Shown: one piece after another, positions 1 to 64,000 of the stretch | Position numbering within the stretch: position 1 is the stretch's first letter | Layout of the letters: each line of letters starts with the position of its first letter | Origin: Phytoactinopolyspora halophila | GTDB taxonomy: Bacteria > Actinomycetota > Actinomycetes > Jiangellales > Jiangellaceae | Direction of reading: 5' to 3' | Assembly: GCF_003287285.1 (NCBI RefSeq) | Contig: NZ_QMIG01000002.1 | Location: 372,001 to 436,000 of the forward strand | Length of the DNA: 64,000 nucleotides | Translations under genes and position numbers: made by a program | Notes under the pieces: model-generated | What the model was told of the DNA's origin: nothing | The model's input: only the letters and a program-made list of their open reading frames with translations | Databases searched by the model: none

Positions 1-937
1 GCCGCGGTGCGAGCTCGGCCAGCTCGTGGCGGTCGACCATGAACCGTCGGCCCTCGACGTCACGAAGCAGCGCACCCTCCCCGCGCACCGCCTCCGAGAT
101 CAACGGTTGCTGGCCCTTCGCCGAATGTCCCAGCCACAGCACCGTCGGATGAAACTGGACGAATTCCAGATCGACGATCTCGGCTCCGGCTCGCAACGCA
201 GCCGCGACCCCGTCACCTGTGGAGACGGGAGGATTCGTCGTCGACGCGTAGACCTGCCCGATGCCTCCCGCTGCAAGGACGACTGCCCGCCCCAGGGCCG
301 CACCGAGCCCATCGATCCGGCCGGCACCAATCACATGCAGGGCCACGCCGCACGCTCGCCCGCGCGCATCCGTAAGCACATCTGTGACCAGGGCGTTCTC
401 AATGACCTGGATCCCCGGGTCCTCCTCGACGGCGCGCAGCGCTTCGATGAGTGCCCGCGAGATCTCCTGGCCGGTGGCATCGCCGCCAGCGTGCGCGATG
501 CGGTCACGGCGGTGACCGCCCTCACGAGTGAGCGCGATCGTCCCGTCGTCAGCACGTTCGAACTCCGCGCCCAGCGCCGCCAGCTCGCGGACCCGCCGCG
601 GACCCTCGGTGACCAGCGTACGGACAGCATCCTCGGAGCACAGACCCACACCGGCAACGAGCGTGTCGTGCATGTGCTGTTCCGGCGTGTCCTCGGGACC
701 CAAGGCAGCGGCGATACCGCCCTGAGCCCACGCCGTGGCGCCCGCAGTCAGGCTCGTCTTCGTCACCAACAGCACCCGGCCGGCCTTGCGGGCCTCGAGA
801 GCCGTCGTTAAGCCCGCGATGCCACTGCCGACGACGACGACGTCGGCATATTCGGCCCAGCCCGGACTCTCGGTGAGGAGCTGACGCGGCAGTCGGATTT
901 CCGTCACGACGGAAAAGCCTACGGCTCTCGGCCCCAT
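1..937 (-). CDS. nadB: L-aspartate oxidase, 3' end cut by window
   Basis: Flavoenzyme that oxidises L-aspartate to iminoaspartate, the first step of de novo NAD synthesis in the cytoplasm. The N-terminal part shows the Rossmann FAD-binding signature [15 protein letters not shown] followed by the family block [21 protein letters not shown]. The frame stays open to the left edge, so the C-terminal half and the stop lie outside the window. The start may be ATG at 937 or GTG at 907; the GTG would give a protein beginning MTEIRLPRQ. Neither has a strong ribosome binding site. The gene lies in the same direction as panC and panD, matching the usual actinobacterial grouping of these pathways. Confidence 0.9.
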
Positions 938-997
938 TCATGCTCTCGCGTCCTGAAGAGTGAACGACGCCACCTCGGATACCGACACCGTCGATCG

Positions 998-1949
998 CTA
1001 TCGCGACGACGTCACCGACGACTGCGACTCCGCGACCGGGACCTGGAATTCCTGCTCGGTGCTCTGCGGATCGAGCTCTCCCTGTGGCTCACCGTTGGCG
1101 AACCACTCGATCGTCCAATGGCTTTGCACCTGAACCGGCGTCGCCTGGCCGGGATGGCTCGCGCTCGACCTCTCGAAGGTCAGCGCACAGTCCGTCTCCT
1201 CACCTTCCGACCACTCGACACCGAAGCCGCCGACGGTGCCGAGAAGCTGATCTCGCCGAGCGTTGCCTGCACCGTTGCGGTGTTTCCGCCAGCCTCGGCG
1301 TGGACCTCCAGCTCCACTGGTCCGTCGTCGAGCCAGAACCAGGTGTCGATGTTCACCAGCGTGGCGCCGTCACCGTCGCGCTTCGGGTTCCAGGACACCT
1401 CCGGTTCCGGCAGTTCCATCGCCTCGTGCGCGTACTCGACCAGCACCTCGGGTGGTACGTCCGGCACCGGCTCCGGGTCACCTGGCTCGACGTACATGGG
1501 TGGATTCTCCTCGAACCACTCGTCCACGTAGTCTGCGAACTCACCGATGACGTCGCTCTCAAACCGAGCGCTGCTGCAATTACCGGTCCACCAGTAGCCC
1601 TCGTCGTCGTTCTCGTAATCCTCCCAGTTCTCGAAACGGTCGTGATCGTGCTCCTGCGGATAATTGTCCGGCCCTATGGGATTGTTGATGAATTGCTCGT
1701 AGACCTCGGCGCCCGTCTTCCATCGACTGTAGAAGCACGGGGGGAGCTTCCGGATGGTCTCGGGCGGGATCTCGTAGCCGTCACCGCCTTCGCTGACACC
1801 CGAACCCCATACGGTGACGTCGATGTATCCGTTCTCGGCGCCGCCGGCACGAGGGCGCCACCGACCAATGCTGCCGACATCGCGCCGCTCGCGGCTACGC
1901 GTGCCGATATCGAACGCTTGGAACGTGCCAGGTACGTTAGTCTTCGCAT
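998..1949 (-). pseudogene. secreted protein gene with two apparent frameshifts
   Basis: Three consecutive reading frames together look like one exported protein of about 320 residues. The ATG at 1949 overlaps the stop of the upstream lipoprotein gene by 13 bases and begins a plausible signal peptide (MRRLTYLARSKRS, then an Ala/Val/Leu-rich stretch ending VPAAP) that runs to about 1836. The acidic, aromatic-rich mature part (ENGYIDVTVWGS onwards) continues in a second frame to about 1240. The C-terminal part (WTIEWFANGEPQGELDPQS, ending in SSVTSSR) continues in a third frame to a TAG at 998. Each switch needs one extra base to restore the frame. Either this is a decayed gene or the assembly lacks two bases. 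The function is unknown. Confidence 0.6.
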
Positions 1950-2662
1950 CGTTCATCCTCATTGATGTCGTTCCTGTTGATCAGCCAAACGCCCCCGTTG
2001 TTCGTCAGCTCGACATGTACGGGCGCGGTCGATTCTTCTCCAGGCTCGACCGCCGGGCGCTCGCCGTCGTCGTCGATCATCGTCAAGTCTGACGCGTCGG
2101 CGCAGCCGCCGAGGACGACCATGTGGTCACCACGTTCCTCGATAGTCAATTCGACAACGAACTCGCCGCCGAACCGGATCCCGTTCTCCTCCTGGTAGTC
2201 CAGAGAACTCTCCATACGCTCGACGACCTGCCGCGTGCCGAAATCCTCCACGGCCTTGTCGATCTCGACCTCGCGCAGCGACGTACGCCATCCGCGGTAG
2301 AACTCGATATACGTGGCCACGGCCGCCGCGGCATCCTCGGGAATCTCGTCCGGTTCGACGATGGTGAGCCCGGCATCCGGGAACTCGTGTGTCTCGCCGC
2401 CCGCCGGCGGCTCCTCGTCATCAGAAGCGGCGTCGCCGGTATCCCGGTCCGCGTCGTCTGGATCCGCGTTATCCGAGTCTGCATCATCGGAGTCCGCATC
2501 GTCCGGACTCGCGCCGCCGGATGCTGGCTGTTCGGTCTCCGTCGCGACGGCATCGAGCCCCGGAGGTTCGGTGCCGTCGTCCCCGCAGCCGGTCAGAACG
2601 ACGGCGATCATCGCCGACGCACCGGCCGCGCGATACGTCCGGCTGACCGCTCCGGTCTTCAC
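1937..2662 (-). CDS. lipoprotein with Asp-rich linker
   Basis: Predicted cell-surface lipoprotein of 241 residues, function unknown. The GTG at 2662 is chosen because GGAGG lies 7 bases upstream; a longer ATG frame from 2722 would put over 20 residues before the signal peptide. The signal peptide ends in the lipobox VLTGC (Cys26). A low-complexity acidic linker with repeats of the type DDADS follows, then a folded domain of about 130 residues (containing YIEFYRGWRTSLREVEID) that resembles small actinobacterial lipoproteins of unknown role. Its stop overlaps the start of the broken secreted-protein gene, so the two were probably translated together. Confidence 0.75.
   Translation of the reverse strand: MKTGAVSRTYRAAGASAMIAVVLTGCGDDGTEPPGLDAVATETEQPASGGASPDDADSDDADSDNADPDDADRDTGDAASDDEEPPAGGETHEFPDAGLTIVEPDEIPEDAAAAVATYIEFYRGWRTSLREVEIDKAVEDFGTRQVVERMESSLDYQEENGIRFGGEFVVELTIEERGDHMVVLGGCADASDLTMIDDDGERPAVEPGEESTAPVHVELTNNGGVWLINRNDINEDERCED
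2444..2503 (-). repeat. four 15-base coding repeats (D-D/N-A-D-X)
   Basis: Four successive degenerate 15-base units in the lipoprotein gene encode DDADS, DDADS, DNADP and DDADR. They form the acidic linker between the lipidated Cys and the folded domain. Such units can expand or contract by slippage. Confidence 0.8.
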
Positions 2663-2778
2663 GAACAGCCTCCAAACACGCAGAGATCGCGACAGCCCGT
2701 ATGGAGCCACGATCGCGTTCATGAAAGCCTGACGGCTGCATCATGTCAATAAGCGAGCGCTACCGGATCGCAGAGAGC

Positions 2779-3627
2779 TCACACCGAGAGCGTCACGCCG
2801 ACGTTGTCGATCAGCCGTGTGGATCCAATCCGGGCCGCCACGAGCAGCCTGGCGTCGCCCTCGATTGCCTCCGCGGTCAGGTCCGGTGTGCGCAAAGCCA
2901 GATAGTCGATTTCCAGATCCGGATGCGCGTCGAGCACCGACTGCGCGGCTGCCAGCACGGCAGACCGTCCCTGGTCCGCTGCCCGAACGCCCTCAGTCAG
3001 TGCGGCCGACAGCGCTCGGGCGATGCTCCGCTCGTCGGCCGAGAGATAACGGTTGCGGCTCGATAGCGCGAGCCCATCCGCCTCCCGCACCGTCGGCACG
3101 CCCACGATCCGGTATGGCATGTCGAGGTCGGTGACCATTCTCCGGATCAGGGTGAGCTGCTGGTAGTCCTTCTCACCGAACACGGCGTACGTTGGCGCGG
3201 TGAGATTGAGCAGTTTGGCGACGACGGTGAGCACGCCGGCGAAGTGGGTGGGCCGGACCGCACCTTCCAGCTCTTGACCCAGATGTCCGGGCGAGATGGT
3301 GACGGACGGCTCACCGTCTGGATACATCTCGTCGCGCGGGGGCGCGAACACGATATCCACACCCTCCGCGGCGCACGCGGCGAGATCCGCGTCGAAGGTG
3401 CGCGGATAGCGACCGAAATCCTCGCCGGGACCGAACTGCAGCGGGTTGACGAATATCGTCACCAGCACCCGGCCCTCGTCGCCGACGATTCGGCGTGCGG
3501 CGCGGACGAGTTCGAGGTGTCCGTCGTGCAGTGCACCCATGGTCATGACGACGGCACTCTCGCTGTCCACATCCGCGAGTACGGTTGCCAGCTCGGTACG
3601 AGTCCGCGCGACCACAGGCTCGCTCAT
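2779..3627 (-). CDS. panC: pantothenate synthetase
   Basis: ATP-dependent ligase joining pantoate and beta-alanine to give pantothenate (vitamin B5), in the cytoplasm. Of 282 residues, the usual size. It shows the nucleotidyltransferase motif MGALHDGH (residues 30-37, HxGH type), GEKDYQQL and SSRNRYLS, all typical of PanC. The ATG at 3627 follows GAAGGGGG at a good distance; the 32 residues of open frame upstream are non-homologous. The DUF2520 gene lies upstream in the same direction, separated by a long hairpin. The beta-alanine supplier panD is about 6 kb upstream on the same strand. Confidence 0.97.
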
Positions 3628-3694
3628 GCTCGTCCCCCTTCTCGCATTCGTCGGCACGGGTGACCAGGTGACGGTGGACCATAACGCCACCCAT

Positions 3695-3750
3695 CGCTGA
3701 TCATGAACACTTTGACCGTCCATGGACCGTCAAAGTCTTCATGATCAGCG
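3695..3750. repeat. long inverted repeat supplying a stop codon
   Basis: Two 26-base arms (3695-3720 and 3725-3750, 24 of 26 pairs matching) separated by CATG. Read on the minus strand, the block begins CGCTGATCATGAAGACT and its TGA is the stop codon of the DUF2520 gene. The sequence CGAACCCSCTGATCATGAA is shared with the palindrome at 31198-31256. It could act as an RNA hairpin between DUF2520 and panC (attenuator or partial terminator) and looks like a dispersed palindromic element. Confidence 0.8.
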
Positions 3751-4641
3751 GGTTCGGGTTGCGAGGATCTCCAGGAGCGACTCGGCGTCGCTCGCCTGCA
3801 ACCGTCCGGACGCGAGCGCCCGCGTTGCCGTGCGGCGGGCGAGCGCGGTGTACACCGGCTCCAGTTCCGGCGTGACCCGCCGGATCTCCCGGAGATGATC
3901 GGCGACGGTGCCGGAGTCACCACGCGACACCGGCCCCGTCAGGGCGTCGTCGCCCTGCCGCAGCGTGTTGTCCAGCGCCGCGGACAACAGGGGCGCGAGC
4001 ACCTGATCCGGCTGTTCGACGCCCGCGGCACGCAGGAGATCCATCGCATCGTTGACCACGGTCACCAGGTGGTTGGCCCCATGTGTCAAGGCCACGTGGT
4101 AGAGGCCCCGGTACTCCTCGGGCACCCGCACCGGATCGGATCCCATCTCGATCACCAGGGCCTCCGCCACCGGCCACAACGGCTCCGGGGCGGTCACCCC
4201 GAACGTCGCTCCTTCCAGCCGCTGCACGTCGACGGACGTCCCGGTGAACGTCATTGCCGGATGCAGCGCGAGGGGAAGGGCGCCGGCTCGCGTGGCCGGA
4301 TCGAAGACGCCGATGCCCATGCGGCCGCTGGTGTGGACGACGAATTGGCCAGCTCGCACCGTATCGGTGGAGACAAGCCCGTCGACGAGACCCGGCAGCA
4401 CGTCATCTGGCACGGTCATGAGGACCAGGTCGGAACGCGCGAAGACCTCGTCGATCTCGACCAGTGACACACCCGGCAGCAGCGCCTCGGCCCGCTCACG
4501 GCTCGCGTCGGACACTCCGTACCCGGCGACGACGCGGTGACCGCTCCGATTCAAGGCGGCACCCAGCACAGCACCGACACGACCGGTTCCGACCACACCG
4601 ACGTTCAGCCGAGCCGGCCGCGACTCGCCCGCTTCGCTCAC
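3745..4641 (-). CDS. Rossmann-fold/DUF2520 oxidoreductase
   Basis: Predicted NAD(P)-dependent oxidoreductase of 298 residues. The N-terminal Rossmann motif is VGVVGTGRVGAVLGAAL (about residues 14-30); the C-terminal half is the helical DUF2520 domain. Genes of this family stand next to panC in many actinobacteria, and related Rossmann/DUF2520 proteins have been linked to ketopantoate reduction, so a role in pantoate supply is a fair inference but not shown here. The GTG start at 4641 lies 9 bases after the LacI regulator stop. The last bases and the TGA stop belong to the long inverted repeat at 3695-3750. Confidence 0.85.
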   Translation of the reverse strand: MSEAGESRPARLNVGVVGTGRVGAVLGAALNRSGHRVVAGYGVSDASRERAEALLPGVSLVEIDEVFARSDLVLMTVPDDVLPGLVDGLVSTDTVRAGQFVVHTSGRMGIGVFDPATRAGALPLALHPAMTFTGTSVDVQRLEGATFGVTAPEPLWPVAEALVIEMGSDPVRVPEEYRGLYHVALTHGANHLVTVVNDAMDLLRAAGVEQPDQVLAPLLSAALDNTLRQGDDALTGPVSRGDSGTVADHLREIRRVTPELEPVYTALARRTATRALASGRLQASDAESLLEILATRTR

Positions 4642-4650
4642 GTCGCCAGA

Positions 4651-5709
4651 CTATCGCGGCGGGGGTGGCGCCGACGTCGCACCGATACGCGTCGTGATCG
4701 CGAGTTTCACGTCCTCCGGGTGACGCCCGGCGAGAAGCTCGGCGACCATCCTGCCCGCCATGCGGCCCTTCTCCACGACGGGCTGTTCGATGGTGGTCAG
4801 TACCTGCGAGCCGAGCCACGGCGTGTCGATGCCGTCGAATCCCACGACGCTCAGATCTTCGGGAACTCGCAGGCCACGTGCGTGGGCCGCGCGGATCGCG
4901 CCGACGGCCAGCAGGTCGCTCTGGGCCAGTATCGCCGTGGGACGCTCGCCCGTGTCCAAGAGATGGGCGGCCATCTCCTCTGCTTCTTCGATGAGGTTGG
5001 CCGCTGCCTCCACGGCCGGTATCGGACCGAAGACCTCCTCGACCCCGGCCAGGCGCCGTTCGGTGTCTGCGAATCCGATGGCCTCCCTTCGTGCCTGGTC
5101 CACCGGCCCACGGCGACCGTCGGGACGCAACGGCAGAGTCAGAGTAGCGACCTTCTCGTGCCCGAGTTCGGCGAGGTGGCGCGCCAGGGCGCGCGCACCC
5201 CCGAAATCGTCGATGCCGAGAAAGGCGACGTCGTCGCGAAGCGGGCCGTCCACGGCGACGACGGGAATTTCCCGCTCCAGGAAGTGATCGACGAGTGGAT
5301 CGTCATTCAGGCCACAGGCAGCGAAGATGGCGACGTCCATCGGCATCTGTTTCACCTGGTTCGCGCTGGGCCCGCCGAGCTCGGCCTCCCCGGAGAGCAG
5401 CAGCAACCCGGAATCCAGGGATGTCAGCTCTTCGGCCAGGCCGTCGAGCAACCCGACCATGACCGGATCGCGGAACGCGTACAGCAGCCGCTCACCGATG
5501 AGCACCGCCACGATCCCGGAGCGGCGCCGTCGCAGCGACCGGGCCATGGGGTCCGGACCCGAATAGCCGAGTTCGCGCGCGGCCTCGAGCACTCGCTGGC
5601 GCGTGGCCTCGGCTACCGGTCCCGCACCGCTGAAGGCCAGCGACGCGGTGGAGGGCGACACCCCTGCGCGGGCGGCCACCTCGGCGAGTGTGGCCCGGTT
5701 CGGACTCAC
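4651..5709 (-). CDS. LacI-family transcriptional regulator
   Basis: DNA-binding repressor of 352 residues. The N-terminal helix-turn-helix (TLAEVAARAGVSPSTASLA, residues 7-25) is followed by the hinge and a periplasmic-binding-type ligand domain with the family phrase VPEDLSVVGFDGIDTPWL. The ligand is unknown but is probably a sugar. It is divergent from the MFS transporter at 5837, with two palindromic operators in between, so it very likely controls that transporter and itself. It also lies directly upstream of DUF2520-panC on the same strand (9-base gap), which may place pantothenate genes partly under its control. Confidence 0.92.
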   Translation of the reverse strand: MSPNRATLAEVAARAGVSPSTASLAFSGAGPVAEATRQRVLEAARELGYSGPDPMARSLRRRRSGIVAVLIGERLLYAFRDPVMVGLLDGLAEELTSLDSGLLLLSGEAELGGPSANQVKQMPMDVAIFAACGLNDDPLVDHFLEREIPVVAVDGPLRDDVAFLGIDDFGGARALARHLAELGHEKVATLTLPLRPDGRRGPVDQARREAIGFADTERRLAGVEEVFGPIPAVEAAANLIEEAEEMAAHLLDTGERPTAILAQSDLLAVGAIRAAHARGLRVPEDLSVVGFDGIDTPWLGSQVLTTIEQPVVEKGRMAGRMVAELLAGRHPEDVKLAITTRIGATSAPPPPR

Positions 5710-5779
5710 TGGCGTTCACCCCCGCACATATCCCTCCACCTGCGCAGTTGCCTGACGTGCGGCATGAATGTCATGATAT

Positions 5780-5805
5780 CGAATCGATTCGGTCGAATCG
5801 ATTCG
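5780..5805. promoter_or_regulatory. tandem LacI-type operators
   Basis: The perfect 12-base palindrome CGAATCGATTCG occurs twice, at 5780-5791 and 5794-5805, spaced 14 bases centre to centre. The central CG inside AATCGATT is the hallmark of LacI-family sites. They lie between the divergent LacI regulator and MFS gene, 31 bases before the MFS start. Confidence 0.8.
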
Positions 5806-5836
5806 ACCTCCAGTAGACGGAAATCTGGACGACCTC

Positions 5837-7054
5837 ATGGCCCTGCACTACCACGAGCCCTCGCACCCGCCCCGGCACATACGTCACGCACGTACTGCAA
5901 TATTTACCGTCTTCGCCACCAACGGCTTCGGCTTCGCCTCGTGGATGGCCCGCATACCGCACGTGCGCGACGCACTCGATCTCGAACCCGGGGAGCTCGG
6001 CCGCCTCCTCCTCGCCCTGGCCTGCGGCGCCGTCCTCGCGCTGCCCACGGCGGGCTTCGTCGTCGGCTGGCTCGGCGCCGCTCGTACGGTGGCCATCGGT
6101 TCGCTGGTCGCCGGCAGCGGCCTGATCATCTCCGCCTTCGCCGCCGACGTCATCGGCAGCGTTGCCGTCACCGGAATCGGGCTCTTCGCGCTCGGCTACG
6201 GCACCGGCTCGTGGGATGTGGCCATGAACGTCGAGGGTGCCGCCGTCGAACGGCTGCTCGACCGCCACATCATGCCGCGATTTCACGCTTTGTTCAGCCT
6301 CGGCACCGTCGTAGGTGCCGGGCTCGGTGCCGGGCTCACCTGGCTGGGCGTGTCCGTGGCGGTCCATCTGACCACGATCGGGGCCGGAGTCGTCGTCGTC
6401 ACGTTGCTGAGTACCCGGCATTTCCTTCCCGCTCGCACGCCGGCCGAGCGCGACGCCACGGGTCCCACGATCTCGGCCTGGCATGCCTGGCGCGAGCCGC
6501 GCACGTTGCTCATCGGAGTCATGGTGCTGTGCTTCGCGCTGATCGAGGGCATCGCCAACGATTGGCTCGCCGTCGGCCTGGTGGACGGATACGGCGTCGG
6601 CAACGCCACGGGAGCAGCCGGATTCGCGATCTTCGTCGCGGCCATGACGGCTGGCCGCCTCGGCGGCCCGTGGGTGCTGGAACGCTATGGCCGCCCCGCC
6701 GTGATCCGGGCGAGCGGCATGACCTCAGCCGCCGGCGTGCTCATGGTCGTTTTCGGCGGCACACCGGTCGTCGCGGTGGCCGGAGTCCTTCTCTGGGGAT
6801 GCGGCGCCGCTCTGGGATTCCCCGTGGGGATGAGCGCTGCTGCCGACGATCCGCAACGCGCCGCCGCCCGGGTGGCGGTCGTGTCCTCCATCGGCTACAC
6901 GGCCTTCCTCGCCGGACCGCCCCTGCTCGGCTGGATCGGGGATCACGAAGGTGTCCTGCGCGCGCTGCTCGTCGCCGGCGTGGCCGGCGTCGTCGGCAGC
7001 GCTGTCGGGGTCGCCGTACGCGCCGCGCGACCGTCCTCAACCTCGGCCGGCTGA
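5837..7054 (+). CDS. MFS transporter, YbjJ-like
   Basis: Inner-membrane transporter of 405 residues with about 12 hydrophobic helices in two halves. The N-terminal segment FATNGFGFASWMARIPHVRDAL is a recognisable start of the YbjJ-like/sugar MFS group, and the central RFHALFSLGTVVGAGLG matches the same group. Cargo is unknown; the divergent LacI regulator suggests a sugar or related compound. Transcription probably starts near the tandem palindromes. Its last 18 bases overlap the convergent small membrane protein gene ending at 7037. Confidence 0.88.
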   Translation: MALHYHEPSHPPRHIRHARTAIFTVFATNGFGFASWMARIPHVRDALDLEPGELGRLLLALACGAVLALPTAGFVVGWLGAARTVAIGSLVAGSGLIISAFAADVIGSVAVTGIGLFALGYGTGSWDVAMNVEGAAVERLLDRHIMPRFHALFSLGTVVGAGLGAGLTWLGVSVAVHLTTIGAGVVVVTLLSTRHFLPARTPAERDATGPTISAWHAWREPRTLLIGVMVLCFALIEGIANDWLAVGLVDGYGVGNATGAAGFAIFVAAMTAGRLGGPWVLERYGRPAVIRASGMTSAAGVLMVVFGGTPVVAVAGVLLWGCGAALGFPVGMSAAADDPQRAAARVAVVSSIGYTAFLAGPPLLGWIGDHEGVLRALLVAGVAGVVGSAVGVAVRAARPSSTSAG

Positions 7055-7474
7055 CGAGTCCCGGCCAGAGCCGCGAGCCGGAGAGGCCGAGATATGACGC
7101 AGCCAGAGCAGCCCGGCGATCGGCAGCACGAGCGGGATGAAGAGGTACCCGCGGCCGTACATCGACCACACAGTGTCGTCCGGAAAGTTCACGGCACCCG
7201 TCGCGGTGATGGTGCCAATGACGAGCACGCCGACCAGCTCGATCGTCACGGCGGCCGACGCCACCCAGCGCGCTGCACGGCTCCGCTTGGCCAGCGCAAC
7301 CGTCGCGACGACGTACACGACAGCGGCACACGCCGACAGCACGTAGGCGACCGGGGCGACGTCGAACCTCGTCACGATCTGATACACAGCGCGGGACGTA
7401 GCGGCGACACCGAAGAGCGCGTACACGGCAACGAGCAGCCGCCCCGCACCCATTGGCGCCGGGTCAGACGACAC
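7037..7474 (-). CDS. small four-helix membrane protein
   Basis: Hypothetical protein of 145 residues with about four transmembrane segments (for instance LLVAVYALFGVAATS, YVLSACAAVVYVVATVAL and YLFIPLVLPIAGLLWL). The GTG at 7474 overlaps the stop of the upstream small membrane protein by 11 bases, so the two are probably translated together. A longer open frame to 7537 has no homology character. No function can be assigned. The 3' end overlaps the convergent MFS gene. Confidence 0.7.
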   Translation of the reverse strand: MSSDPAPMGAGRLLVAVYALFGVAATSRAVYQIVTRFDVAPVAYVLSACAAVVYVVATVALAKRSRAARWVASAAVTIELVGVLVIGTITATGAVNFPDDTVWSMYGRGYLFIPLVLPIAGLLWLRHISASPARGSGRDSSAGRG

Positions 7475-7835
7475 TCGGGACCCCTTCCCAGATGTCCTGC
7501 AGGCGCACCACGAGCGCCGCAACGACCAGCGCGGCAAAGACCAGAACGCCCGTACCCCACCGCGACTTCTCCACGAGCGCCCACAACAGCGTTGCTGGCA
7601 TGAGGAGCAGCGTGAAGATCAGATAGCTGATGAACAAGGCCATGTCGGCCGGACCGTCACCTGCGATCATGATGATGACGGCGACGATCGCCTGCACGAG
7701 AAGGAGCACCTCGATGACACCGGCACCGATGACGAACCACTCGCGTGGGTTCCGATCGGCGACAAGCATCACCAACGCCCACGCCGCGAAAACCAGCGAC
7801 GCGGCGACGATCGGATAGCTCACTACGTCGACCAC
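7464..7835 (-). CDS. small four-helix membrane protein
   Basis: Hypothetical protein of 123 residues with about four hydrophobic segments (IVAASLVFAAWALVML, VIEVLLLVQAIVAVIIMI, YLIFTLLLMPATLLWAL and VLVFAALVVAALVV). The GTG at 7835 is preceded by GAGG 6 bases away and lies 10 bases after the DUF885 stop. It forms a coupled pair with the next small membrane protein, which has a similar layout. The pair may work together, but no family function is recognised. Confidence 0.7.
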   Translation of the reverse strand: MVDVVSYPIVAASLVFAAWALVMLVADRNPREWFVIGAGVIEVLLLVQAIVAVIIMIAGDGPADMALFISYLIFTLLLMPATLLWALVEKSRWGTGVLVFAALVVAALVVRLQDIWEGVPSVV

Positions 7836-7845
7836 GGTGACCTCG

Positions 7846-9516
7846 TCAGGGAAGCCGGGCCAACTCGTCGGCGAGGTCGTCAAGGCCCAGAGAGCCGAGC
7901 GAGAGCGACGCCATGTGCCAGTCCTTGAGATTGAAATCCGCGCCGCGTGCCTTCCGCGCCGCCGCGCGGCCTTCCAGCCAGGCTCGCTCGCCGAGCTTGT
8001 AGCTGATCGCCTGCCCGGGCCGCCCGAGATAACGCACGATCTCGGAGTCGACGAACTCCTGTCCACGTCCGCAATTGCGGCTCAGAAACTCCCGGCCGAG
8101 CTCCGGCGTCCACGTCGCGCCGGGATGGAACTCGGAATGACCGGGAATCGGCAGCTCGAGATGCATGCCGATGTCGATAATGACCCGGACCGCACGCAGC
8201 ATCTGCGCGTCCAGGTATCCGAGGCGATATGCCGGGTCGGTCAGGTAACCGAGCTCATCCATCAGGCGCTCCGCATAGAGTGCCCAGCCTTCGGTCATGG
8301 CGCTGACCGAACCGACACTGACCTGGTAGCGGGAGAGCTGGTCTTGCAGGTAGACCCATTGCGCGAACTGGAAATGATGTCCCGGGACACCTTCGTGGTA
8401 CCAGGTGCTCACCACACTCCACGTGGGGAACCGCTGTTTGCCCAGCGTCGGCAGCCACGTGCGTCCCGGTCTTGAGAAGTCCAGCGAGGGACGCGTGTAG
8501 TACGGCGCCGCCGCACCGCCCGGTGGGGCGATCATCGCTTCGACCTGCTTGATCGGCTCGGCGAGGTCGATGTACGCGCCATCGAGATCGGCCATCGCAC
8601 CGTCCATGAGGTGCTGCAGCCAGCGCCGCATCTCCTCCGCGCCTTCGATCACCTCACCATGTTCGTCGAGGTGCTGCATCACATCCTGCGGGCTCGCGCC
8701 GGGGCGGATCGCCTCGGCGGCCTCCACCATCTCCTGGCGCAGCCGGTGATACTCCGACCAGCCGTACGCGTAGGCGTCTTCGAGATCCAGCTCCGAACCG
8801 GTCCAGTAGCGCGCCCACCGCGCGTACCGTTCTCGTCCAACGGCATCCGGCACGCCCGCCGCGGCGGGTGCGTAGGTCTGGGCGAAATAGTCTCGCAGCT
8901 CGGCAAGTGCCTCGGAGGCAACCGCCGCAGCGGTCGAGAGCTCCTGCTTCAGCCCTTCCGGTCCGGCACTGACGAAATCCGCGTACCACCGGGCTTCGAT
9001 CCACGAGGTGAGCTGCTCGATGACGGTCTCCACCTGGCGTGGAGCCGCGAGGAGACCGCGGGACATACCTTCGTCGAGCGACGCGCGGTACGAGCGTGCG
9101 GCCCGGGGAACGTTCCGGAGCCGGCGTGCAATCGCCGCCCAGTCGTCCTCCGTATCAGCCGGCATCAGAAGGAAAACCGAACGCAGCGTCTGCGGCGGTG
9201 AGAACAGATTATCGACCTCGCGCAGGTTCTCGCCGTCGTCGTGAATGGCCAGCGTCGCCGTCAACCGCTCGCGAAGCAGGCGGGCGGCGCGCCGTTCGAC
9301 CACCGGCAAATCCGGTCCATCCAGCACCTGGAGCTCGGCGAGCACCGCGCGTTGCGCGCTGGCACGGGCTTCGAGCCCGTCGGGCGAGTAATCCGGCAAG
9401 GCATCGTTCCCCGGCCGGATTCCCAAGGCCGTTCCGATCACCGGATTCAGATCCGCCAGCTCTTCAACGTAACGGTCCGCGAGCTGGCGCGGCGTTGCGA
9501 CTTCGTCCACCTGCAC
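7846..9516 (-). CDS. DUF885 family protein, zinc-peptidase-like
   Basis: Protein of about 556 residues belonging to the DUF885 family of helical proteins that resemble thermolysin-clan or M32-like metallopeptidases. The segment STWYHEGVPGHHFQ, at about residue 370, carries an HEGxPGHH motif in place of a classical HExxH and is followed about 40 residues later by MTEGWALYAERL, the likely third ligand region. The C-terminus has ISYKLGERAWLEGR, typical of the family. No signal peptide is seen, so it is probably cytoplasmic. The GTG at 9516 or a second GTG six bases later can serve as start. Enzymatic activity is inferred from the family only. Confidence 0.85.
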   Translation of the reverse strand: MQVDEVATPRQLADRYVEELADLNPVIGTALGIRPGNDALPDYSPDGLEARASAQRAVLAELQVLDGPDLPVVERRAARLLRERLTATLAIHDDGENLREVDNLFSPPQTLRSVFLLMPADTEDDWAAIARRLRNVPRAARSYRASLDEGMSRGLLAAPRQVETVIEQLTSWIEARWYADFVSAGPEGLKQELSTAAAVASEALAELRDYFAQTYAPAAAGVPDAVGRERYARWARYWTGSELDLEDAYAYGWSEYHRLRQEMVEAAEAIRPGASPQDVMQHLDEHGEVIEGAEEMRRWLQHLMDGAMADLDGAYIDLAEPIKQVEAMIAPPGGAAAPYYTRPSLDFSRPGRTWLPTLGKQRFPTWSVVSTWYHEGVPGHHFQFAQWVYLQDQLSRYQVSVGSVSAMTEGWALYAERLMDELGYLTDPAYRLGYLDAQMLRAVRVIIDIGMHLELPIPGHSEFHPGATWTPELGREFLSRNCGRGQEFVDSEIVRYLGRPGQAISYKLGERAWLEGRAAARKARGADFNLKDWHMASLSLGSLGLDDLADELARLP

Positions 9517-9584
9517 AAGCCCATCTTCCCCGATGCTCGGCCTACGCCGGCCCACGGGTTCACCACCCGGGCGATGCTACGGGG

Positions 9585-10028
9585 CTAGCGGCCGTCGGGC
9601 ATCGCCGACGGTGTGGCCGCCGGCGTTCCCCGGACTTGCTCCTGCGCACCTGGAACGGGTTCCGCGGGATCGGCACCGAGACCGACGATGCGGTTGAGCT
9701 CGTCGACATGGACGACCTTCGGCTGCATCCTCCGGGCCTCGGCATCGTCGACCATGGCGTAGCTGATCAGGATGACGAGATCGCCAGGCTGCACGAGCCG
9801 TGCCGCTGCGCCGTTGATACCAATGACCCCGGATCCCCGGTCACCGGAGATGGCGTAAGTCGTCAAGCGCGCACCGTTGGTGATGTCCACGATATCCACC
9901 TGCTCACCATCGAGCAGGTCAGCGGCATCGAGGAGGTCCTGGTCTACGGTGACCGATCCCACGTAGTGCAGGTCGGCACGCGTCACTGTGGCCCGGTGGA
10001 TCTTGCTCTTCATCATCGTGCGAAACAC
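9585..10028 (-). CDS. panD: aspartate 1-decarboxylase
   Basis: Pyruvoyl enzyme converting L-aspartate to beta-alanine for pantothenate synthesis. With the GTG at 10028, the self-cleavage site GSV falls at Gly24-Ser25, exactly the position known for the E. coli enzyme, and AAAGGA lies about 10 bases upstream; an ATG at 10040 has no usable spacing. Conserved blocks [21 protein letters not shown] and [15 protein letters not shown] are present. The protein has a Pro/Ala-rich C-terminal tail of about 25 residues. It is separated from panC by about 6 kb of unrelated genes. Confidence 0.96.
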
Positions 10029-10049
10029 GTTGTCTTTCATCCTTTCGGC

Positions 10050-11459
10050 TCACTCGTTCGATGCACCCGGCTGGGTGTCACCGTCGGTGTCACCGTGGGA
10101 AACACGCGAGGCATGCTGCGCCATCCATTGTTCCGGAATATCCGAGCGTCGCGCGAATCGGGCTCGTTCGGCTTGTTCCTGGACGAACTCGAACGCCTCG
10201 GTTGGTGGTCGATGCCGGATCGTCGCGTTTACCGGTCCCGGTGTCGTGTCGACATGGGCCGACGCCAGCCGCAACGCGCGCTGCACCGGGCCCTGGGTGA
10301 CCCGCACGCTCTGTGTCTTGGCATGCGGAACGATGATCAGCCGCCGGACGAACCGGCCCTCCCGGACCACCACCATGGTCTCGCCGGCACCGTACGCCAG
10401 CCGCCTCCTCTGGATGGGGCGCAGCCATCGTGCTCGCTTCGGGGCAGGATGAAGCGGAACCGACTCGACGTCCACCCCTGCGCACACCTGGCGGACAATG
10501 GCCATAACGTCGGGCATCGGAGCGACCGGCAATAACACCGACGTCACCGTGGTGCCGTTCGACGCGGCTCCCGCGTAGCCCGCGACATCGACGTGCACCT
10601 CGGCCCAACCCTTCGGCCGCCACAGGAGCGGCTGGCGGATCAAGACACCCTGGATACGCCCGGGCGGAACCGTCTGATGCTGCGTGTCGAGAAGTCCTTT
10701 GCGGATGCGGTACCCATCCGGAGACTCCGCCAGGGTGAACCCGAAGTTCCTGCCGAGCTGTGTCCACACCATGTAGACCGCGGCGATCACACCCGGCAGC
10801 ATTGACGTGGCGAGCCCGACGCGGGCCGCGGACGGTCCGAAGACGAGAAGTGCGGCGAGCAGCGCCACCAGTGCCACGGCCAGGATGAATCCCACCGACA
10901 AGATCGTGGACCAGACCAGCCGATCGAGCGGGACGTTGTGCACCGGCCGTTCGGGCGCTTCCGGCGTGTCAGCCTCGATACCCGCAGCACGGGCCAGGAG
11001 TTCCGCACGCAACCGGGTGGCGTCATCGAACGACAGATACCGCAGCGGCGCATCGGACTCGCTACCGCCCGCCACCTCCATGCGCAGCTCGGCAACGCCC
11101 AAAAGCCGCCCAACCAGCGGCCGGTTCACGTCCACGGCCTGCAAACGATCCATGCGTACCCGGCGGGACCGCCGCATCAGCACGCCGGAATCGATACGAA
11201 GCGCATCACCGTCGAATCCATACCGGGTGAACCACCAGGACACCGCCCCCGCGGCCGTCGCCAATAGGGCGAAGCCGAGGCCCAGAACCACGTACAGAGT
11301 GACCGGTGCCGGGTTACGCAAGGCATTCTGCCCGATGATCACGATGGCACCGGCCAAGTACGCCCACCCACGCAACAACGGCGTGAGCGGGTGCAGCCGC
11401 CGGAAATGTTCCGGCGTCGCCATGCGCGCTTGCGTCGGGCTATCCATCGGTTGACTCAA
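10050..11459 (-). CDS. PH-domain (DUF304) membrane protein, YdbT-like
   Basis: Membrane protein of 469 residues with pairs of transmembrane helices near residues 30-75 and 180-235 and three bacterial PH (bPH2, DUF304) domains: around 75-160 (RYGFDGDALRIDSGVLMRR), 250-330 (DGYRIRKGLLDTQHQTVPP) and 360-430. This is the architecture of YdbT/YdbS-type proteins. In Bacillus the related pair has been tied to resistance to antimicrobial compounds, but the role here is unknown. The start overlaps the stop of the companion PH-domain gene by 4 bases (ATGA), so the two form an operon, as in other actinobacteria. Confidence 0.88.
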   Translation of the reverse strand: MSQPMDSPTQARMATPEHFRRLHPLTPLLRGWAYLAGAIVIIGQNALRNPAPVTLYVVLGLGFALLATAAGAVSWWFTRYGFDGDALRIDSGVLMRRSRRVRMDRLQAVDVNRPLVGRLLGVAELRMEVAGGSESDAPLRYLSFDDATRLRAELLARAAGIEADTPEAPERPVHNVPLDRLVWSTILSVGFILAVALVALLAALLVFGPSAARVGLATSMLPGVIAAVYMVWTQLGRNFGFTLAESPDGYRIRKGLLDTQHQTVPPGRIQGVLIRQPLLWRPKGWAEVHVDVAGYAGAASNGTTVTSVLLPVAPMPDVMAIVRQVCAGVDVESVPLHPAPKRARWLRPIQRRRLAYGAGETMVVVREGRFVRRLIIVPHAKTQSVRVTQGPVQRALRLASAHVDTTPGPVNATIRHRPPTEAFEFVQEQAERARFARRSDIPEQWMAQHASRVSHGDTDGDTQPGASNE

Positions 11460-11944
11460 AGACCCGCCGCCTTGGCTTCTCCGAGTGCCGACAACCGATC
11501 GCGCAATCTCGCGGCCTCATCGGCCCGGAGGCCGGGAATCCGCGCATCACTTGCCGGCGAGGCCGTGTGGAGCTGGACCGTGGCCAAGCCGAACTTGCGA
11601 TCCAACGGTCCCGAGTTCACGTCGACGAACTGCATGCGCCCGTACGGAACCACCGTGAGTTCACGGAACATGACGCCATGGGTCACCAGCAGATCGTCCT
11701 GGCGCTCGGCGTAGCCCCACGCCCGCCAGATCCGTGGTATCAGCCAGACGTTCCAGGCCGCGACCAGTACCGCCGCGACGACGACCAGCACGGCAGCCCA
11801 GCTGCCCAACAGGAATCCCAAGCCGATCGCGGCCACGGGAGTGACGATCACCAGGGATGCACCGAGCACGATAAAACGTACTGTCACGAGCTTGCGAGAT
11901 ACCGCCTGCCACTCTTCTCCCGGCGGCATGAATAGCTGCTCCAC
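11456..11944 (-). CDS. PH-domain (DUF304) membrane protein, YdbS-like
   Basis: Membrane protein of about 162 residues with two helices (IVLGASLVIVTPVAAIGLGF and AAVLVVVAAVLVAAWNVWLI) followed by a single bPH2 domain (RQDDLLVTHGVMFRELTVVP). Homologues commonly begin with a LFxPPGxxW block, which supports the GTG at 11944; an in-frame ATG at 11929 has GGAG 9 bases upstream and is an alternative. It is the short partner of the three-PH-domain protein that follows with a 4-base overlap. Confidence 0.82.
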   Translation of the reverse strand: MEQLFMPPGEEWQAVSRKLVTVRFIVLGASLVIVTPVAAIGLGFLLGSWAAVLVVVAAVLVAAWNVWLIPRIWRAWGYAERQDDLLVTHGVMFRELTVVPYGRMQFVDVNSGPLDRKFGLATVQLHTASPASDARIPGLRADEAARLRDRLSALGEAKAAGL

Positions 11945-11961
11945 GACACGGCAGGCTACCC

Positions 11962-12591
11962 CTAGAGCATGCCGGATTTCTCCTCCCCTGGCGTTCGTGG
12001 CACCAGTTCTCCCGCACGAATCGCCACCGGCAGCGTATTGCCGGGCGGAGGCAGCGGACACGCCCACGATTCGGTGTACGCGCACGAGGGGTTGTAGGCG
12101 AAGTTCAGATCGACGACGAGGTCCGCGGCCGGGTCACCGCCGAGGTCGGCTCCCTTCACGGTGTCCAGCACATAGCGGCCCCCTCCGTACGCCGATGCGC
12201 CGCACGAGGCGTCTTTCATCGGCACGAAGATGCCTCCCCCGTAGGAGTCCAGCCACCAGACGTCGAGATCTCCCACCGGCAACCGCACCCGCCCTATCAG
12301 CTGAAACGGGACGATGCCGTCGGTCCCGGTGGACACGTCGATCCATTCCGGAGGCACGTCGGTCTCGACGGGGGCCTCGAATCTCAGGGAGGGATCGTAC
12401 CTGGCATAGCTCAGGCCAGCGAAGCTGGCACGATGCTCGGGCGGGATCGGCGACGCCGGATGTTCGCGAAACAGGGTGTCCCGCCCCCGGATCCACAGCT
12501 CGTGTCCGGCGGCGGGATCCGAAGCCGCACGTACCTCGCGGTACAGCGACGCCACCCGGCGACGCCAATCGAGTACGTCGAGCGGAGTCAG
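11962..12591 (-). CDS. DUF1684 family protein, probable CTG start
   Basis: Conserved cytoplasmic protein of 209 residues of the DUF1684 family, function unknown. Signature segments are LDVWWLDSYGGGIFVPMKDA and FAYNPSCAYTESWACPLPPP. The first usual start codon is a GTG at 12555, but the frame upstream still reads family-like sequence (LDVLDWRRRVASLY). A CTG at 12591 overlaps the stop of the binding-protein gene and lies about 6 bases after GAGGAAGAGGG, so a rare CTG start with translational coupling is the best explanation. This links the gene to the betaine-type transporter operon. Confidence 0.8.
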   Translation of the reverse strand: MTPLDVLDWRRRVASLYREVRAASDPAAGHELWIRGRDTLFREHPASPIPPEHRASFAGLSYARYDPSLRFEAPVETDVPPEWIDVSTGTDGIVPFQLIGRVRLPVGDLDVWWLDSYGGGIFVPMKDASCGASAYGGGRYVLDTVKGADLGGDPAADLVVDLNFAYNPSCAYTESWACPLPPPGNTLPVAIRAGELVPRTPGEEKSGML

Positions 12592-13574
12592 AGTAAGCCC
12601 TCTTCCTCCAGGTAGGAACGGGCCACGTCTTCAGGAAGCTGGCGCTCGGCATCGACCCGGGCATTGAGGACGGCCAGGTCCTCGGTGGTCAGCACCCCGG
12701 AGAGCTCGTTGAGCGCGTCGACCACCTGCTGATCTTCGGCGACCTCATCGCGCATCACCGGGACGAGGTTGTCGGCGAGCTGCAATTCTTGATCATCTTC
12801 GAGGAGCACCAGGCCCAAACCCTCCAGCGTGCCATCCGTCGTGCCGACCAGGCCCAGATCCGCCGTGCCGTCCGCGACCGCTTCCTTGGTCTGCGGACTG
12901 CCGAACCCGAGCGGGAGGATCTCGGAGAATTCCAGACCATACTCGGACTCCAGACCGGGCTTGCAGAACGGGCGGTCCGGGCATTCCTCGACAGCGGCGA
13001 ACACCAGCGGCTCGCCGAGCTCTGCGAGATCGGAGAGCGTTTCCAGGCCGTGCTCCTCCGCGAAGTCTTGCGAGACCGCGAAGCCGTTCTGGCTCGATGC
13101 CTCCGCCGGTTCCAGAACCGTCAGTCCCGCATCCTCGGCCAGCGGCCGCATGGCCGCCACCGTCTCGTCCTTATCCGTCGTGGCCAGCGGCGAGTCTTCG
13201 GGCGCGTCGGGGCCGTTCGCCTCGACGTTGAGGTACTCCGCGAATGTCGCCGCATACTCGGGCACGATATCGATCTCGCCGCTCATGAGAGCTTCGGCAT
13301 AGATCTCGCGGTTGTCCGCCTCCTGCGTGGTGACGTCATAACCGACGTCCTCCAGAAGTGCCTTGTAAACCTCTTGCATGATCACCATTTCGGTGAAGCT
13401 CGCCCCACCGACCGTCAGGCTCTCCCCGGAAACGTCGGAATCGCCTTCGTCACCTTCGTCTGCGCCATTGTCCGTGCCGGTAGTTACATCCGTCTCGTCG
13501 CCTCCGCACGCCGCGAGGAGAAGCATGAACGCGGCACCACCCGCAAGAATCGAAGAGCTACGTCGCCTGGTCAT
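12588..13574 (-). CDS. glycine betaine/choline ABC binding lipoprotein
   Basis: Substrate-binding lipoprotein of 328 residues of the OpuAC/OsmF quaternary-amine type. The signal peptide ends in LLAAC (Cys23) and is followed by an acidic linker, then the binding domain with VGGASFTEMVIMQEVYKALLED and IDIVPEYAATFAEYLN, typical of this class. It would capture betaine, choline or carnitine outside the membrane and deliver it to the two permeases encoded upstream. The frame is open to 13673, but the lipoprotein signal fixes the start at 13574. Confidence 0.9.
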   Translation of the reverse strand: MTRRRSSSILAGGAAFMLLLAACGGDETDVTTGTDNGADEGDEGDSDVSGESLTVGGASFTEMVIMQEVYKALLEDVGYDVTTQEADNREIYAEALMSGEIDIVPEYAATFAEYLNVEANGPDAPEDSPLATTDKDETVAAMRPLAEDAGLTVLEPAEASSQNGFAVSQDFAEEHGLETLSDLAELGEPLVFAAVEECPDRPFCKPGLESEYGLEFSEILPLGFGSPQTKEAVADGTADLGLVGTTDGTLEGLGLVLLEDDQELQLADNLVPVMRDEVAEDQQVVDALNELSGVLTTEDLAVLNARVDAERQLPEDVARSYLEEEGLL

Positions 13575-13684
13575 CTCGGTTGACCAACCTTTCTGTGCAT
13601 TCGCCTTTTGTGTCCCGCGGGGCGTCCTTGCCACCGCGCGTGTCCGGCGAGCCCTGCGACGCAGCGCCCGCATAGAACAGTCAA

Positions 13685-14434
13685 CTACTTCGCACCGACA
13701 GAATCTTCCGCATACTGATCATCCGCATCCCATTTGTCGTCGGTTGTCGGCCGACCCGACACTCGTCGCCGTTCGATCCGCCGCAAGGGATCGACACGTC
13801 GCTGCGCCCATTCCATCAACGCCTCGATGAGCAGGGCCATCACGGCGACGAGGATCGCGCCAGCGATCATCTGGGCCCGGTCGCCGCGCCCGAAGCCCGC
13901 CGTAATGATCCGGCCCAGGCCGCCGCCGGCCACCAGCGCGGCGATGGTCGCGGTCGCGAGGATCTGCACCGCCGCGAGCCGCACCCCATTCATGATCAGC
14001 GGCATGGCCAGCGGGAGCTCCACCGTCCTGACCACCTGTCCCGCGCTCATTCCCATGCCCCGCGCTGCATCGACAGCGTCCCGGTCCACCTCCCGCATGC
14101 CGACGTAGGTGTTCGTCAGGACCGGTGGCATGCCGAACAGCACCAGCGCGATGATCGTCGACCAATCGCTCAGACCGAGCGGGGTCATGAAGAGCAACAC
14201 CAGGACGGCGAACGTGGGGATCGCACGCCCGACGTTGCTGATGTTGATCGCCAGGGTTCCTCCACGCCCGATATGGCCGAGCCAGAGACCGATGGGGATG
14301 GCGATCACGCAGGCGATAGCCAGGGAAGCGCCGGTGAGCCACAGGTGTTCGACGAACCGCACCGGCACCCCGTCGGAGCCCGACCAGTTCTGGGCATCAC
14401 CGATCCAGCGCCACGCGTCCAGGAAATCGTCCAT
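13685..14434 (-). CDS. betaine/choline ABC permease
   Basis: Inner-membrane permease of 249 residues with the BPD_transp_1 domain and about six helices. The coupling loop EAA-like motif is seen as DAARGMGMSAGQVVRTVELPLAMPLIMNG, with the final helix before an arginine-rich cytoplasmic tail. It follows the other permease gene by one base, so both subunits are probably made together and form a heterodimeric pore. The C-terminal 30 residues are charged and look disordered. Confidence 0.9.
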   Translation of the reverse strand: MDDFLDAWRWIGDAQNWSGSDGVPVRFVEHLWLTGASLAIACVIAIPIGLWLGHIGRGGTLAINISNVGRAIPTFAVLVLLFMTPLGLSDWSTIIALVLFGMPPVLTNTYVGMREVDRDAVDAARGMGMSAGQVVRTVELPLAMPLIMNGVRLAAVQILATATIAALVAGGGLGRIITAGFGRGDRAQMIAGAILVAVMALLIEALMEWAQRRVDPLRRIERRRVSGRPTTDDKWDADDQYAEDSVGAK

Positions 14435-14435
14435 G

Positions 14436-15092
14436 TCACGTCACCACCCGGTGCCGCCACGGCGTACTCAGTCGCTGCACCGTCACCAGGAGGAGATCGG
14501 CGACGAGAGCCAGAACCACCACCAACACCGATGATGTCAACACCTCGGCGCGGAAGTTGCTGCGCAGGCCACGCAGGATCAGCTCACCCAGGCCACCATG
14601 CCCCACAATCACTCCGAGCGTGGTCATCGCAATCGTCGAAACCGTCGTCACCCGGACAGCCGCGATGATGGTCGGCAACGCCAGCGGCAACTCCACCTGG
14701 CGCAACAACCGGAACGGTCCATACCCCATCCCGATAGCTGCCTCACGGACATCGCGCGGCACACCGTCCAGACCGGTCACGATGCCACGCACGAGGATGG
14801 TCAGCGAGTACAGAACGAGCCCGACGATTACCGTTGTCGACGTCAACCCCGTAACGGGAAACAACAAGCCGAACATGGCCAGTGACGGCACCGTGTACAA
14901 GACGGTGGAGGTGCTCGTGATGAACGTGGATATGTTGCGCCACCGGCGAGCGGCCAGCGCGAGAGCGAGGGAAACGAGGAAACCGGCCAGGACCGCCATG
15001 ACGGTGATCCAGACATGTTGTTGAAGTGCCTCGATGATGTCTCCTGAGCGACTCCGGACGTACTCCGGACACACCCAGTCGTTGCGCACCAT
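14436..15092 (-). CDS. betaine/choline ABC permease
   Basis: Second permease subunit, 218 residues, with a BPD_transp_1 domain and the EAA-type loop (REAAIGMGYGPFRLLRQVELPLALP). The ATG at 15092 gives a protein beginning MVRNDWVCPEY, matching the short N-terminal stretch of OpuCB-type permeases; the longer open frame upstream runs into the divergent ATPase gene. Only a short region separates it from that ATPase gene, so the promoters for the two directions must lie very close together. Confidence 0.9.
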   Translation of the reverse strand: MVRNDWVCPEYVRSRSGDIIEALQQHVWITVMAVLAGFLVSLALALAARRWRNISTFITSTSTVLYTVPSLAMFGLLFPVTGLTSTTVIVGLVLYSLTILVRGIVTGLDGVPRDVREAAIGMGYGPFRLLRQVELPLALPTIIAAVRVTTVSTIAMTTLGVIVGHGGLGELILRGLRSNFRAEVLTSSVLVVVLALVADLLLVTVQRLSTPWRHRVVT

Positions 15093-15116
15093 ACAGTTCT
15101 CGGGGATGGTTACGGT

Positions 15117-16319
15117 ATGAACGGCGCGGGACATGCCCATTCTGACGACGGTACAGAACCGGCGATGATTCGTCTCGATGGCGTCTCGAAACGCTATCCG
15201 GACGGGACGGTGGCCGTGCACGAACTCTCCCTGGACGTGCGCGCTGGTGAACTCGTCGTGCTGGTGGGCCCGTCCGGATGTGGCAAGACGACGACGATGA
15301 AGATGGTCAATAGGCTGGTCGAGCCGACCGGCGGGCGGATATTCGTCAACGGAGCTGACGTCACCGCCACCGACACGGTCAAGCTACGCCGCGGAATCGG
15401 TTACGTGATCCAGAACGTCGGCCTCTTCCCACACCGGTCGATCGAGGAGAATGTGGCAATCGTCACAGAGCTGACCGGTTGGTCGAAGTCACGTCGGCGG
15501 AAGCGAGCTCACGAGTTAATGGAGCTCGTGGGGCTCCACCCCGGGACGTACGCCAAGCGGTACCCACACGAACTCTCGGGTGGTCAGCGTCAGCGCGTCG
15601 GCGTAGCACGGGCGCTGGCCGCCGATCCGCCCGTTCTTCTCATGGACGAACCCTTCAGCGCGGTCGATCCGGTCGTCCGGTCGCAGCTTCAGGACGAGTT
15701 CCTGCGCTTACAGCACGATGTCCGCAAAACGATTCTCTTCGTGACCCACGACATCGAGGAAGCGGTACGCCTGGGCGACCGTATCGCGGTGTTCGCGGAT
15801 GCGGGACGGCTCGAGCAATTCGACACGCCCGCAGCGGTTCTCGGGGCACCCTCCACGCCGTTCGTCGCCGACTTTGTCGGCGCTGACCGTGGACTCAAGC
15901 GCCTGTCGGTCACCCCGGTCACCGAGGTCGACATCGAGCAGCCTCCGGTGGTCCACGAGGATGACGAGCTGACCGTCGCTGGAGCGGTCATGGGGTCGGC
16001 ACGCTGGGCCGTCGTACTCGACGCCGCCGGAGGCCTGGCGGGCTGGGTCGGTCACAACATGACCGACGGGCCAGGCGTCGTTCGTGATCGTGCCCGGCGC
16101 ATGGACGCCTGGGTCGCCCTCGGAGACAGTCTCAAGGTCGCGTTCTCCGAAATGCTGCAATGGAATGCTGGCTGGATCGCCGTCCTCGACGAGACCGATC
16201 GTTTTCTCGGTGTCCTCACTCCGTCGACACTTCATGCCGCGCTACGCCGTTCGGTGGAGGCGGAGAACCAGGACGTCGACCCCAGCGAAGTCGATCTCAT
16301 CACGGTCAGCGACAGCTGA
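15117..16319 (+). CDS. betaine/choline ABC transporter ATPase with CBS domains
   Basis: ATP-binding subunit of 400 residues. Walker A is GPSGCGKTT, the signature is LSGGQRQR and Walker B is VLLMDEPF; HDIEEAVRLGD provides the switch His. The C-terminal third (about 270-390) is a CBS-domain pair as in OpuA/OpuCA, which in known systems senses ionic strength or nucleotides. It is divergent from the permease/binding-protein genes. The family often begins at MIRLDGVSKRYPDG, so the ATG at 15165 is an alternative start that would leave 72 rather than 24 bases between the divergent genes. Confidence 0.93.
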   Translation: MNGAGHAHSDDGTEPAMIRLDGVSKRYPDGTVAVHELSLDVRAGELVVLVGPSGCGKTTTMKMVNRLVEPTGGRIFVNGADVTATDTVKLRRGIGYVIQNVGLFPHRSIEENVAIVTELTGWSKSRRRKRAHELMELVGLHPGTYAKRYPHELSGGQRQRVGVARALAADPPVLLMDEPFSAVDPVVRSQLQDEFLRLQHDVRKTILFVTHDIEEAVRLGDRIAVFADAGRLEQFDTPAAVLGAPSTPFVADFVGADRGLKRLSVTPVTEVDIEQPPVVHEDDELTVAGAVMGSARWAVVLDAAGGLAGWVGHNMTDGPGVVRDRARRMDAWVALGDSLKVAFSEMLQWNAGWIAVLDETDRFLGVLTPSTLHAALRRSVEAENQDVDPSEVDLITVSDS

Positions 16320-16358
16320 TCTACTCGCCGGCGCCGACACGTCGTCAGCTGCCAAACG

Positions 16359-16394
16359 TGATCAGGTGCCGGACGCTGATCGGGTGCCGGACGC
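16359..16394 (+). repeat. tandem 18-base repeat
   Basis: TGATCAGGTGCCGGACGC (16359-16376) is followed directly by TGATCGGGTGCCGGACGC (16377-16394), one mismatch. It lies between the convergent ATPase gene and the membrane protein gene at 16489. No function is known. Confidence 0.75.
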
Positions 16395-16411
16395 CTTTCG
16401 CCCTACGGGGA

Positions 16412-16457
16412 TTTCTCGGGCCGCAACACGTCTACAGGCGTGTTATGGCCCGAGAAA
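16412..16457. terminator. inverted repeat between convergent genes
   Basis: Arms of 19 bases (16412-16430 and 16439-16457) match at 17 positions around an 8-base loop; the stem reads TTTCTCGGGCC on both sides. It separates the ABC ATPase (+) from the membrane protein gene (-), so it can serve as a bidirectional terminator. ATGATCAT lies 13 bases beyond one arm, recalling the ends of the other long palindromes in the window. Confidence 0.6.
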
Positions 16458-16488
16458 ACGTACCAAACATGATCATTCAGAACGGGGG

Positions 16489-17055
16489 TCAGGCGGTGCG
16501 TTCGTCCGCATCGGCATCGGCCGGGCCGGCGCGACGCATGCGCTGCTTGTCGTCCCATGCCACGAGGTCCACCACCGTTGGCGCATCGGAAAGATCGGGC
16601 CAAAGATCGTTCCAGTCGGCTCCCTCGGCTCGCTGGGCAAGCTGATTGCTCGGCGTGGACGCACCGGGCCGACCGTGCTGCGAGTAGTTCAGCTCGACTT
16701 CCAGCTTGTTCACCTGAGTGCGCATCGCGTCGATGCGTTCGGCCGCGACATCGAGTAAGCCGACCATGTGACTGGTGAACTGGCGATGCTCTTCTGAATA
16801 TCGAGCATGGGTATCGGAGTACTCCGCCGCCTGATCTGCCCGCACCGCCGCGAGCTCCACGCGAAGGCGGCGTTCAAGGCGGACCGCAGCCACACCGAGC
16901 ACCACCGACGCAGCTACGCCGACAGCGGCGGCAGCGAACGGCCACACGCCATCCATCCGGATGGACATCGCGGCACTCAGAGCGGTCAGCACGGGCATGA
17001 GGACCGCCAGAACGCGAATCGTCGTCAGGCGGCGGCGATGATGGACAGAGGCCAT
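16489..17055 (-). CDS. membrane protein with coiled-coil region
   Basis: Hypothetical protein of 188 residues. Two hydrophobic segments near the N-terminus (IRVLAVLMPVLTALSAAM and WPFAAAAVGVAASVVLGVAAV) are followed by a long charged helix (about residues 65-130) likely to form a coiled coil facing the cytoplasm, then a tail with AEGADWNDLWPDLSDAPTVV. The ATG at 17055 is chosen because the 48 residues upstream are basic and unlike coding sequence. No family function is recognised. Confidence 0.7.
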   Translation of the reverse strand: MASVHHRRRLTTIRVLAVLMPVLTALSAAMSIRMDGVWPFAAAAVGVAASVVLGVAAVRLERRLRVELAAVRADQAAEYSDTHARYSEEHRQFTSHMVGLLDVAAERIDAMRTQVNKLEVELNYSQHGRPGASTPSNQLAQRAEGADWNDLWPDLSDAPTVVDLVAWDDKQRMRRAGPADADADERTA

Positions 17056-17270
17056 GTGGCTAACCGTACCGGGAAGTACTGCGGGAAACCGCTGCCACAC
17101 GCCGACAAATCCCGCGAGATTGAGGGTGTTGTGACGTGTTCGCCCGATTTCGCCGACCCCTGATCGCGCCACGATCCGACATCTCGCACGAATCGCCACG
17201 AAGGTAATTGCACGACCTTACCGACGCGAAAATCAGCGACTCGCCGTGGGCCCATGATCCAGATAACTCA

Positions 17271-17294
17271 TATCTGAGATAGAGTCCAGGGCTC
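17271..17294 (+). promoter_or_regulatory. probable leaderless promoter with palindrome
   Basis: TAGAGT at 17280-17285 fits an actinobacterial -10 box, ten bases before the GTG at 17295, which implies an mRNA starting at or next to the start codon. The perfect inverted repeat TATCTGAGATA (17271-17281) overlaps this box. The encoded protein carries its own helix-turn-helix, so autoregulation is possible. No clear -35 box is seen. Confidence 0.5.
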
Positions 17295-18824
17295 GTGGTC
17301 GACGATTACCCCAGCCGAATCGGCTCCTTGATACGTGACTCCCGGCTCCACCGGGGATGGACGCAAAGCCAGCTCGCCGAGGAGCTAGGCACCAGCCAAA
17401 GCGCTGTCAACCGGATCGAACGCGGACAGCAGAATCTCAGTCTGGAGATGATCGCCCGCATCGGAGAAGCTCTCGATCGCGAGATCGTGTCAGTAGGACC
17501 GCCCAAGCCCACCCACCTCCGGGTCACCGGTGGGCAGCAGCTTTCGGGAAGCATAGCCGTCAAATCCAGCAAGAACGCCAGTGTCGCGCTCCTGTGTGCC
17601 AGCCTGCTCAACAAGGGGATCACCATCCTGCGGGGGATCGCGCGCATCGAAGAGGTCAACCGCATCATCGAGGTGCTCGAAAGCATCGGGATCCAGACCC
17701 GCTGGCTCAACGAGGGGCGGGACGTGGAGATCGTGCCTCCCGAGCGCCTCGACCTGGAGAGCATGGACGTCGAGGCGGCTCGCCGTACCCGCAGCGCCAT
17801 CATGTTCTTGGGTCCGTTGCTACACCGGGAGGATCGGTTCAAGCTCCCGTACGCCGGTGGTTGCAGCCTCGGCACCAGGACCGTCCAGCCGCACATCGCC
17901 GCTCTTCGTCCCTTCGGCCTGGAAGTCAAGACAACCGGTGGTTTCTACCACGCCGAGGTTGACCGGCCGGCCAGCCCCGCACGGCCCATCGTGCTGACCG
18001 AACGAGGGGACACGGTCACCGAGAACGCGCTGATGGCCGCGGCCCGGAACGATGGCATGACGATCATTCGCAATGCCAGTTCCAACTACATGGTCCAGGA
18101 CCTATGTTTCTATCTGACTCAACTCGGCGTGAAGATCGAAGGAATCGGCACGACGACGCTGATCGTGCACGGAGTCCCGGAGATCGACCAGGATGTCGAC
18201 TACGCGCCTTCGGAAGATCCGATCGAAGCGATGAGCCTGCTCTCGGCGGCAATCGTCACCTCGTCGGAGATCACGATCACCCGTGCACCGATCGAGTTCC
18301 TCGAAATCGAACTCGCGCTGCTGGAGGAGATGGGGCTCGATTATGAACGAAGCCTGGAATACCTGTCCGGCAACGGCGAGACCCGGCTCGTCGACCTGAC
18401 GGTGCGGCCGTCCCTCCTGCGCCCGCCAAACGACAAGATCCACCCCATGCCCTTTCCGGGGCTGAACATCGACAACCTACCGTTCTTCGCTCTCATCGCG
18501 GCGACGGCCAGCGGGTCAACACTGATCCACGATTGGGTCTACGAGAACCGCGCCATCTATCTCACCGAACTCACGAAGCTCGGCGCCAAGGTAACCCTGC
18601 TCGACCCACATCGCGTTCTCGTCGAAGGGCCCACCCGGTTCTCGGGAACCGAGGTCATCTGCCCGCCCGCGCTCCGTCCGGCTGTGGTCGTGTTGCTGGC
18701 CATGCTTGCCGCAAAGGGGACATCCGTGCTGCGCAACGTCTACGTGATCAATCGGGGGTACGAAGAGCTCGCGGAGCGGCTTTCGGTACTCGGAGCGACC
18801 ATCGAGTCGTTTCACGACGGCTAG
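17295..18824 (+). CDS. HTH-UDP-GlcNAc 1-carboxyvinyltransferase fusion
   Basis: Protein of 509 residues with an N-terminal XRE-type helix-turn-helix (about 8-62, WTQSQLAEELGTSQSAVNRI) joined to a complete MurA-like enolpyruvyl transferase domain. MurA adds enolpyruvate from PEP to UDP-N-acetylglucosamine, the first committed step of peptidoglycan synthesis. The substrate-binding Lys-Asn pair (K93, N94) and the catalytic Cys (C190 in GGCSLGTR) are retained, so the enzyme may be active. A true housekeeping murA is expected elsewhere. The HTH suggests DNA binding or autoregulation, possibly sensing cell-wall precursors. Similar fusions exist in actinobacteria. Confidence 0.9.
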   Translation: MVDDYPSRIGSLIRDSRLHRGWTQSQLAEELGTSQSAVNRIERGQQNLSLEMIARIGEALDREIVSVGPPKPTHLRVTGGQQLSGSIAVKSSKNASVALLCASLLNKGITILRGIARIEEVNRIIEVLESIGIQTRWLNEGRDVEIVPPERLDLESMDVEAARRTRSAIMFLGPLLHREDRFKLPYAGGCSLGTRTVQPHIAALRPFGLEVKTTGGFYHAEVDRPASPARPIVLTERGDTVTENALMAAARNDGMTIIRNASSNYMVQDLCFYLTQLGVKIEGIGTTTLIVHGVPEIDQDVDYAPSEDPIEAMSLLSAAIVTSSEITITRAPIEFLEIELALLEEMGLDYERSLEYLSGNGETRLVDLTVRPSLLRPPNDKIHPMPFPGLNIDNLPFFALIAATASGSTLIHDWVYENRAIYLTELTKLGAKVTLLDPHRVLVEGPTRFSGTEVICPPALRPAVVVLLAMLAAKGTSVLRNVYVINRGYEELAERLSVLGATIESFHDG

Positions 18825-18906
18825 CTCCACCCGGGCGACGTGACCCCACACTGGAGCGTCCGATTCCCGCTAGTATGCGGTCTCCGGATCGCGCACACTG
18901 GAACAC

Positions 18907-20463
18907 GTGCTCACCGACGACGTTCGCTATCGCGCAGTGCAGAGCCGAGATGCGCGATTCGATGGCATCTTCTACCTCGGCGTCACCTCGACCGGTATCT
19001 ATTGCCGGCCCAGCTGCCCGGCACGCACGCCGCGTCGGGACAACGTCCGCTTCTACCGATCGGCCGCCGAAGCCCAGGCCGCGGGGTTTCGTGCCTGCCG
19101 CCGGTGCCGCCCGGACACCACCCCTGGCTCGCCCGAGTGGAACGTTCGCGCCGATGTCGCCGCTCGCGCCATGCGCTTGATCGCCGATGGTCTCGTCGAC
19201 CGGACGGGCGTCAGCGGCCTGGCGGCCCGGCTCGGCTACAGCCAGCGCCAGGTTCACCGGACCCTCGTGGACGAGGTGGGAGCCGGCCCGATGCGCCTGG
19301 CCCGCGCCCAGCGGGCACACACGGCCCGAACGTTGTTGGAGACGACACGGCTGGACATCTCCGAGATCGCCTTCGCCGCCGGTTTCGCAAGTATCCGGCA
19401 GTTCAACGAGACGATTCGCGAGATCTACGCCTGTACGCCCAGCGCGCTGCGCGCTCGGGCACCCGGCCACGCGTCGCCACAGCACGGCATCAGCAGCGCC
19501 GCTGGCACCATCGAGCTTCGACTGGCGTACCGGCAACCGGCCGATTTCGACGGGCTCCTGAGGTTCCTCGCCGACCGCGCGGTGCCCGGGGTCGAAGAGG
19601 TCGTCGGTTACACGTACCGGCGCAGCCTCTCCCTGCCGCATGGTGCTTGCGTGGCCGAACTCAGCCCGGAGAGCCGCTGGGTCCGCGCCGTCCTCCACCT
19701 GTCCGATCCGCGTGACCTCCCGGTGGCCGTCGCGCGGTGCCGGCGGATCCTGGACCTCGATGCGGATCCGCGGGCGGTCGACGACGCCCTCGGCGAAGAT
19801 CCACTGCTGCGTCCGCTCGTCGACGCCGCGCCGGGTCGTCGGGTACCAGGAACCGCCGACGGAGCCGAGCTCGCCGTCCGGGCCGTGCTAGGTCAGCAGA
19901 TCTCGGTGGCCGCGGCCCGCACCCACGCAGCACGACTCGTGCGCGCACACGGCACGCCACTCGATGGTCCCGTTGGGAACGTCACCCACATGTTTCCCAC
20001 GGCCGATGTGCTCACCGCTCCCGACGCCACGGCACTCCGAATGCCAGCGAGCCGGCGCCGCACGCTCGCAGAACTCGCCACCCGGCTGGTGGATGGCCGG
20101 CTGCGGCTGGATCCCGGTGCCGACTGGGACGAAGCGGGCCGCCAGCTGCTCGGCGTCCCCGGCATCGGCGCATGGACGGCCGGATACGTCCGCATGCGCG
20201 CTCTCGGTGATCCAGACGTGTTCCTCTCCACCGATCTGGCCGTGCGGCACGCGCTGGCACGCCTCGGTTTCTCCGGCGGGACACGCGAGATCACGGCGCG
20301 GGCCGAGCGATGGCAGCCCTGGCGTTCCTACGCATTGATGCACGTCTGGGCGGCCACGAACACCATGAAAATCGAGAAGGAGAAGTACTCATGCCCACCT
20401 ATTGGAGCGAAACCGACAGCCCGCTCGGCACATTACTCCTCACCGCCGACGACACCGGCCTGA
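18907..20463 (+). CDS. Ada-AlkA fusion: methyl sensor and DNA glycosylase
   Basis: Protein of 518 residues combining an Ada-type zinc domain (Cys33, Cys37, Cys64, Cys67; Cys33 is the expected methyl acceptor), an AraC helix-turn-helix (about 75-170) and a 3-methyladenine DNA glycosylase II domain. The latter has the helix-hairpin-helix LLGVPGIGAWTAGY and the catalytic Asp in FLSTDLAVRHA. It senses methyl phosphotriesters, probably activates alkylation-repair genes and removes alkylated bases. The start is GTG. The last 24 codons overlap ogt in another frame and are probably not part of the folded domain. Confidence 0.93.
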   Translation: MLTDDVRYRAVQSRDARFDGIFYLGVTSTGIYCRPSCPARTPRRDNVRFYRSAAEAQAAGFRACRRCRPDTTPGSPEWNVRADVAARAMRLIADGLVDRTGVSGLAARLGYSQRQVHRTLVDEVGAGPMRLARAQRAHTARTLLETTRLDISEIAFAAGFASIRQFNETIREIYACTPSALRARAPGHASPQHGISSAAGTIELRLAYRQPADFDGLLRFLADRAVPGVEEVVGYTYRRSLSLPHGACVAELSPESRWVRAVLHLSDPRDLPVAVARCRRILDLDADPRAVDDALGEDPLLRPLVDAAPGRRVPGTADGAELAVRAVLGQQISVAAARTHAARLVRAHGTPLDGPVGNVTHMFPTADVLTAPDATALRMPASRRRTLAELATRLVDGRLRLDPGADWDEAGRQLLGVPGIGAWTAGYVRMRALGDPDVFLSTDLAVRHALARLGFSGGTREITARAERWQPWRSYALMHVWAATNTMKIEKEKYSCPPIGAKPTARSAHYSSPPTTPA

Positions 20464-20882
20464 CCGGCCTGTACATGGAGGAACACCGGCACGGACCCGG
20501 TGGCGTCCAGCCAGGCTGGATACGCGACGATTCCCGGTTCGACGACGCCCGGAAACAGCTGCACGCGTACTTTTCCGGAGAGCTGCACGAGTTCGACCTT
20601 CCCCTCAATCCGGCCGGAACCACGTTCCAGCAGGAGGTCTGGACGGCGTTGCGTGCCATCCCCTATGGCGAAGTGCGTAGCTATGGGGACATCGCGGAAC
20701 AAATCGGCAAGCCCGGAGCAGCACGCGCCGTGGGGCTGGCCAACGGCCGGAATCCGATCGCCATCATCGTTCCATGTCACCGCGTGATCGGCGCCTCGGG
20801 CCAGCTCACCGGCTACGGGGGAGGCGTCGACCGCAAGCGGCGCCTCCTGGACCTCGAATCCACAGCCACACAACCGATCTAG
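20391..20882 (+). CDS. ogt: methylated-DNA-protein cysteine methyltransferase
   Basis: Suicide repair protein of 163 residues that takes the alkyl group from O6-alkylguanine onto its own cysteine. The active site is IIVPCHRVIG with Cys129, and the DNA-binding segment is YGEVRSYGDIAEQIGKPGAARAVG. AAGGAG 8 bases before the ATG fixes the start at 20391. It overlaps the 3' end of the Ada-AlkA gene by 73 bases, so the two repair genes are co-transcribed and probably induced together by the Ada domain. Confidence 0.95.
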   Translation: MPTYWSETDSPLGTLLLTADDTGLTGLYMEEHRHGPGGVQPGWIRDDSRFDDARKQLHAYFSGELHEFDLPLNPAGTTFQQEVWTALRAIPYGEVRSYGDIAEQIGKPGAARAVGLANGRNPIAIIVPCHRVIGASGQLTGYGGGVDRKRRLLDLESTATQPI

Positions 20883-20910
20883 GGATACGGCTCCGCCCGC
20901 TCGGCCGGGA

Positions 20911-21228
20911 CTACCAGTGCCAGCCGAGCCGGCGGAGCTCGGCTTCCAGCATCAACGTGCGTACTCGCGGCTCGGTATCCGGAATGGGCACACCAGCCAT
21001 CCGTGCGGCGTCGCACAGCAAGCCGTCGTAAGCGGTGGTGGCCGCGACCAGATGGAAACCGCGAGCCCAGCAACGGCGAGTATTCTCCAGCGTATGGATT
21101 TCTGCCGCGACGCGGCTGAGCCGGTACTGGATGGCCAGGGTGTCGAAGGGATCCGAGCCAGGTTCCGGCTCCTCGACGGGCCGCCGCAGGCGCAGGGCCC
21201 GGAACAGGTCTACGAGACTCGTCCTCAT
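20911..21228 (-). CDS. conserved hypothetical protein
   Basis: Small protein of 105 residues, probably cytoplasmic, without a recognised domain. It is rich in charged residues, with segments YRLSRVAAEIHTLE, CWARGFHLVAATTAYDGLLC and MLEAELRRLGWHW, and is predicted mainly helical. Small proteins of this look are conserved beside unrelated genes in actinobacteria. It is convergent with ogt (28 bases between stops) and 64 bases downstream of the acetyltransferase gene on the same strand. Confidence 0.65.
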   Translation of the reverse strand: MRTSLVDLFRALRLRRPVEEPEPGSDPFDTLAIQYRLSRVAAEIHTLENTRRCWARGFHLVAATTAYDGLLCDAARMAGVPIPDTEPRVRTLMLEAELRRLGWHW

Positions 21229-21292
21229 CAGGCCTCCCGCTACCGAGGATAATCAAGATCTCGCGCGCGGGCAGCACCGCGAGCACGACGAT

Positions 21293-22294
21293 TCAGGCAA
21301 GCTCCTTCGCGTACATCACCGTGCTGCGCTCGCGGACGTAGCCGAGCCGTTCGTAAAGGCCCAGCGCACCTGTCGGGTTCTCGGTATCGACATCGAGCCC
21401 CGCGTATTCGAGACCGGCGTCGGCGTAGGCATGCATGGCGGCGGTCAGCAACGCTTCCGCGATCCCCCGCCCGCGGTACTCGCGCCGAACGGCCAGCAGG
21501 TCGGTCCAGCCCTCGGTGTATCCCTGGGGTTCCCAGTCCTGCTCGTAGCGGCCGGAGATGAGATATCCGACCACGCGGTCACTCGGCGGATCGACGGCGA
21601 CGAAACTCCAATCGGCCCGGAAACTCTCCGCGTCCACGACGCTCAGCGTCCACTCTTCGGAACTGAGCGGGTTCGATCCCCAGTGATCCACCGCGAACGA
21701 CTCGTTGTGGGTGAGCCGGACATCCTCGTCTCGGGCACGGTCGTACAGCTCGATCCGCACGTCGTCCACACCGACCTTCGGCAATGGCTGCGACAGGTCG
21801 CGTCGCATCTCCACGTACCAGCGCAGCGCGGAATACCCGGCCCGCTCCACCAACGATCTCGTGGTGGCCTGGTGCTCGTCGACGAAGACGCGCAACCGAG
21901 CAGGCCCCGTGGACCCGGCTGCCACCAGTTGTTGCCGCGCACGCGCCTCGCTCCAGGCGAGCAACGCACGACCGATGCCGCGCCCGCGATCTGCCGGGTG
22001 TACTCCGCCAAGCAGGATCGGCGCCGGCGTTCCCTCGTCAGCGGGCCGGAATTCGGTGCGTGCCCATGCACGCATCCGGCCATGCTCGTCGAACCCGCCG
22101 ATGAAGTCTCGTTCCGGATCTCGCCAGCTACCCGTGAACAGCGTCGTCAGCTCATGCTCCGCGGTTCGCTCCACGGCATCGTCGTGATCTTCGATCGTCT
22201 TCTTGAGATGAAACCAGGCCGGAACGTCGTCAACCGTCAACGCTCGCCACGTCAGGCCGACATCGGGGGGTAGCGACGGAAGGCTCTCAGGCAC
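21293..22294 (-). CDS. tandem GNAT acetyltransferase
   Basis: Protein of 333 residues with two GNAT folds. The first (about 1-165) has the acetyl-CoA loop GVHPADRGRGIGRALL; the second (about 175-333) has AVRREYRGRGIAEALL. Both Q/RxxGxG/A motifs are intact. The layout is like mycothiol synthase and related two-domain acetyltransferases, but key features of MshD cannot be verified by eye, so the substrate is left open. It is preceded upstream by the EcsC gene on the same strand. Confidence 0.85.
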   Translation of the reverse strand: MPESLPSLPPDVGLTWRALTVDDVPAWFHLKKTIEDHDDAVERTAEHELTTLFTGSWRDPERDFIGGFDEHGRMRAWARTEFRPADEGTPAPILLGGVHPADRGRGIGRALLAWSEARARQQLVAAGSTGPARLRVFVDEHQATTRSLVERAGYSALRWYVEMRRDLSQPLPKVGVDDVRIELYDRARDEDVRLTHNESFAVDHWGSNPLSSEEWTLSVVDAESFRADWSFVAVDPPSDRVVGYLISGRYEQDWEPQGYTEGWTDLLAVRREYRGRGIAEALLTAAMHAYADAGLEYAGLDVDTENPTGALGLYERLGYVRERSTVMYAKELA

Positions 22295-22345
22295 GACTTC
22301 ACAGTAGATCCGCGGCCGGGCACGTCCAACCCATTTTCGTCTCGA

Positions 22346-23035
22346 CTACTCCTGCTCGATCATGACGTGGGTCGGAAACTGCCTGCCGGCATATCTGCCG
22401 ATCGACCACGTCGAGTAAGCGTCGACACCCGCGCTCACAGCGCCACCCAGCACCGGCACCCGTTTGGCGAAGATCAAGGTCGCGTGCTTGCCACCGATCC
22501 GGGAGGCAAGCTCCTGTGCCACTCGCGTGGTGATCCGCTCCAGCATGGCGGACGTGATTTCGGTCTTACCGACGGCGACCTCGTGCGGGGAAGCGGGCAG
22601 GCCCCCCTCCCGTGCGATGGCGGCTCCATCCTTACCCGGCAGCGTCATCAACGCGGCCGCACGCACCCGGGGATCGTTGATGTCATAGCCCCGCAGGTGG
22701 GCAATCGCTGCCGCCATGCGCAGGTGGAGAACCGCGATGCCGGCGATGTTGGCGGGAATGGCCACCGGCATGGTGACGACGCCGCCCACATTCGCGACGA
22801 ATCCCTGGACACCGGCGAGCCGGACGTGTTGCTCGATCAGGTCACGGATGGCGTGATCCACGTCCCGGCGCCGTTCCAGATGTTTGCGAGCGACCTCGCG
22901 GGCACCGGGAAAGCCGTTGAACCCATCGATGGCCTTGTCGACGAACTGATGCGCGCTGCGAGCCGCGACCGCCGGCGCCGACCGGCGGGCCGCCTGGTTA
23001 CTTGCCCATGCCGTCATGTTTGCCCGAAGACCCAT
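22346..23035 (-). CDS. EcsC family protein
   Basis: Protein of 229 residues of the EcsC family, whose molecular role is unclear. A central glycine-rich hydrophobic segment (VQGFVANVGGVVTMPVAIPANIAGIAV) and the C-terminal block FAKRVPVLGGAVSAGVDAYSTW are typical. It may associate with the membrane. It is followed by the tandem GNAT gene and preceded by the PP2C phosphatase gene, all on the minus strand with short gaps. Confidence 0.8.
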   Translation of the reverse strand: MGLRANMTAWASNQAARRSAPAVAARSAHQFVDKAIDGFNGFPGAREVARKHLERRRDVDHAIRDLIEQHVRLAGVQGFVANVGGVVTMPVAIPANIAGIAVLHLRMAAAIAHLRGYDINDPRVRAAALMTLPGKDGAAIAREGGLPASPHEVAVGKTEITSAMLERITTRVAQELASRIGGKHATLIFAKRVPVLGGAVSAGVDAYSTWSIGRYAGRQFPTHVMIEQE

Positions 23036-23057
23036 GGTTTTCAGCTTACGCCGACAC

Positions 23058-23789
23058 TCACCTCATGTCTTCGACGTCCACCACGACCACCGAGTAATTG
23101 TCGTGTGCACCAGCACCGCGCACGTGAGAGACCAGTTCATCCAGCACGTCCGTGGCCGATTCTTCCAGCGCCGCTCGGTGCAGTGCACCATGGTCGAGAG
23201 ATCCGGTGATGCCGTCGGTGCATAGCAAGAACCGCTGGCGTGGATCGAGATCGAAGGCGATGACGTGCGGTTCCGGTACACCCGTTCCGTGTCCAAGTGC
23301 CTGGGTGAGATACGGCGTCGGCCGCCCACCCGGACCGGCGAGGTTGTCGTCGGTCGACACCTGCTCGAGAGTGTCGTCGGCGATCCGGTACACGCGGCTG
23401 TCGCCAACGTTGAAACAGGTTACCCCCGACGGATCGAACACCGCTCCGGCCAGGGTCGTCCCCAGTCCTGCCAACCGCGGATCCTGGCCGAACTGCGCGA
23501 CCTGTCGATCGATCGCCACGACGCCGTCGGCGATGTCCCCGGCAGAGTGCCAGTCCGGACCCCGGGCCGCAACTTCGGTCAGCGCGGCACGGCTGGCGAC
23601 GTCTCCACCCGCGTGCCCTCCGAGGCCGTCCGCGACCGCACACACCATCGGCTGGTTCGCCGACATCTCCAGCAGCGTGGCGACACCCTGGTTGGATTGG
23701 CACATCCACGTGCCGATAAGCACCGCATCTTCGTTCTGGGTACGGACCAGGCCACGGTCAGTCACCGCCCAGACACGTATCCGCAGCAT
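23058..23789 (-). CDS. PP2C-type serine/threonine phosphatase
   Basis: Metal-dependent protein phosphatase of 243 residues. The metal-binding motifs are present in order: RTQNEDA, ADGLGGHAGGDVAS, GDSRVYRI, CTDGITGSLD and HDNYSVVVV. GGAGG lies 10 bases upstream of the ATG at 23789, while the longer frame to 23924 has no domain content. Partner kinases are not in the window. It is divergent from aat across about 200 bases that must carry promoters for both. Confidence 0.92.
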   Translation of the reverse strand: MLRIRVWAVTDRGLVRTQNEDAVLIGTWMCQSNQGVATLLEMSANQPMVCAVADGLGGHAGGDVASRAALTEVAARGPDWHSAGDIADGVVAIDRQVAQFGQDPRLAGLGTTLAGAVFDPSGVTCFNVGDSRVYRIADDTLEQVSTDDNLAGPGGRPTPYLTQALGHGTGVPEPHVIAFDLDPRQRFLLCTDGITGSLDHGALHRAALEESATDVLDELVSHVRGAGAHDNYSVVVVDVEDMR

Positions 23790-23993
23790 AGCGCCGTACC
23801 TCCAGATACAGCCGGCGACAAGTCCGGCTCTCGGCACTTTTCCGACATTCGAAGTAAAGCGATCATCCCCTAGTGGCCCGGGGTTGTGAAGAGCGCGTAA
23901 CGTACGCGTCGACACGAGGCCCACGAAATACGCTTGTGGTTTGGGGAGTACCCGGAACGCCAGAGCAGGACACGGAGGGAGCGAAGAGAGAAG

Positions 23994-24746
23994 GTGCCCG
24001 TCGAGCCACCCCCCACGCGATGGGAACTGCCCACCGTGAATGCCGACTGTGACGATCTCGTCGGGCTCGGCGCCGACCTCGAACCCGGCACATTGCTGGC
24101 CGCATACCGGTGCGGGCTGTTCCCGATGCCGGTCGATCGCCTCTTCGGCCGATCGAGCCTGGCCTGGTGGTCACCCGATCCGCGGGGTGTGCTGCCGTTC
24201 AACGCACTACGGATCACCAGATCGTTGCGCCAGGCCTGCAAGCGTTTCGAGATTCGCGTGGACACCGCCTTCGACGCGGTGGTCGAGGCATGTGCCGATC
24301 CCAGCCGACCAGGTGCCTGGATCACCGACGAGATCCGCACCGCGTACGGCCGCCTGCATCGCCTCGGCTGGGCGCATTCCGTGGAGGCCTGGACACCAGA
24401 CGGCCGGCTCGCTGGCGGCCTGTACGGTGTCGCCATCGGCGGCCTGTTCGCCGGTGAATCGATGTTCCACGCTCGTGAGCGGTGGGGGCGGGACGCGTCC
24501 AAGGTCGCGCTCGTCGCATTGGTCGAGATGCTCAAGGCCGACGGCGCCGCCGGTCGGCTGCTCGATGTCCAGTGGGGGACACCGCACCTGAGACGCCTCG
24601 GTGTCGTGGAGATCTCGCGCGAGGAATACCTGAGCCGACTTCGCGCGGCCCTGCGGCTGGATCTGCCGGCCGTATTCGGCCACACCCCTCGCTCCGCCCA
24701 CTCATCCGGGCCGAGCGCGGGCATTCGCCGCGAGAGCAGTGCATGA
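23994..24746 (+). CDS. aat: leucyl/phenylalanyl-tRNA-protein transferase
   Basis: Adds Leu or Phe from charged tRNA to proteins with N-terminal Arg or Lys, marking them for ClpS-ClpAP-type degradation (N-end rule). The family blocks AYRCGLFPMPV, LAWWSPDPRGVLP, GGLYGVAIGGLFAGESMFH and LDVQWGTPHLRRLGV are complete. The GTG at 23994 gives 250 residues; an open frame from 23934 adds a basic stretch with no homology. Its stop is 8 bases before the start of the Fpg/Nei glycosylase gene. Confidence 0.95.
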   Translation: MPVEPPPTRWELPTVNADCDDLVGLGADLEPGTLLAAYRCGLFPMPVDRLFGRSSLAWWSPDPRGVLPFNALRITRSLRQACKRFEIRVDTAFDAVVEACADPSRPGAWITDEIRTAYGRLHRLGWAHSVEAWTPDGRLAGGLYGVAIGGLFAGESMFHARERWGRDASKVALVALVEMLKADGAAGRLLDVQWGTPHLRRLGVVEISREEYLSRLRAALRLDLPAVFGHTPRSAHSSGPSAGIRRESSA

Positions 24747-24753
24747 TAGCTAT

Positions 24754-25617
24754 ATGCCCGAACTACCAGAGGTAGCGGCATTGGCCGGATTCCTGCGCGA
24801 GCGTGCCGTCGGCACACCCGTCGCGAAGGTCGACGTCGCGGCCGTGAGCGTACTCAAAACATTCGATCCTCCCATCACGAGTTTGGGTGGGCTGACCGTC
24901 ACCGCGGTGGATCGGCACGGGAAGTTCCTCGACATCGACTGCGACGGGCTGCACCTCGTCATTCATCTCGCCCGGGCAGGATGGTTGCGCTGGAGCGACT
25001 CCTTACCGACCCGGCCCCCGAAGCCCGGCAAGGGTCCGCTGGCCTTACGGGTACGTCTCGCCGACGGCTCCGGCTTCGACCTCACCGAGGCGGGAACTCA
25101 CAAGAAACTGTCGGTCTACCTCGTGCGCGACGTCGCAGACGTCCCCGGAATCGCCCGCCTGGGCATCGACCCATTCGACGACGCGTTCACCGTGGACGCC
25201 TTGCGTCAGCTCTTGCACGATGCCGGCCGGGCACAGATCAAGGGAGTGCTGCGAAACCAATCGGTCATCTCCGGGCTGGGCAACGCCTATTCAGACGAAG
25301 TCCTGCACGCCGCGCGGCTCTCTCCGTTCCATGCCGCATCCACGTTGACCGACGACGAGATCACCAGGCTGCACGCCGCCATCGTCGGCGATCTCACGAC
25401 CGCCGTCGAGCGTGCCGATGGGCTGGCGGCTCGCGATCTCAAAGACACGAAACGCACGTCGTTGCGCGTGCACGGCCGCACCGGTGAGGCCTGCCCGATC
25501 TGCGGCGACACGATTCGCGAGGTATCGTTTGCCGATTCCAGCCTTCAGTACTGTCCGGGCTGCCAGACTAACGGCAAGGTCCTCGCCGACCGCCGCCTTT
25601 CCCGCCTGCTGAAATGA
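24754..25617 (+). CDS. Fpg/Nei family DNA glycosylase
   Basis: Bifunctional DNA glycosylase/AP lyase of 287 residues for oxidised bases. It begins MPELPEV, leaving the catalytic Pro2 and Glu3 after Met removal; the lysine in DRHGKFLDI corresponds to the conserved Lys of the family. The H2TH region is followed by a C-terminal zinc finger with CPICGD and YCPGCQ. The sequence after the finger (GKVLADRRLSRLLK) is like actinobacterial Nei-type enzymes. The start at 24754 is fixed by the invariant N-terminus. Confidence 0.92.
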   Translation: MPELPEVAALAGFLRERAVGTPVAKVDVAAVSVLKTFDPPITSLGGLTVTAVDRHGKFLDIDCDGLHLVIHLARAGWLRWSDSLPTRPPKPGKGPLALRVRLADGSGFDLTEAGTHKKLSVYLVRDVADVPGIARLGIDPFDDAFTVDALRQLLHDAGRAQIKGVLRNQSVISGLGNAYSDEVLHAARLSPFHAASTLTDDEITRLHAAIVGDLTTAVERADGLAARDLKDTKRTSLRVHGRTGEACPICGDTIREVSFADSSLQYCPGCQTNGKVLADRRLSRLLK

Positions 25618-25642
25618 TCGTGAGGACACCCGGTGCATTGAC

Positions 25643-26713
25643 ATGAACGTAGACTCCACGCCACGCAGCCCGACCATGGCCGATGTCGCAACTGTCGCCG
25701 GAGTGTCGCACCAGACAGTGTCGCGCGTTCTCAACGACCATCCCAATGTCCGATCCTCCACACGCGAACGCGTTCTCGCCGCGATCTCCAAGCTCGGATA
25801 CCGGCGGAACTCCTCGGCGCGCGCGCTCGTGACCAGGCGGACGAATACGCTCGGCGTCGTCGCCCTCGACACCACTCTCTACGGGCCGGCCAGCACCCTG
25901 CTCGGCATCGAGTGGGCGGCACGGAACGCCGGATATTTCATCAGCATCGTGAGCTTGAAGAAGATCACCCGCAGCGGGGTCGACGAGGCGCTGGAGTACC
26001 TCGCCGAACAGTCCGTCGACGGGTTCATCGTGATCGCACCGCACCGGTGGGCCGCGACAGCTCTGGCCGGCCTACCCGCGCAGCTCCCGGCCGTCGCCGT
26101 CGAGGGGGGAGAGGCAGGTGCGCTGCCCGCCGTGGCCGTGGACCAGGTCGCCGGAGCGTCGCTGGCCACCCAGCACTTGCTCGACCAGGGGCACGAGACC
26201 GTCTGGCATGTCGCGGGGCCGACGGATTGGCTGGAGAGCGAGGGCCGGGTGCGCGGTTGGAGGCAGACGCTGGAAGCCGCGCAGGTGCCGCAGCCAGAAT
26301 TGATCTACGGCGATTGGAGTCCTCGCTCGGGGCACGAGGCCGGACGCGTGCTGATGGACAAGCTGCGGAACCGTGCCACCGACCCCACGGGTACGTCGGA
26401 TCCTCCACTCAGCGCCGTCTTCGTGGCAAACGATCAGATGGCCCTGGGATTGCTTCGCGCATGTCACGAAGCCGGAGTCCGAGTGCCCGAGGACATCAGT
26501 GTGGTCGGATTCGACGACATTCCCGAAGCTGAATTCTTCAGTCCTCCCCTGACCACGGTGCGACAGGATTTCGCCGAGGTGGGCCGGCGCAGCCTCGACA
26601 TGTTGCTGGCGCAGATCGAGGGCGGGGCCAAACGAGGCGAGGAACACCGTGCGATCGTGGCACCGGAGTTCATCGTTCGCGAAAGCACACGCGTCCACCA
26701 GGACGTGTCCTAG
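25643..26713 (+). CDS. araR: LacI-family regulator of the arabinose genes
   Basis: Repressor of 356 residues with an N-terminal HTH (TMADVATVAGVSHQTVSRVL, about residues 11-30) and a sugar-binding domain ending in the common phrase VPEDISVVGFDDIPEAEFF. It stands directly before araB-araD-araA on the same strand and a LacI-type operator (26847-26860) precedes araB, so control of L-arabinose use is the natural reading. The symbol is assigned from position; sugar specificity is not shown by the sequence itself. Confidence 0.85.
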   Translation: MNVDSTPRSPTMADVATVAGVSHQTVSRVLNDHPNVRSSTRERVLAAISKLGYRRNSSARALVTRRTNTLGVVALDTTLYGPASTLLGIEWAARNAGYFISIVSLKKITRSGVDEALEYLAEQSVDGFIVIAPHRWAATALAGLPAQLPAVAVEGGEAGALPAVAVDQVAGASLATQHLLDQGHETVWHVAGPTDWLESEGRVRGWRQTLEAAQVPQPELIYGDWSPRSGHEAGRVLMDKLRNRATDPTGTSDPPLSAVFVANDQMALGLLRACHEAGVRVPEDISVVGFDDIPEAEFFSPPLTTVRQDFAEVGRRSLDMLLAQIEGGAKRGEEHRAIVAPEFIVRESTRVHQDVS

Positions 26714-26846
26714 CTCCCGCAGCCGTGGTTCGTCACTGGTGGTGTGGAGATTCGTGGCTACCCTCCCGCCATCACAACGCCCGGATGCCGTACCAGACGG
26801 GACGGGGCTACCGTCACGACTGCGAGCGAAGTACGCTGTGGCGTAT

Positions 26847-26860
26847 TGTGAGCGCTAACA
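26847..26860. promoter_or_regulatory. LacI-type operator before araB
   Basis: TGTGAGCGCTAACA is an imperfect palindrome (one mismatched pair) with the central CG of LacI-family sites. It lies 41 bases before the araB start and downstream of the araR gene. Binding of the adjacent regulator in the absence of arabinose is inferred. Confidence 0.75.
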
Positions 26861-26900
26861 TTGATCCCGACTGGCCCCGGACTCACGGGAGGAGGCGGAT

Positions 26901-28568
26901 ATGTTCGTCGTCGGCGTCGACTTCGGGACCCTGTCCGGGCGTGCCGTCGTAGTGCGAGTCTCCGATGGTGCCGAGCTCGCGAGCAGCGTCCACGACTATC
27001 GGCATGGCGTCGTGGACGAGGTGTTGCCGCACAGCAGTGAGGAGCTCCCGCCCGACTGGGCGTTGCAAGTTCCCTCCGACTACATCGACGTATTGAAGAC
27101 AGCCGTACCCGAAGCGGTGCAGGCAGCCGGTATCGATCCGGCACAAGTGGTCGGTATCGGCACCGACTTCACCGCGTGCACGGTCCTGCCCACGCTCGCC
27201 GATGGAACACCGTTGTCCGAGCTCCCGGAGTTCGCCGATCGCAAGCATGCCTACGTGAAGCTCTGGAAACATCATGCCGCGCAGCGGCACGCCGACCGGA
27301 TCAACACGCTCGCCGCCGAGCGAGGCGAGTGGTGGCTGCCGCGGTACGGCGGCCTCATCTCCTCCGAATGGGAATTCGCCAAGGGCCTTCAGGTATTAGA
27401 AGAAGATCCACACGTGTACGCGGCGATGGAGCGCTGGGTGGAGGCCGCGGACTGGATCGTCTGGCAACTCTGCGGTCACTACGTACGCAATGCCTGTACC
27501 GCCGGGTACAAGGCGATCTACCAGGACGGCTCCTACCCGTCGCGTGAGTTCCTTGAGGCGCTGAACCCCGAGTTCGGCGACTTCGTCACCAGCAAGGTAG
27601 AACAGCCCATAGCCCAACTGGGTGATCGCGCCGGCGCGCTCACCGCCGAAGCCGCGGCGTGGACCGGACTTCCCGAGGGGATCGCCGTCGCCGTCGGGAA
27701 CGTGGATGCCCACGTCACCGCACCGGCCGTGCAGGCGGTCGAACCCGGACAGATGGTCGCCATCATGGGCACCTCCACGTGCCACGTGATGAACAGCGAC
27801 GTGCTGGGCCAGGTGCCCGGGATGTGCGGCGTCGTCGACGGCGGGATCGTCGCCGGGCTGTGGGGCTACGAGGCCGGGCAGAGCGGCGTCGGCGACATCT
27901 TCGCGTGGTTCGTCGACAACCACGTCCCACCCGGCTACGTCGACGAAGCCGAACGACGCGGGCTCTCCGTACACGAGTACCTCACGGAACTAGCTGCCCG
28001 GCAGCGTGTCGGTGAGCACGGCCTGGTGGCGCTCGACTGGCACAGCGGGAACCGCTCCGTGCTCGTCAACCACGAGCTGTCCGGTGTCGTCGTCGGGCAG
28101 ACACTGAGCACCCGACCCGAGGACACGTATCGAGCCCTGCTCGAGTCGACCGCGTTCGGCACCCGCACCATCGTCGAGACGTTCCAGCAGGCCGGAATAC
28201 CCGTCACCGAGCTCGTCGTTGCCGGTGGGCTGCTGAAAAACCAGTTCCTCATGCAGGTGTATTCCGACATCACGGGCCTGCCGTTGAGCACCGCCAGCTC
28301 CGAGCAGGCCCCCGCGCTCGGAGCGGCCATCCACGCCGCTGTCGCTGCCGGCGCTTACCCCGACATCCGGGCGGCGGCAGGAGCTATGGGCAAGGTCGCA
28401 CGCAACGTCTACACGCCGGATCCCGGTCGGCAGAAATCCTATGACGCCCTGTTCGCCGAGTACACACGCCTGCACGACTACTTTGGCCGGGGCGGGAACG
28501 ACGTGATGCATCGGCTACGAGAGATCAGACGAACCGGAGTCCCAGAATCACTGGAAGGATCGGGATGA
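26901..28568 (+). CDS. araB: L-ribulokinase
   Basis: FGGY-family kinase of 555 residues phosphorylating L-ribulose to L-ribulose 5-phosphate in arabinose catabolism. The N-terminal phosphate loop GVDFGTLSGRAVVV, GTDFTACTVLP, the mid-protein GYKAIYQDGSYP and the C-terminal domain IMGTSTCHVMN are typical of AraB. A good GGGAGGAGG precedes the ATG. It overlaps araD by 4 bases. The gene order araB-araD-araA differs from the araBAD order of enterobacteria. Confidence 0.96.
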   Translation: MFVVGVDFGTLSGRAVVVRVSDGAELASSVHDYRHGVVDEVLPHSSEELPPDWALQVPSDYIDVLKTAVPEAVQAAGIDPAQVVGIGTDFTACTVLPTLADGTPLSELPEFADRKHAYVKLWKHHAAQRHADRINTLAAERGEWWLPRYGGLISSEWEFAKGLQVLEEDPHVYAAMERWVEAADWIVWQLCGHYVRNACTAGYKAIYQDGSYPSREFLEALNPEFGDFVTSKVEQPIAQLGDRAGALTAEAAAWTGLPEGIAVAVGNVDAHVTAPAVQAVEPGQMVAIMGTSTCHVMNSDVLGQVPGMCGVVDGGIVAGLWGYEAGQSGVGDIFAWFVDNHVPPGYVDEAERRGLSVHEYLTELAARQRVGEHGLVALDWHSGNRSVLVNHELSGVVVGQTLSTRPEDTYRALLESTAFGTRTIVETFQQAGIPVTELVVAGGLLKNQFLMQVYSDITGLPLSTASSEQAPALGAAIHAAVAAGAYPDIRAAAGAMGKVARNVYTPDPGRQKSYDALFAEYTRLHDYFGRGGNDVMHRLREIRRTGVPESLEGSG

Positions 28569-29230
28569 ACAGCGAGCCGGCTGTCGAGCGGGTCCGTCGC
28601 CAGGTATGCGCGCTACACGCCGAGCTCGTGCGGTACGGCCTGGTCGCCTGGACCGCGGGCAACGTGTCCGGCCGGGTTCCGGGTGCCGACCTGTTCGTGA
28701 TCAAACCGAGCGGTGTCAGCTACGACGATCTCACCCCCGAATCGATCGTCGTATGTGACCTCGACGGCCATCTGGTCGACGGGGTACATACGCCGTCGAG
28801 TGACACCGCCGCGCACGCGTACGTCTATCGGCACATGCCCGACGTCGGTGGTGTCGTACACACCCATTCGACCTATGCTTCGGCATGGGCAGCGCGAGCC
28901 GAACCCATTCCCTGCGTATTGACGGCCATGGCTGACGAGTTCGGCGGTGAGATCCCCGTCGGGCCGTTCGCCCTCATCGGCGACGACTCCATCGGCCGTG
29001 GCATCGTCACGACTCTCGAAGCACACAACTCGCCAGCCGTGCTCATGCAGAATCACGGAGTCTTCACCATCGGCGAGGACGCGCGATCCGCGGTGAAGGC
29101 CGCGGTCATGTGCGAGGACGTGGCGCGCACCGTGCACGTCGCTCGCCAGCTGGGTGAGCCCATCCCGATTCCGGACAGCGACGTCGCGAAGCTTCACGAC
29201 CGTTACCAGAACGTCTACGGCCAAGGCTGA
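28565..29230 (+). CDS. araD: L-ribulose-5-phosphate 4-epimerase
   Basis: Class II aldolase-fold epimerase of 221 residues converting L-ribulose 5-phosphate to D-xylulose 5-phosphate, which enters the pentose phosphate pathway. Zinc ligands are in VVHTHSTYASAWA and MQNHGVFTIG, and the phosphate-binding loop in WTAGNVSGR. The start codon overlaps the araB stop (ATGA), so translation is coupled. Confidence 0.95.
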   Translation: MNSEPAVERVRRQVCALHAELVRYGLVAWTAGNVSGRVPGADLFVIKPSGVSYDDLTPESIVVCDLDGHLVDGVHTPSSDTAAHAYVYRHMPDVGGVVHTHSTYASAWAARAEPIPCVLTAMADEFGGEIPVGPFALIGDDSIGRGIVTTLEAHNSPAVLMQNHGVFTIGEDARSAVKAAVMCEDVARTVHVARQLGEPIPIPDSDVAKLHDRYQNVYGQG

Positions 29231-29254
29231 TCCAGCCCGATCGGAGGAGATGAC

Positions 29255-30757
29255 ATGGAGTCCGACGTCGCCGAGGTATGGTTCCTCACGGGAAGCCAGG
29301 GGCTGTACGGTGAAGAAACCCTGCGCCAGGTCGCCGACCAGTCGAAGCGCGTTGCCGCCGTACTCGACGAGGCTCGCGAGATTCCGGCCACGATCGTATG
29401 GAAGCCGGTGCTGACCAGCGCGGAGGAGATCCGGCGCATGTGCTCCGAGGCGAGCACCACGGACGCGTGCATCGGCGTCATCGCGTGGATGCACACCTTT
29501 TCGCCTGCGAAGATGTGGATCAACGGCCTGCGGATTCTGGACGTGCCCCTGCTGCATCTCCACACCCAGGCCAACGCCTCGCTGCCGTGGTCCGAGCTCG
29601 ACATGGACTTCATGAATCTCAATCAGGCCGCGCACGGCGACCGCGAGTTCGGTCATATCCAGTCTCGCCTGGGCACCACTCGCACGGTCGTAGCAGGTCA
29701 CGTCGGCGATCCGGCCGTGATCTCGCGGGTCGCGTCGTGGACGCGTGCCGCAACCGCACGCGCGGAGATCAGATCCCTGCGGCTCGTGCGGTTCGGCGAC
29801 AACATGCGCAATGTCGCCGTCACCGAAGGGGACAAGGTCGAAGCCCAGATCCAGTTCGGCGCCTCGGTGAACACGTACGGCGTCAATGATCTCGTTGCGG
29901 TCGTCGACGCCATGCCCGATGCCGACGTCGACGGCCTCGTCGCCGAGTACGACGACACGTACGAGCTCGCACCGGAGCTGCGCAAGGGTGGCGATCGAAG
30001 GGAGTCCCTGCGCGACGCCGCACGGATCGAAGCGGGCATGCGGCAGTTCCTGAACGATGGTGGCTATCGAGCCTTCACCACGAACTTCGAGGACCTCGGC
30101 GGTTTGCGTCAACTTCCGGGGATAGCCGTGCAGCGGTTGATGGCCGACGGCTACGGCTTCGGCGCCGAGGGCGACTGGAAGACGTCCGTCCTGCTGCGTG
30201 CCGTGAAGGCGATGGCGTCCGGACTACCGGGCGGGACGTCGTTCATGGAGGATTACACCTACCACTACGCGCCCGGGGAGCCCAAGATTCTCGGCGCGCA
30301 CATGCTCGAAGTGTGCCCCAGCATCGCCGGGCAGGTGCCATCGGGGGAGATCCATCCCCTGTCAATCGGCGACCGCGACGATCCGGTGCGGCTCGTCTTC
30401 GATGCCCTGCCCGGGCCGGCAGTCGTCGTCGGGTTGGCGGACGTGGGAGATCGTTTCCGGTTGGTCGCGAACGAGATCGACGTCGTGCCGCCCGACGAGC
30501 CCTTGCCCAGGCTGCCCGTGGCTCGCGCGGTATGGAAGCCCCGTCCGGATCTCTCGACGTCGGCGGAGGCGTGGATTACTGCCGGTGCACCGCATCACAC
30601 GGTCCTGTCCTCGGCTGTGGACCTGGAGACGCTGAACGATTTCGCCGAGATGTCGGGCACCGAGTTCCTGGCCATCGACGGCGGCACGCGGATACGTGAC
30701 TTCATCAAGGAGATCCGCTGGAACCATGCCTACCACCGCCTTGCCCGCGGCCGGTGA
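29255..30757 (+). CDS. araA: L-arabinose isomerase
   Basis: Manganese-dependent isomerase of 500 residues that turns L-arabinose into L-ribulose, the first step of the pathway. It begins [17 protein letters not shown], and [22 protein letters not shown] and the metal-site region [10 protein letters not shown] are diagnostic. It follows araD by 24 bases with CGGAGGAG before the ATG. No arabinose transporter lies next to it in the window. Confidence 0.97.
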
Positions 30758-30770
30758 GGAGCTCCACCGG
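30751..30770. terminator. short stem-loop after araA
   Basis: CCGGTGAGGAGCTCCACCGG can pair CCGGTG with CACCGG and GGAG with CTCC, leaving one bulged A. It includes the araA stop and precedes the convergent gene ending at 30775. It may help terminate from both sides; no T-tract is present. Confidence 0.35.
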
Positions 30771-30774
30771 ACCC

Positions 30775-31176
30775 CTACTCTCCGGCGGCCAGGTAGAGCA
30801 ACGCACGACCGTAGGCCTCCTCTGCCGTGAGCGCGTCGCGGACGACGTGCTTCCCGTCGACGTTGAGGGTCACGGCGTACTGCCCGTTCTGACGAGCCAG
30901 CTGGACGAATGCCCCACCCAGCAATTCACGGAGCTGGGCCTCCGTAGGTAGCCACAGCGCGACGTCCTTCTCGACGCTGTCGAGTGCCCACTCGACCGTC
31001 CCGTTGAAGCCGATCACGCGTCCGGACGGGAATTCGTGCACGTCGACGACCATGGTGCTCACGACGAACACGTCGTCGTCCATGTCGCGGTCGGGAAGCA
31101 CGAAGTGGTCACCAGCACGTGGCTCCCACTGTAGGCCCGCGTCGCGCAGCCGCCGGGCAAGCTCGACCGAGATCAT
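30775..31176 (-). CDS. conserved actinobacterial hypothetical protein
   Basis: Cytoplasmic protein of 133 residues beginning MISVELARRLRDAGLQWEP. It has an N-terminal half with DHFVLPDRDMDDDVFVVSTM and a C-terminal half with LWLPTEAQLRELLGG. GGAGAATTGGGGG before the ATG at 31176 supports this start; the frame upstream runs into the palindrome at 31198-31256. Similar small proteins are common in actinobacteria without a firm function, sometimes carrying misleading database names. Confidence 0.7.
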   Translation of the reverse strand: MISVELARRLRDAGLQWEPRAGDHFVLPDRDMDDDVFVVSTMVVDVHEFPSGRVIGFNGTVEWALDSVEKDVALWLPTEAQLRELLGGAFVQLARQNGQYAVTLNVDGKHVVRDALTAEEAYGRALLYLAAGE

Positions 31177-31197
31177 CCCCCAATTCTCCCCTCCTCG

Positions 31198-31256
31198 CCC
31201 CCTGATCATGAACACTAGTCGGGCTATGTGCTCGACTAGTGTTCATGATCAGGGGG
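31198..31256. repeat. perfect long inverted repeat supplying a stop codon
   Basis: Two perfect 24-base arms (31198-31221 and 31233-31256) around an 11-base spacer. The stop TGA of the TIGR03086 gene lies inside the right arm. On the minus strand CGAACCCCCTGATCATGAA matches the element at 3695-3750 in 18 of 19 bases, again with the TGA as a stop codon. It also contains ACTAGT twice. It looks like a dispersed palindromic element that doubles as an intergenic hairpin. Confidence 0.85.
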
Positions 31257-31797
31257 TTCGGCCGAGGAAGGCGAGTAGCTTCGTCTGCCGATCGGCACCA
31301 TCCGCAACGGCGACCGCCGGTCCGCACACACCCGGCTGGCGCAGGTTGTCACCGAGCTGCTCGGCCAGGACGAAGGCGTCTTCGACGTCGTGGGGCGGGA
31401 TGGTCTCGTCCAAACCGGCGGCCCGGGCCAGATCCCAGCCATGAACGATGAGGTCGAAGCAGACGAACGAGTCCACTGTCGCGGCCAGCGTCGTCCGTCC
31501 GAAGTAGCCGTCGTACTCCCGATTCGCGCGCTCCGGATCGTCGAGGATCTCCTGCATCGCGTCCCGCACATGAGCCCACGCGGCCACCGGATCGTCAGCG
31601 ACGGACGGACCGGGCGGAATCGACAGGCCCACAAAGCCAGGCGTCCTGGCGAGGACATCGACAAGATGCTGCACGACGTCGCGAGCCGTCCAGCCCTCAC
31701 ACGGTGACGGAGCCTCCCACCGGTCATCTGGCACGGAACCGATCCGCGTCGTCAGATTGTCGGCCACACGGCGGAATCTCGAGGCTGTCGTGGTCAT
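31249..31797 (-). CDS. TIGR03086 family metal-binding protein
   Basis: Protein of 182 residues of the DinB-like maleylpyruvate isomerase N-terminal group (TIGR03086), a four-helix-bundle family that often binds metal and in some members uses mycothiol. The signature CEGWTARDVVQHLVD supplies the first His and VCFDLIVHGWDLARA the other metal ligand. Substrate unknown. The last codons and the stop lie within the long inverted repeat. Confidence 0.85.
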   Translation of the reverse strand: MTTTASRFRRVADNLTTRIGSVPDDRWEAPSPCEGWTARDVVQHLVDVLARTPGFVGLSIPPGPSVADDPVAAWAHVRDAMQEILDDPERANREYDGYFGRTTLAATVDSFVCFDLIVHGWDLARAAGLDETIPPHDVEDAFVLAEQLGDNLRQPGVCGPAVAVADGADRQTKLLAFLGRTP

Positions 31798-31845
31798 GGC
31801 GCTCAGTGTTCCAGATAGGTCGTCGCGCCGGAACGTCTGACACTG

Positions 31846-31889
31846 TCTAGATAAATCTATCGCTCAGGCTAGATTGACCGATAGAGTCC
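31846..31889 (+). promoter_or_regulatory. AT-rich promoter region with inverted repeats
   Basis: This stretch carries TCTAGA (31846-31851), the inverted pair TCTATCG (31856-31862) / CGATAGA (31879-31885), and the inner pair AATCTA / TAGATT. TAGAGT at 31882-31887 fits a -10 box seven bases before the ATG at 31894, which suggests a leaderless transcript of the ATPase gene. TCTATCG recurs twice just after that gene. Confidence 0.5.
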
Positions 31890-31893
31890 GATC

Positions 31894-33090
31894 ATGGATC
31901 CCGTACGCAATCCCTATGCGCCAGGAGCTGGTCAGCGGCCACCCGAGCTCGCGGGCCGGGATCGCGAGCTCGAGCAGTTCGACGTCGTGCTCGAACGTAT
32001 CGCCCGAGCGCGCCCCGAGCGCTCGCTCGTGCTCACCGGATTGCGTGGGGTAGGCAAGACAGTGTTGCTCAACGCGCTGCGTTCGCAGGCCATCCGGAGA
32101 TTGTGGGGCACCGGCAAGATCGAAGCGCGGCCCGACCAGTCCATCCGGCGTCCGCTGTCGAGCGCGCTGCACATGGCCGTCCGGGAGCTCACGCCCCGGC
32201 ATCGCGATCCGGAACAGATCGATCACTTTCTCGCCGTCTTGAAGGCCTTTGCCATGCGGTCGGCCGGCGAGAACGCCAAGCTCCGTGATCGGTGGCATCC
32301 GGGCATCGACGTGCCCGCCGCTTCAGGCCGGGCCGACACAGGTGACATCGAGGTCGATCTCGTCGAACTGCTGGTGGACGCCGCCGGTGTTGCACGCGAC
32401 GTCGGCGTGGGCATCGCCATCTTCATCGACGAGATGCAAGACGTCCCACCCGCGGACGTCTCGGCGCTGTGCGCAGCCTGTCACGAACTCTCCCAGCAAG
32501 GCCTCCCGCTCGTGGTGGTCGGGGCGGGCCTGCCTCACCTGCCCGCCGTGTTATCGGCGTCGAAGTCGTACTCCGAGCGGCTCTTTCGCTACGTCCGGAT
32601 CGACCGGCTGGAGCGCGACGCCGCCGATCACGCCCTCGTGGCACCGGCAGCGGACGAGGGCGTGGAATACGAACAGTCCGCACTTGACGCCCTCTACGAA
32701 GCCACCGAAGGTTATCCGTACTTCGTCCAGGCCTACGGCAAGATGACCTGGGATCACGCACCGGCAGTGCCGATCACCGCCGACGACGTGCGAGTCGCCG
32801 GCCCAGATGCCCAGGCGGAGCTGGCTGTCGGCTTCTTCGGCTCCCGATACGAGCGGGCGACACCTGCCGAGCGGGAGTATCTCCAGGCGATCGCGACCCT
32901 GTCCGAGTCGACGGACGGCACGGTCTCCACGGCCGACATCGCCGCGCTCCTCTCCCGCAAGCCGTCCTCGCTGTCCCCGGCGCGCGACTCGCTGATAAAG
33001 AAGGGCCTGGTCTACTCGGCCGAGCGCGGCTCGATCGCGTTTACCGTGCCGCATTTCGGCTTCTACCTCCGTCGATATGCGACCACCTGA
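31894..33090 (+). CDS. AAA/STAND-like ATPase with winged helix
   Basis: Protein of 398 residues with Walker A GLRGVGKT (about residues 50-57), Walker B IAIFIDEMQD, sensor-like LPLVVVGAGLPHLPA and a C-terminal winged-helix region (residues 320-395, ending FTVPHFGFYLRRY). It resembles the archaeal-type/Orc1-Cdc6-like ATPases found singly in many actinobacteria. Partner and function are unknown; DNA binding is likely from the winged helix. The gene stands alone between CTAG- and TCTATCG-containing repeats on both sides, unlike its neighbours. Confidence 0.85.
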   Translation: MDPVRNPYAPGAGQRPPELAGRDRELEQFDVVLERIARARPERSLVLTGLRGVGKTVLLNALRSQAIRRLWGTGKIEARPDQSIRRPLSSALHMAVRELTPRHRDPEQIDHFLAVLKAFAMRSAGENAKLRDRWHPGIDVPAASGRADTGDIEVDLVELLVDAAGVARDVGVGIAIFIDEMQDVPPADVSALCAACHELSQQGLPLVVVGAGLPHLPAVLSASKSYSERLFRYVRIDRLERDAADHALVAPAADEGVEYEQSALDALYEATEGYPYFVQAYGKMTWDHAPAVPITADDVRVAGPDAQAELAVGFFGSRYERATPAEREYLQAIATLSESTDGTVSTADIAALLSRKPSSLSPARDSLIKKGLVYSAERGSIAFTVPHFGFYLRRYATT

Positions 33091-33094
33091 GACG

Positions 33095-33155
33095 TCTATC
33101 GCGCTCTATCGCCTTCTAGAAGTGTCTAGCAAAAATTCTAGAAGGGACTAGAAAG
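33095..33155. repeat. CTAG-rich repeats and hairpin after the ATPase
   Basis: TCTATCG occurs twice with a 10-base period (33095-33101 and 33105-33111). Next come the perfect inverted pair CCTTCTAGAA (33112-33121) and TTCTAGAAGG (33136-33145), with GTCTAGC in the loop and ACTAGAA just after: four CTAG tetranucleotides in about 40 bases. It separates the convergent ATPase and globin genes and may act as a terminator or a protein binding site. Confidence 0.7.
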
Positions 33156-33182
33156 CTCCAGACGGCCCTATAACGCGAAACC

Positions 33183-34715
33183 TCACCAGATCCCGTAGTC
33201 GTCGCAAACGATCTGCTCCTCCGGCACCTGCTGCTCGCGCAACCGGTCGAGCGCCGCCTGCACCATGGTGGTAGGTCCGGCGAGATAGACGTCGTGTTCA
33301 CGCCAGTCTCCGTAGGCCGACACGATGTTGCCCATCAGATCTGGACTCCGATCCTCGGGGCCCTCGGGCGACACCACGGGCACGACCGTCAGGCGCCTGT
33401 ACCGCACTCCGATCGACTCGAGATGGGGGAGCGCGTAGAGGCTGTCTCGGTCCCTGCCAGCGTAGAAGACGTGGACCCGGCGACCGTCGAGGCGCTGCTC
33501 GAGTTCTTGCAGCCCAGCCAGGATCGGTGCGATCCCGACGCCACCGGCGATGCACAGCAGGTCGCGTTCCGAACGTGGGTTGGCGAGGTCATAGCCTATC
33601 GGAGCGCCGAGCCGCAGGATGTCTCCCGCTTCCGTTCGCCAGACCAGGGCGCTGCTCACCCACCCGGCGCCGACCGCCCGGACATGGAACTCGACCAGGC
33701 CGTCATCCCGCGGCGCCGAAGCCATCGACAACGCCCGCCACATGTTGGGGCGTCGCGGCGACATGACGTAGCAGTATTGGCCCGGCCGGTAGGGAAAATC
33801 GGTGTGCGGACGAGCCTGGATGATGGCAAGATCGTCCAGCAGACGACGGTGGAAGACCACCTCGGCGTCCCACCACGCCGGCCACATGACCGCGTCCCGT
33901 TCGGCACTCTCCGTCATGATCGTCGCGATGGTGTCGTACGCATGCACCCATGCGCTTTCGTGACGTGTGGTCCACTGCTCGCCGAGCTCCTCGCGGAATG
34001 CTCTCACCAAAGCCGAGCCAAGCGGCGCGTAGTGCTCCGTGATCACCCCGAACTTGCGGTGATCACGGCCAAGTGCCTCAAGATATTCGACCACCTCGTC
34101 ACGGTTGTCCGCGGTGCCGACGATGTGCACCAGCGCTGCGACAATACGGGAGCGCTGTGCCTCCATTCCCACCGGGAAAAGATCACGCAACTCGGGATTC
34201 CGCGCAAACAGGATTGCATAGAAACGCTGTGCTAGTTGTTCCAGCCGGTCTTCGGTCAACGTGATCGTCTCGCGAAGCGCGGCCGTATCGAATCCCAGCG
34301 CGTTGCTTGGCACAGCATGAAGCGGCGCCGACGCCGGTCCTGCGGCGGACGCCTCCGGTTCGGGCCGAAGCGTCAACTCACCTGCCTCAGGGGAAGCGAC
34401 GGATTCAGAGGTATCTGCGGAGTCGGCAGCGGAATCCGCACGAGCTTGCTCAACATTCGTCGACGCAGTTGTGATCTCATCCCGTACTACTCGCTCCACA
34501 CCGTTCTGGCCCACGATCGCAGGCGCGGGACCGGCGCCGTTTCCAGCGACGGCCGAGTTTCCATTGTGAGCGTACCCATTGACCTGCGCATCGCCCGCAA
34601 CAGGAGTCCCGAATGCCGCCTCCTGCGCATCGGCATGCGGTTCCTCTTCCACGGCATCACCGGCCCGGCGAACCGTGGATCCCCGTTTTCCCGCTGCCCG
34701 GGAGTGAGTCCACAT
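33183..34715 (-). CDS. flavohemoglobin-like globin-reductase with long disordered head
   Basis: Protein of about 510 residues. After a disordered, Ala/Glu-rich head of about 135 residues comes a globin domain (Tyr166 at B10 in FYAILFARNPELRDLF, Gln187 at E7, proximal His219 in GRDHRKFGV). It is followed by a ferredoxin-reductase-like FAD domain (RALSMASAP in place of the usual RxYS) and an NAD domain with CIAGGVGIAPILAGL. Such proteins oxidise nitric oxide to nitrate or act as oxygen-dependent electron carriers. The ATG at 34715 has GGAGAGG 6 bases upstream; ATG at 34721 is too close to it. A nitrosative-stress regulator is not adjacent. Confidence 0.88.
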   Translation of the reverse strand: MWTHSRAAGKRGSTVRRAGDAVEEEPHADAQEAAFGTPVAGDAQVNGYAHNGNSAVAGNGAGPAPAIVGQNGVERVVRDEITTASTNVEQARADSAADSADTSESVASPEAGELTLRPEPEASAAGPASAPLHAVPSNALGFDTAALRETITLTEDRLEQLAQRFYAILFARNPELRDLFPVGMEAQRSRIVAALVHIVGTADNRDEVVEYLEALGRDHRKFGVITEHYAPLGSALVRAFREELGEQWTTRHESAWVHAYDTIATIMTESAERDAVMWPAWWDAEVVFHRRLLDDLAIIQARPHTDFPYRPGQYCYVMSPRRPNMWRALSMASAPRDDGLVEFHVRAVGAGWVSSALVWRTEAGDILRLGAPIGYDLANPRSERDLLCIAGGVGIAPILAGLQELEQRLDGRRVHVFYAGRDRDSLYALPHLESIGVRYRRLTVVPVVSPEGPEDRSPDLMGNIVSAYGDWREHDVYLAGPTTMVQAALDRLREQQVPEEQIVCDDYGIW

Positions 34716-35157
34716 CGTCATCCTCTCCGCCCCCGCATAAACCTAGCGCCCAACCCCCGTCTTACGTAAGGACGCGACGAGCCCTGCGGGACATATGTAG
34801 GCGAGGAGGGCATCGCGGATGGACGATCGGCCTCGTCGGCGATGCGTTGAAGATTCCTGGATATGCAGGTGAGAAGGCCCTTCGAGATGGTTGATGTCAG
34901 GCGACGAACACCTCGGTGTTTTCGTATGCAAAATCTCGCCCATGTCTCACTATTCGGATAGCAGAGTCGGGCAATCCTGTCGATATAGTAGGTATCACCA
35001 TTCACGTGACTTCTCCGGCGAGATATGCGAGAGAGCTCACAATGCACGCGGCTCACGGCTTCCTCGTCCGCCGGAAATGTTTGGGCGAGTCGAATAGCGG
35101 GCACCAATTGAGTCGGATGTCGAGTACGATCCGGTGCCCGGAGGGAGGTGCGCCATA
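34716..35157. other. intergenic region without a recognised gene
   Basis: About 440 bases between the divergent globin and anti-sigma-like genes, clearly richer in A and T than the neighbours. The short open frames here lack family character and good ribosome binding sites. It must hold the promoters of both genes; a TATAGT at 34984-34989 could be a -10 box, but no matching -35 box is clear. No RNA gene is recognised. Confidence 0.5.
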
Positions 35158-35610
35158 GTGCACGCTGCGACCGCGCCGCGGCCGGCCGGAACTCGCGATG
35201 TCCGGTTCTTGGAGCTGGTCAATACGGTCAGCAGCGTGCCGATGGCCCGGCATATCGTCGCCGACGACCTGCGAGCCACCGGAATTCCGGAATCGGTACT
35301 GGAGAGCGTGATCGCCGTGGTGACCGAGCTGGTCTCCAACGCCGTGTTGCACGCCAGGCCCGTCTCGCTGACCGACGCTGGTGAGGGCGTCGTCCTCCGG
35401 TGGGCCGTCACCAACCGGCATGTGCTCGTCAATGTGACCGATGGCGGAGGTCCCGAGGAGCCGACACTCAAGGCCTCACCGATCGAGGAGCCCGAAGGGC
35501 GGGGCTTGGCCATCGTCGATGCCCTTGCACGGGACTGGTCGGTACGCTCCGAAGACGATCAGGTCACCGTTCAGGCAGTCGTCGGACCGTGGGAGTCACG
35601 AAGCGAGTGA
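35158..35610 (+). CDS. anti-sigma factor-like ATP-binding protein
   Basis: HATPase_c_2 (GHKL) protein of 150 residues like RsbW/SpoIIAB-type serine kinases. The N-box is ELVSNAVLHA, the G1 box NVTDGGGPEEP and the G2 box EGRGLAIVDALA. Such proteins bind and inhibit sigma factors or phosphorylate anti-anti-sigma proteins; no partner sigma is in the window. The GTG at 35158 follows GAGGGAGG. The next gene (DUF5926) starts 22 bases after its stop. Confidence 0.88.
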   Translation: MHAATAPRPAGTRDVRFLELVNTVSSVPMARHIVADDLRATGIPESVLESVIAVVTELVSNAVLHARPVSLTDAGEGVVLRWAVTNRHVLVNVTDGGGPEEPTLKASPIEEPEGRGLAIVDALARDWSVRSEDDQVTVQAVVGPWESRSE

Positions 35611-35632
35611 GGACGGGCGCTACGCTCGTTCT

Positions 35633-36553
35633 GTGAGCACATCTACCGAAATACCAGTGGTCGGACCACGACAGCCATGTCCATGTGGATCCGGCAAGCG
35701 ATACAAGATCTGTCACGGCAAGAAGACACGTGCGGCAGATCGCGAGTACGTCGCCCGCCCGTTCCAGGGCCTGCCTGGCGAATGTGATTGGGTGGCGCTG
35801 CGCGAAATCGTCTCGACAGCCACGGCACCGGTGACACTGGCCGGCGAACACGCCGGCCGTGATGTGCTGGCCGTCACGCTGCTTCCCTCGGCCCACCCCG
35901 CCATGGTTCGAGAGAACGGCCAGGTTCTGCTCGGACTACAGACGGTCACGTCCACCGGCGATCCCAGCGCTGACCTCGCGCACACCCTGCAGGAAGCGCT
36001 GCGGAGCGAGCCCGGCACGGCCGTGTCACCAGGACCGCGTCCATCGGGAGGCCCCAGGCTGCAGGATCTCCTATCGACGGACGCGACGTTCGACGTCACC
36101 GTCCACGACGGCTTCGATTTCTGGCTCGATCCCGACAGCGAGCCGTCCGCAGAGGAGCGAACGCTGCTCGACAACGCCAACGAAGCCGTGGTGCCCACCG
36201 CCCGGCTCGAATCAGCGGAGGCCGCCTACTGGTGCCACCTCGGCGATCGCGATCAGGTCCGATGGGTCCTCCCGTACGACGAGGAACCATTGCTCGACGG
36301 TCTCGCCCGGCTCCACGCGAAGGAGGCGGATTCGCTCGGTCCGGGAACGCGTCTGCTCGGTACGTTCCGGGCCCATGGCCTTCTCGTGCCCGTCTGGGAC
36401 CTCGTCGACGGGACGCGAGCCGAAGAGGTCGAAGAGCCCGTTGCCACATTGCGCGACCGCCTGGCGGAGGCGGTGGCCGATTCGAAACCTCTCGACGCCG
36501 AGCAGCGGCGTGCGCGTGCGGGTCTTGCCAATCGACAGGTGACCATCCGCTGA
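35633..36553 (+). CDS. DUF5926 family protein with SEC-C motif
   Basis: Protein of 306 residues. Near the N-terminus a SEC-C type zinc motif (QPCPCGSGKRYKICHGK, about residues 15-31) is seen, as at the end of SecA and in many accessory proteins; the rest is the actinobacterial DUF5926 domain of unknown function with WCHLGDRDQVRWVLPYDEE. The GTG at 35633 is chosen because the frame upstream overlaps the anti-sigma gene. Pairing with an anti-sigma-like gene upstream is common in actinobacteria. Confidence 0.88.
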   Translation: MSTSTEIPVVGPRQPCPCGSGKRYKICHGKKTRAADREYVARPFQGLPGECDWVALREIVSTATAPVTLAGEHAGRDVLAVTLLPSAHPAMVRENGQVLLGLQTVTSTGDPSADLAHTLQEALRSEPGTAVSPGPRPSGGPRLQDLLSTDATFDVTVHDGFDFWLDPDSEPSAEERTLLDNANEAVVPTARLESAEAAYWCHLGDRDQVRWVLPYDEEPLLDGLARLHAKEADSLGPGTRLLGTFRAHGLLVPVWDLVDGTRAEEVEEPVATLRDRLAEAVADSKPLDAEQRRARAGLANRQVTIR

Positions 36554-36589
36554 CAAATCGCGTTTCACCGACTCATCGGGGACGAGAAA

Positions 36590-36628
36590 CCCCGGTCACA
36601 CATGACGGGGGAACATGTGCGACCGGGG
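36590..36628. terminator. bidirectional hairpin terminator
   Basis: Arms CCCCGGTCACACATG (36590-36604) and CATGTGCGACCGGGG (36614-36628) pair at 14 of 15 positions around a 9-base loop. It lies between DUF5926 (+) and arginine deiminase (-), and so can stop transcription from both sides. Confidence 0.75.
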
Positions 36629-36715
36629 CTTGCTCAAGATTACATTCTCTGGCCGTGATTCGTCATTTGCCGGAGCAAGTTCTTTGGTTCGATTCTCCTG
36701 TCATTGGCTCAGCAA

Positions 36716-37945
36716 CTAACCGAGTGGTTCCCGGCTGAGCGGACACGACATGCATCGCGGCCCGCCGCGCCCGGTACCAAGCTCGCTGCCCGGAATGCGC
36801 AATACGTCAATTCCTGCCGCCTCGAGCCGGGCGTTCGTCTCAACGTTCCGTTCGTAGGCGACCGCCAGCCGCGGCGCGATCGCGAGCGTGTTGTTTCCGT
36901 CGTCCCACTGCTCCCGCTCGGCCGTCACCGGATCGAGCCCCGTATCGATGACCCGCAACTCGTCGATGCCCATTGCCTCGGCCGCCGCCTCCAGGAACGG
37001 CTTGCGGGGCCCCACGACCAGATCACCGTCTGCCATGTGCAGGGGAATCGCTTGAAGTCCCGGGGTGACGTTCGCATACATCACGACCGCGTCGTCGTCG
37101 ACCATTGTGCAGACGGTGTCGAGGTGCATGGTGGCGCGGTCTTGGGCGACCGGAACCGCTAGTACGGTCTCGGCCAGGCCGGCACGCAATACGTTGCGGG
37201 CGAGCCGCTCGACACCAGCCGGCCTGGTGCGCTCTCCGGTACCGACGGCAACCACCTCCGATGACAGGAGGAGCACGTCCCCGCCTTCGAGGGCTTCGAG
37301 GTCTGGAGAGTAGACCGATTCGATTCCGGCAAAACTGGGATGATAACGATATATCGCCTCGGTCAGGCTCGTCTCCCGTCGACGCGCCGGCATAGCCAAA
37401 CTGCTGACCGCCACCCGGTCACCCACCCACACGCTTGAATCACGCGTAAACAAAAGGTTCGGTAACGGGTCAATGACGAATTCGCCACGTTCCATCAACA
37501 CATACCCGAGTCCACGACCGATTCGGAATTCCTGATGTGCCAATCCCGCAATCAGCACGTAGGCGAGGTCGTCGGGATGGAGGTCATCGAGATATGTACG
37601 GAGCGTCGTGCGGAGCGTGTCTCCGAGTCGCGGATCGGTCAGGACCGCATCGATGCACTCGGCCCGCGCGCTCTCGACCTCCAGTGTCTCGATCAGGAGA
37701 TCCCGAAGATAGTGGATCTCGACGCCCTGGTCTCGGAGGACCTGCGCGAAGTGGTCATGCTCCTCTTGCGCACGTCCTACCCACGGAATGCCGTCGAACA
37801 GCAGGGTGTCGTTGTTTCGGGGCGTCAGGCGCATGAGTTCAGGCCCGGGGCGATGCAGGAGGACGGCGCGAAGACGTCCCACCTCCGAATCGGCGCCGAA
37901 CCCACGCCCGGCAGGGCTGGTCAAGGTGTCCATCGCAGCTGACAT
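36716..37945 (-). CDS. arcA: arginine deiminase
   Basis: Hydrolyses L-arginine to citrulline and ammonia, first step of the arginine deiminase pathway. Of 409 residues, with the family blocks [42 protein letters not shown] and the C-terminal [11 protein letters not shown], where Cys401 is the nucleophile. No ornithine carbamoyltransferase or carbamate kinase is adjacent, so it is a stand-alone gene here and may serve nitrogen supply or acid tolerance rather than a full fermentative pathway. Confidence 0.95.
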
Positions 37946-38000
37946 TACGCGATCGTCGTCACCACACTCGTGCGCTCACCGCGCGGGCTAAGGTGGTCGG

Positions 38001-38750
38001 GTGAGCACGACACCCACATCCCGCGTGGCGATCATTATCGCGGCCAAGGACGAGCAAGCGCGCATCACGGCGACGGTACGGGCAGCACTCCAGCTACCCG
38101 AGGCCGACCTCGTCATCGTCGTCGACGACGGCTCGACCGACCGGACAGCAGCCGCCGCAGGTGAGGCCGGCGCCGTCGTCGTCAGCCACGCTCGCAACCG
38201 CGGCAAGGCCGCTGCCATGGAGACGGGTGCCATCGCGATAGCCGCGATCGAATCACAAGAGAACGATCATCGTAGCCCGCGAGCTCTGCTCTTCCTCGAC
38301 GCGGATCTCGAGGAGTCGGCGACGCAGGCGGGCCCGCTGATAGAACCGGTCGTGTCCGGGGCGGCGGACGTGACCATCGCGGTACTACCCACGCAGCACA
38401 CGGCCGGTGGAGGTCGCGGTCTCGTCGTCGATCTCGCCCGCACCGGCATCGCACGCGCCACGGGCTGGGCACCCCGGCAGCCACTATCCGGTCAGCGGTG
38501 CCTGACCCGCCGAGCCTTCGATGCGGCGCGTCCGCTAGCGCCCGGCTGGGGTGTAGAAACGGGAATGACGATCGATCTGCTGCGGCAGGGATTCCGGTTA
38601 CTCGAAGTGGACGTCACCATCCACCATCGGGTCACCGGAACCGACTGGCGCGCCCAGCTCCACCGGGGAAAACAGTATCGCGACGTGCTCCGGGCGCTCG
38701 CGACGCGCGGCATCCGGCCGTCACTACCTGCCCGCCTTCGCCGATCGTGA
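38001..38750 (+). CDS. family 2 glycosyltransferase
   Basis: GT-A fold glycosyltransferase of 249 residues with the N-terminal donor site VAIIIAAKDEQARI and VIVVDDGSTDRTAA, and the metal-binding LLFLDADLEE. The acceptor is unknown. GTG start at 38001. Its 3' end overlaps the convergent large membrane protein gene by 27 bases. The related gene pair (GT2 next to a large membrane protein with a phosphatase-like domain) suggests a role in cell-envelope polymer or lipid glycosylation, by inference only. Confidence 0.85.
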   Translation: MSTTPTSRVAIIIAAKDEQARITATVRAALQLPEADLVIVVDDGSTDRTAAAAGEAGAVVVSHARNRGKAAAMETGAIAIAAIESQENDHRSPRALLFLDADLEESATQAGPLIEPVVSGAADVTIAVLPTQHTAGGGRGLVVDLARTGIARATGWAPRQPLSGQRCLTRRAFDAARPLAPGWGVETGMTIDLLRQGFRLLEVDVTIHHRVTGTDWRAQLHRGKQYRDVLRALATRGIRPSLPARLRRS

Positions 38751-40970
38751 ACGATCTGGGGTTTGCTGGGCCGCAGCGATCGCTGCGACCACCAGCGGAA
38801 TGCCGGTCGTCAGGATGAGAGCCGGGACGATGATGCCAGAGTCGTTCGCCGCGAACCCGGCCGCACCCGCCACCAGGCCAGCCCACACCAGCGAGCGCAA
38901 GATCGACCAGTGCTGAAGTGTTTGCTGGAATCCACGCACCGCAGGACGGGTCACCCACAAGATTCCGGCGTAGAGGGGCGGCACCGTCCAGGCATAGTAC
39001 GGAAGCCGGAACAGCGTGCCGAACGACGCACTGATCTTTCGCCAGATGACCGTCCATGCCTCGCCCGAGACGAGATCGTCGAAGAACCCGCCAAAGTGCG
39101 TGCGCTCTCCAACCGGCCGCAGCCAGTCCAGCCACGCGACCAGCAAGAACACCGCCAGCGCCGCGATCGCCGCCGCCGCAAGCTTGACGAAGGTCAACCG
39201 GGTTCCCAACACGCCGATGACCAAAACCGCGAATCCGGGGATGGCTGCGAGGATGCCGCCGACGTCGGCACCTGCTTGCGGAGCACCGACGACGATCGTC
39301 GCCAAGCCACCGATCACTGCCGTCACGGTACCCGCAGATCGGCGCGAGCCGCCCCGATCGATAATCCACTGCGCGAGGGCGGCCGTTCCGACCAGGCAGG
39401 CAGCGATGAATATGGCGAACGGGATGTTGCCGAGGCCGTAGAACCTACCGGCCACCACCGGCGAGAGGCCCAGCAGACTCAGCTGCTGCAGATTGGAGCC
39501 TGTCGACACGTCGATGGCCATCACCGCGGCAGTGGATCCGCCGACCATTCCCGCCGGCCCGTAGATCTTCTTCCGCCATGGCCCACGGAAGGCGGTGACG
39601 GTGATGGCCACGCTGATCGCAATGATCAGCGCCCACAACGCAATCGCCGGCCGCTCGAACTTCGCCCACGGTGCCAAGTTCGCCAGGTACGACGACACCG
39701 GGAACGATGCGATGGCCACGGCGCCGACGTGCACGATCCGCTGCACCATGACACGGGCCGGCCGGAAGCGCACCCACACGATCAGGGCCACGGCGAACAG
39801 TACCAGTTGAGCGGCGCCCAGAAGCTGGAAGAACGGACCTGACTGGGTTCGATAGATCTGCGTCGCGATGTGGGTACTGAGGAGTTCGTCCACGGTCTCG
39901 GCAGCCGAAGCCGGGTGGGTTTCACCGGCCCGCCACGGCCGCCCGACCGTGCCCGCTGTGGGCTCGTCGAGGCCCGCGTATTCGAGCAGCGTGGACGTGA
40001 TGTCCGTGATCTGCACGATGCCCGTCCACTGGGTGGATCCGGAGGTCAACCACCGGGAGCCCCACTCACCGCCCCCTGGCATCGGCCCGGTGGCGGCAGC
40101 CACTCGCAAAGCCGAGCCCGCCACCTGCGATGGATCGTCGTGCAGTGGGATGGCCGTCGGGCCACTGTCCGAGATGCCGGCCACGAGCAAGGCCGTATTC
40201 CGCGGAAGTTCGTCGATCAGTTCATCGAGCAGGTCGTCGATTCCACTCGCTACCTGTCGCCGATGCTCGAGCGCGGCTTCCCGCGTCTCACGATCACTGC
40301 CCGCCGAGGCGGGCGGTGGCATCGAACCGAGGTCGATGACCGTGAGCGGACATTCGCTCATCATCTCGGCGTCGACCTCACCGGGGTTCGGACGGTACGA
40401 GGCCACGTGCCCAGAGGAGTCGGCCAGTGCCAGGGCAGCACCGTGGCCGACCGCCGTAGCACACACGTCGTGCTCGGCGAGCCTGTCGCCGAGCAGTCCC
40501 ACGGTGGCGTTGTACGCATGGTTGTGCTGTTCTTCGACGTACTCCTGCCAACCCGGAACCGTGGCGCTACCGTCCGCGTCGGCCTCCGGACCCGGCGTGG
40601 GGCGGCAGTAGCGGTCAGCCGAACCATCGTCGTCAGAGTCGACGACATCGGTGGAACGCCGTCCGGAACTCACCGTAAGCCAACCGTCGACGACGCACGT
40701 GCGCGACCTAATGGTTCGTGCGGTCAGGGACGCGGCCGCATCCCGGCCGGTCAGCTCGTACAACGTGGGCATGTCTTCGGCCGTGACGTCGTCCCACGCC
40801 AGACCCGCGATACCCACGAACACGGCAGCTGGCTGATCGTCGCGGCTTGGGTCCGCGCCGGACGCCGCGTCCGCAGGCGGGGCCAGCAGGATGACGAGTG
40901 CTGCGAGGGCGGCGACAGGCACCAGCCAGCTGCTGCGGAGAACCGAAACCACGTTGTCAGATATTTCCAC
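38724..40970 (-). CDS. large membrane protein with alkaline-phosphatase-like ectodomain
   Basis: Protein of 748 residues: an N-terminal signal or anchor (VPVAALAALVILLAPPADAA), a large extracytoplasmic domain (about 40-390) reminiscent of the alkaline phosphatase/sulfatase fold (VFVGIAGLAWDDVTAEDMP and later VQITDITSTLLEYAG), then about eight to ten transmembrane helices to the C-terminus. Proteins of this layout are conserved in actinobacteria without known function. It may modify cell-surface polymers together with the convergent glycosyltransferase gene. Confidence 0.8.
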   Translation of the reverse strand: MEISDNVVSVLRSSWLVPVAALAALVILLAPPADAASGADPSRDDQPAAVFVGIAGLAWDDVTAEDMPTLYELTGRDAAASLTARTIRSRTCVVDGWLTVSSGRRSTDVVDSDDDGSADRYCRPTPGPEADADGSATVPGWQEYVEEQHNHAYNATVGLLGDRLAEHDVCATAVGHGAALALADSSGHVASYRPNPGEVDAEMMSECPLTVIDLGSMPPPASAGSDRETREAALEHRRQVASGIDDLLDELIDELPRNTALLVAGISDSGPTAIPLHDDPSQVAGSALRVAAATGPMPGGGEWGSRWLTSGSTQWTGIVQITDITSTLLEYAGLDEPTAGTVGRPWRAGETHPASAAETVDELLSTHIATQIYRTQSGPFFQLLGAAQLVLFAVALIVWVRFRPARVMVQRIVHVGAVAIASFPVSSYLANLAPWAKFERPAIALWALIIAISVAITVTAFRGPWRKKIYGPAGMVGGSTAAVMAIDVSTGSNLQQLSLLGLSPVVAGRFYGLGNIPFAIFIAACLVGTAALAQWIIDRGGSRRSAGTVTAVIGGLATIVVGAPQAGADVGGILAAIPGFAVLVIGVLGTRLTFVKLAAAAIAALAVFLLVAWLDWLRPVGERTHFGGFFDDLVSGEAWTVIWRKISASFGTLFRLPYYAWTVPPLYAGILWVTRPAVRGFQQTLQHWSILRSLVWAGLVAGAAGFAANDSGIIVPALILTTGIPLVVAAIAAAQQTPDRSRSAKAGR

Positions 40971-41066
40971 ATGTCAGGCACGAGATGACCGGCAACCCAC
41001 GCTAGAATACGCGTCGATTCCTCTGACGCAACGGATCGGTCCTGCCCGTGTGTTCCCCACCGATCG

Positions 41067-42929
41067 TCAGAACGCGGCCTCGTCGAGATCCATGAGTGTG
41101 TTGTCGGTCGACTCGGCGATGGAGCGCTCTGCTGCCACTCGGGGCAGGACCTGGCCGGCGAAGAACCGGGCAGCAGCGACCTTGCCCTCGTAGAACGCCT
41201 TGTCCGCTGGCTTGAGGTCACCAGCGAGCTTCTCCGAAGCGACCGCCGCCTGGCGGAGCAACAGCCAGCCGACGACGATGTCGCCGGCAGCCAGGAGCAA
41301 CCGGGTGGTGTTCTGGCCGACCTTATACACGTTGCGCGGGTCGCCACCGTCGGCATTCGGATCCGCGGACATGAGGTACCCGAACATGGTGCCGAGCATG
41401 CTCTGGACATCCTCAAGTGCCGTGGCGAGGTGCTGGCGCTCGGCCGCGAGACTGTCCCCTCCTACCTCATTCGCCAGCGTTTCCTGGATCTGCTGCGCCA
41501 GCCAACCGATGGCCTGACCTTGGTCCTTGACGATCTTGCGGAAGAAGAAGTCCTGACCCTGGATCGCGGTGGTGCCCTCATAGAGGGTGTCGATCTTGGC
41601 GTCTCGGACGTACTGCTCCAGCGGGAAATCTTGCAGGAAGCCGGATCCGCCGAGAGTCTGCAACGACTCCGAGCCGAGAAGCACCCACGAGCGTTCGGAG
41701 CCGTAACCCTTAACGATCGGCAGCAGCAGATCGTTTACGCGTTCGGCCAGCTCATCGGTATCGCCGCGAGCCTCGGCGTCCATGGCCCGGTCTTGCATGG
41801 TGGCCGTGTACAACACCAGCGCACGCATGCCCTCGGCGTAGGCCTTCTGGGTCATCAGAGAACGGCGCACGTCAGGGTGATGAGTGATGGTGACCCGCGG
41901 TGCGGTCCTGTCTGTGGCGCGTGTGAGATCCGCGCCCTGGACTCGCTCCTTGGCGTATTCGAGCGCGTTGAGGTATCCGGTCGACAACGTCGCGATCGCC
42001 TTGGTGCCGACCATCATGCGGGCGTACTCGATCACCTGGAACATCTGCGCGATGCCATCGTGAACCTCGCCGAGCAGATACCCCACGGCAGGCTCACCGT
42101 CTCCGAACGTCAGCTCACATGTGGAGGAGACCTTCAACCCCATCTTGTGTTCGAGGTTGGTGGCGTATACGCCGTTACGCTCGCCCAGCTCTCCGCTCTG
42201 CAGATCGAACCGGTACTTCGGCACGATGAACAGCGACAATCCCTTGGTTCCGGGCCCACCTGCACTCTCGACTCCCACAGGGCGGGCCAGTACGAGGTGC
42301 ACGATGTTCTCCGTCAGATCGTGCTCGCCAGCAGTGATGAACCGCTTCACACCTTCCAGGTGCCAGGTTCCGTCATCCTGGGGATGGGCCTTGGTACGCC
42401 CGGCGCCGACGTCCGAGCCCGCGTCCGGCTCGGTCAACACCATCGTGGCTGCCCATTGCCGCTCGATCATGAGCTCGGCGATGCGTTTCTGAGCTTGCGT
42501 GCCGTTACTCCAGATGACGCTCGCGAACGCCGGACCCGACGCATACATCCAGGCCGCAGCATTGGAACCAGTGATCATTTCAGCGGCAGCCCAGTAGATC
42601 GAGCGGGGCAGCGGTGGAGTGCCGTCCAGCCCTTCGGGAATGGCAAACCGCCAGATTTCGGAGTCAACGAGCGCCTTGTACGACTTCTTGAACGCCTCGG
42701 GCACCGTGACGCTGCGCTGCACGGGATCGTATTCCGGCGGGTGGCGATCCGCTTCCGCGTAGGGCTCGGCCAGCTCGTTGCGGCTCATCCGATCGACCTC
42801 TGCCAGGATGCTCCGAACCGTGTCGAGGTCGAAATCTTTATATTGCCCACGTTCGAGCAGCTCATCCCGGCCGAGCACCTCGAACAGGTTGAACTCGATG
42901 TCGCGCAGATTGGACTTGTAATGGCCCAT
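41067..42929 (-). CDS. acyl-CoA dehydrogenase, long form
   Basis: FAD-dependent acyl-CoA dehydrogenase of 620 residues, the long class like mycobacterial FadE5, acting in beta-oxidation. It begins [20 protein letters not shown], has the family loop [18 protein letters not shown] and the C-terminal domain with [27 protein letters not shown] 4 bases before the ATG at 42929 fixes the start; the open frame extending to 43343 is an artefact overlapping the divergent gene. Two palindromes upstream indicate TetR-type control. Confidence 0.93.
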
Positions 42930-42962
42930 GTCTCCTCCGTCAGGCCGCCCGAGATCGGGTTG

Positions 42963-43002
42963 GTTACTGGTGAGTAACACCATCATGCTACTCGCGAGTA
43001 AC
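42963..43002. promoter_or_regulatory. twin palindromic operators (TetR-like)
   Basis: GTTACTGGTGAGTAAC (42963-42978, arms perfect) and GCTACTCGCGAGTAAC (42987-43002, one arm mismatch), 24 bases centre to centre. They lie 34 to 73 bases before the acyl-CoA dehydrogenase start. The form and length suit TetR-family regulators of lipid metabolism. The regulator is not in the window. Confidence 0.7.
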
Positions 43003-43157
43003 TCTTGCAAGCCAGGACACTGGCGAAAGAGAATCTTGATCGTTCGCCGGATTTGCGTGGATTCTCTTTCCAGCAGCTGTATCGGGACGGCGAAGTTGCG
43101 TCGACGTCGACGCCTCTCTGCTACAGCACCCTTGGCAACGGATGAAGGGGGATCCAC

Positions 43158-46100
43158 GTGGTGCGAGAAAGGCTCCAATCCGCGGAGAAGGCGCTTCGCG
43201 ACGCCGTAGAACTGGGCGATGAAGCAATCCTCGGTCTCGACATCGACCCGCGGGCCCTCACCGATCCCGAAGAGATTCCCGAAGAGCGCATCGTCCGGGC
43301 GGACGTTCTCGCCGAGATGCTGCGCGACGACGCGACCGCACATGGCGCCGGCGTACGGCTCACCGGTGCCCGCATCACCGGTGACATGTTCTTCCGCTAC
43401 GGCACCCTCAAACGCCCACTCCGGCTCAGCCAGTGCTGGATCGACGACTTGCTGACCCTCGCGGACCTCACCGCCGCCGGGGTCGAGCTAATTCGTTGCC
43501 GCCTGCCCGCCATACGCACGGAGTCGGTCGACATCACGGGATCCTTCACGGTACGCGAGTGCCGTCTGGGCATGGCCGCCATCACCGACACTCGCGTACA
43601 TCGATCCATGTCGCTCGAAGACAGCCGTATCGTGCGACCCGAATCGCCGCTGCGCACCCGCAATCTCACCGTATGGGGCGATCTCTTGTTGGATCGAACG
43701 CGGCTCTACGCCGACGACGGACAAGCATGGCATGCCGAACGGCTCAGCGTCGGTGGCCGCCTGGGGCTCGCGGGCCTGCGTGCGCGCGGCGCCATCACCC
43801 TCGCAGGTGCACCATCGGTCGATGGCCGAATCGACATGGCCCACGCCGTCATCCGCAACGGCACCGAGACGGCTCTGGATGCCAGGCGGCTGACCGCCGC
43901 AGGGATCGATGCGACCGCAATCCGGTGCTCCGGCACGTTCGACCTCCGCAATGCCACCATCGCGGGCACCGTGGCGCTGAACGAGGCGGTACTGGCTTGC
44001 CCGGACGGCTACGCGCTCCGCGCCGGAGACATCTCCGCCGACCGGATCGAGCTCGAAAAGGGTGCACGGGTCTGGGGAGGCGTTTCCATCCCCCGAACCG
44101 CCATCCGCGACACGCTCGCCATACGCGGTCTCTCCGTGCGCGACACGGGCGGTCGCGCACTCGTGGCCACCGGAGCGAGTATCACCAATCTGGTCGCCGA
44201 TGACGCATGGCTCGACGGGCAGCTCGTTCTCGACGAGCTAGCAGCAACCTACGTCGGCCTGACCGGCTCCCACGTCAGATGGCCGGACGGCGATGGCTCG
44301 GTGAACCTGAAATCCGCGGTCATCCGCCGCGAGCTGGACTGCCGCCACATGCACAACGAGGGAACGCTGAACGTCTATGGCGCCCGGGTGGGTACCGTGC
44401 TCGATCTGCGCGGCGCTCTCCTCGAGCAACCAGGTGGCAGGTCTCTTGCCGCTTCCCGGGTGCACGTCGGCGGCAGGCTGACCCTGGTGGACGGGTTCCG
44501 GGCACGCGGTGAGATCGACCTCGCGCATGCGGACATCGGCAAGAGCCTCGCGATGGACGGTACCCAGGTCGAGGGCAAGCTTCGGCTCTTTCGCGCGCGG
44601 GTCCGCAGCGACGTCCTCTTGCGGGAGGCACGAGTCAGTGGCTCTGGAGTCGTGATCGATGCGATCGGCCTGCATGTCGACGGCAGGATCACGGCACGCA
44701 ACATGGTCTGCCTGGGCGCGGTCCGGATGACCGGTGCAATCACCGACAGCCTGGCACTCACTGGCGCTCGGTTCGTCAACCCTCAGGCAAACGCGCTGAT
44801 CGCTTCCCGGATTCAAGTCGGCGGCGACGTGATCGCCGGTGACGATCCGTACTCGTCGAACGCCGGCTCCTTCTCGGCCGAAGGCCGCGTAATCTTGCAT
44901 GACGCGAGTATCGGCGGCGACCTGATCCTGGATGGGGCCGTACTCACCACTCCACATCACTTCGCCCTGGAATGCACGGGGGTCGAGGTCGGAGGAAAGA
45001 TCTCGCTCCAGCATGCCGAGATCAGGGGAACCGCGGGCCTCGATCAGGCACAGGTGCGGCGCCGCATCGTCGTGCGCGACGCGCGCTTCATCGGCGACGG
45101 CGTAGAGTCCGCCGACGGTCCGGTGGTGCTCAGCGCCATGCAGACCACGTCGAACGACCTTCTCATCAAGAGCGGCTTCTTCGGTGGCGCCATCCGCCTC
45201 AGCGGTTCCGCGTTCGTCTCGGGCGTCAGCATCACCGAAACGTCCATCCAAGCTGGTGACCACGCTGCGCTCCTCGCCGCGGATATCACGTGTGGGGTGT
45301 TCCGGCTGAGCAACGTCACCACCGAAGGGGTCATCGTGCTGGCGCGCAGCCGCATCGATGGTGATCTCGAATGTTTGGGGATGTCCGCCGGGGGTCGTAA
45401 CCGCCCGGTGATCATTGCGCGGGAGGCACACGTCGCGCGGCGGATTTCGCTGGACGGCGTCGAGATCGTCGAACAGCGCGAGCGGGGTCGCGTGATGGAT
45501 ATCGACCTGTCGGCCGTCCGCGCCGGGTCGGTGGAGCTACCTCAGGGCAAATGCGCAGTCGATCTGCGCAACGCCGAGATCCGCACGCTCGTTCTCGATC
45601 CGTCGGACACGACCACGGTCCTGCTGTCCGGTCTGACGTTCGACGACCCTGGCGGCGCTGACGTCGAGACCGCGCTGGCGTGGCTGCGCCGCGATCCGGA
45701 GGGCTACCAGCACCAGGCGTACGAGCAGCTAGCTGCACACTACCGCCGGATCGGTGACGATGCCGCAGCTCGCACGGTGCTCCTCGCCCGTCAACGACAT
45801 CGCCGTGACCTCCTCAAACGATCGTCACTCGGGCACGTGATGATGAAGACCTGGGGGTATCTCCAAGACGTGATGGTGGGCTACGGGTATCGGCCCGGCC
45901 TGGCCGCCATGTGGTTCGCGGGCCTTCTGGCATTCGGCACGTTCTACTTCAACGGCCGCGACCTGGACCCCGTGGAAGTGGAGGTCCATCCCACGTTCCA
46001 TCCGCTCGGTTATACGATCGATCTGCTCGTACCGGTGATCAAGCTGGGCCAGGCGATGGCCTGGGATCCGCAGGGACTCGACTTGTTCGTCTCCTACAGC

Positions 46101-46172
46101 TTGATCTTCATGGGTGCAGTTCTCGTGACAACCATCGGGGCCGCCGTGACGCGCGTCCTCGGCCGGAGGTGA
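43158..46172 (+). CDS. giant beta-solenoid membrane protein
   Basis: Protein of 1004 residues. From about 60 to 850 it is built of short repeats typical of right-handed beta-helix proteins (repeated pattern such as [24 protein letters not shown] and [27 protein letters not shown]), alternating hydrophobic and charged positions. The C-terminus has two transmembrane helices ([17 protein letters not shown] and [19 protein letters not shown]) and no signal peptide at the N-terminus. Homologues are sometimes named membrane-associated oxidoreductase, but no redox motif is visible and I do not support that name. Its stop overlaps the start region of the META-domain lipoprotein gene. Confidence 0.82.
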
Positions 46173-46174
46173 TG

Positions 46175-46783
46175 ATGTTCTGGATGGAACGGGTCGGCGA
46201 CAGGTTACGTCCGATAGATATGAGCGGACTCAGACGAATCGGTGTACTCATCGCCGCAGCCGGCCTGGCCGTCGCTTCGTGCGGTAATGACGACGACACT
46301 ACGGCTGTTCAGGAAGACAGCAACGCCAGCTCCGAGAGCGAGAGCGCGCTGACGGAGACAGCCTGGGAGGTCGATCTCGTCCAAGACGGCGAAACCACGA
46401 CGGAGGCGCCGGAGGACGTCGACGCCACACTGGGCATTCACGACGGCCAGATCGGCGGAAATACCGGGTGCAACGCCTTCACCGGTGACGTCGAGGTGAG
46501 CGAGGATCAAAGCACGATCATCGTGAGTGACGTCGTCTCGACCCTGCGTGCCTGCATGGACACCCGTGGCGAACTCGACCAGATCGTACTCGGGACCCTG
46601 CGGGGCGAGCTCACCGTCGAGATCGACGGGGACGTTCTCACACTCACCAACGAGGACGGCACGAGCCTGACACTGCGGGCCATCGACGAGAACCCCGAGG
46701 ACCAGGTTCCCGAGGACGACCTCAACAAGGAGGGGGAAAACACGGGGGACGAGGAGGAAACCGAGAACACGGAAGACGAGTGA
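46175..46783 (+). CDS. META-domain (HslJ-like) lipoprotein
   Basis: Lipoprotein of about 202 residues. The signal peptide ends in AVASC (Cys36) and an acidic linker leads to one META/HslJ domain (ETAWEVDLVQDGE, GGNTGCNAFTGDVEV, DVVSTLRACMD), followed by a Glu/Asp-rich tail. HslJ-type domains are secreted and linked to heat or novobiocin tolerance in E. coli; the role here is unknown. The ATG at 46175 has GGAGG 5 bases upstream; ATG at 46172 overlaps the stop of the upstream solenoid gene. The two genes are coupled. Confidence 0.85.
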   Translation: MFWMERVGDRLRPIDMSGLRRIGVLIAAAGLAVASCGNDDDTTAVQEDSNASSESESALTETAWEVDLVQDGETTTEAPEDVDATLGIHDGQIGGNTGCNAFTGDVEVSEDQSTIIVSDVVSTLRACMDTRGELDQIVLGTLRGELTVEIDGDVLTLTNEDGTSLTLRAIDENPEDQVPEDDLNKEGENTGDEEETENTEDE

Positions 46784-46789
46784 GCTCGA

Positions 46790-46822
46790 GTGCTGAGCGC
46801 TGTCCTGGACAGCGCTCAGCAC
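46790..46822. terminator. near-perfect hairpin terminator
   Basis: GTGCTGAGCGCTGTCC and GGACAGCGCTCAGCAC form 16-base perfect arms around a single T (loop of a few bases once pairs open). It lies between the convergent META lipoprotein and FtsX-permease genes. Confidence 0.8.
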
Positions 46823-46840
46823 GTCCTCTCATCCTGTCGT

Positions 46841-49420
46841 TCACTCGGTCGCCAGGGCCACCACTGGCGGTTCCGTGGCGGCACGGCGGCCCGGGAGCAC
46901 ACTGGCGATCATGCCGGCCAATACGACGACCACCACGATGGCGATGACACGGCCCCACGGCACCGAGAACGTCACGCTCCAGGTGCCACCCACGGCGGTG
47001 AGCGCGCCCACCAATCCATAGGCCAGGCCAAGAAGTATCCCCAGCACCGCTCCGGCAATCGCTATCAGAGCGCCCTCCATGACCAGCATCGATCGTAGCT
47101 GCCTTCGGGTCAGGCCCAGCGCCCGCAGCGTCGCCGACTCCCGGGCGCGCTCGATCACCGACAAAGACAGGGTGTTCCCGACACCGACGAGCGCGATGAC
47201 GACCGTCACTGCGAGCAGGCCCGTCATGACGGCGAGCACCATGTCCAGCACCCGTTCAAACTCGGCACGCTCCGCCGCTGCGCCGGCGACCGCCGGTGCA
47301 GTGGTCCCTCCGGCCGCAGCACTCACTGCGTCCTCAATGTCCCTGATCACCTCAGCCGGGTCGGCGGTAGCGTCGAGTCCGAGCCACAAGACGTTGCCCG
47401 GGGCATCAGGAACCAGGTCAGCCAGATCATCGTCGGTTACGAGGACGGACGCCGTGCGAAACTCAGTGCTCACGACCTCGAGTTCGACCTCGGCTGCATC
47501 GGATCCGAGCCGCATCCGATCGCCACGTTCCAGACCGAGCTGACTGGCGGTTACGGCCGACAAGGCAACCTTTCCCGGTCGCAGTTCTTCCAGACCCGAG
47601 TCCGAGCGCGCGACATCCCGTGCGGCATCCGGATCGACACCCTGTACGCTCACGTCGGCCCGCGCAGGGTTCTCCGACTCGGCCGAGCTCGCCTCCAGAC
47701 GGGCGCCACGCAGCGGAATCGCCGTCGTCACGCCGTCCACGCCACGCACGGCCTCGGTCACGCCGGTAGACAGCTCGAATGCTGCGGTGTCGGTCTCCCC
47801 CGCGCGAATCTGATCGAGCGAGTAACCGACCGCGACGTCTACCGGATACCGCTGATCGAGTTCATCCAACGCACTCGCCTGCGCCGAGCTCACGCCGACG
47901 GAGACGGTGGCGACCAGGGTGACGCCGATCAACAACGACGCCGCCGTCGCCGCGGTTCGGCCGGGATGGCGGAGAACGTTGACCACCGCCATCCGTGCGG
48001 GAACGCCGCTGAACCGGCGCACGGCGCGGCCCAGCACGGCTACCGTAAGGGGCACCAACACGACGGTGCCCAGGAGGATCCCAAGGAACGACACGGCACC
48101 ACCGAGAACACCTACCCCGATCCCGAGCCCCACGGAACCGGCGTCGCTCGCGGCCACGCCGACGGCGAGCAGCCCCGCACCAATGGCGACCAACAGGGCG
48201 CTGCTGACCCACCGGCGCGTCGACGTCCGTTGTCCTGCCATCAACGACGCGGGCATCCGCAAGGCGGCCAGCGGCGCGATACGGGTAGCGGCGCGGGCAG
48301 GCCACAACGCCGCAATCAGGGTGACGAGCGTGCCGAGGAGCAGCGGGAGGGCGATGGCGCTGGCCGCGATGTTGATCCCGTCGGGAATCCAGGACATATC
48401 CGCCAAGCGGCCCAGAACCTGCACCAGTATCTGGGTGAGCCCGATGCCCGCGCCTACACCGGCCACTGACGTCACCACCCCCAGGACGCCGGCTTCGGCG
48501 AGGATGCCGCGGCGTATCTGGCGCCGGGTGGCGCCGACGCACCGGAGCAGTGCGAGCTCCCGAGTGCGCTGGGCGACGACGACGGCGAAGGTGTTGGAGA
48601 TGACCATCCCCGCAGTGAACAGGGCTATCGCACCGAAGCCCATGAGCACGGCGACGAGGACCTGGGCGTCCGAAGTGAAACTGGCCGCCACGTCCGCCGC
48701 GTACTCCTCCGCGGTACGGACCTGGACGCCGGAGTCACCCACCGAGCTGGCGACACTCTCTCGCAGCTCGTCAGGCGATGTCTCCGAGCCGGCCACCACC
48801 CCGATGTTCAGATACGTGCCCTCGTCGGACGAGGCCGACCACGCGTCGATGTCCTCGGGGTGGGCGAACACACCGGGGATGGACGAATCGAATGCGGCGC
48901 CCGGGTCGGGGAAGATGCCGGTCACGGTCACCGTGTTCGCCATCCGTTCCGCACCCTCGTCCGGACCCCGCCGATCCGCAATCACGTCGATGCTGGAACC
49001 GACCTCCAGGCCGAGCCGCTCCGCGACCGGCTCGGCCACGATGACGTCACCGGGCGAATCCGGGTGCTGCCCGCGCGTCACGTCAACGCGCAGACCTGGG
49101 GTCTCCGGAACGGCCGAAGCAGCCTGATGATCCGAAACCGTCCCCGTGCTGAGCGTAATACCGTTCATCTGCCGGCCGTCGGCTCCCGCCACGCCAGGGA
49201 CCGCGCGAACGTCGTCGAGCGTTTCCTTCGTCGGGCTCCCGGTGACGATCACGTCAGCGTCCCCGTGCCCGGCCAGGATGGCGTTGTGCACGGTCCGTTC
49301 CATGACGTCAGTCGACAGCAGGGTCGCGGTCACGAACGTCGTCGCGATGAGCACCGCCACGCCCGCAGCGATCAGCCGTCGGAGATGGAGGCGCATCTGC
49401 GCCAGGCTTGCCCGCAGCAT
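46841..49420 (-). CDS. ABC transporter permease, FtsX/MacB type
   Basis: Membrane protein of 859 residues with duplicated FtsX units: an N-terminal helix, a large extracytoplasmic domain, three helices around residues 265-400, then a second set near the middle and C-terminus (ending LAGMIASVLPGRRAATEPP). The motif GATRRQIRRGILAE and GLTRRQLRSMLVMEG are the typical coupling segments of the two repeats. With the ATPase encoded one base upstream it forms an exporter for lipoproteins, antibiotics or peptides. The two-component system upstream may regulate it. Confidence 0.9.
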   Translation of the reverse strand: MLRASLAQMRLHLRRLIAAGVAVLIATTFVTATLLSTDVMERTVHNAILAGHGDADVIVTGSPTKETLDDVRAVPGVAGADGRQMNGITLSTGTVSDHQAASAVPETPGLRVDVTRGQHPDSPGDVIVAEPVAERLGLEVGSSIDVIADRRGPDEGAERMANTVTVTGIFPDPGAAFDSSIPGVFAHPEDIDAWSASSDEGTYLNIGVVAGSETSPDELRESVASSVGDSGVQVRTAEEYAADVAASFTSDAQVLVAVLMGFGAIALFTAGMVISNTFAVVVAQRTRELALLRCVGATRRQIRRGILAEAGVLGVVTSVAGVGAGIGLTQILVQVLGRLADMSWIPDGINIAASAIALPLLLGTLVTLIAALWPARAATRIAPLAALRMPASLMAGQRTSTRRWVSSALLVAIGAGLLAVGVAASDAGSVGLGIGVGVLGGAVSFLGILLGTVVLVPLTVAVLGRAVRRFSGVPARMAVVNVLRHPGRTAATAASLLIGVTLVATVSVGVSSAQASALDELDQRYPVDVAVGYSLDQIRAGETDTAAFELSTGVTEAVRGVDGVTTAIPLRGARLEASSAESENPARADVSVQGVDPDAARDVARSDSGLEELRPGKVALSAVTASQLGLERGDRMRLGSDAAEVELEVVSTEFRTASVLVTDDDLADLVPDAPGNVLWLGLDATADPAEVIRDIEDAVSAAAGGTTAPAVAGAAAERAEFERVLDMVLAVMTGLLAVTVVIALVGVGNTLSLSVIERARESATLRALGLTRRQLRSMLVMEGALIAIAGAVLGILLGLAYGLVGALTAVGGTWSVTFSVPWGRVIAIVVVVVLAGMIASVLPGRRAATEPPVVALATE

Positions 49421-50197
49421 CTACAGTTCCGCTCCCTGCATCTCGTCGAGCATGGACATGATCCGTTCCGGCGTCGGCCCCTCGATGTCCCCGGCGCGCT
49501 CGCCGTCGGCCAGCATCACGACGCGCTCGGCATAGGCCGCGGCTAAGGGATCGTGAGTCACCATGACGATGGTCTGGCCGAACTCCCGCGCGCTGCGCCG
49601 CAGGAAATCGAGTACCTGGGAGCCGGCGCGGGAGTCGAGATTTCCCGTGGGCTCGTCGGCGAAGACGACATCTGGCCGGGTGACGAGCGCGCGTGCGATC
49701 GCGACACGCTGTTGCTGCCCGCCCGACATCTCGGCTGGACGGTGTGCCAGCCGATCCTCGATGCCAAGCGAGGCCACGAGCTCGTCAAACCATTCCCGAT
49801 GCACTTTTCGACCGGCCAGCTCGACCGGGAGCTCGATGTTCTGCCGGCCCGTGAGAGCCGGCAGGAGATTGAAGGATTGGAAGATGAATCCGATGCGCTC
49901 GCGCCGCATCACGGTGAGGTCATGATCGTCGAGGCCGGTGAGTTCCGTATCGCCGAGCCATACCCGGCCCGAACTCACCGCGTCCAGGCCCGCCAGGCAA
50001 TGCATAAGCGTCGACTTGCCGGAACCGGACGGTCCCATGATCGCGCTGAATCGCCCACTCTCGAAGGCGATATCGACGTCGTGCAACGCCCGCACGGCAG
50101 CGTCGCCGTCCCCGTACACCTTGGTGATCCCCGTCGCCATGACCGCATGCCGCCCGAGGTCCTCCCCGTCGGCGCCGGCAGTGACCGGCATGGGCAT
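49421..50197 (-). CDS. ABC transporter ATPase, MacB/LolD type
   Basis: ATP-binding subunit of 258 residues with Walker A GPSGSGKST, signature MSGGQQQR, Walker B VVFADEPTGNLDS and the switch MVTHDPLAA, the usual pattern for partners of FtsX-like permeases. The ATG at 50197 has GAGG at a suitable distance; the frame is open to 50260. Its stop directly abuts the ATG of the permease gene, so both subunits are made together. Confidence 0.93.
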   Translation of the reverse strand: MPMPVTAGADGEDLGRHAVMATGITKVYGDGDAAVRALHDVDIAFESGRFSAIMGPSGSGKSTLMHCLAGLDAVSSGRVWLGDTELTGLDDHDLTVMRRERIGFIFQSFNLLPALTGRQNIELPVELAGRKVHREWFDELVASLGIEDRLAHRPAEMSGGQQQRVAIARALVTRPDVVFADEPTGNLDSRAGSQVLDFLRRSAREFGQTIVMVTHDPLAAAYAERVVMLADGERAGDIEGPTPERIMSMLDEMQGAEL

Positions 50198-50350
50198 ATC
50201 CACCTCGCTCTTCTCGTCAGTCGTCGTGCTGTCGAGAAGCGACAGTAGGTCGGTGAGCATCCGGAGGGCGTCAGCATGCGGAGGGGTCCGAGGGTCATCC
50301 CGTGGCCGTACGCGCCACGAAAGCGATCGACCCGCGGGTGGATCGCGTGC

Positions 50351-51040
50351 TCAGGAACCTGGCTTGACCAGGCCCGTCTGATACGCGACGACTACCGCCT
50401 GTACCCGGTCGCGAGCACCGAGCTTGGACAGGATCCGGCCGACATGGGTCTTCACCGTGGCCTCGGACACCACGAATTGCTCCGCGATCTCGCCGTTTGA
50501 GCGGCCGTACGCCATGTGGACCAGGACCTCGCGCTCCCGCTCGGTGAGAGTCTCCAGCACGTCGCGTCCGGCATCCGGCCCTTCCTCGCGCAACAGGGGA
50601 GCGACGTGATCGAGCAAGCGGCGCGTCGTGCTGGGCGCGATGACCGCGTCACCACGGTGGACCGTACGCACAGCGGCGAGAAGCTCCTCGGGAGGGGCAT
50701 CTTTGAGCAAGAACCCGCTCGCGCCGGCCTTGATCGCGGCCACCGCGTATTCATCGAGATCGAAGGTGGTGAGCACCACCACCTTGGGAGCTGGCGCGTA
50801 TCGAGCGTCGCCCAGCAGCAGCTGCGTGGCCTCGATTCCGTCCATCCGGGGCATGCGCACGTCCATGAGCACGACATCGCTACGAGTGACGCTGAGCTTC
50901 TCCAGTGCCTCGGCTCCCGTCGACGCCTCGGCCACGAGCTCCAGGTCGGGTTGTGAGGTGATCACCATGCTCAGGCCCGCCCGGACCAGCTGCTGGTCGT
51001 CGACGAGAACGACCCGGATCGCATCAGAGGTCACGGTCAC
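50351..51040 (-). CDS. NarL/LuxR-type response regulator
   Basis: Response regulator of 229 residues: an N-terminal receiver domain with the phospho-acceptor Asp60 (VLMDVRMPRMDG) and a C-terminal LuxR helix-turn-helix (LTEREREVLVHMAYGRSNGEI). GTG start at 51040, next to the kinase stop at 51043. It pairs with the histidine kinase encoded just upstream. The ABC exporter genes 150 bases downstream on the same strand are a likely target. Confidence 0.93.
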   Translation of the reverse strand: MTVTSDAIRVVLVDDQQLVRAGLSMVITSQPDLELVAEASTGAEALEKLSVTRSDVVLMDVRMPRMDGIEATQLLLGDARYAPAPKVVVLTTFDLDEYAVAAIKAGASGFLLKDAPPEELLAAVRTVHRGDAVIAPSTTRRLLDHVAPLLREEGPDAGRDVLETLTEREREVLVHMAYGRSNGEIAEQFVVSEATVKTHVGRILSKLGARDRVQAVVVAYQTGLVKPGS

Positions 51041-51042
51041 TG

Positions 51043-52314
51043 CTACTTCTTCTCCGCCGAGGGGTAGGGAAGACGGGCACGAACGGCAAACCCACCGCCG
51101 GGGACCGGGCCGGCCTGCAACCATCCACCATAGAGGGTGGCGCGTTCACTCATCCCGGTGATGCCGTGCCCCGCCCCATGACCGCTCCCATCAGCCTCCG
51201 GACGCAACGCGGCATCGGCGGCCGCTCCCCGCCCATCATCGACGACGGCGACCATCAATCCTTCCGGTGTCCAGTCCACACGCACGTCGACGCTGACCTC
51301 TGGCCCCGCATGCTTCAGGACGTTGGTCAAGGCCTCCTGGACGATGCGATATGCCGCGAGCTCGACACCGGACGAGAGAGACTCGGGCGTTCCGGTCGTC
51401 GAGAACTCCACCTCGAGGCCATTGTTTCGTACACTTGCCACCAGATCGTCGATATCGGCCACGCCGGGCGTCGGCGCCCGCGAAGCGCCGTCATCGGTCC
51501 GCAACACCCCGAGTAGCCGCCGCATCTCGGTCAACGCGCCACGGCCAGTTTCGGAGACCGTCTCGCAGGCCTCGACGGCCGCCTGTGGATCGTGCTCTGC
51601 CGCATAGCGACCACCGTCCGCCTGCGCGATCACCACCGACAGGGAATGTGCGACCACATCGTGGAGCTCCCGGGCGATCCGGGCACGCTCATCGGCCGCG
51701 GCCAGCCGGGACTCCTGCTCACGTTCGACCTCGAGACGGCGCGCCCGCTCCCGCAGCCCTTCCATCTGCTGGCGCCGGACGCGCTGCAGATCACCCAGTG
51801 CCCACGCCGCCAGCACCAGCGCCACGATGTAGCCGCCAACGACGACCATGTTCTCCGTTGCCTCGAAGTATCGCGTCGCTGCCAGTCCGGCCCCCAACAG
51901 TCCGAGCGCCAGCGCTGCCCGGCTTGCCCATCGCGGCCCGTACGCGGCCACCCCGTGCAGCGCGACCAGTACACCGATCTGCGACAGGTAGATCGGCAGG
52001 CCGAAGGCCCACTGAAGCAACGACACGGCCGCGATCACTCCGGCACACCACTCCGGACGCAGCCGTCGCAACGCCAGCGGAAGGACGAGGCATGCCGATA
52101 TCACGGGCGCGCCGAACTTGGTGAACGCCAGCCGCAGGCCGTCTGGAACGCTCGGTTCCGCTGCCCCGCCCAGGAAGCTAGACCAGCCATATGGGTCGAC
52201 GAGCACGGGCGATCCGAACACAACCAGCACGGCATAGATGCCGACCGCCACGAGAGCGTCCACCAGGACGGGATGCCCCCGTAGCCACAGATACATCCGG
52301 TCTCGTCTCCGCAC
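51043..52314 (-). CDS. NarL-type sensor histidine kinase
   Basis: Membrane sensor kinase of 423 residues. The N-terminal half has about five transmembrane helices without a large external loop, so it may sense membrane stress or an internal signal. The HisKA_3 box RARIARELHDVVAHSLSVV carries His218, and the ATPase domain has EALTNVLKHA and DDGRGAAADAA. It is co-transcribed with the response regulator, whose start almost touches its stop. Confidence 0.92.
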   Translation of the reverse strand: MRRRDRMYLWLRGHPVLVDALVAVGIYAVLVVFGSPVLVDPYGWSSFLGGAAEPSVPDGLRLAFTKFGAPVISACLVLPLALRRLRPEWCAGVIAAVSLLQWAFGLPIYLSQIGVLVALHGVAAYGPRWASRAALALGLLGAGLAATRYFEATENMVVVGGYIVALVLAAWALGDLQRVRRQQMEGLRERARRLEVEREQESRLAAADERARIARELHDVVAHSLSVVIAQADGGRYAAEHDPQAAVEACETVSETGRGALTEMRRLLGVLRTDDGASRAPTPGVADIDDLVASVRNNGLEVEFSTTGTPESLSSGVELAAYRIVQEALTNVLKHAGPEVSVDVRVDWTPEGLMVAVVDDGRGAAADAALRPEADGSGHGAGHGITGMSERATLYGGWLQAGPVPGGGFAVRARLPYPSAEKK

Positions 52315-52405
52315 CGCGTACGAGGATACGCGGCGAGAGCCACGAGCGACCGTCCACTCGATACGGTGGCATCAGAACCCGTTCACGATTCCCCGAGGTG
52401 ACCTG

Positions 52406-54073
52406 ATGACGCCATCGACCGAACACTCCGGCGGGGCCGCCGAGCTGCTCGTCCGCTGCCTGGAGAACGAAGGCGTCACGGTGGTGTTCGGCCTGCCGGG
52501 CGAGGAGAACATCTATCTGACCCAGGCCCTGGAACGATCGCACATCCGCTACGTGCTCACCCGGCACGAGCAGGCTGCGTCGTTCATGGCCGAGATGTAC
52601 GCGCGCGTGACCGGCTCCGCCGGCGTCGTCTCCGCCACACTCGGACCAGGAGCCATCAACCTGCAGCTCGGCGTGGCCGACGCGATGACCAACAGCACGC
52701 CGCTGGTGGCTCTGTCGGCTCAGGTCGGCAAGGACCGCAACTACAAGGAGTCGCACCAGTTCGTCGACCTGGTAAGCATGTTCGCGCCGGTGACCAAGTG
52801 GTCAGCCGCCGTACCGACCCCGGACGCGGTCCCGGAGATGATCCGCAAGGCGTTCAAGACCGCCGAGACGGAACGGCCAGGCGCCGTGTACCTGGCGGTT
52901 CCCGAGGACGTCGACGATGCACCGGCATCAGACGCCCTGGCTCCCCTCCCTCGTAACGTCGTCCAGCCGGAAGCGCCGTCGCCCTACCAGGTGGCTCGCG
53001 CCGTCGATCTCATCAAGAACGCCCAGAGACCGATCGTCCTCGCCGGGCATGGCGCTGCCCGCGGGGGAGCATCGGAGGCGCTGCAGAAGTTCGCCGCGAC
53101 TCTCGGCGTTCCGGTGGCCACCACGTTCCACGGCAAGGGCGTCTTTCCTGACGATCACCCGAACTCCGTCGGGACCATCGGGTTCATGACGCGCGACTAT
53201 GCCAACTTCGGGTTCGAGAACTCCGATCTGATCATCTCCGTGGGATACGAGCTACAGGAGTTCGACCCCGTCCGGATCAATCCGGACGCGGACAAGAAGA
53301 TCATCCACGTACACCGCTTTCCCGCCGAGGTCGACGCCCACTATCCCGTCGACGTCGGCATCATCGCCGACATCTCCGCGTCGCTCGATGCCGTGCTCAA
53401 CGGCTTGTCCGACCACCACTGCCCGGCCTCCGAGCCCACGACGTCGAGCGTCCTCCTCGCCGAGGAACTGGAGAACGGCCGCCAGGACGATCGGTATCCG
53501 CTGTCACCGCAGCGCGTCGTCGCCGACACCAGGACGGCACTCGGCCGGGAAGACGTTGCGCTCGTCGACACCGGCGCGGTCAAGATGTGGATGGCCCGGC
53601 TCTATCCGACGTATGCGCCGAACACGTGCCTGATCTCGAACGGCCTGTCTACCATGGGATTCGCGCTGCCCGGCGCGCTCGCCGTCGCCCTGGCCGAGCC
53701 CGACGTCCGGGTGCTCGCCGTCGTCGGCGACGGCGCCTGGCTCATGCACTCTCAGGAGATCGAGACCGCCGTTCGCGAGGGTATCCCGCTCACCGTTCTC
53801 ATCTGGGAAGACAACGGCTACGGCCTGATCGAGTGGAAGATGCAGATGGAGATGGGCGAGCACAGCAACACCGCTTTCACCAATCCCGATGTGGTGAAGT
53901 ACGCCCAGAGCTTCGGCGCCACGGGATACCAGATCACGTCCGCCGACGAGCTGCTCCCCACGCTACGCACGGCCCTCGACCAGGACGGCGTGTCGATCAT
54001 CAACTGCCCCGTCGATTACCGCGAGAACCTCCGGCTCATCGAACGGCTCGGCGATCTCGACGCGGCCATCTAG
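52406..54073 (+). CDS. acetolactate synthase, catabolic type
   Basis: Thiamine-diphosphate enzyme of 555 residues condensing two pyruvates to acetolactate. The catalytic Glu lies in RHEQAASFMAEMYAR, and the TPP/Mg site is VVGDGAWLMHSQEIETA with EDNGYGLIEWKM. Size and motifs fit AlsS-like catabolic enzymes lacking a small subunit gene; a related TPP carboligase cannot be excluded. No acetolactate decarboxylase lies beside it. GAGG 8 bases before the ATG at 52406 fixes the start, although the frame is open upstream. Confidence 0.85.
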   Translation: MTPSTEHSGGAAELLVRCLENEGVTVVFGLPGEENIYLTQALERSHIRYVLTRHEQAASFMAEMYARVTGSAGVVSATLGPGAINLQLGVADAMTNSTPLVALSAQVGKDRNYKESHQFVDLVSMFAPVTKWSAAVPTPDAVPEMIRKAFKTAETERPGAVYLAVPEDVDDAPASDALAPLPRNVVQPEAPSPYQVARAVDLIKNAQRPIVLAGHGAARGGASEALQKFAATLGVPVATTFHGKGVFPDDHPNSVGTIGFMTRDYANFGFENSDLIISVGYELQEFDPVRINPDADKKIIHVHRFPAEVDAHYPVDVGIIADISASLDAVLNGLSDHHCPASEPTTSSVLLAEELENGRQDDRYPLSPQRVVADTRTALGREDVALVDTGAVKMWMARLYPTYAPNTCLISNGLSTMGFALPGALAVALAEPDVRVLAVVGDGAWLMHSQEIETAVREGIPLTVLIWEDNGYGLIEWKMQMEMGEHSNTAFTNPDVVKYAQSFGATGYQITSADELLPTLRTALDQDGVSIINCPVDYRENLRLIERLGDLDAAI

Positions 54074-54087
54074 CCGAGTGCGACGGC

Positions 54088-55161
54088 TCAACCTTCGTCT
54101 GTCGACGTGAGCAGGTAGTCGCCGGCCTCCGGATCCCAGGTCAGCTGGACTGCCCCCGTGGTCGCCGCTGCCTTGCAGAACTGCAGGAAGCTCCGATAGC
54201 CGAGCTTCTTCTCGCTGAACTCGGGCCGGACCTTGCGAAGCTTGTTCTTCAATCCCGAGAGAGCGACCTGCGTCTCCGGCAGATCGGCAAGGATCGACCG
54301 CAGCAAGCCGAACGCCTCTTCCCGGTCGCCGAGCTCGGGCAGCGAGATTTCCGGATCGCCCTTGGCCGGTCCCTCGGCCAGTTCCAGAACGTTGCGTTCG
54401 GAGAGGTGCTGGAGGAGCTCGCCGAACGCGCGGAAGCCGTAGTCAGCCTCGCTAAAGGTCGGATCCTTGCGCAGCAGCGTGCGCTTCAAGGTCGACGCGT
54501 TGACCTCACCACTGGAACTTCGCTGCAACCCGGACACGGTCTGCGCGACACGCACGGCGAGCTCGTCGAGATCACCGCTGGGAGCGGCGTCCTGATCCGC
54601 ATCCGTGGCTCCACTCGGCTCGGCCGGTTCCGGCACCGGCATCAGTGTTCTCCGCGGACGGCTCTCGACGTTGGGAGCCGGCGCTTCGACGCCTTCGAGC
54701 CGGTCGTAGTAGAGGAACTCATCACACGCGGGTGGGAGCAGCGCTGATGTGGACTGCTCCACCCCGACACCGATGACTCGCTTGTTGAGTTCGCGCAGCT
54801 TGTGCACCAACGGGGTGAAGTCGCTGTCACCCGTGCACATGACGAACGTCGCGATGTAGTCCCGTTCGAAGGCCAACTCGATCGCGTCCACGGCCATCTT
54901 GATGTCCGCGGCGTTCTTCCGCCGGTAGCCCATACGCTGCGGGATCTCGATCAGTTCGACGTGCGACCTGGTGAGCATCCGGCGATCCTCGTCGAAGTAC
55001 GACCAATCGGCGTATGCGCGGCGCGCGATCACGCGTCCTCGCTCGGCAAGCGCGTCGCTGATGGGACGGAAGTCGAACTTCAGACCACCCAAGTGATCAC
55101 GTGCGCCGAGTGCGAGGTTCTCGTAGTCGAGGAATACGGCCAGACGATCTTCTTGGTCCAC
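54088..55161 (-). CDS. NYN-domain protein with OST-HTH domains
   Basis: Protein of 357 residues. The N-terminal NYN (PIN-like ribonuclease fold, LabA/DUF88 group) domain has FLDYENLA and the acidic cluster CTGDSDFTPLVHKLRE. A disordered linker leads to two OST-HTH/LOTUS-like modules (about 205-275 and 285-350; SEADYGFRAFGELLQHLSE and SEKKLGYRSFLQFCKAAA). The combination points to RNA binding and possibly RNA cleavage. Targets unknown. It is convergent with the acetolactate synthase gene, 14 bases between stops. Confidence 0.9.
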   Translation of the reverse strand: MDQEDRLAVFLDYENLALGARDHLGGLKFDFRPISDALAERGRVIARRAYADWSYFDEDRRMLTRSHVELIEIPQRMGYRRKNAADIKMAVDAIELAFERDYIATFVMCTGDSDFTPLVHKLRELNKRVIGVGVEQSTSALLPPACDEFLYYDRLEGVEAPAPNVESRPRRTLMPVPEPAEPSGATDADQDAAPSGDLDELAVRVAQTVSGLQRSSSGEVNASTLKRTLLRKDPTFSEADYGFRAFGELLQHLSERNVLELAEGPAKGDPEISLPELGDREEAFGLLRSILADLPETQVALSGLKNKLRKVRPEFSEKKLGYRSFLQFCKAAATTGAVQLTWDPEAGDYLLTSTDEG

Positions 55162-55219
55162 AGCAGCCAGCGTACGCGCCGATCAACGGCGACACAGGTG
55201 ATGGCTCGAGTCGACGCGC

Positions 55220-55627
55220 TCAGGCTCGCGACGAGATCTGCTGCACTGCCCAACCGTTGCCGTCGGGGTCACTGAAGAACACGAATCCGACGTTGTCGAG
55301 CGGATCATCGACGGGCCTCGGGTTCTCACCCAGAACCTGAACCTCGCTGACGTCGACGCCACGTTCGACGAGCTCGGCGCGAGCCTTGTGGATATCCGGG
55401 ACGACCAGTTGCAGTCCCTTCAAGCTCCCGGGAGGCATCTCCGGCACCGCACCTTTCCCGATGACGATCGAGCACCCCGAACCGGCAGGTGTCAGCTGGA
55501 CGATACGTGCGTCGTCGCCGAGCATCGCGTCGTGATCCAGGTTGAAGCCGAGCTGGTCGGCATAGAAAGACTTGGCGCGGTCGATGTCGGTTACGGGAAC
55601 GATGACGACTTCGAGTGTCCAGTTCAT
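55220..55627 (-). CDS. VOC-family (glyoxalase-like) protein
   Basis: Protein of 135 residues with the betaalpha-beta-beta-beta repeat of the vicinal oxygen chelate family (VIVPVTDIDRAKSFYADQLGF, ending SDPDGNGWAVQQI). These act as metal-dependent isomerases, dioxygenases or antibiotic-binding proteins; the specific role is open. AAGGAG before the ATG at 55627 and the 4-base overlap with the SRPBCC gene fix the start. It is the last gene of an ArsR-SRPBCC-VOC operon. Confidence 0.88.
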   Translation of the reverse strand: MNWTLEVVIVPVTDIDRAKSFYADQLGFNLDHDAMLGDDARIVQLTPAGSGCSIVIGKGAVPEMPPGSLKGLQLVVPDIHKARAELVERGVDVSEVQVLGENPRPVDDPLDNVGFVFFSDPDGNGWAVQQISSRA

Positions 55628-56127
55628 GTGGTGTCTCCTTGACGATTCCTGAGGTCGGCGAGCACAGTGTCGAGCCGTTCGTAGCTCTGGCTCACACCGC
55701 GCGCCATCGGATATTGAAGGACGGTGTCGCGGGCCTCTTGCGATGCGTACAGCACGGAGCTGGTCAGGGTCGTCATCCCGCGCTCTTCGACGAGCAGCTG
55801 AGTGATCAGCGATTCGCCCTCGTACGACTGGTTGTCGAACATCTCGGTGTAGATGAGCCGGCTGGGCTCGATGACCTCCTGGTAGACGCCGCCGTGCGCC
55901 ATCTCCGACCCGTCGGGACCGCGGTGGACGAAACGCCACCTTCCGCCGACTCGCAGATCGATCTCGCATCCGACCAGATTCCACCCGCGCGCCCCAAGCC
56001 ACCGTTTCAGCAGTTCGGGTGTGGTGAGAGCCCGGAACACGAGATGTCGTGGCGCATCGAACGAGCGCGTCAGCACGATCTCGCGCTCGCCCGGCGTCGT
56101 CACCGAGAGCTCCCCGCCGTTCATCAC
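55624..56127 (-). CDS. SRPBCC (AHSA1-like) protein
   Basis: Protein of 167 residues with the AHSA1/START-like hydrophobic-pocket fold. The typical opening is REIVLTRSFDAPRHLVFRALTTPELLKRWLG and the middle has GGRWRFVHRGPDGSE. Members often follow an ArsR regulator, as here with a 4-base overlap on both sides. Ligand and role unknown; a stress or small-molecule binding function is usual for such operons. Confidence 0.9.
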   Translation of the reverse strand: MMNGGELSVTTPGEREIVLTRSFDAPRHLVFRALTTPELLKRWLGARGWNLVGCEIDLRVGGRWRFVHRGPDGSEMAHGGVYQEVIEPSRLIYTEMFDNQSYEGESLITQLLVEERGMTTLTSSVLYASQEARDTVLQYPMARGVSQSYERLDTVLADLRNRQGDTT

Positions 56128-56513
56128 CGCTCACCCTCATCCGATTCGGCACCCCTGCTCTGCTCCTCGACCGCCCGGAGCTCGTCGAGCAACCCGTCGA
56201 GACGCTGGTAGCTCTCCTCCCAGTAGGTCCGGTAGTTCTCCAGCCAGGCGGTGGCCTCTTGCAACGGCCGCGCCTCGAGCCGACACGGCCGACGCTGTGC
56301 GTCACGGGTCCGGGTAACCAAGCCTGCCCGCTCCAGCACTCGAAGATGCTTGGAGATCGCGGGCTGGCTCATCTCGAACGGAGCTGCGAGTTCTGTGACG
56401 GTGGCCTCGCCCGCCGCCAGTCGAGCCAGGATCGCCCGGCGCGTGGGATCGGCCAGCGCTGCGAACGTCGCGTCGAGCTGATCTGCCGCCATTTCATAAC
56501 CAGATAGTTTCAT
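56124..56513 (-). CDS. ArsR-family regulator
   Basis: Winged-helix repressor of 129 residues (LADPTRRAILARLAAGEATV, FEMSQPAISKHLRVLERAGLV). No metal-site cysteine pair is visible, as usual for members paired with SRPBCC proteins. The ATG at 56513 lies about 11 bases after TATAAA, so a leaderless transcript is possible; ATG at 56492 is an alternative start. The palindromic site at 56497-56522 overlaps the start, suggesting that the protein represses its own operon. Confidence 0.9.
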   Translation of the reverse strand: MKLSGYEMAADQLDATFAALADPTRRAILARLAAGEATVTELAAPFEMSQPAISKHLRVLERAGLVTRTRDAQRRPCRLEARPLQEATAWLENYRTYWEESYQRLDGLLDELRAVEEQSRGAESDEGER

Positions 56514-56522
56514 AACTGGTTA
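56497..56522. promoter_or_regulatory. ArsR operator candidate
   Basis: TAACCAG (56497-56503) and CTGGTTA (56516-56522) are perfect inverted arms with a 12-base spacer. The same stretch also reads as a degenerate direct repeat (ATAACCAGATAGTTT, then ATAACTGGTTAGTTT). It overlaps the ArsR start codon and its likely -10 region. Confidence 0.65.
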
Positions 56523-56584
56523 GTTTTATATACGCCCGGAGATGCGCCCGTCAAGCAGAAAGACGAAAAGGCGAACGGTGAGCG

Positions 56585-57160
56585 TTACAGCTCGCGGATC
56601 ACCCGGGCCGGATTTCCGACCGCGACGACACCGGCCGGAAGATCCTTCGACACCACGCCTCCCGCACCCACGACGGTGTTCGCGCCGATGGTCACGCCCG
56701 GCAACACGATCACACCGCCACCGAGCCACGCATTGTTCTCTACCGTGATCGGATCGGCTCCTTCCCACTTGTCCAGGCGCTCGCCCGCGTCCAACGGGTG
56801 CGTGGGGGTCAGCAACTGCACGTACGGGCCGATCTGTACATCGTCACCGATCGTGATGGGAGCGACGTCGAGAGCGACCAGACCGAAGTTGATGAACGCC
56901 CGCGCACCGACCCTGATCCGATAGCCATAGTCGCAGTACAGCGGCGGACGGATCTCGGCACTGGAATCGACGTGCCCGAGCAACTCTTCCACGATCCGCT
57001 GGCGACGTTCGCCGTCCTCAACCCCGCTCGCGTTAAATTCTTCGTATAGCTCGGCGGCCCGCCGCCGATCAGCATCCAGCTCGGGATCATCGGCTATGTA
57101 GGGGGCACCAGCCAGCATGCGCTCGCGCTGGCTCCGCTGATCGGACATCTCGGGACGCAT
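56585..57160 (-). CDS. sugar O-acetyltransferase (maltose/galactoside type)
   Basis: Left-handed beta-helix acetyltransferase of about 191 residues with the hexapeptide repeats in ITIGDDVQIGPYVQL and VIVLPGVTIGANTVVGAGGV, and the catalytic His in TPTHPLDAGER. The N-terminal MaC domain (SQRERMLAGAPYIADDPEL) is intact. It acetylates sugars such as maltose or galactosides; the physiological substrate is unknown. ATG at 57160 or 57148 is possible. It is divergent from the rhodanese gene. Confidence 0.9.
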   Translation of the reverse strand: MRPEMSDQRSQRERMLAGAPYIADDPELDADRRRAAELYEEFNASGVEDGERRQRIVEELLGHVDSSAEIRPPLYCDYGYRIRVGARAFINFGLVALDVAPITIGDDVQIGPYVQLLTPTHPLDAGERLDKWEGADPITVENNAWLGGGVIVLPGVTIGANTVVGAGGVVSKDLPAGVVAVGNPARVIREL

Positions 57161-57249
57161 GAACGAACAGTACCAAGATGCTGCCGAATGCTGACTTCGA
57201 TAGGCAAACACGCGAAAACACGACCAGAACGGCGAGAAGATCGGATGCG

Positions 57250-57648
57250 ATGAATCCACCCGAACCTGTCACCGAAGAGATCGACGTAGCAACGGCACAA
57301 TCGATGTGGCGGGCCGGCGATCTCGTCATCGACGTTCGATTGCCCGAGGAGTATGCCTCCGGCCACATCGCCGGCGCGATCAACATTCCACTGCGCGAAC
57401 TCCCGACCCGCCTCCGCGACCTCCCTGCCGGCCAGGTCATCACCGTGTGCTCGACCGGAATCCGATCCCGTCGAGGTGCCGAGACCGTCGCACGGCTCGG
57501 TCGGACCGCCTTCACGGTGCGCGGGGGCACCAAGGCGTGGACAGCTGCCGGGTACCCGATCGCAACCGGCCCGGAACCCGGGATGCGTCGTCGGCATTCG
57601 TTCTGGCGACGGCTGGCCTCCCGGATGCCACCCCTGGATCCACGGTGA
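57250..57648 (+). CDS. rhodanese-domain protein
   Basis: Single rhodanese domain of about 132 residues: VIDVRLPEEYASGHIAGAINIPL and the active loop VCSTGIRSRRGA with Cys67. Sulfur transfer or a related persulfide role is expected. ATG start at 57250. Its 3' part overlaps the convergent S66 peptidase gene by 137 bases; the last 20 codons here are basic and may not belong to the folded domain. Confidence 0.85.
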   Translation: MNPPEPVTEEIDVATAQSMWRAGDLVIDVRLPEEYASGHIAGAINIPLRELPTRLRDLPAGQVITVCSTGIRSRRGAETVARLGRTAFTVRGGTKAWTAAGYPIATGPEPGMRRRHSFWRRLASRMPPLDPR

Positions 57649-58618
57649 GGATGCCAGCGCCCGTGTCTATCGTGGCGGTCACGCCGAGGGGTACGGACAT
57701 AGGCCGAGATCCGTGTCCGATCGGCAAGCCGCCGAGAACGGGGACATCAAGCGTGGCGAGCCGTTCCTGCAGGACATCAACGATCGTCCAACCTCCGAGT
57801 GCCTCGTCCACAGGTCCCTCGTCGAAGCCGCTGAATTGACCGACGGCGACTCCTCGTACGCCGTCCAGTGATCCGGACTTCATGAGCTGCGTCAGCTCCC
57901 GGTCTACCTGCCCGAGTCCCGTGCCGAAATTGTCTTCTATCAACAAGATCGCACCGTCGAGACGTGGCAATTCGGCGCCCACTGCCCCACGTATTGCGCC
58001 CAGATTGCCGCCCATGAGGAAGCCCGCGGCTCGGCCGTCGACGGAAACCGCAGCGGTTACTTCGCTCGGGTCCTGGCAGACGGTGATCGACTCTGCTGTG
58101 AACAGCGATCGGTACAACGTCTCCGCCGTCTCCTGCCCGGCGAAACCGTGGATCCCGCCGAGCCTGCACCACCGCCACAGCGCTAGATGAATCATGGTGA
58201 TGTCGCTGAATCCGACGAGCGGTTTGGGATCGCTTCGTGCTGCTTCGAAATCGAGACGGTCCGAGATCCGGTAGGCACCCTTACCGCCTCTCGTTGCGAA
58301 GATGGCACGTACCCCGGGGTCCCGAAAGGCGGCGTTCATATCGGCGATCCGGTTCTCGTCCGTCCCAGCCAGGTATCCCACATGGTCGAATGCGTGATCG
58401 CCGATCTCGACCTCGAGACCCCAGCTCGCCAGCAGATCGACGCTATGCTCGACCTGTTCCCGGCTCGGCGGGCTCGCTGGGGAGACCAGGCGCACTCGAT
58501 CTCCGGGTTTCAGGCGCGGTGGAACGAGCGTGACCGGGCGATCGACCTCTTCGCGACGAATCCCGCCAGAATTGCCAACCGCCTCGCCCGGATCTCCTAA
58601 CTCGTCAGCAATACTCAT
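57512..58618 (-). CDS. S66-family LD-carboxypeptidase-like protein
   Basis: Serine peptidase fold of 368 residues (LdcA/MccF group), which cleaves tetrapeptide stems of peptidoglycan or immunity-related microcin derivatives. It opens PRLKPGDRVRLVSPASPP, has RGGKGAYRISDRLDF and the nucleophile region PLVGFSDITMIHL (Ser138), and GGNLGAIRG. The region after about residue 335 runs on into the rhodanese gene and looks non-homologous, so the natural stop may have been lost. LdcA-like or MccF-like action cannot be told apart by eye. Confidence 0.85.
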   Translation of the reverse strand: MSIADELGDPGEAVGNSGGIRREEVDRPVTLVPPRLKPGDRVRLVSPASPPSREQVEHSVDLLASWGLEVEIGDHAFDHVGYLAGTDENRIADMNAAFRDPGVRAIFATRGGKGAYRISDRLDFEAARSDPKPLVGFSDITMIHLALWRWCRLGGIHGFAGQETAETLYRSLFTAESITVCQDPSEVTAAVSVDGRAAGFLMGGNLGAIRGAVGAELPRLDGAILLIEDNFGTGLGQVDRELTQLMKSGSLDGVRGVAVGQFSGFDEGPVDEALGGWTIVDVLQERLATLDVPVLGGLPIGHGSRPMSVPLGVTATIDTGAGILTVDPGVASGRPAVARTNADDASRVPGRLRSGTRQLSTPWCPRAP

Positions 58619-58647
58619 GATCGCCCCACTTCGCGCATACCTGGTGG

Positions 58648-59760
58648 TCAGACTTCCGGTGACGCTGGAGGATGGATGGTGATGTCATGCGCGCCGTCGG
58701 GCGCGACAAGGGTGAGTAATCTAGCTCCCTCGCTCGTGATGTCGGCCTCCTCGTCCGGCGAGAGGGGGCGATAGGGACGGACGATCAGCGTCGTTTCGTC
58801 ACCCTTGCTGTCCAGTGACCACTCGGCATTCACGAAACCGTCGATCAGCAGTTTGCGCACCGTACGATCTGCAGTGATCGCGCCCACGCGTCCCACGTCT
58901 GGACCCACGATCCGGCTGCGGTCCGCATGCGACAGGAACACGTTGTCGAATTCGGGGAGAAATCGCACGGGAGTCGGCTCGTCGGCGTCGAGGAGCGGCG
59001 CGTCGGGCAGGTCGAACAGCTCACGTCCTTCGTTATCGCGGAACGTCCGCAGGCGTGGCCGTAACCGCTCGGTCACCTCCTTCACTCCCGTCAGGCCCGA
59101 CCACGTGCGGATATCGGCGTTGCCGGCCGGCCCGTAGGTTGCCAGGTAACGCATGACGATGGTGTCCGGAGAGGGGTCCGGTTCGAGATTGTCGCCGAGC
59201 CACGTGTCGGCCGGCGTCAGCACCGCCTTGCCGTTCTGGCCCCATAGACCCCGAGGTGGCGGTTGTACCAGCGGCAACGGGATGGTGGCCGCGTAGCCGA
59301 GGGCATCACGGTCGTAACCGGGCCAACGTTGTGTCAGATGCGGAATGAGGTCGCCGCGCGTGCGCGGCTGCTCTTCCAGAAGCTTCCGGCCGAACGCCGC
59401 GACCTCGTCGAGGTCCAACCCTTCGAGCCGGCGCCGGAAATTGCCACGGAGGGTGCGCAACGCCACGGGCTGTGTGAGCGGCAGGAGTACCTTGGCGTCG
59501 CGCGCGGTGACCAGGTGCACGGTCCTGCGCATCGGCCAGCAGCGCACCACCTGGCGGTTCAGGAGCAGCTGATTCAACTCGCCGGGATCGAAGTCCTGCA
59601 AGCGAGACCAGAGGGAGTAATGCGGATCCGTCGGATTCTGTGCCTGCAAGCCCACGAGATGTTCGACCGTGTCAGCGACCGGACGCTGTTCACGGTCCAG
59701 CAATAGCTGCCGGGCAAGTAACGTCCGGTTCAGGTTACGGGCCGTCAGCCGAGCCGTCAT
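58648..59760 (-). CDS. winged-helix (HTH_42) DNA-binding protein, AlkZ-like
   Basis: Protein of 370 residues of the HTH_42 (formerly DUF1006) family, which includes the AlkZ and YcaQ/AlkX DNA glycosylases that release bulky or cross-linked alkylated bases. The segment EHLVGLQAQNPTDPHYSLW contains a QxQ element at the place of the catalytic QxQ/QxD motif of that family. Winged-helix repeats fill the rest. Glycosylase activity is an inference from this motif. The ATG at 59760 is chosen; the 13 residues upstream are not family-like. Confidence 0.82.
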   Translation of the reverse strand: MTARLTARNLNRTLLARQLLLDREQRPVADTVEHLVGLQAQNPTDPHYSLWSRLQDFDPGELNQLLLNRQVVRCWPMRRTVHLVTARDAKVLLPLTQPVALRTLRGNFRRRLEGLDLDEVAAFGRKLLEEQPRTRGDLIPHLTQRWPGYDRDALGYAATIPLPLVQPPPRGLWGQNGKAVLTPADTWLGDNLEPDPSPDTIVMRYLATYGPAGNADIRTWSGLTGVKEVTERLRPRLRTFRDNEGRELFDLPDAPLLDADEPTPVRFLPEFDNVFLSHADRSRIVGPDVGRVGAITADRTVRKLLIDGFVNAEWSLDSKGDETTLIVRPYRPLSPDEEADITSEGARLLTLVAPDGAHDITIHPPASPEV

Positions 59761-59901
59761 GGCACAACACAGTAGCCGCGCCGACCGACAACGTCGCACG
59801 AACGGTCACAGGACGACAGATACTGATCCTTACAGTTTCAGTCAAACCTACTGCTCCATGGTCACGCTCTACTGGGTCATGTGCGAGTTCGACAGCAGCG
59901 G

Positions 59902-61395
59902 CTAGCTGGGGACATCCAACGCACGGCAGGCGAGCTGGAACGCCAGCCGGACGTCCGGGTCGGCAAGGTCGATGGAAAGCGTCTGCGTGATCCGATTCAA
60001 GCGAGCATTGACGGTGTTGCGATGCACACCGAGCCGAGCGGCCGTCGTCGTGACCGAGTTGCCGCTGTCCAGGTAGGTTGCCAGCGTATCCAGCAAGGTC
60101 GTGTCGTGCGCCAGAGGTGCGAGAGCCGACTGCGCGAAATCCCGGGCAGTCGACGAACCCAGCAACTCTCCCACGAGCCGATGAATACCGACGGCGTCCG
60201 TGGCCGCGACGCCTCCTGTCCGCGAATCCACCCCTAAAGCGACCTCGCGTGCTTCGTCGAGCGAGGCGACCAGTCCCGTCGGGCCTTCCCGTGCCCGGCC
60301 GACACCGATGCGCAACGGCGTATCTTCTCCCATCGCGTATCGGCATCGCCGCAGCCGGGTGAGCAACCGGTGCAGGAATTCAGGCACGGGCGCATCGTCA
60401 CTGGTCAGCCATCCTGCCCAGGCGTAACCACGCTGAACCACCGCACTGGGTATATCCACGCCACGAAGACCGGCCGCCAGGCGATCCCGCATAGCTTCGC
60501 CAGGTTCCACGGGCGGCACGAAGTACAGGCCGATGTGCCACCCGTCCAGCCGCCACCCCATCTCGGCAGCGCGTCGGCGGATCTCAGCGGTGGCCGCGCC
60601 GTGTTCCGCGATCAAGTCGGCGAGCAACCTGCTCTGCTGATGGTGGTCCTGCTCCAGCTCCCACCGGCGAGCGAGAAACCAGGCGCGCAGGTGCAGCACG
60701 GCCAGCCGAGCCAGGGTCGTCGATTGGTCGACCAGCACGTCCGGGGGATTGTCCAGGCGGATCAGCAGCCACTGGCGGCTGGGCCCGGGTACGGGATGAG
60801 ACACGATGACCGTACCGTCTGGCCGCGTGATGGTCTGCTCGACCTCCAGATCGGTGCGAACGTCCGGGGCGAACTCGTTGATCTGCGCCTGATCACCGAG
60901 CACGGGTGAGGTTCCAAGTTCCCGTTTCACATCGGCGAGGACGTTCTCCGGCCCGGATGTCCCGTCCCGCCACCGGTACGCGCACCGCAGTACCCGGTCA
61001 GCCCGCTCGATCTCCGGTGTGGCGATCAGCCGCTGCAGCGTGCTCACGACGTCGAGGATTCGGTGCGGTGGCGCCGCCAACAGCGGAAGCCGAAGCTGGC
61101 TGGCGATGTGCAGGCTCGCGAGCGTCGGTCCAGGCGTCGACTCCGGCAGGACGATCCCGGCGGCACCGGCGAGCGCGGAACGCCGGATCAGCGCGTCCAA
61201 CCGCCAGCTCGCGACGTCCGCCGCGATGCAGACGAGAAGCTGCTGCTCGTCAACGGCTTCGGTGGTGAGGTCCACCAGCCGGACGCCGGTAACCGGCGTG
61301 ACGCCAGGTGTCTGGCTGATCAGGTGCAGGTCCTCCAGCCCGGGAAGCCCTGCCAGGAGGTCCGCATGCTGCACCAGGGGCCGTTCCGATGCCAC
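59902..61395 (-). CDS. PucR-family transcriptional regulator
   Basis: Regulator of 497 residues with an N-terminal PucR domain (HADLLAGLPGLEDLHLISQT), a middle GGDEF-like segment and a C-terminal HTH_30 (NSVTTTAARLGVHRNTVNARL). PucR regulators respond to purine or amino-acid catabolism, often nitrogen supply. GTG at 61395 has GGAGG 7 bases before it. It follows the DUF917 genes on the same strand and probably controls that operon. Confidence 0.9.
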   Translation of the reverse strand: MASERPLVQHADLLAGLPGLEDLHLISQTPGVTPVTGVRLVDLTTEAVDEQQLLVCIAADVASWRLDALIRRSALAGAAGIVLPESTPGPTLASLHIASQLRLPLLAAPPHRILDVVSTLQRLIATPEIERADRVLRCAYRWRDGTSGPENVLADVKRELGTSPVLGDQAQINEFAPDVRTDLEVEQTITRPDGTVIVSHPVPGPSRQWLLIRLDNPPDVLVDQSTTLARLAVLHLRAWFLARRWELEQDHHQQSRLLADLIAEHGAATAEIRRRAAEMGWRLDGWHIGLYFVPPVEPGEAMRDRLAAGLRGVDIPSAVVQRGYAWAGWLTSDDAPVPEFLHRLLTRLRRCRYAMGEDTPLRIGVGRAREGPTGLVASLDEAREVALGVDSRTGGVAATDAVGIHRLVGELLGSSTARDFAQSALAPLAHDTTLLDTLATYLDSGNSVTTTAARLGVHRNTVNARLNRITQTLSIDLADPDVRLAFQLACRALDVPS

Positions 61396-61397
61396 GG

Positions 61398-62458
61398 TCA
61401 CGCCTCCGGATGTTCCACCGGCACGGCCGTCCGGCGGGCCGGTACGTCCAGCGCGAACGCCGCGGGCTCGACATAACGCAGGGCACCGGGCTGCCACCAT
61501 CCCGCCGCGCCCGGGAGGGCCGTCACCCGGACGTTTCGACCGTGCCGCACGGTCTCCACCGCGAGCACCTCGCGGGAGTCCACATCCCAGACCAGCAGCA
61601 GCTCCGGCACGGTAGCGACTGGCTCGCCGTCGACGATCACAGCAAGCCACTCGCTCTCCGCCTCTAACCGGAGTGTGCCTCCGGGCGGGGCGCTGAGATC
61701 GACGACGACCGTGGTGACCGGCATCCGCCGGCCGGCACGCGGCGCGCCCCTAGTGATCTCCACGATACGGCCCTCGCCGAGAACGGTCCCCTCAAGCTCG
61801 GTCACCTCGTCCAGGGCTGCACCGTCCTGTAGCCGGTGAACGTCGCGGCCGAGGGCCACGGCCCGGCTGACAGAACCGGGATGACATGCATTGATGATCA
61901 TCTCGGCGGTCAACGGCTGGCAGACGAACACGGCCCAGCCGCCCATCGGGGTCAGCACGGCTCGGACGATGGCCTCCAGCATTGACGGAGTCATGTGGTC
62001 GAGCCTCAACTGCCGGCCGTGCACGTCGACCACCGTGGCCGGACATGGCGTCCACCCATGGGCCACGGGCAGGAGTTGCTGAAGCTCGGGCAGGGCCCGT
62101 CCCATCAGATCCGCGTCGACGAGCGGAACGTCCAGCGCAGCCGCGGCCCACACCGCGGCAACACCGTTGAAGCCTCCGATCTCCATCGGAATGAGCGCTT
62201 CCGGCGTGGTCTCCACGCCCATCCAGACGTCCAGCAGCTCTGCACCGGATGGGGGCCGCTCCGACAGCAGGCTCGTCGCCCCGACGAAACCGAACGGAAC
62301 GGCCGTGGCACCTGGAGGCAGGGCCGAGGGTGGAATCACGTCCACACCCGAACAGGTGGTCAGCCGCCGGACGAGACTGGCGCACGCGATGTCCGGGTCA
62401 CCGCCTCCTCCAGAACCGAAGACACGTACACCCTGGCCCAGCGCGTCGACATCGTCAC
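61398..62458 (-). CDS. DUF917 protein, third of three, start frame disturbed
   Basis: DUF917 family protein of about 350 residues, often linked to hydantoinase or amide catabolism. From the first usual start codon (GTG at 62345) the product would be 315 residues, but upstream bases in the same frame still encode the family N-terminus (ALGQGVRVFGSGGGGDPD). A GTG at 62458 overlapping the previous gene's stop is the natural coupled start, but one base is missing between it and this frame. So either a frameshift or an odd start codon is present. The C-terminus ends just before the PucR gene. Confidence 0.7.
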
Positions 62459-63582
62459 GCTGGACTCGGAATGGTGTCGGGATTGCGCTGCTCGACAGGG
62501 ATGAACTCCTCGGTCAGTCCGAACGCTTGCGGCCCGAAAATCTCCAGGGCCTGCGGGCTGCGCATGCTCGCCGGCGTGGAGATGGCGAACACGACGACCC
62601 GCTGGCCGAACTTTAACCCTTCGGTGGTGATCGGTTCACCGGTGTCGACATCCAGCACCGAGATCAGATCGGGTACGAGGGCGCGCGTGGTTCCGTTGAC
62701 CCGGCAGATGAGGTTCTCGTTCTGGAACGAGATCTCACACACGTCGTCGTTGTCGAACCCCCGGAGGGTGACATCACCACGGACGAAACCCCCTTCCGTG
62801 CGGCGCGCGACGTCGGCCACCTTGCCACGGAACAGTTCCACCCCGTACGTGTACAAGGTCTCGCGCAACTCCTGCCGCAACGCCTCGAAGGGGTTCCGGT
62901 GCTGTTCACGGGCGACGCGGATACACCGGCCGAGCCGGAGGCCGAGGCTGATGGTTCGCGGGATGGCCGTGCGTTTCACTTCGGATCCCCGCATCGGGTA
63001 ATCCGCGATATGCGAAGCGCCACCGAGCCGGATGGTCACCCCGCGTGAGATCCACTCCATCTGGTGCGCGTCCATGCCGGTGTCGATCACGATGGTGGAA
63101 CCATCCGACGCGGCGATGGACATCGGGCAGCTGGACACGCCATACACGTAGAACGTCTCCATCTGCAGTTCCGGGAACGCGCGGCCCATCCCGTCCGCGT
63201 CGACACATGGCAGCCCGGCCATAGCCGCAGTGAACAGCGGCATCATCGAATTGATCCCGCCACATTCGATCGGCATCGTGGCCTGAGCCTTCTCGCCCAA
63301 CCGATCCTCGAGCGTCCGCAGGGCCAGTATCGGCTCTCTACCGTGCGAGATCTTTTCCAGCATGATGGTCGGTGCGCCCATCATGGCCGTGGGGATGACC
63401 AGCGCGTCGTCGGCCACGTCATCCGGATCATCCGGGTCGAGCATCGTGATGCCACCGCCGTTGCCGAGCGCGCTCGCCACCAGCAGGCGGCCGATGTAGG
63501 GATCCCCACCGCCACCCGTGCCGAGCAAGGTGGCGCCCCGGGCCAGGTCGGGCAAGTCGGCGGCCGTCAGTGTCCAGCTCAT
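62455..63582 (-). CDS. DUF917 protein, second of three
   Basis: Protein of 375 residues with the complete DUF917 frame: MSWTLTAADLPDLARGATLLGTGGGGDPY at the N-terminus, IPIE-like block MPIECGGINSMMP and the C-terminal domain LVPDLISVLDVDTGEPITTEGL. Related proteins are encoded with hydantoinase/oxoprolinase or permease genes and are thought to act in amide or ring-opening catabolism; the reaction is unknown. GGAGGTGAC precedes the ATG at 63582, which overlaps the stop of the upstream DUF917 gene by 4 bases. Confidence 0.88.
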   Translation of the reverse strand: MSWTLTAADLPDLARGATLLGTGGGGDPYIGRLLVASALGNGGGITMLDPDDPDDVADDALVIPTAMMGAPTIMLEKISHGREPILALRTLEDRLGEKAQATMPIECGGINSMMPLFTAAMAGLPCVDADGMGRAFPELQMETFYVYGVSSCPMSIAASDGSTIVIDTGMDAHQMEWISRGVTIRLGGASHIADYPMRGSEVKRTAIPRTISLGLRLGRCIRVAREQHRNPFEALRQELRETLYTYGVELFRGKVADVARRTEGGFVRGDVTLRGFDNDDVCEISFQNENLICRVNGTTRALVPDLISVLDVDTGEPITTEGLKFGQRVVVFAISTPASMRSPQALEIFGPQAFGLTEEFIPVEQRNPDTIPSPA

Positions 63583-64000
63583 GTCACCTCCGCGGTGGAT
63601 GCGATCGGCCGGTGCTCGACGTCGAGCCCGAACGCGGGCGGACCGACGAGCGCCAGCCCGTCGGGAGACTTCCATCGCGGATCACACGGGGCGGCGCTGG
63701 CAACGACACGAAGCCCGTACCGCAAACCCTCGGTCGTGATCGGGGCCGCGGACTCGGCGTCGAACAGGCAGATCAGGTCGGGAACGACCGCCCGCACGGC
63801 GCCGTCCACGGTCGCCACCAGATGTTCGTTCTGGAATTGCAGCTCCAGCGTGCTTCCTTCGTCCAGTCCGGTGCCGGTGAGAGTCGCGCTACCGCGGGCG
63901 AACCCTCCCGAGGTACGGCGAGACACGTCGACCACCTTTCCGGTGAACAGCCGAGTCCCGGTGATGACGTGCAAGGCCGCGTCGACCGGGTCGTGGTGGC
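63579..64000 (-). CDS. DUF917 protein, first of three, 5' end cut by window
   Basis: C-terminal part (about 140 residues) of a DUF917 protein, open to the right edge. It has the same tail as its neighbours (VPDLICLFDAESAAPITTEGL and GPPAFGLDVEHRPI). The start and the N-terminal glycine-rich loop lie outside the window. It overlaps the next DUF917 gene by 4 bases, showing that three DUF917 paralogues form one operon. Confidence 0.85.
   Translation of the reverse strand, partial: HHDPVDAALHVITGTRLFTGKVVDVSRRTSGGFARGSATLTGTGLDEGSTLELQFQNEHLVATVDGAVRAVVPDLICLFDAESAAPITTEGLRYGLRVVASAAPCDPRWKSPDGLALVGPPAFGLDVEHRPIASTAEVT

Follow-up and report, generated by a model that had tools for sequence, protein, structure and literature searches.

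A lone actinobacterial AAA+ ATPase with TCTA dyads at its own promoter and at a second site: a candidate autoregulator

Why should a gene for a single ATPase carry copies of the same short repeats on both of its sides? The gene in question lies at 31894..33090 on the (+) strand of the window, the whole 64-kb stretch of DNA analysed here, and encodes a lone AAA_16 ATPase of 398 aa with a C-terminal winged helix (Pfam AAA_16, E 9e-21). The genome (5.04 Mb in 77 contigs) holds a single copy of it. According to Pfam, the divergent neighbour is a protein with a mycothiol maleylpyruvate isomerase N-terminal domain (31249..31797, (-) strand), which lies outside the unit, and the convergent neighbour is a globin-FNR fusion gene (33183..34721, (-) strand), whose 3' end faces the stronger of two dyads described below. 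HATPase and SEC-C/DUF5926 genes follow at 35134..36553 on the (+) strand and are the syntenic anchor of the neighbourhood across families. Farther upstream (25643-30757) a LacI-type regulator is followed by genes which, from translation only, read like araB, araD and araA for L-arabinose use.

Repeats and dyads beside the gene

The first-pass annotation had described TCTATCG/CGATAGA inverted on the promoter and two direct copies past the stop, and we found all of them, at 31856 (+), 31879 (-), 33095 (+) and 33105 (+). Across the 64-kb window the 7-mer is not enriched (8 observed vs 5.2 expected); four of the eight copies fall within the 124 bp that make up the two flanks of the gene (P ~1e-9). 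CTAG, which had been called scarce and counted six times in the short flanks, is indeed rare in the window (31 observed vs 72 expected), and 6 of the 31 lie within the same 124 bp (P 4e-11). CTAG neighbours at a spacing of 10 or 12 bp occur as three pairs, all of them in the 3' flank and nowhere else in the 64 kb. The flanks are also AT-richer, as had been noted, since GC content in 200-bp windows drops to 0.58–0.60 and 0.56–0.58 compared to about 0.66 around. TCTATCG and CTAG are variants of a single unit, TCTA(G/T/C), repeated in steps of 10–12 bp to the left and right of a dyad centre. The complete dyad of about 45 bp comprises four TCTA/TAGA units 10–12 bp apart, with TCTAG-N8-CTAGA at its centre.

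The promoter dyad (31846..31885) consists of TCTAG at 31846, TCTAT at 31856, CTAGA at 31869 and ATAGA at 31881, with spacings of 10-12-12. Its centre at 31864 is 29–30 bp 5' of the ATG, a position matching that in orthologues, and it scores 18.8 bits with a position weight matrix and 19.7 bits with covariance model R1. A candidate -10 element of the TAnnnT type, TAGAGT (31882..31887, (+) strand), was identified from the sequence within the last dyad unit, 6 nt 5' of the ATG, and TCCGATC or ATACTgTGCGAtgC is conserved ahead of the start in 85 orthologue rows. The transcript is probably leaderless. A sigma-70 promoter scan found nothing at the ATPase locus.

The stronger dyad is located 3' of the stop codon (33112..33155, centre 33133), with CTAG at 33116, 33126, 33138 and 33148 and spacings of 10-12-10. 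It is the better of the genome's two sites (R1 34.0 bits, E 5e-11 in the window), and two extra TCTATCG units (33095..33111, (+) strand) prolong the array toward the stop codon in 10-bp steps. A scan of 31780-33260 for intrinsic terminators, defined by a GC-rich stem and a T run, returned none, and a terminator function of the strong dyad was rejected for lack of a T run at the window locus. The single match to an Rfam RNA family was at chance level.

Dyads across orthologous loci and genomes

We asked whether such repeats also flank the gene in relatives. All 21 other genomes examined from the same family had an orthologue, and the overall count was 37 of 60 genomes, the window's own included. 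A named genome collection contributed 80 loci (out of 313 confirmed), mostly from Micromonospora, Rhodococcus and Nocardia, at 73–78% identity. In 110 loci, a redundant set which some genomes entered by two routes, CTAG density amounts to 30/kb in the 120 bp 5' of the start and 2.6/kb in the 250 bp past the stop, compared to 0.06/kb within genes and 0.35/kb elsewhere. CTAG-to-CTAG spacings of 10 bp (n=122) and 12 bp (n=133) dominate there and others are far rarer.

Among 142 distinct loci, a dyad above 8 bits was found inside the last 60 bp ahead of the start in 128, overlapping the gene's own putative promoter as expected of a transcriptional autoregulator, and a second dyad above 20 bits was found within the flank examined in 108; the matrix had been derived from loci of this kind, which makes these counts favourable. 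The repeats thus flank most orthologues, the point on which the first-pass annotation had said its reading could fail, and they have accompanied the gene through many actinobacterial families. Promoter dyads are centred at -29 to -31 (95 loci), -48 to -52 (32 loci) or -38 (1 locus), and the second dyad is mostly located up to 150 bp past the stop or up to 300 bp 5' of the start. Matches above 20 bits numbered 216 in true orientation vs 0 in the same sequences reversed. A genome-wide test is fairer than the 142-locus counts, though the model it uses likewise derives from 39 such sites. We ran this covariance model of the second dyad on 393 class genomes at E 0.01, and it matched 84: 76 of the 93 genomes with an ATPase orthologue (at least 64% identity) and 8 of the 300 without (Fisher 1e-54). 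In the window's genome it matched two sites only, even at E 10, and these are the two flanks of the ATPase gene. TCTAG-N8-CTAGA in genomes without an orthologue mostly occurs as single sites, near chance.

Two individual sites are recorded separately. A 32.5-bit dyad (L227:2526-2569, G026) precedes a D-Ala-D-Ala ligase-like gene in a genome in which no ATPase was found. Another genome carries four TCTAG-N8-CTAGA sites over 48 kb of one contig (G008:C28:5027-52846), whose central sequence differs from that of the ATPase dyad; they may be prophage operators.

The two dyads differ in symmetry. At the promoter the units are set asymmetrically (10-12-12) and the spacer arms show no covariation, whereas the second dyad is often a near-perfect palindrome whose arms covary between species beyond the TCTA units. 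Its arms pair in 79% of cells vs 73% in shuffles, covariation is 0.198 vs 0.103, and 59 cells changed on both sides, with none of 500 shuffles as high. Such covariation would be expected if identical subunits occupied both arms under specificity drift, and equally if the DNA or its transcript formed a hairpin. Strong palindromes might accordingly work as hairpins in RNA or DNA, whether as attenuators, bidirectional terminators or cruciforms, and not as protein sites; besides covarying, their arms of about 16 bp enclose a loop of 6–8 nt, and they often lie between convergent genes or past a stop. We regard this as improbable, since the non-palindromic promoter dyad has the same TCTA units and steps, the window locus has no terminator-like site and the sites are nearly restricted to ATPase-bearing genomes. 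In three loci with two strong sites each (L061, L236 and L243) the arms look alike within a genome by eye, as expected if one protein reads both.

More distant relatives (30–52% identity) showed own-promoter dyads in 7/21 cases at p<=0.05, vs 0/21 in control sequence 400 bp further up, and with other motifs. Those at 38–43% (L206, L207, L126 and L127), again with own-promoter dyads of other motifs, suggest one autoregulatory family with lineage-specific sites.

Fold and inheritance of the ATPase

The ATPase domain is well supported (PF13191, 75.5 bits vs a gathering cut-off of 32.6), and 67/67 aligned family members match AAA_16 at E 0.001. A DtxR-type HTH at residues 327–374 remained below the Pfam threshold. 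The AF2 model, built with 61 sequences, reached a pLDDT of 94.7. Foldseek ranked archaeal Cdc6 first (1fnn, E 2e-10), followed by ORC, RuvB and SSO1545, and the VIA ranking was led by PABY2304 (Z 23.7), SSO1545 (Z 22.3) and ORC2 (Z 20.6), with other Orc and NLR proteins at about 18 or lower. The alignment with A. pernix ORC2 (1w5t) covers 340 residues at an rmsd of 6.1. The proposed C-terminal winged helix and initiator-like build are therefore borne out, with Cdc6 first in Foldseek and ORC2 in VIA behind two similarly built archaeal ATPases. By sequence the protein is not a member of the Orc1/Cdc6 family: TIGR02928 gave 17.2 bits vs a cut-off of 181.3, in the P-loop region only. The predicted fold thus resembles the Orc1/Cdc6 initiators (1fnn, 2v1u, 2qby and 1w5t) over 286–340 residues at Z 16–21; the ATPase differs from them in sequence, at just 12–15% identity, and the window has no skew switch. 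SSO1545 (2fna) and PABY2304 (2qen) are its best full-length structural matches, likewise different in sequence (15–16% identity).

The VIA list also includes NLR resistosomes, CED-4, the apoptosome and MalT, and a few family members match nSTAND models. A STAND/NLR-like sensor, in which the ATPase would keep the protein inactive until a stress or phage signal and then let it oligomerise on DNA, is nevertheless very improbable in our judgement: the 398-aa model ends at the winged helix, with no sensor domain or repeats beyond AAA+ and winged helix, the gene is mostly single-copy, vertically inherited and 67–90% conserved in carrier families, unlike most defence genes, and PADLOC returned just a weak match in the ATPase domain (E 3e-4). 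What PHROGs and PADLOC returned was confined to weak matches in the ATPase domain and to families with no assigned function.

The first-pass annotation had further suggested a selfish unit. On this reading the repeats would be the ends of a mobile element carrying the ATPase. A lone gene with repeats on both sides fits this view, as do relatives at 42–46% identity that occur on plasmids and the genes that in some relatives separate the ATPase from its strong dyad. Against it, family changes along a tree of 61 proteins number 15 vs a minimum of 14 (family f26 is split into two clades), the locus is syntenic with DUF5926 across families, the window's genome has one copy, the repeats mark no additional gene copies and IMG/VR held no relative detectable by the peptide patterns used. 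The ATPase is vertically inherited in an oriC-proximal neighbourhood. Synteny and tree largely refute the selfish reading, which is hardly credible now. A phylum sample of 296 genomes, class members included, added 8 more distant relatives (40–48%) outside the class.

A phage origin was considered and rejected; the candidate was one unverified fecal contig, at 72%, next to an IMG/VR search that was negative for the peptide patterns used. This record (MT837995.1, 'Bacteriophage sp.', L128) carries an orthologue together with the promoter dyad and looks like a piece of actinobacterial chromosome. Elsewhere, the ATPase gene is split in two frames in a relative of the same family (G012:C24:51933-53140) and has an in-frame TAG in a genome of genus g43 (G108:C2:447930-449147).

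Location of the second site and its possible role

In most lineages the second dyad is located near the gene, at times with intervening genes (0.5 to 6.6 kb). In Jiangellaceae genomes with inserted genes (L160 and L165–L168) it remains beside the globin-FNR gene. One of these loci has an AbiEi/AbiEii-like gene pair, judged from translation only, between ATPase and strong dyad (L165:6633-8302, G011); other relatives differ there. A different arrangement was found in genus g43 of family f26 (these, like g31, g118, g102 and g133, are arbitrary labels of the comparison set): here the second dyad lies in the spacer between what we take to be gyrB and gyrA, centred 29–53 bp 5' of the gyrA start, in 18/18 ATPase carriers (17 by the strict pattern TCTA-N10-TAGA). 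The chance per spacer is 0.0007. The spacer dyad was absent from the non-carriers, 0/1 in g43, 0/12 in g31 and 0/2 in g118. In genome G186 it lies 38 kb from the presumed recF between two genes which, from their sequence, we read as crgA and a rhomboid protease, and the ATPase gene is 669 kb from recF. As the adjacent gene varies by lineage, we rejected the strong dyad as a promoter operator of a fixed neighbour.

The position in the genome raises the alternative that the strong dyad serves as a landmark for the oriC region, in the manner of a centromere or of datA, with the ATPase acting in replication timing or origin segregation and autoregulation just steadying its level. The ATPase gene is 67–253 kb from recF, on either side, in 26 of 27 genomes (3–8.5 Mb) in which both share one contig; the window's own contig gave no recF match. 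Second dyads away from the gene are still near oriC (the gyrB-gyrA spacer and G186), most genomes have one or two sites, and the fold is that of an initiator. DUF5926, used as a control, is present in 23 of the 27 genomes, in 17 of them at a distance of up to about 12 kb from the ATPase, and is just as oriC-proximal, so that the ATPase's place is explained by inherited regional synteny, and oriC proximity as a property special to this gene is weakened. Moreover, GC skew is negative in 16/16 blocks of the window without a switch or extremum near the sites, and no orthologue was present in 300 of the 393 class genomes. We therefore consider a landmark unlikely, and the earlier idea of an origin-like unit found no support in the window, although in relatives both gene and sites lie near oriC. 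A broader version, that of a one-site landmark system in which a bacterial protein of Orc1/Cdc6 type has its own binding site near oriC, would link its dosage to DNA topology (through control of gyrase in one genus) or to the copy number of the origin, and be widespread in actinobacteria beside DnaA and ParB; we put it forward as a doubtful, speculative extension.

We favor an ATP-switched autoregulator that would bind at its own promoter and at a single strong site elsewhere on the chromosome, with a probability of roughly 0.58. The Orc1/Cdc6- or SSO1545-like AAA+ protein would bind the dyad, with its four TCTA units about one helical turn apart, as an ATP-dependent homo-oligomer via its winged helix. 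Since the promoter dyad spans about -50 to -8, with TAnnnT 6 nt before the start, bound protein should block transcription, and autorepression is the simplest reading of this position. The weaker, asymmetric dyad over the gene's own, probably leaderless, promoter would thus let the protein repress its own synthesis, and the stronger near-perfect palindrome would be the other, functional target on the chromosome. In g43 the dyad ahead of gyrA could place gyrA under the same control. Several observations speak against an autoregulator. A regulon of one or two sites, one of them at the regulator's own promoter, is odd; in the window, as in Jiangellaceae relatives, genes converge with their 3' ends on the strong dyad, which is not where an operator belongs; 3/3 ATPase carriers of g102 and g133 have no dyad in the gyrA spacer; 14 of the 142 loci have no promoter dyad above 8 bits and 34 no second site above 20 bits in the flank examined; and a plain protein site need not have arms that covary beyond the TCTA units.

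Related designs are known. Plasmid Rep proteins and ParB/parS combine autorepression via an own-promoter dyad with a stronger cis site and few sites in all, and archaeal Orc1/Cdc6 genes have origin recognition boxes, which are dyad repeats, beside the gene, as the ATPase gene has its dyads; the bacteria that carry the ATPase use DnaA. The ATPase resembles Rep and ParB/parS in its own-promoter dyad, stronger second dyad and few sites, and differs from them in fold and in the absence of a replicon or partner gene at the window locus. A closer parallel is Orc1-2 of Saccharolobus, a non-initiator Orc1 and DNA-damage regulator which binds promoters including its own, involves both ATPase and winged-helix domains, has its DNA binding controlled by its ATP state and has a global regulon with an asymmetric ANTTTC motif (PMC9738581). 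An Orc-type protein can thus act as a promoter-binding regulator. The ATPase shares with Orc1-2 the AAA+ plus winged-helix build and a short core motif at its own promoter, to which it would likewise bind under the control of its ATP state; unlike Orc1-2, it is bacterial and has a four-unit dyad at one or two sites per genome (PMC9738581).

Literature searches, judged largely from abstract openings, found no published description of the protein or its motif. For a protein conserved at 67–90% in carrier families these searches gave no described function, and in the window's genome the model detects the dyad in the two flanks of its gene only. Being short and rare, the dyad could be deleted cleanly, and the gyrB-gyrA spacer site of g43 would offer a direct handle on whether gyrase or the origin region is involved. 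If the ATPase binds its dyads, it would be a bacterial counterpart of the non-initiator Orc1 regulators.
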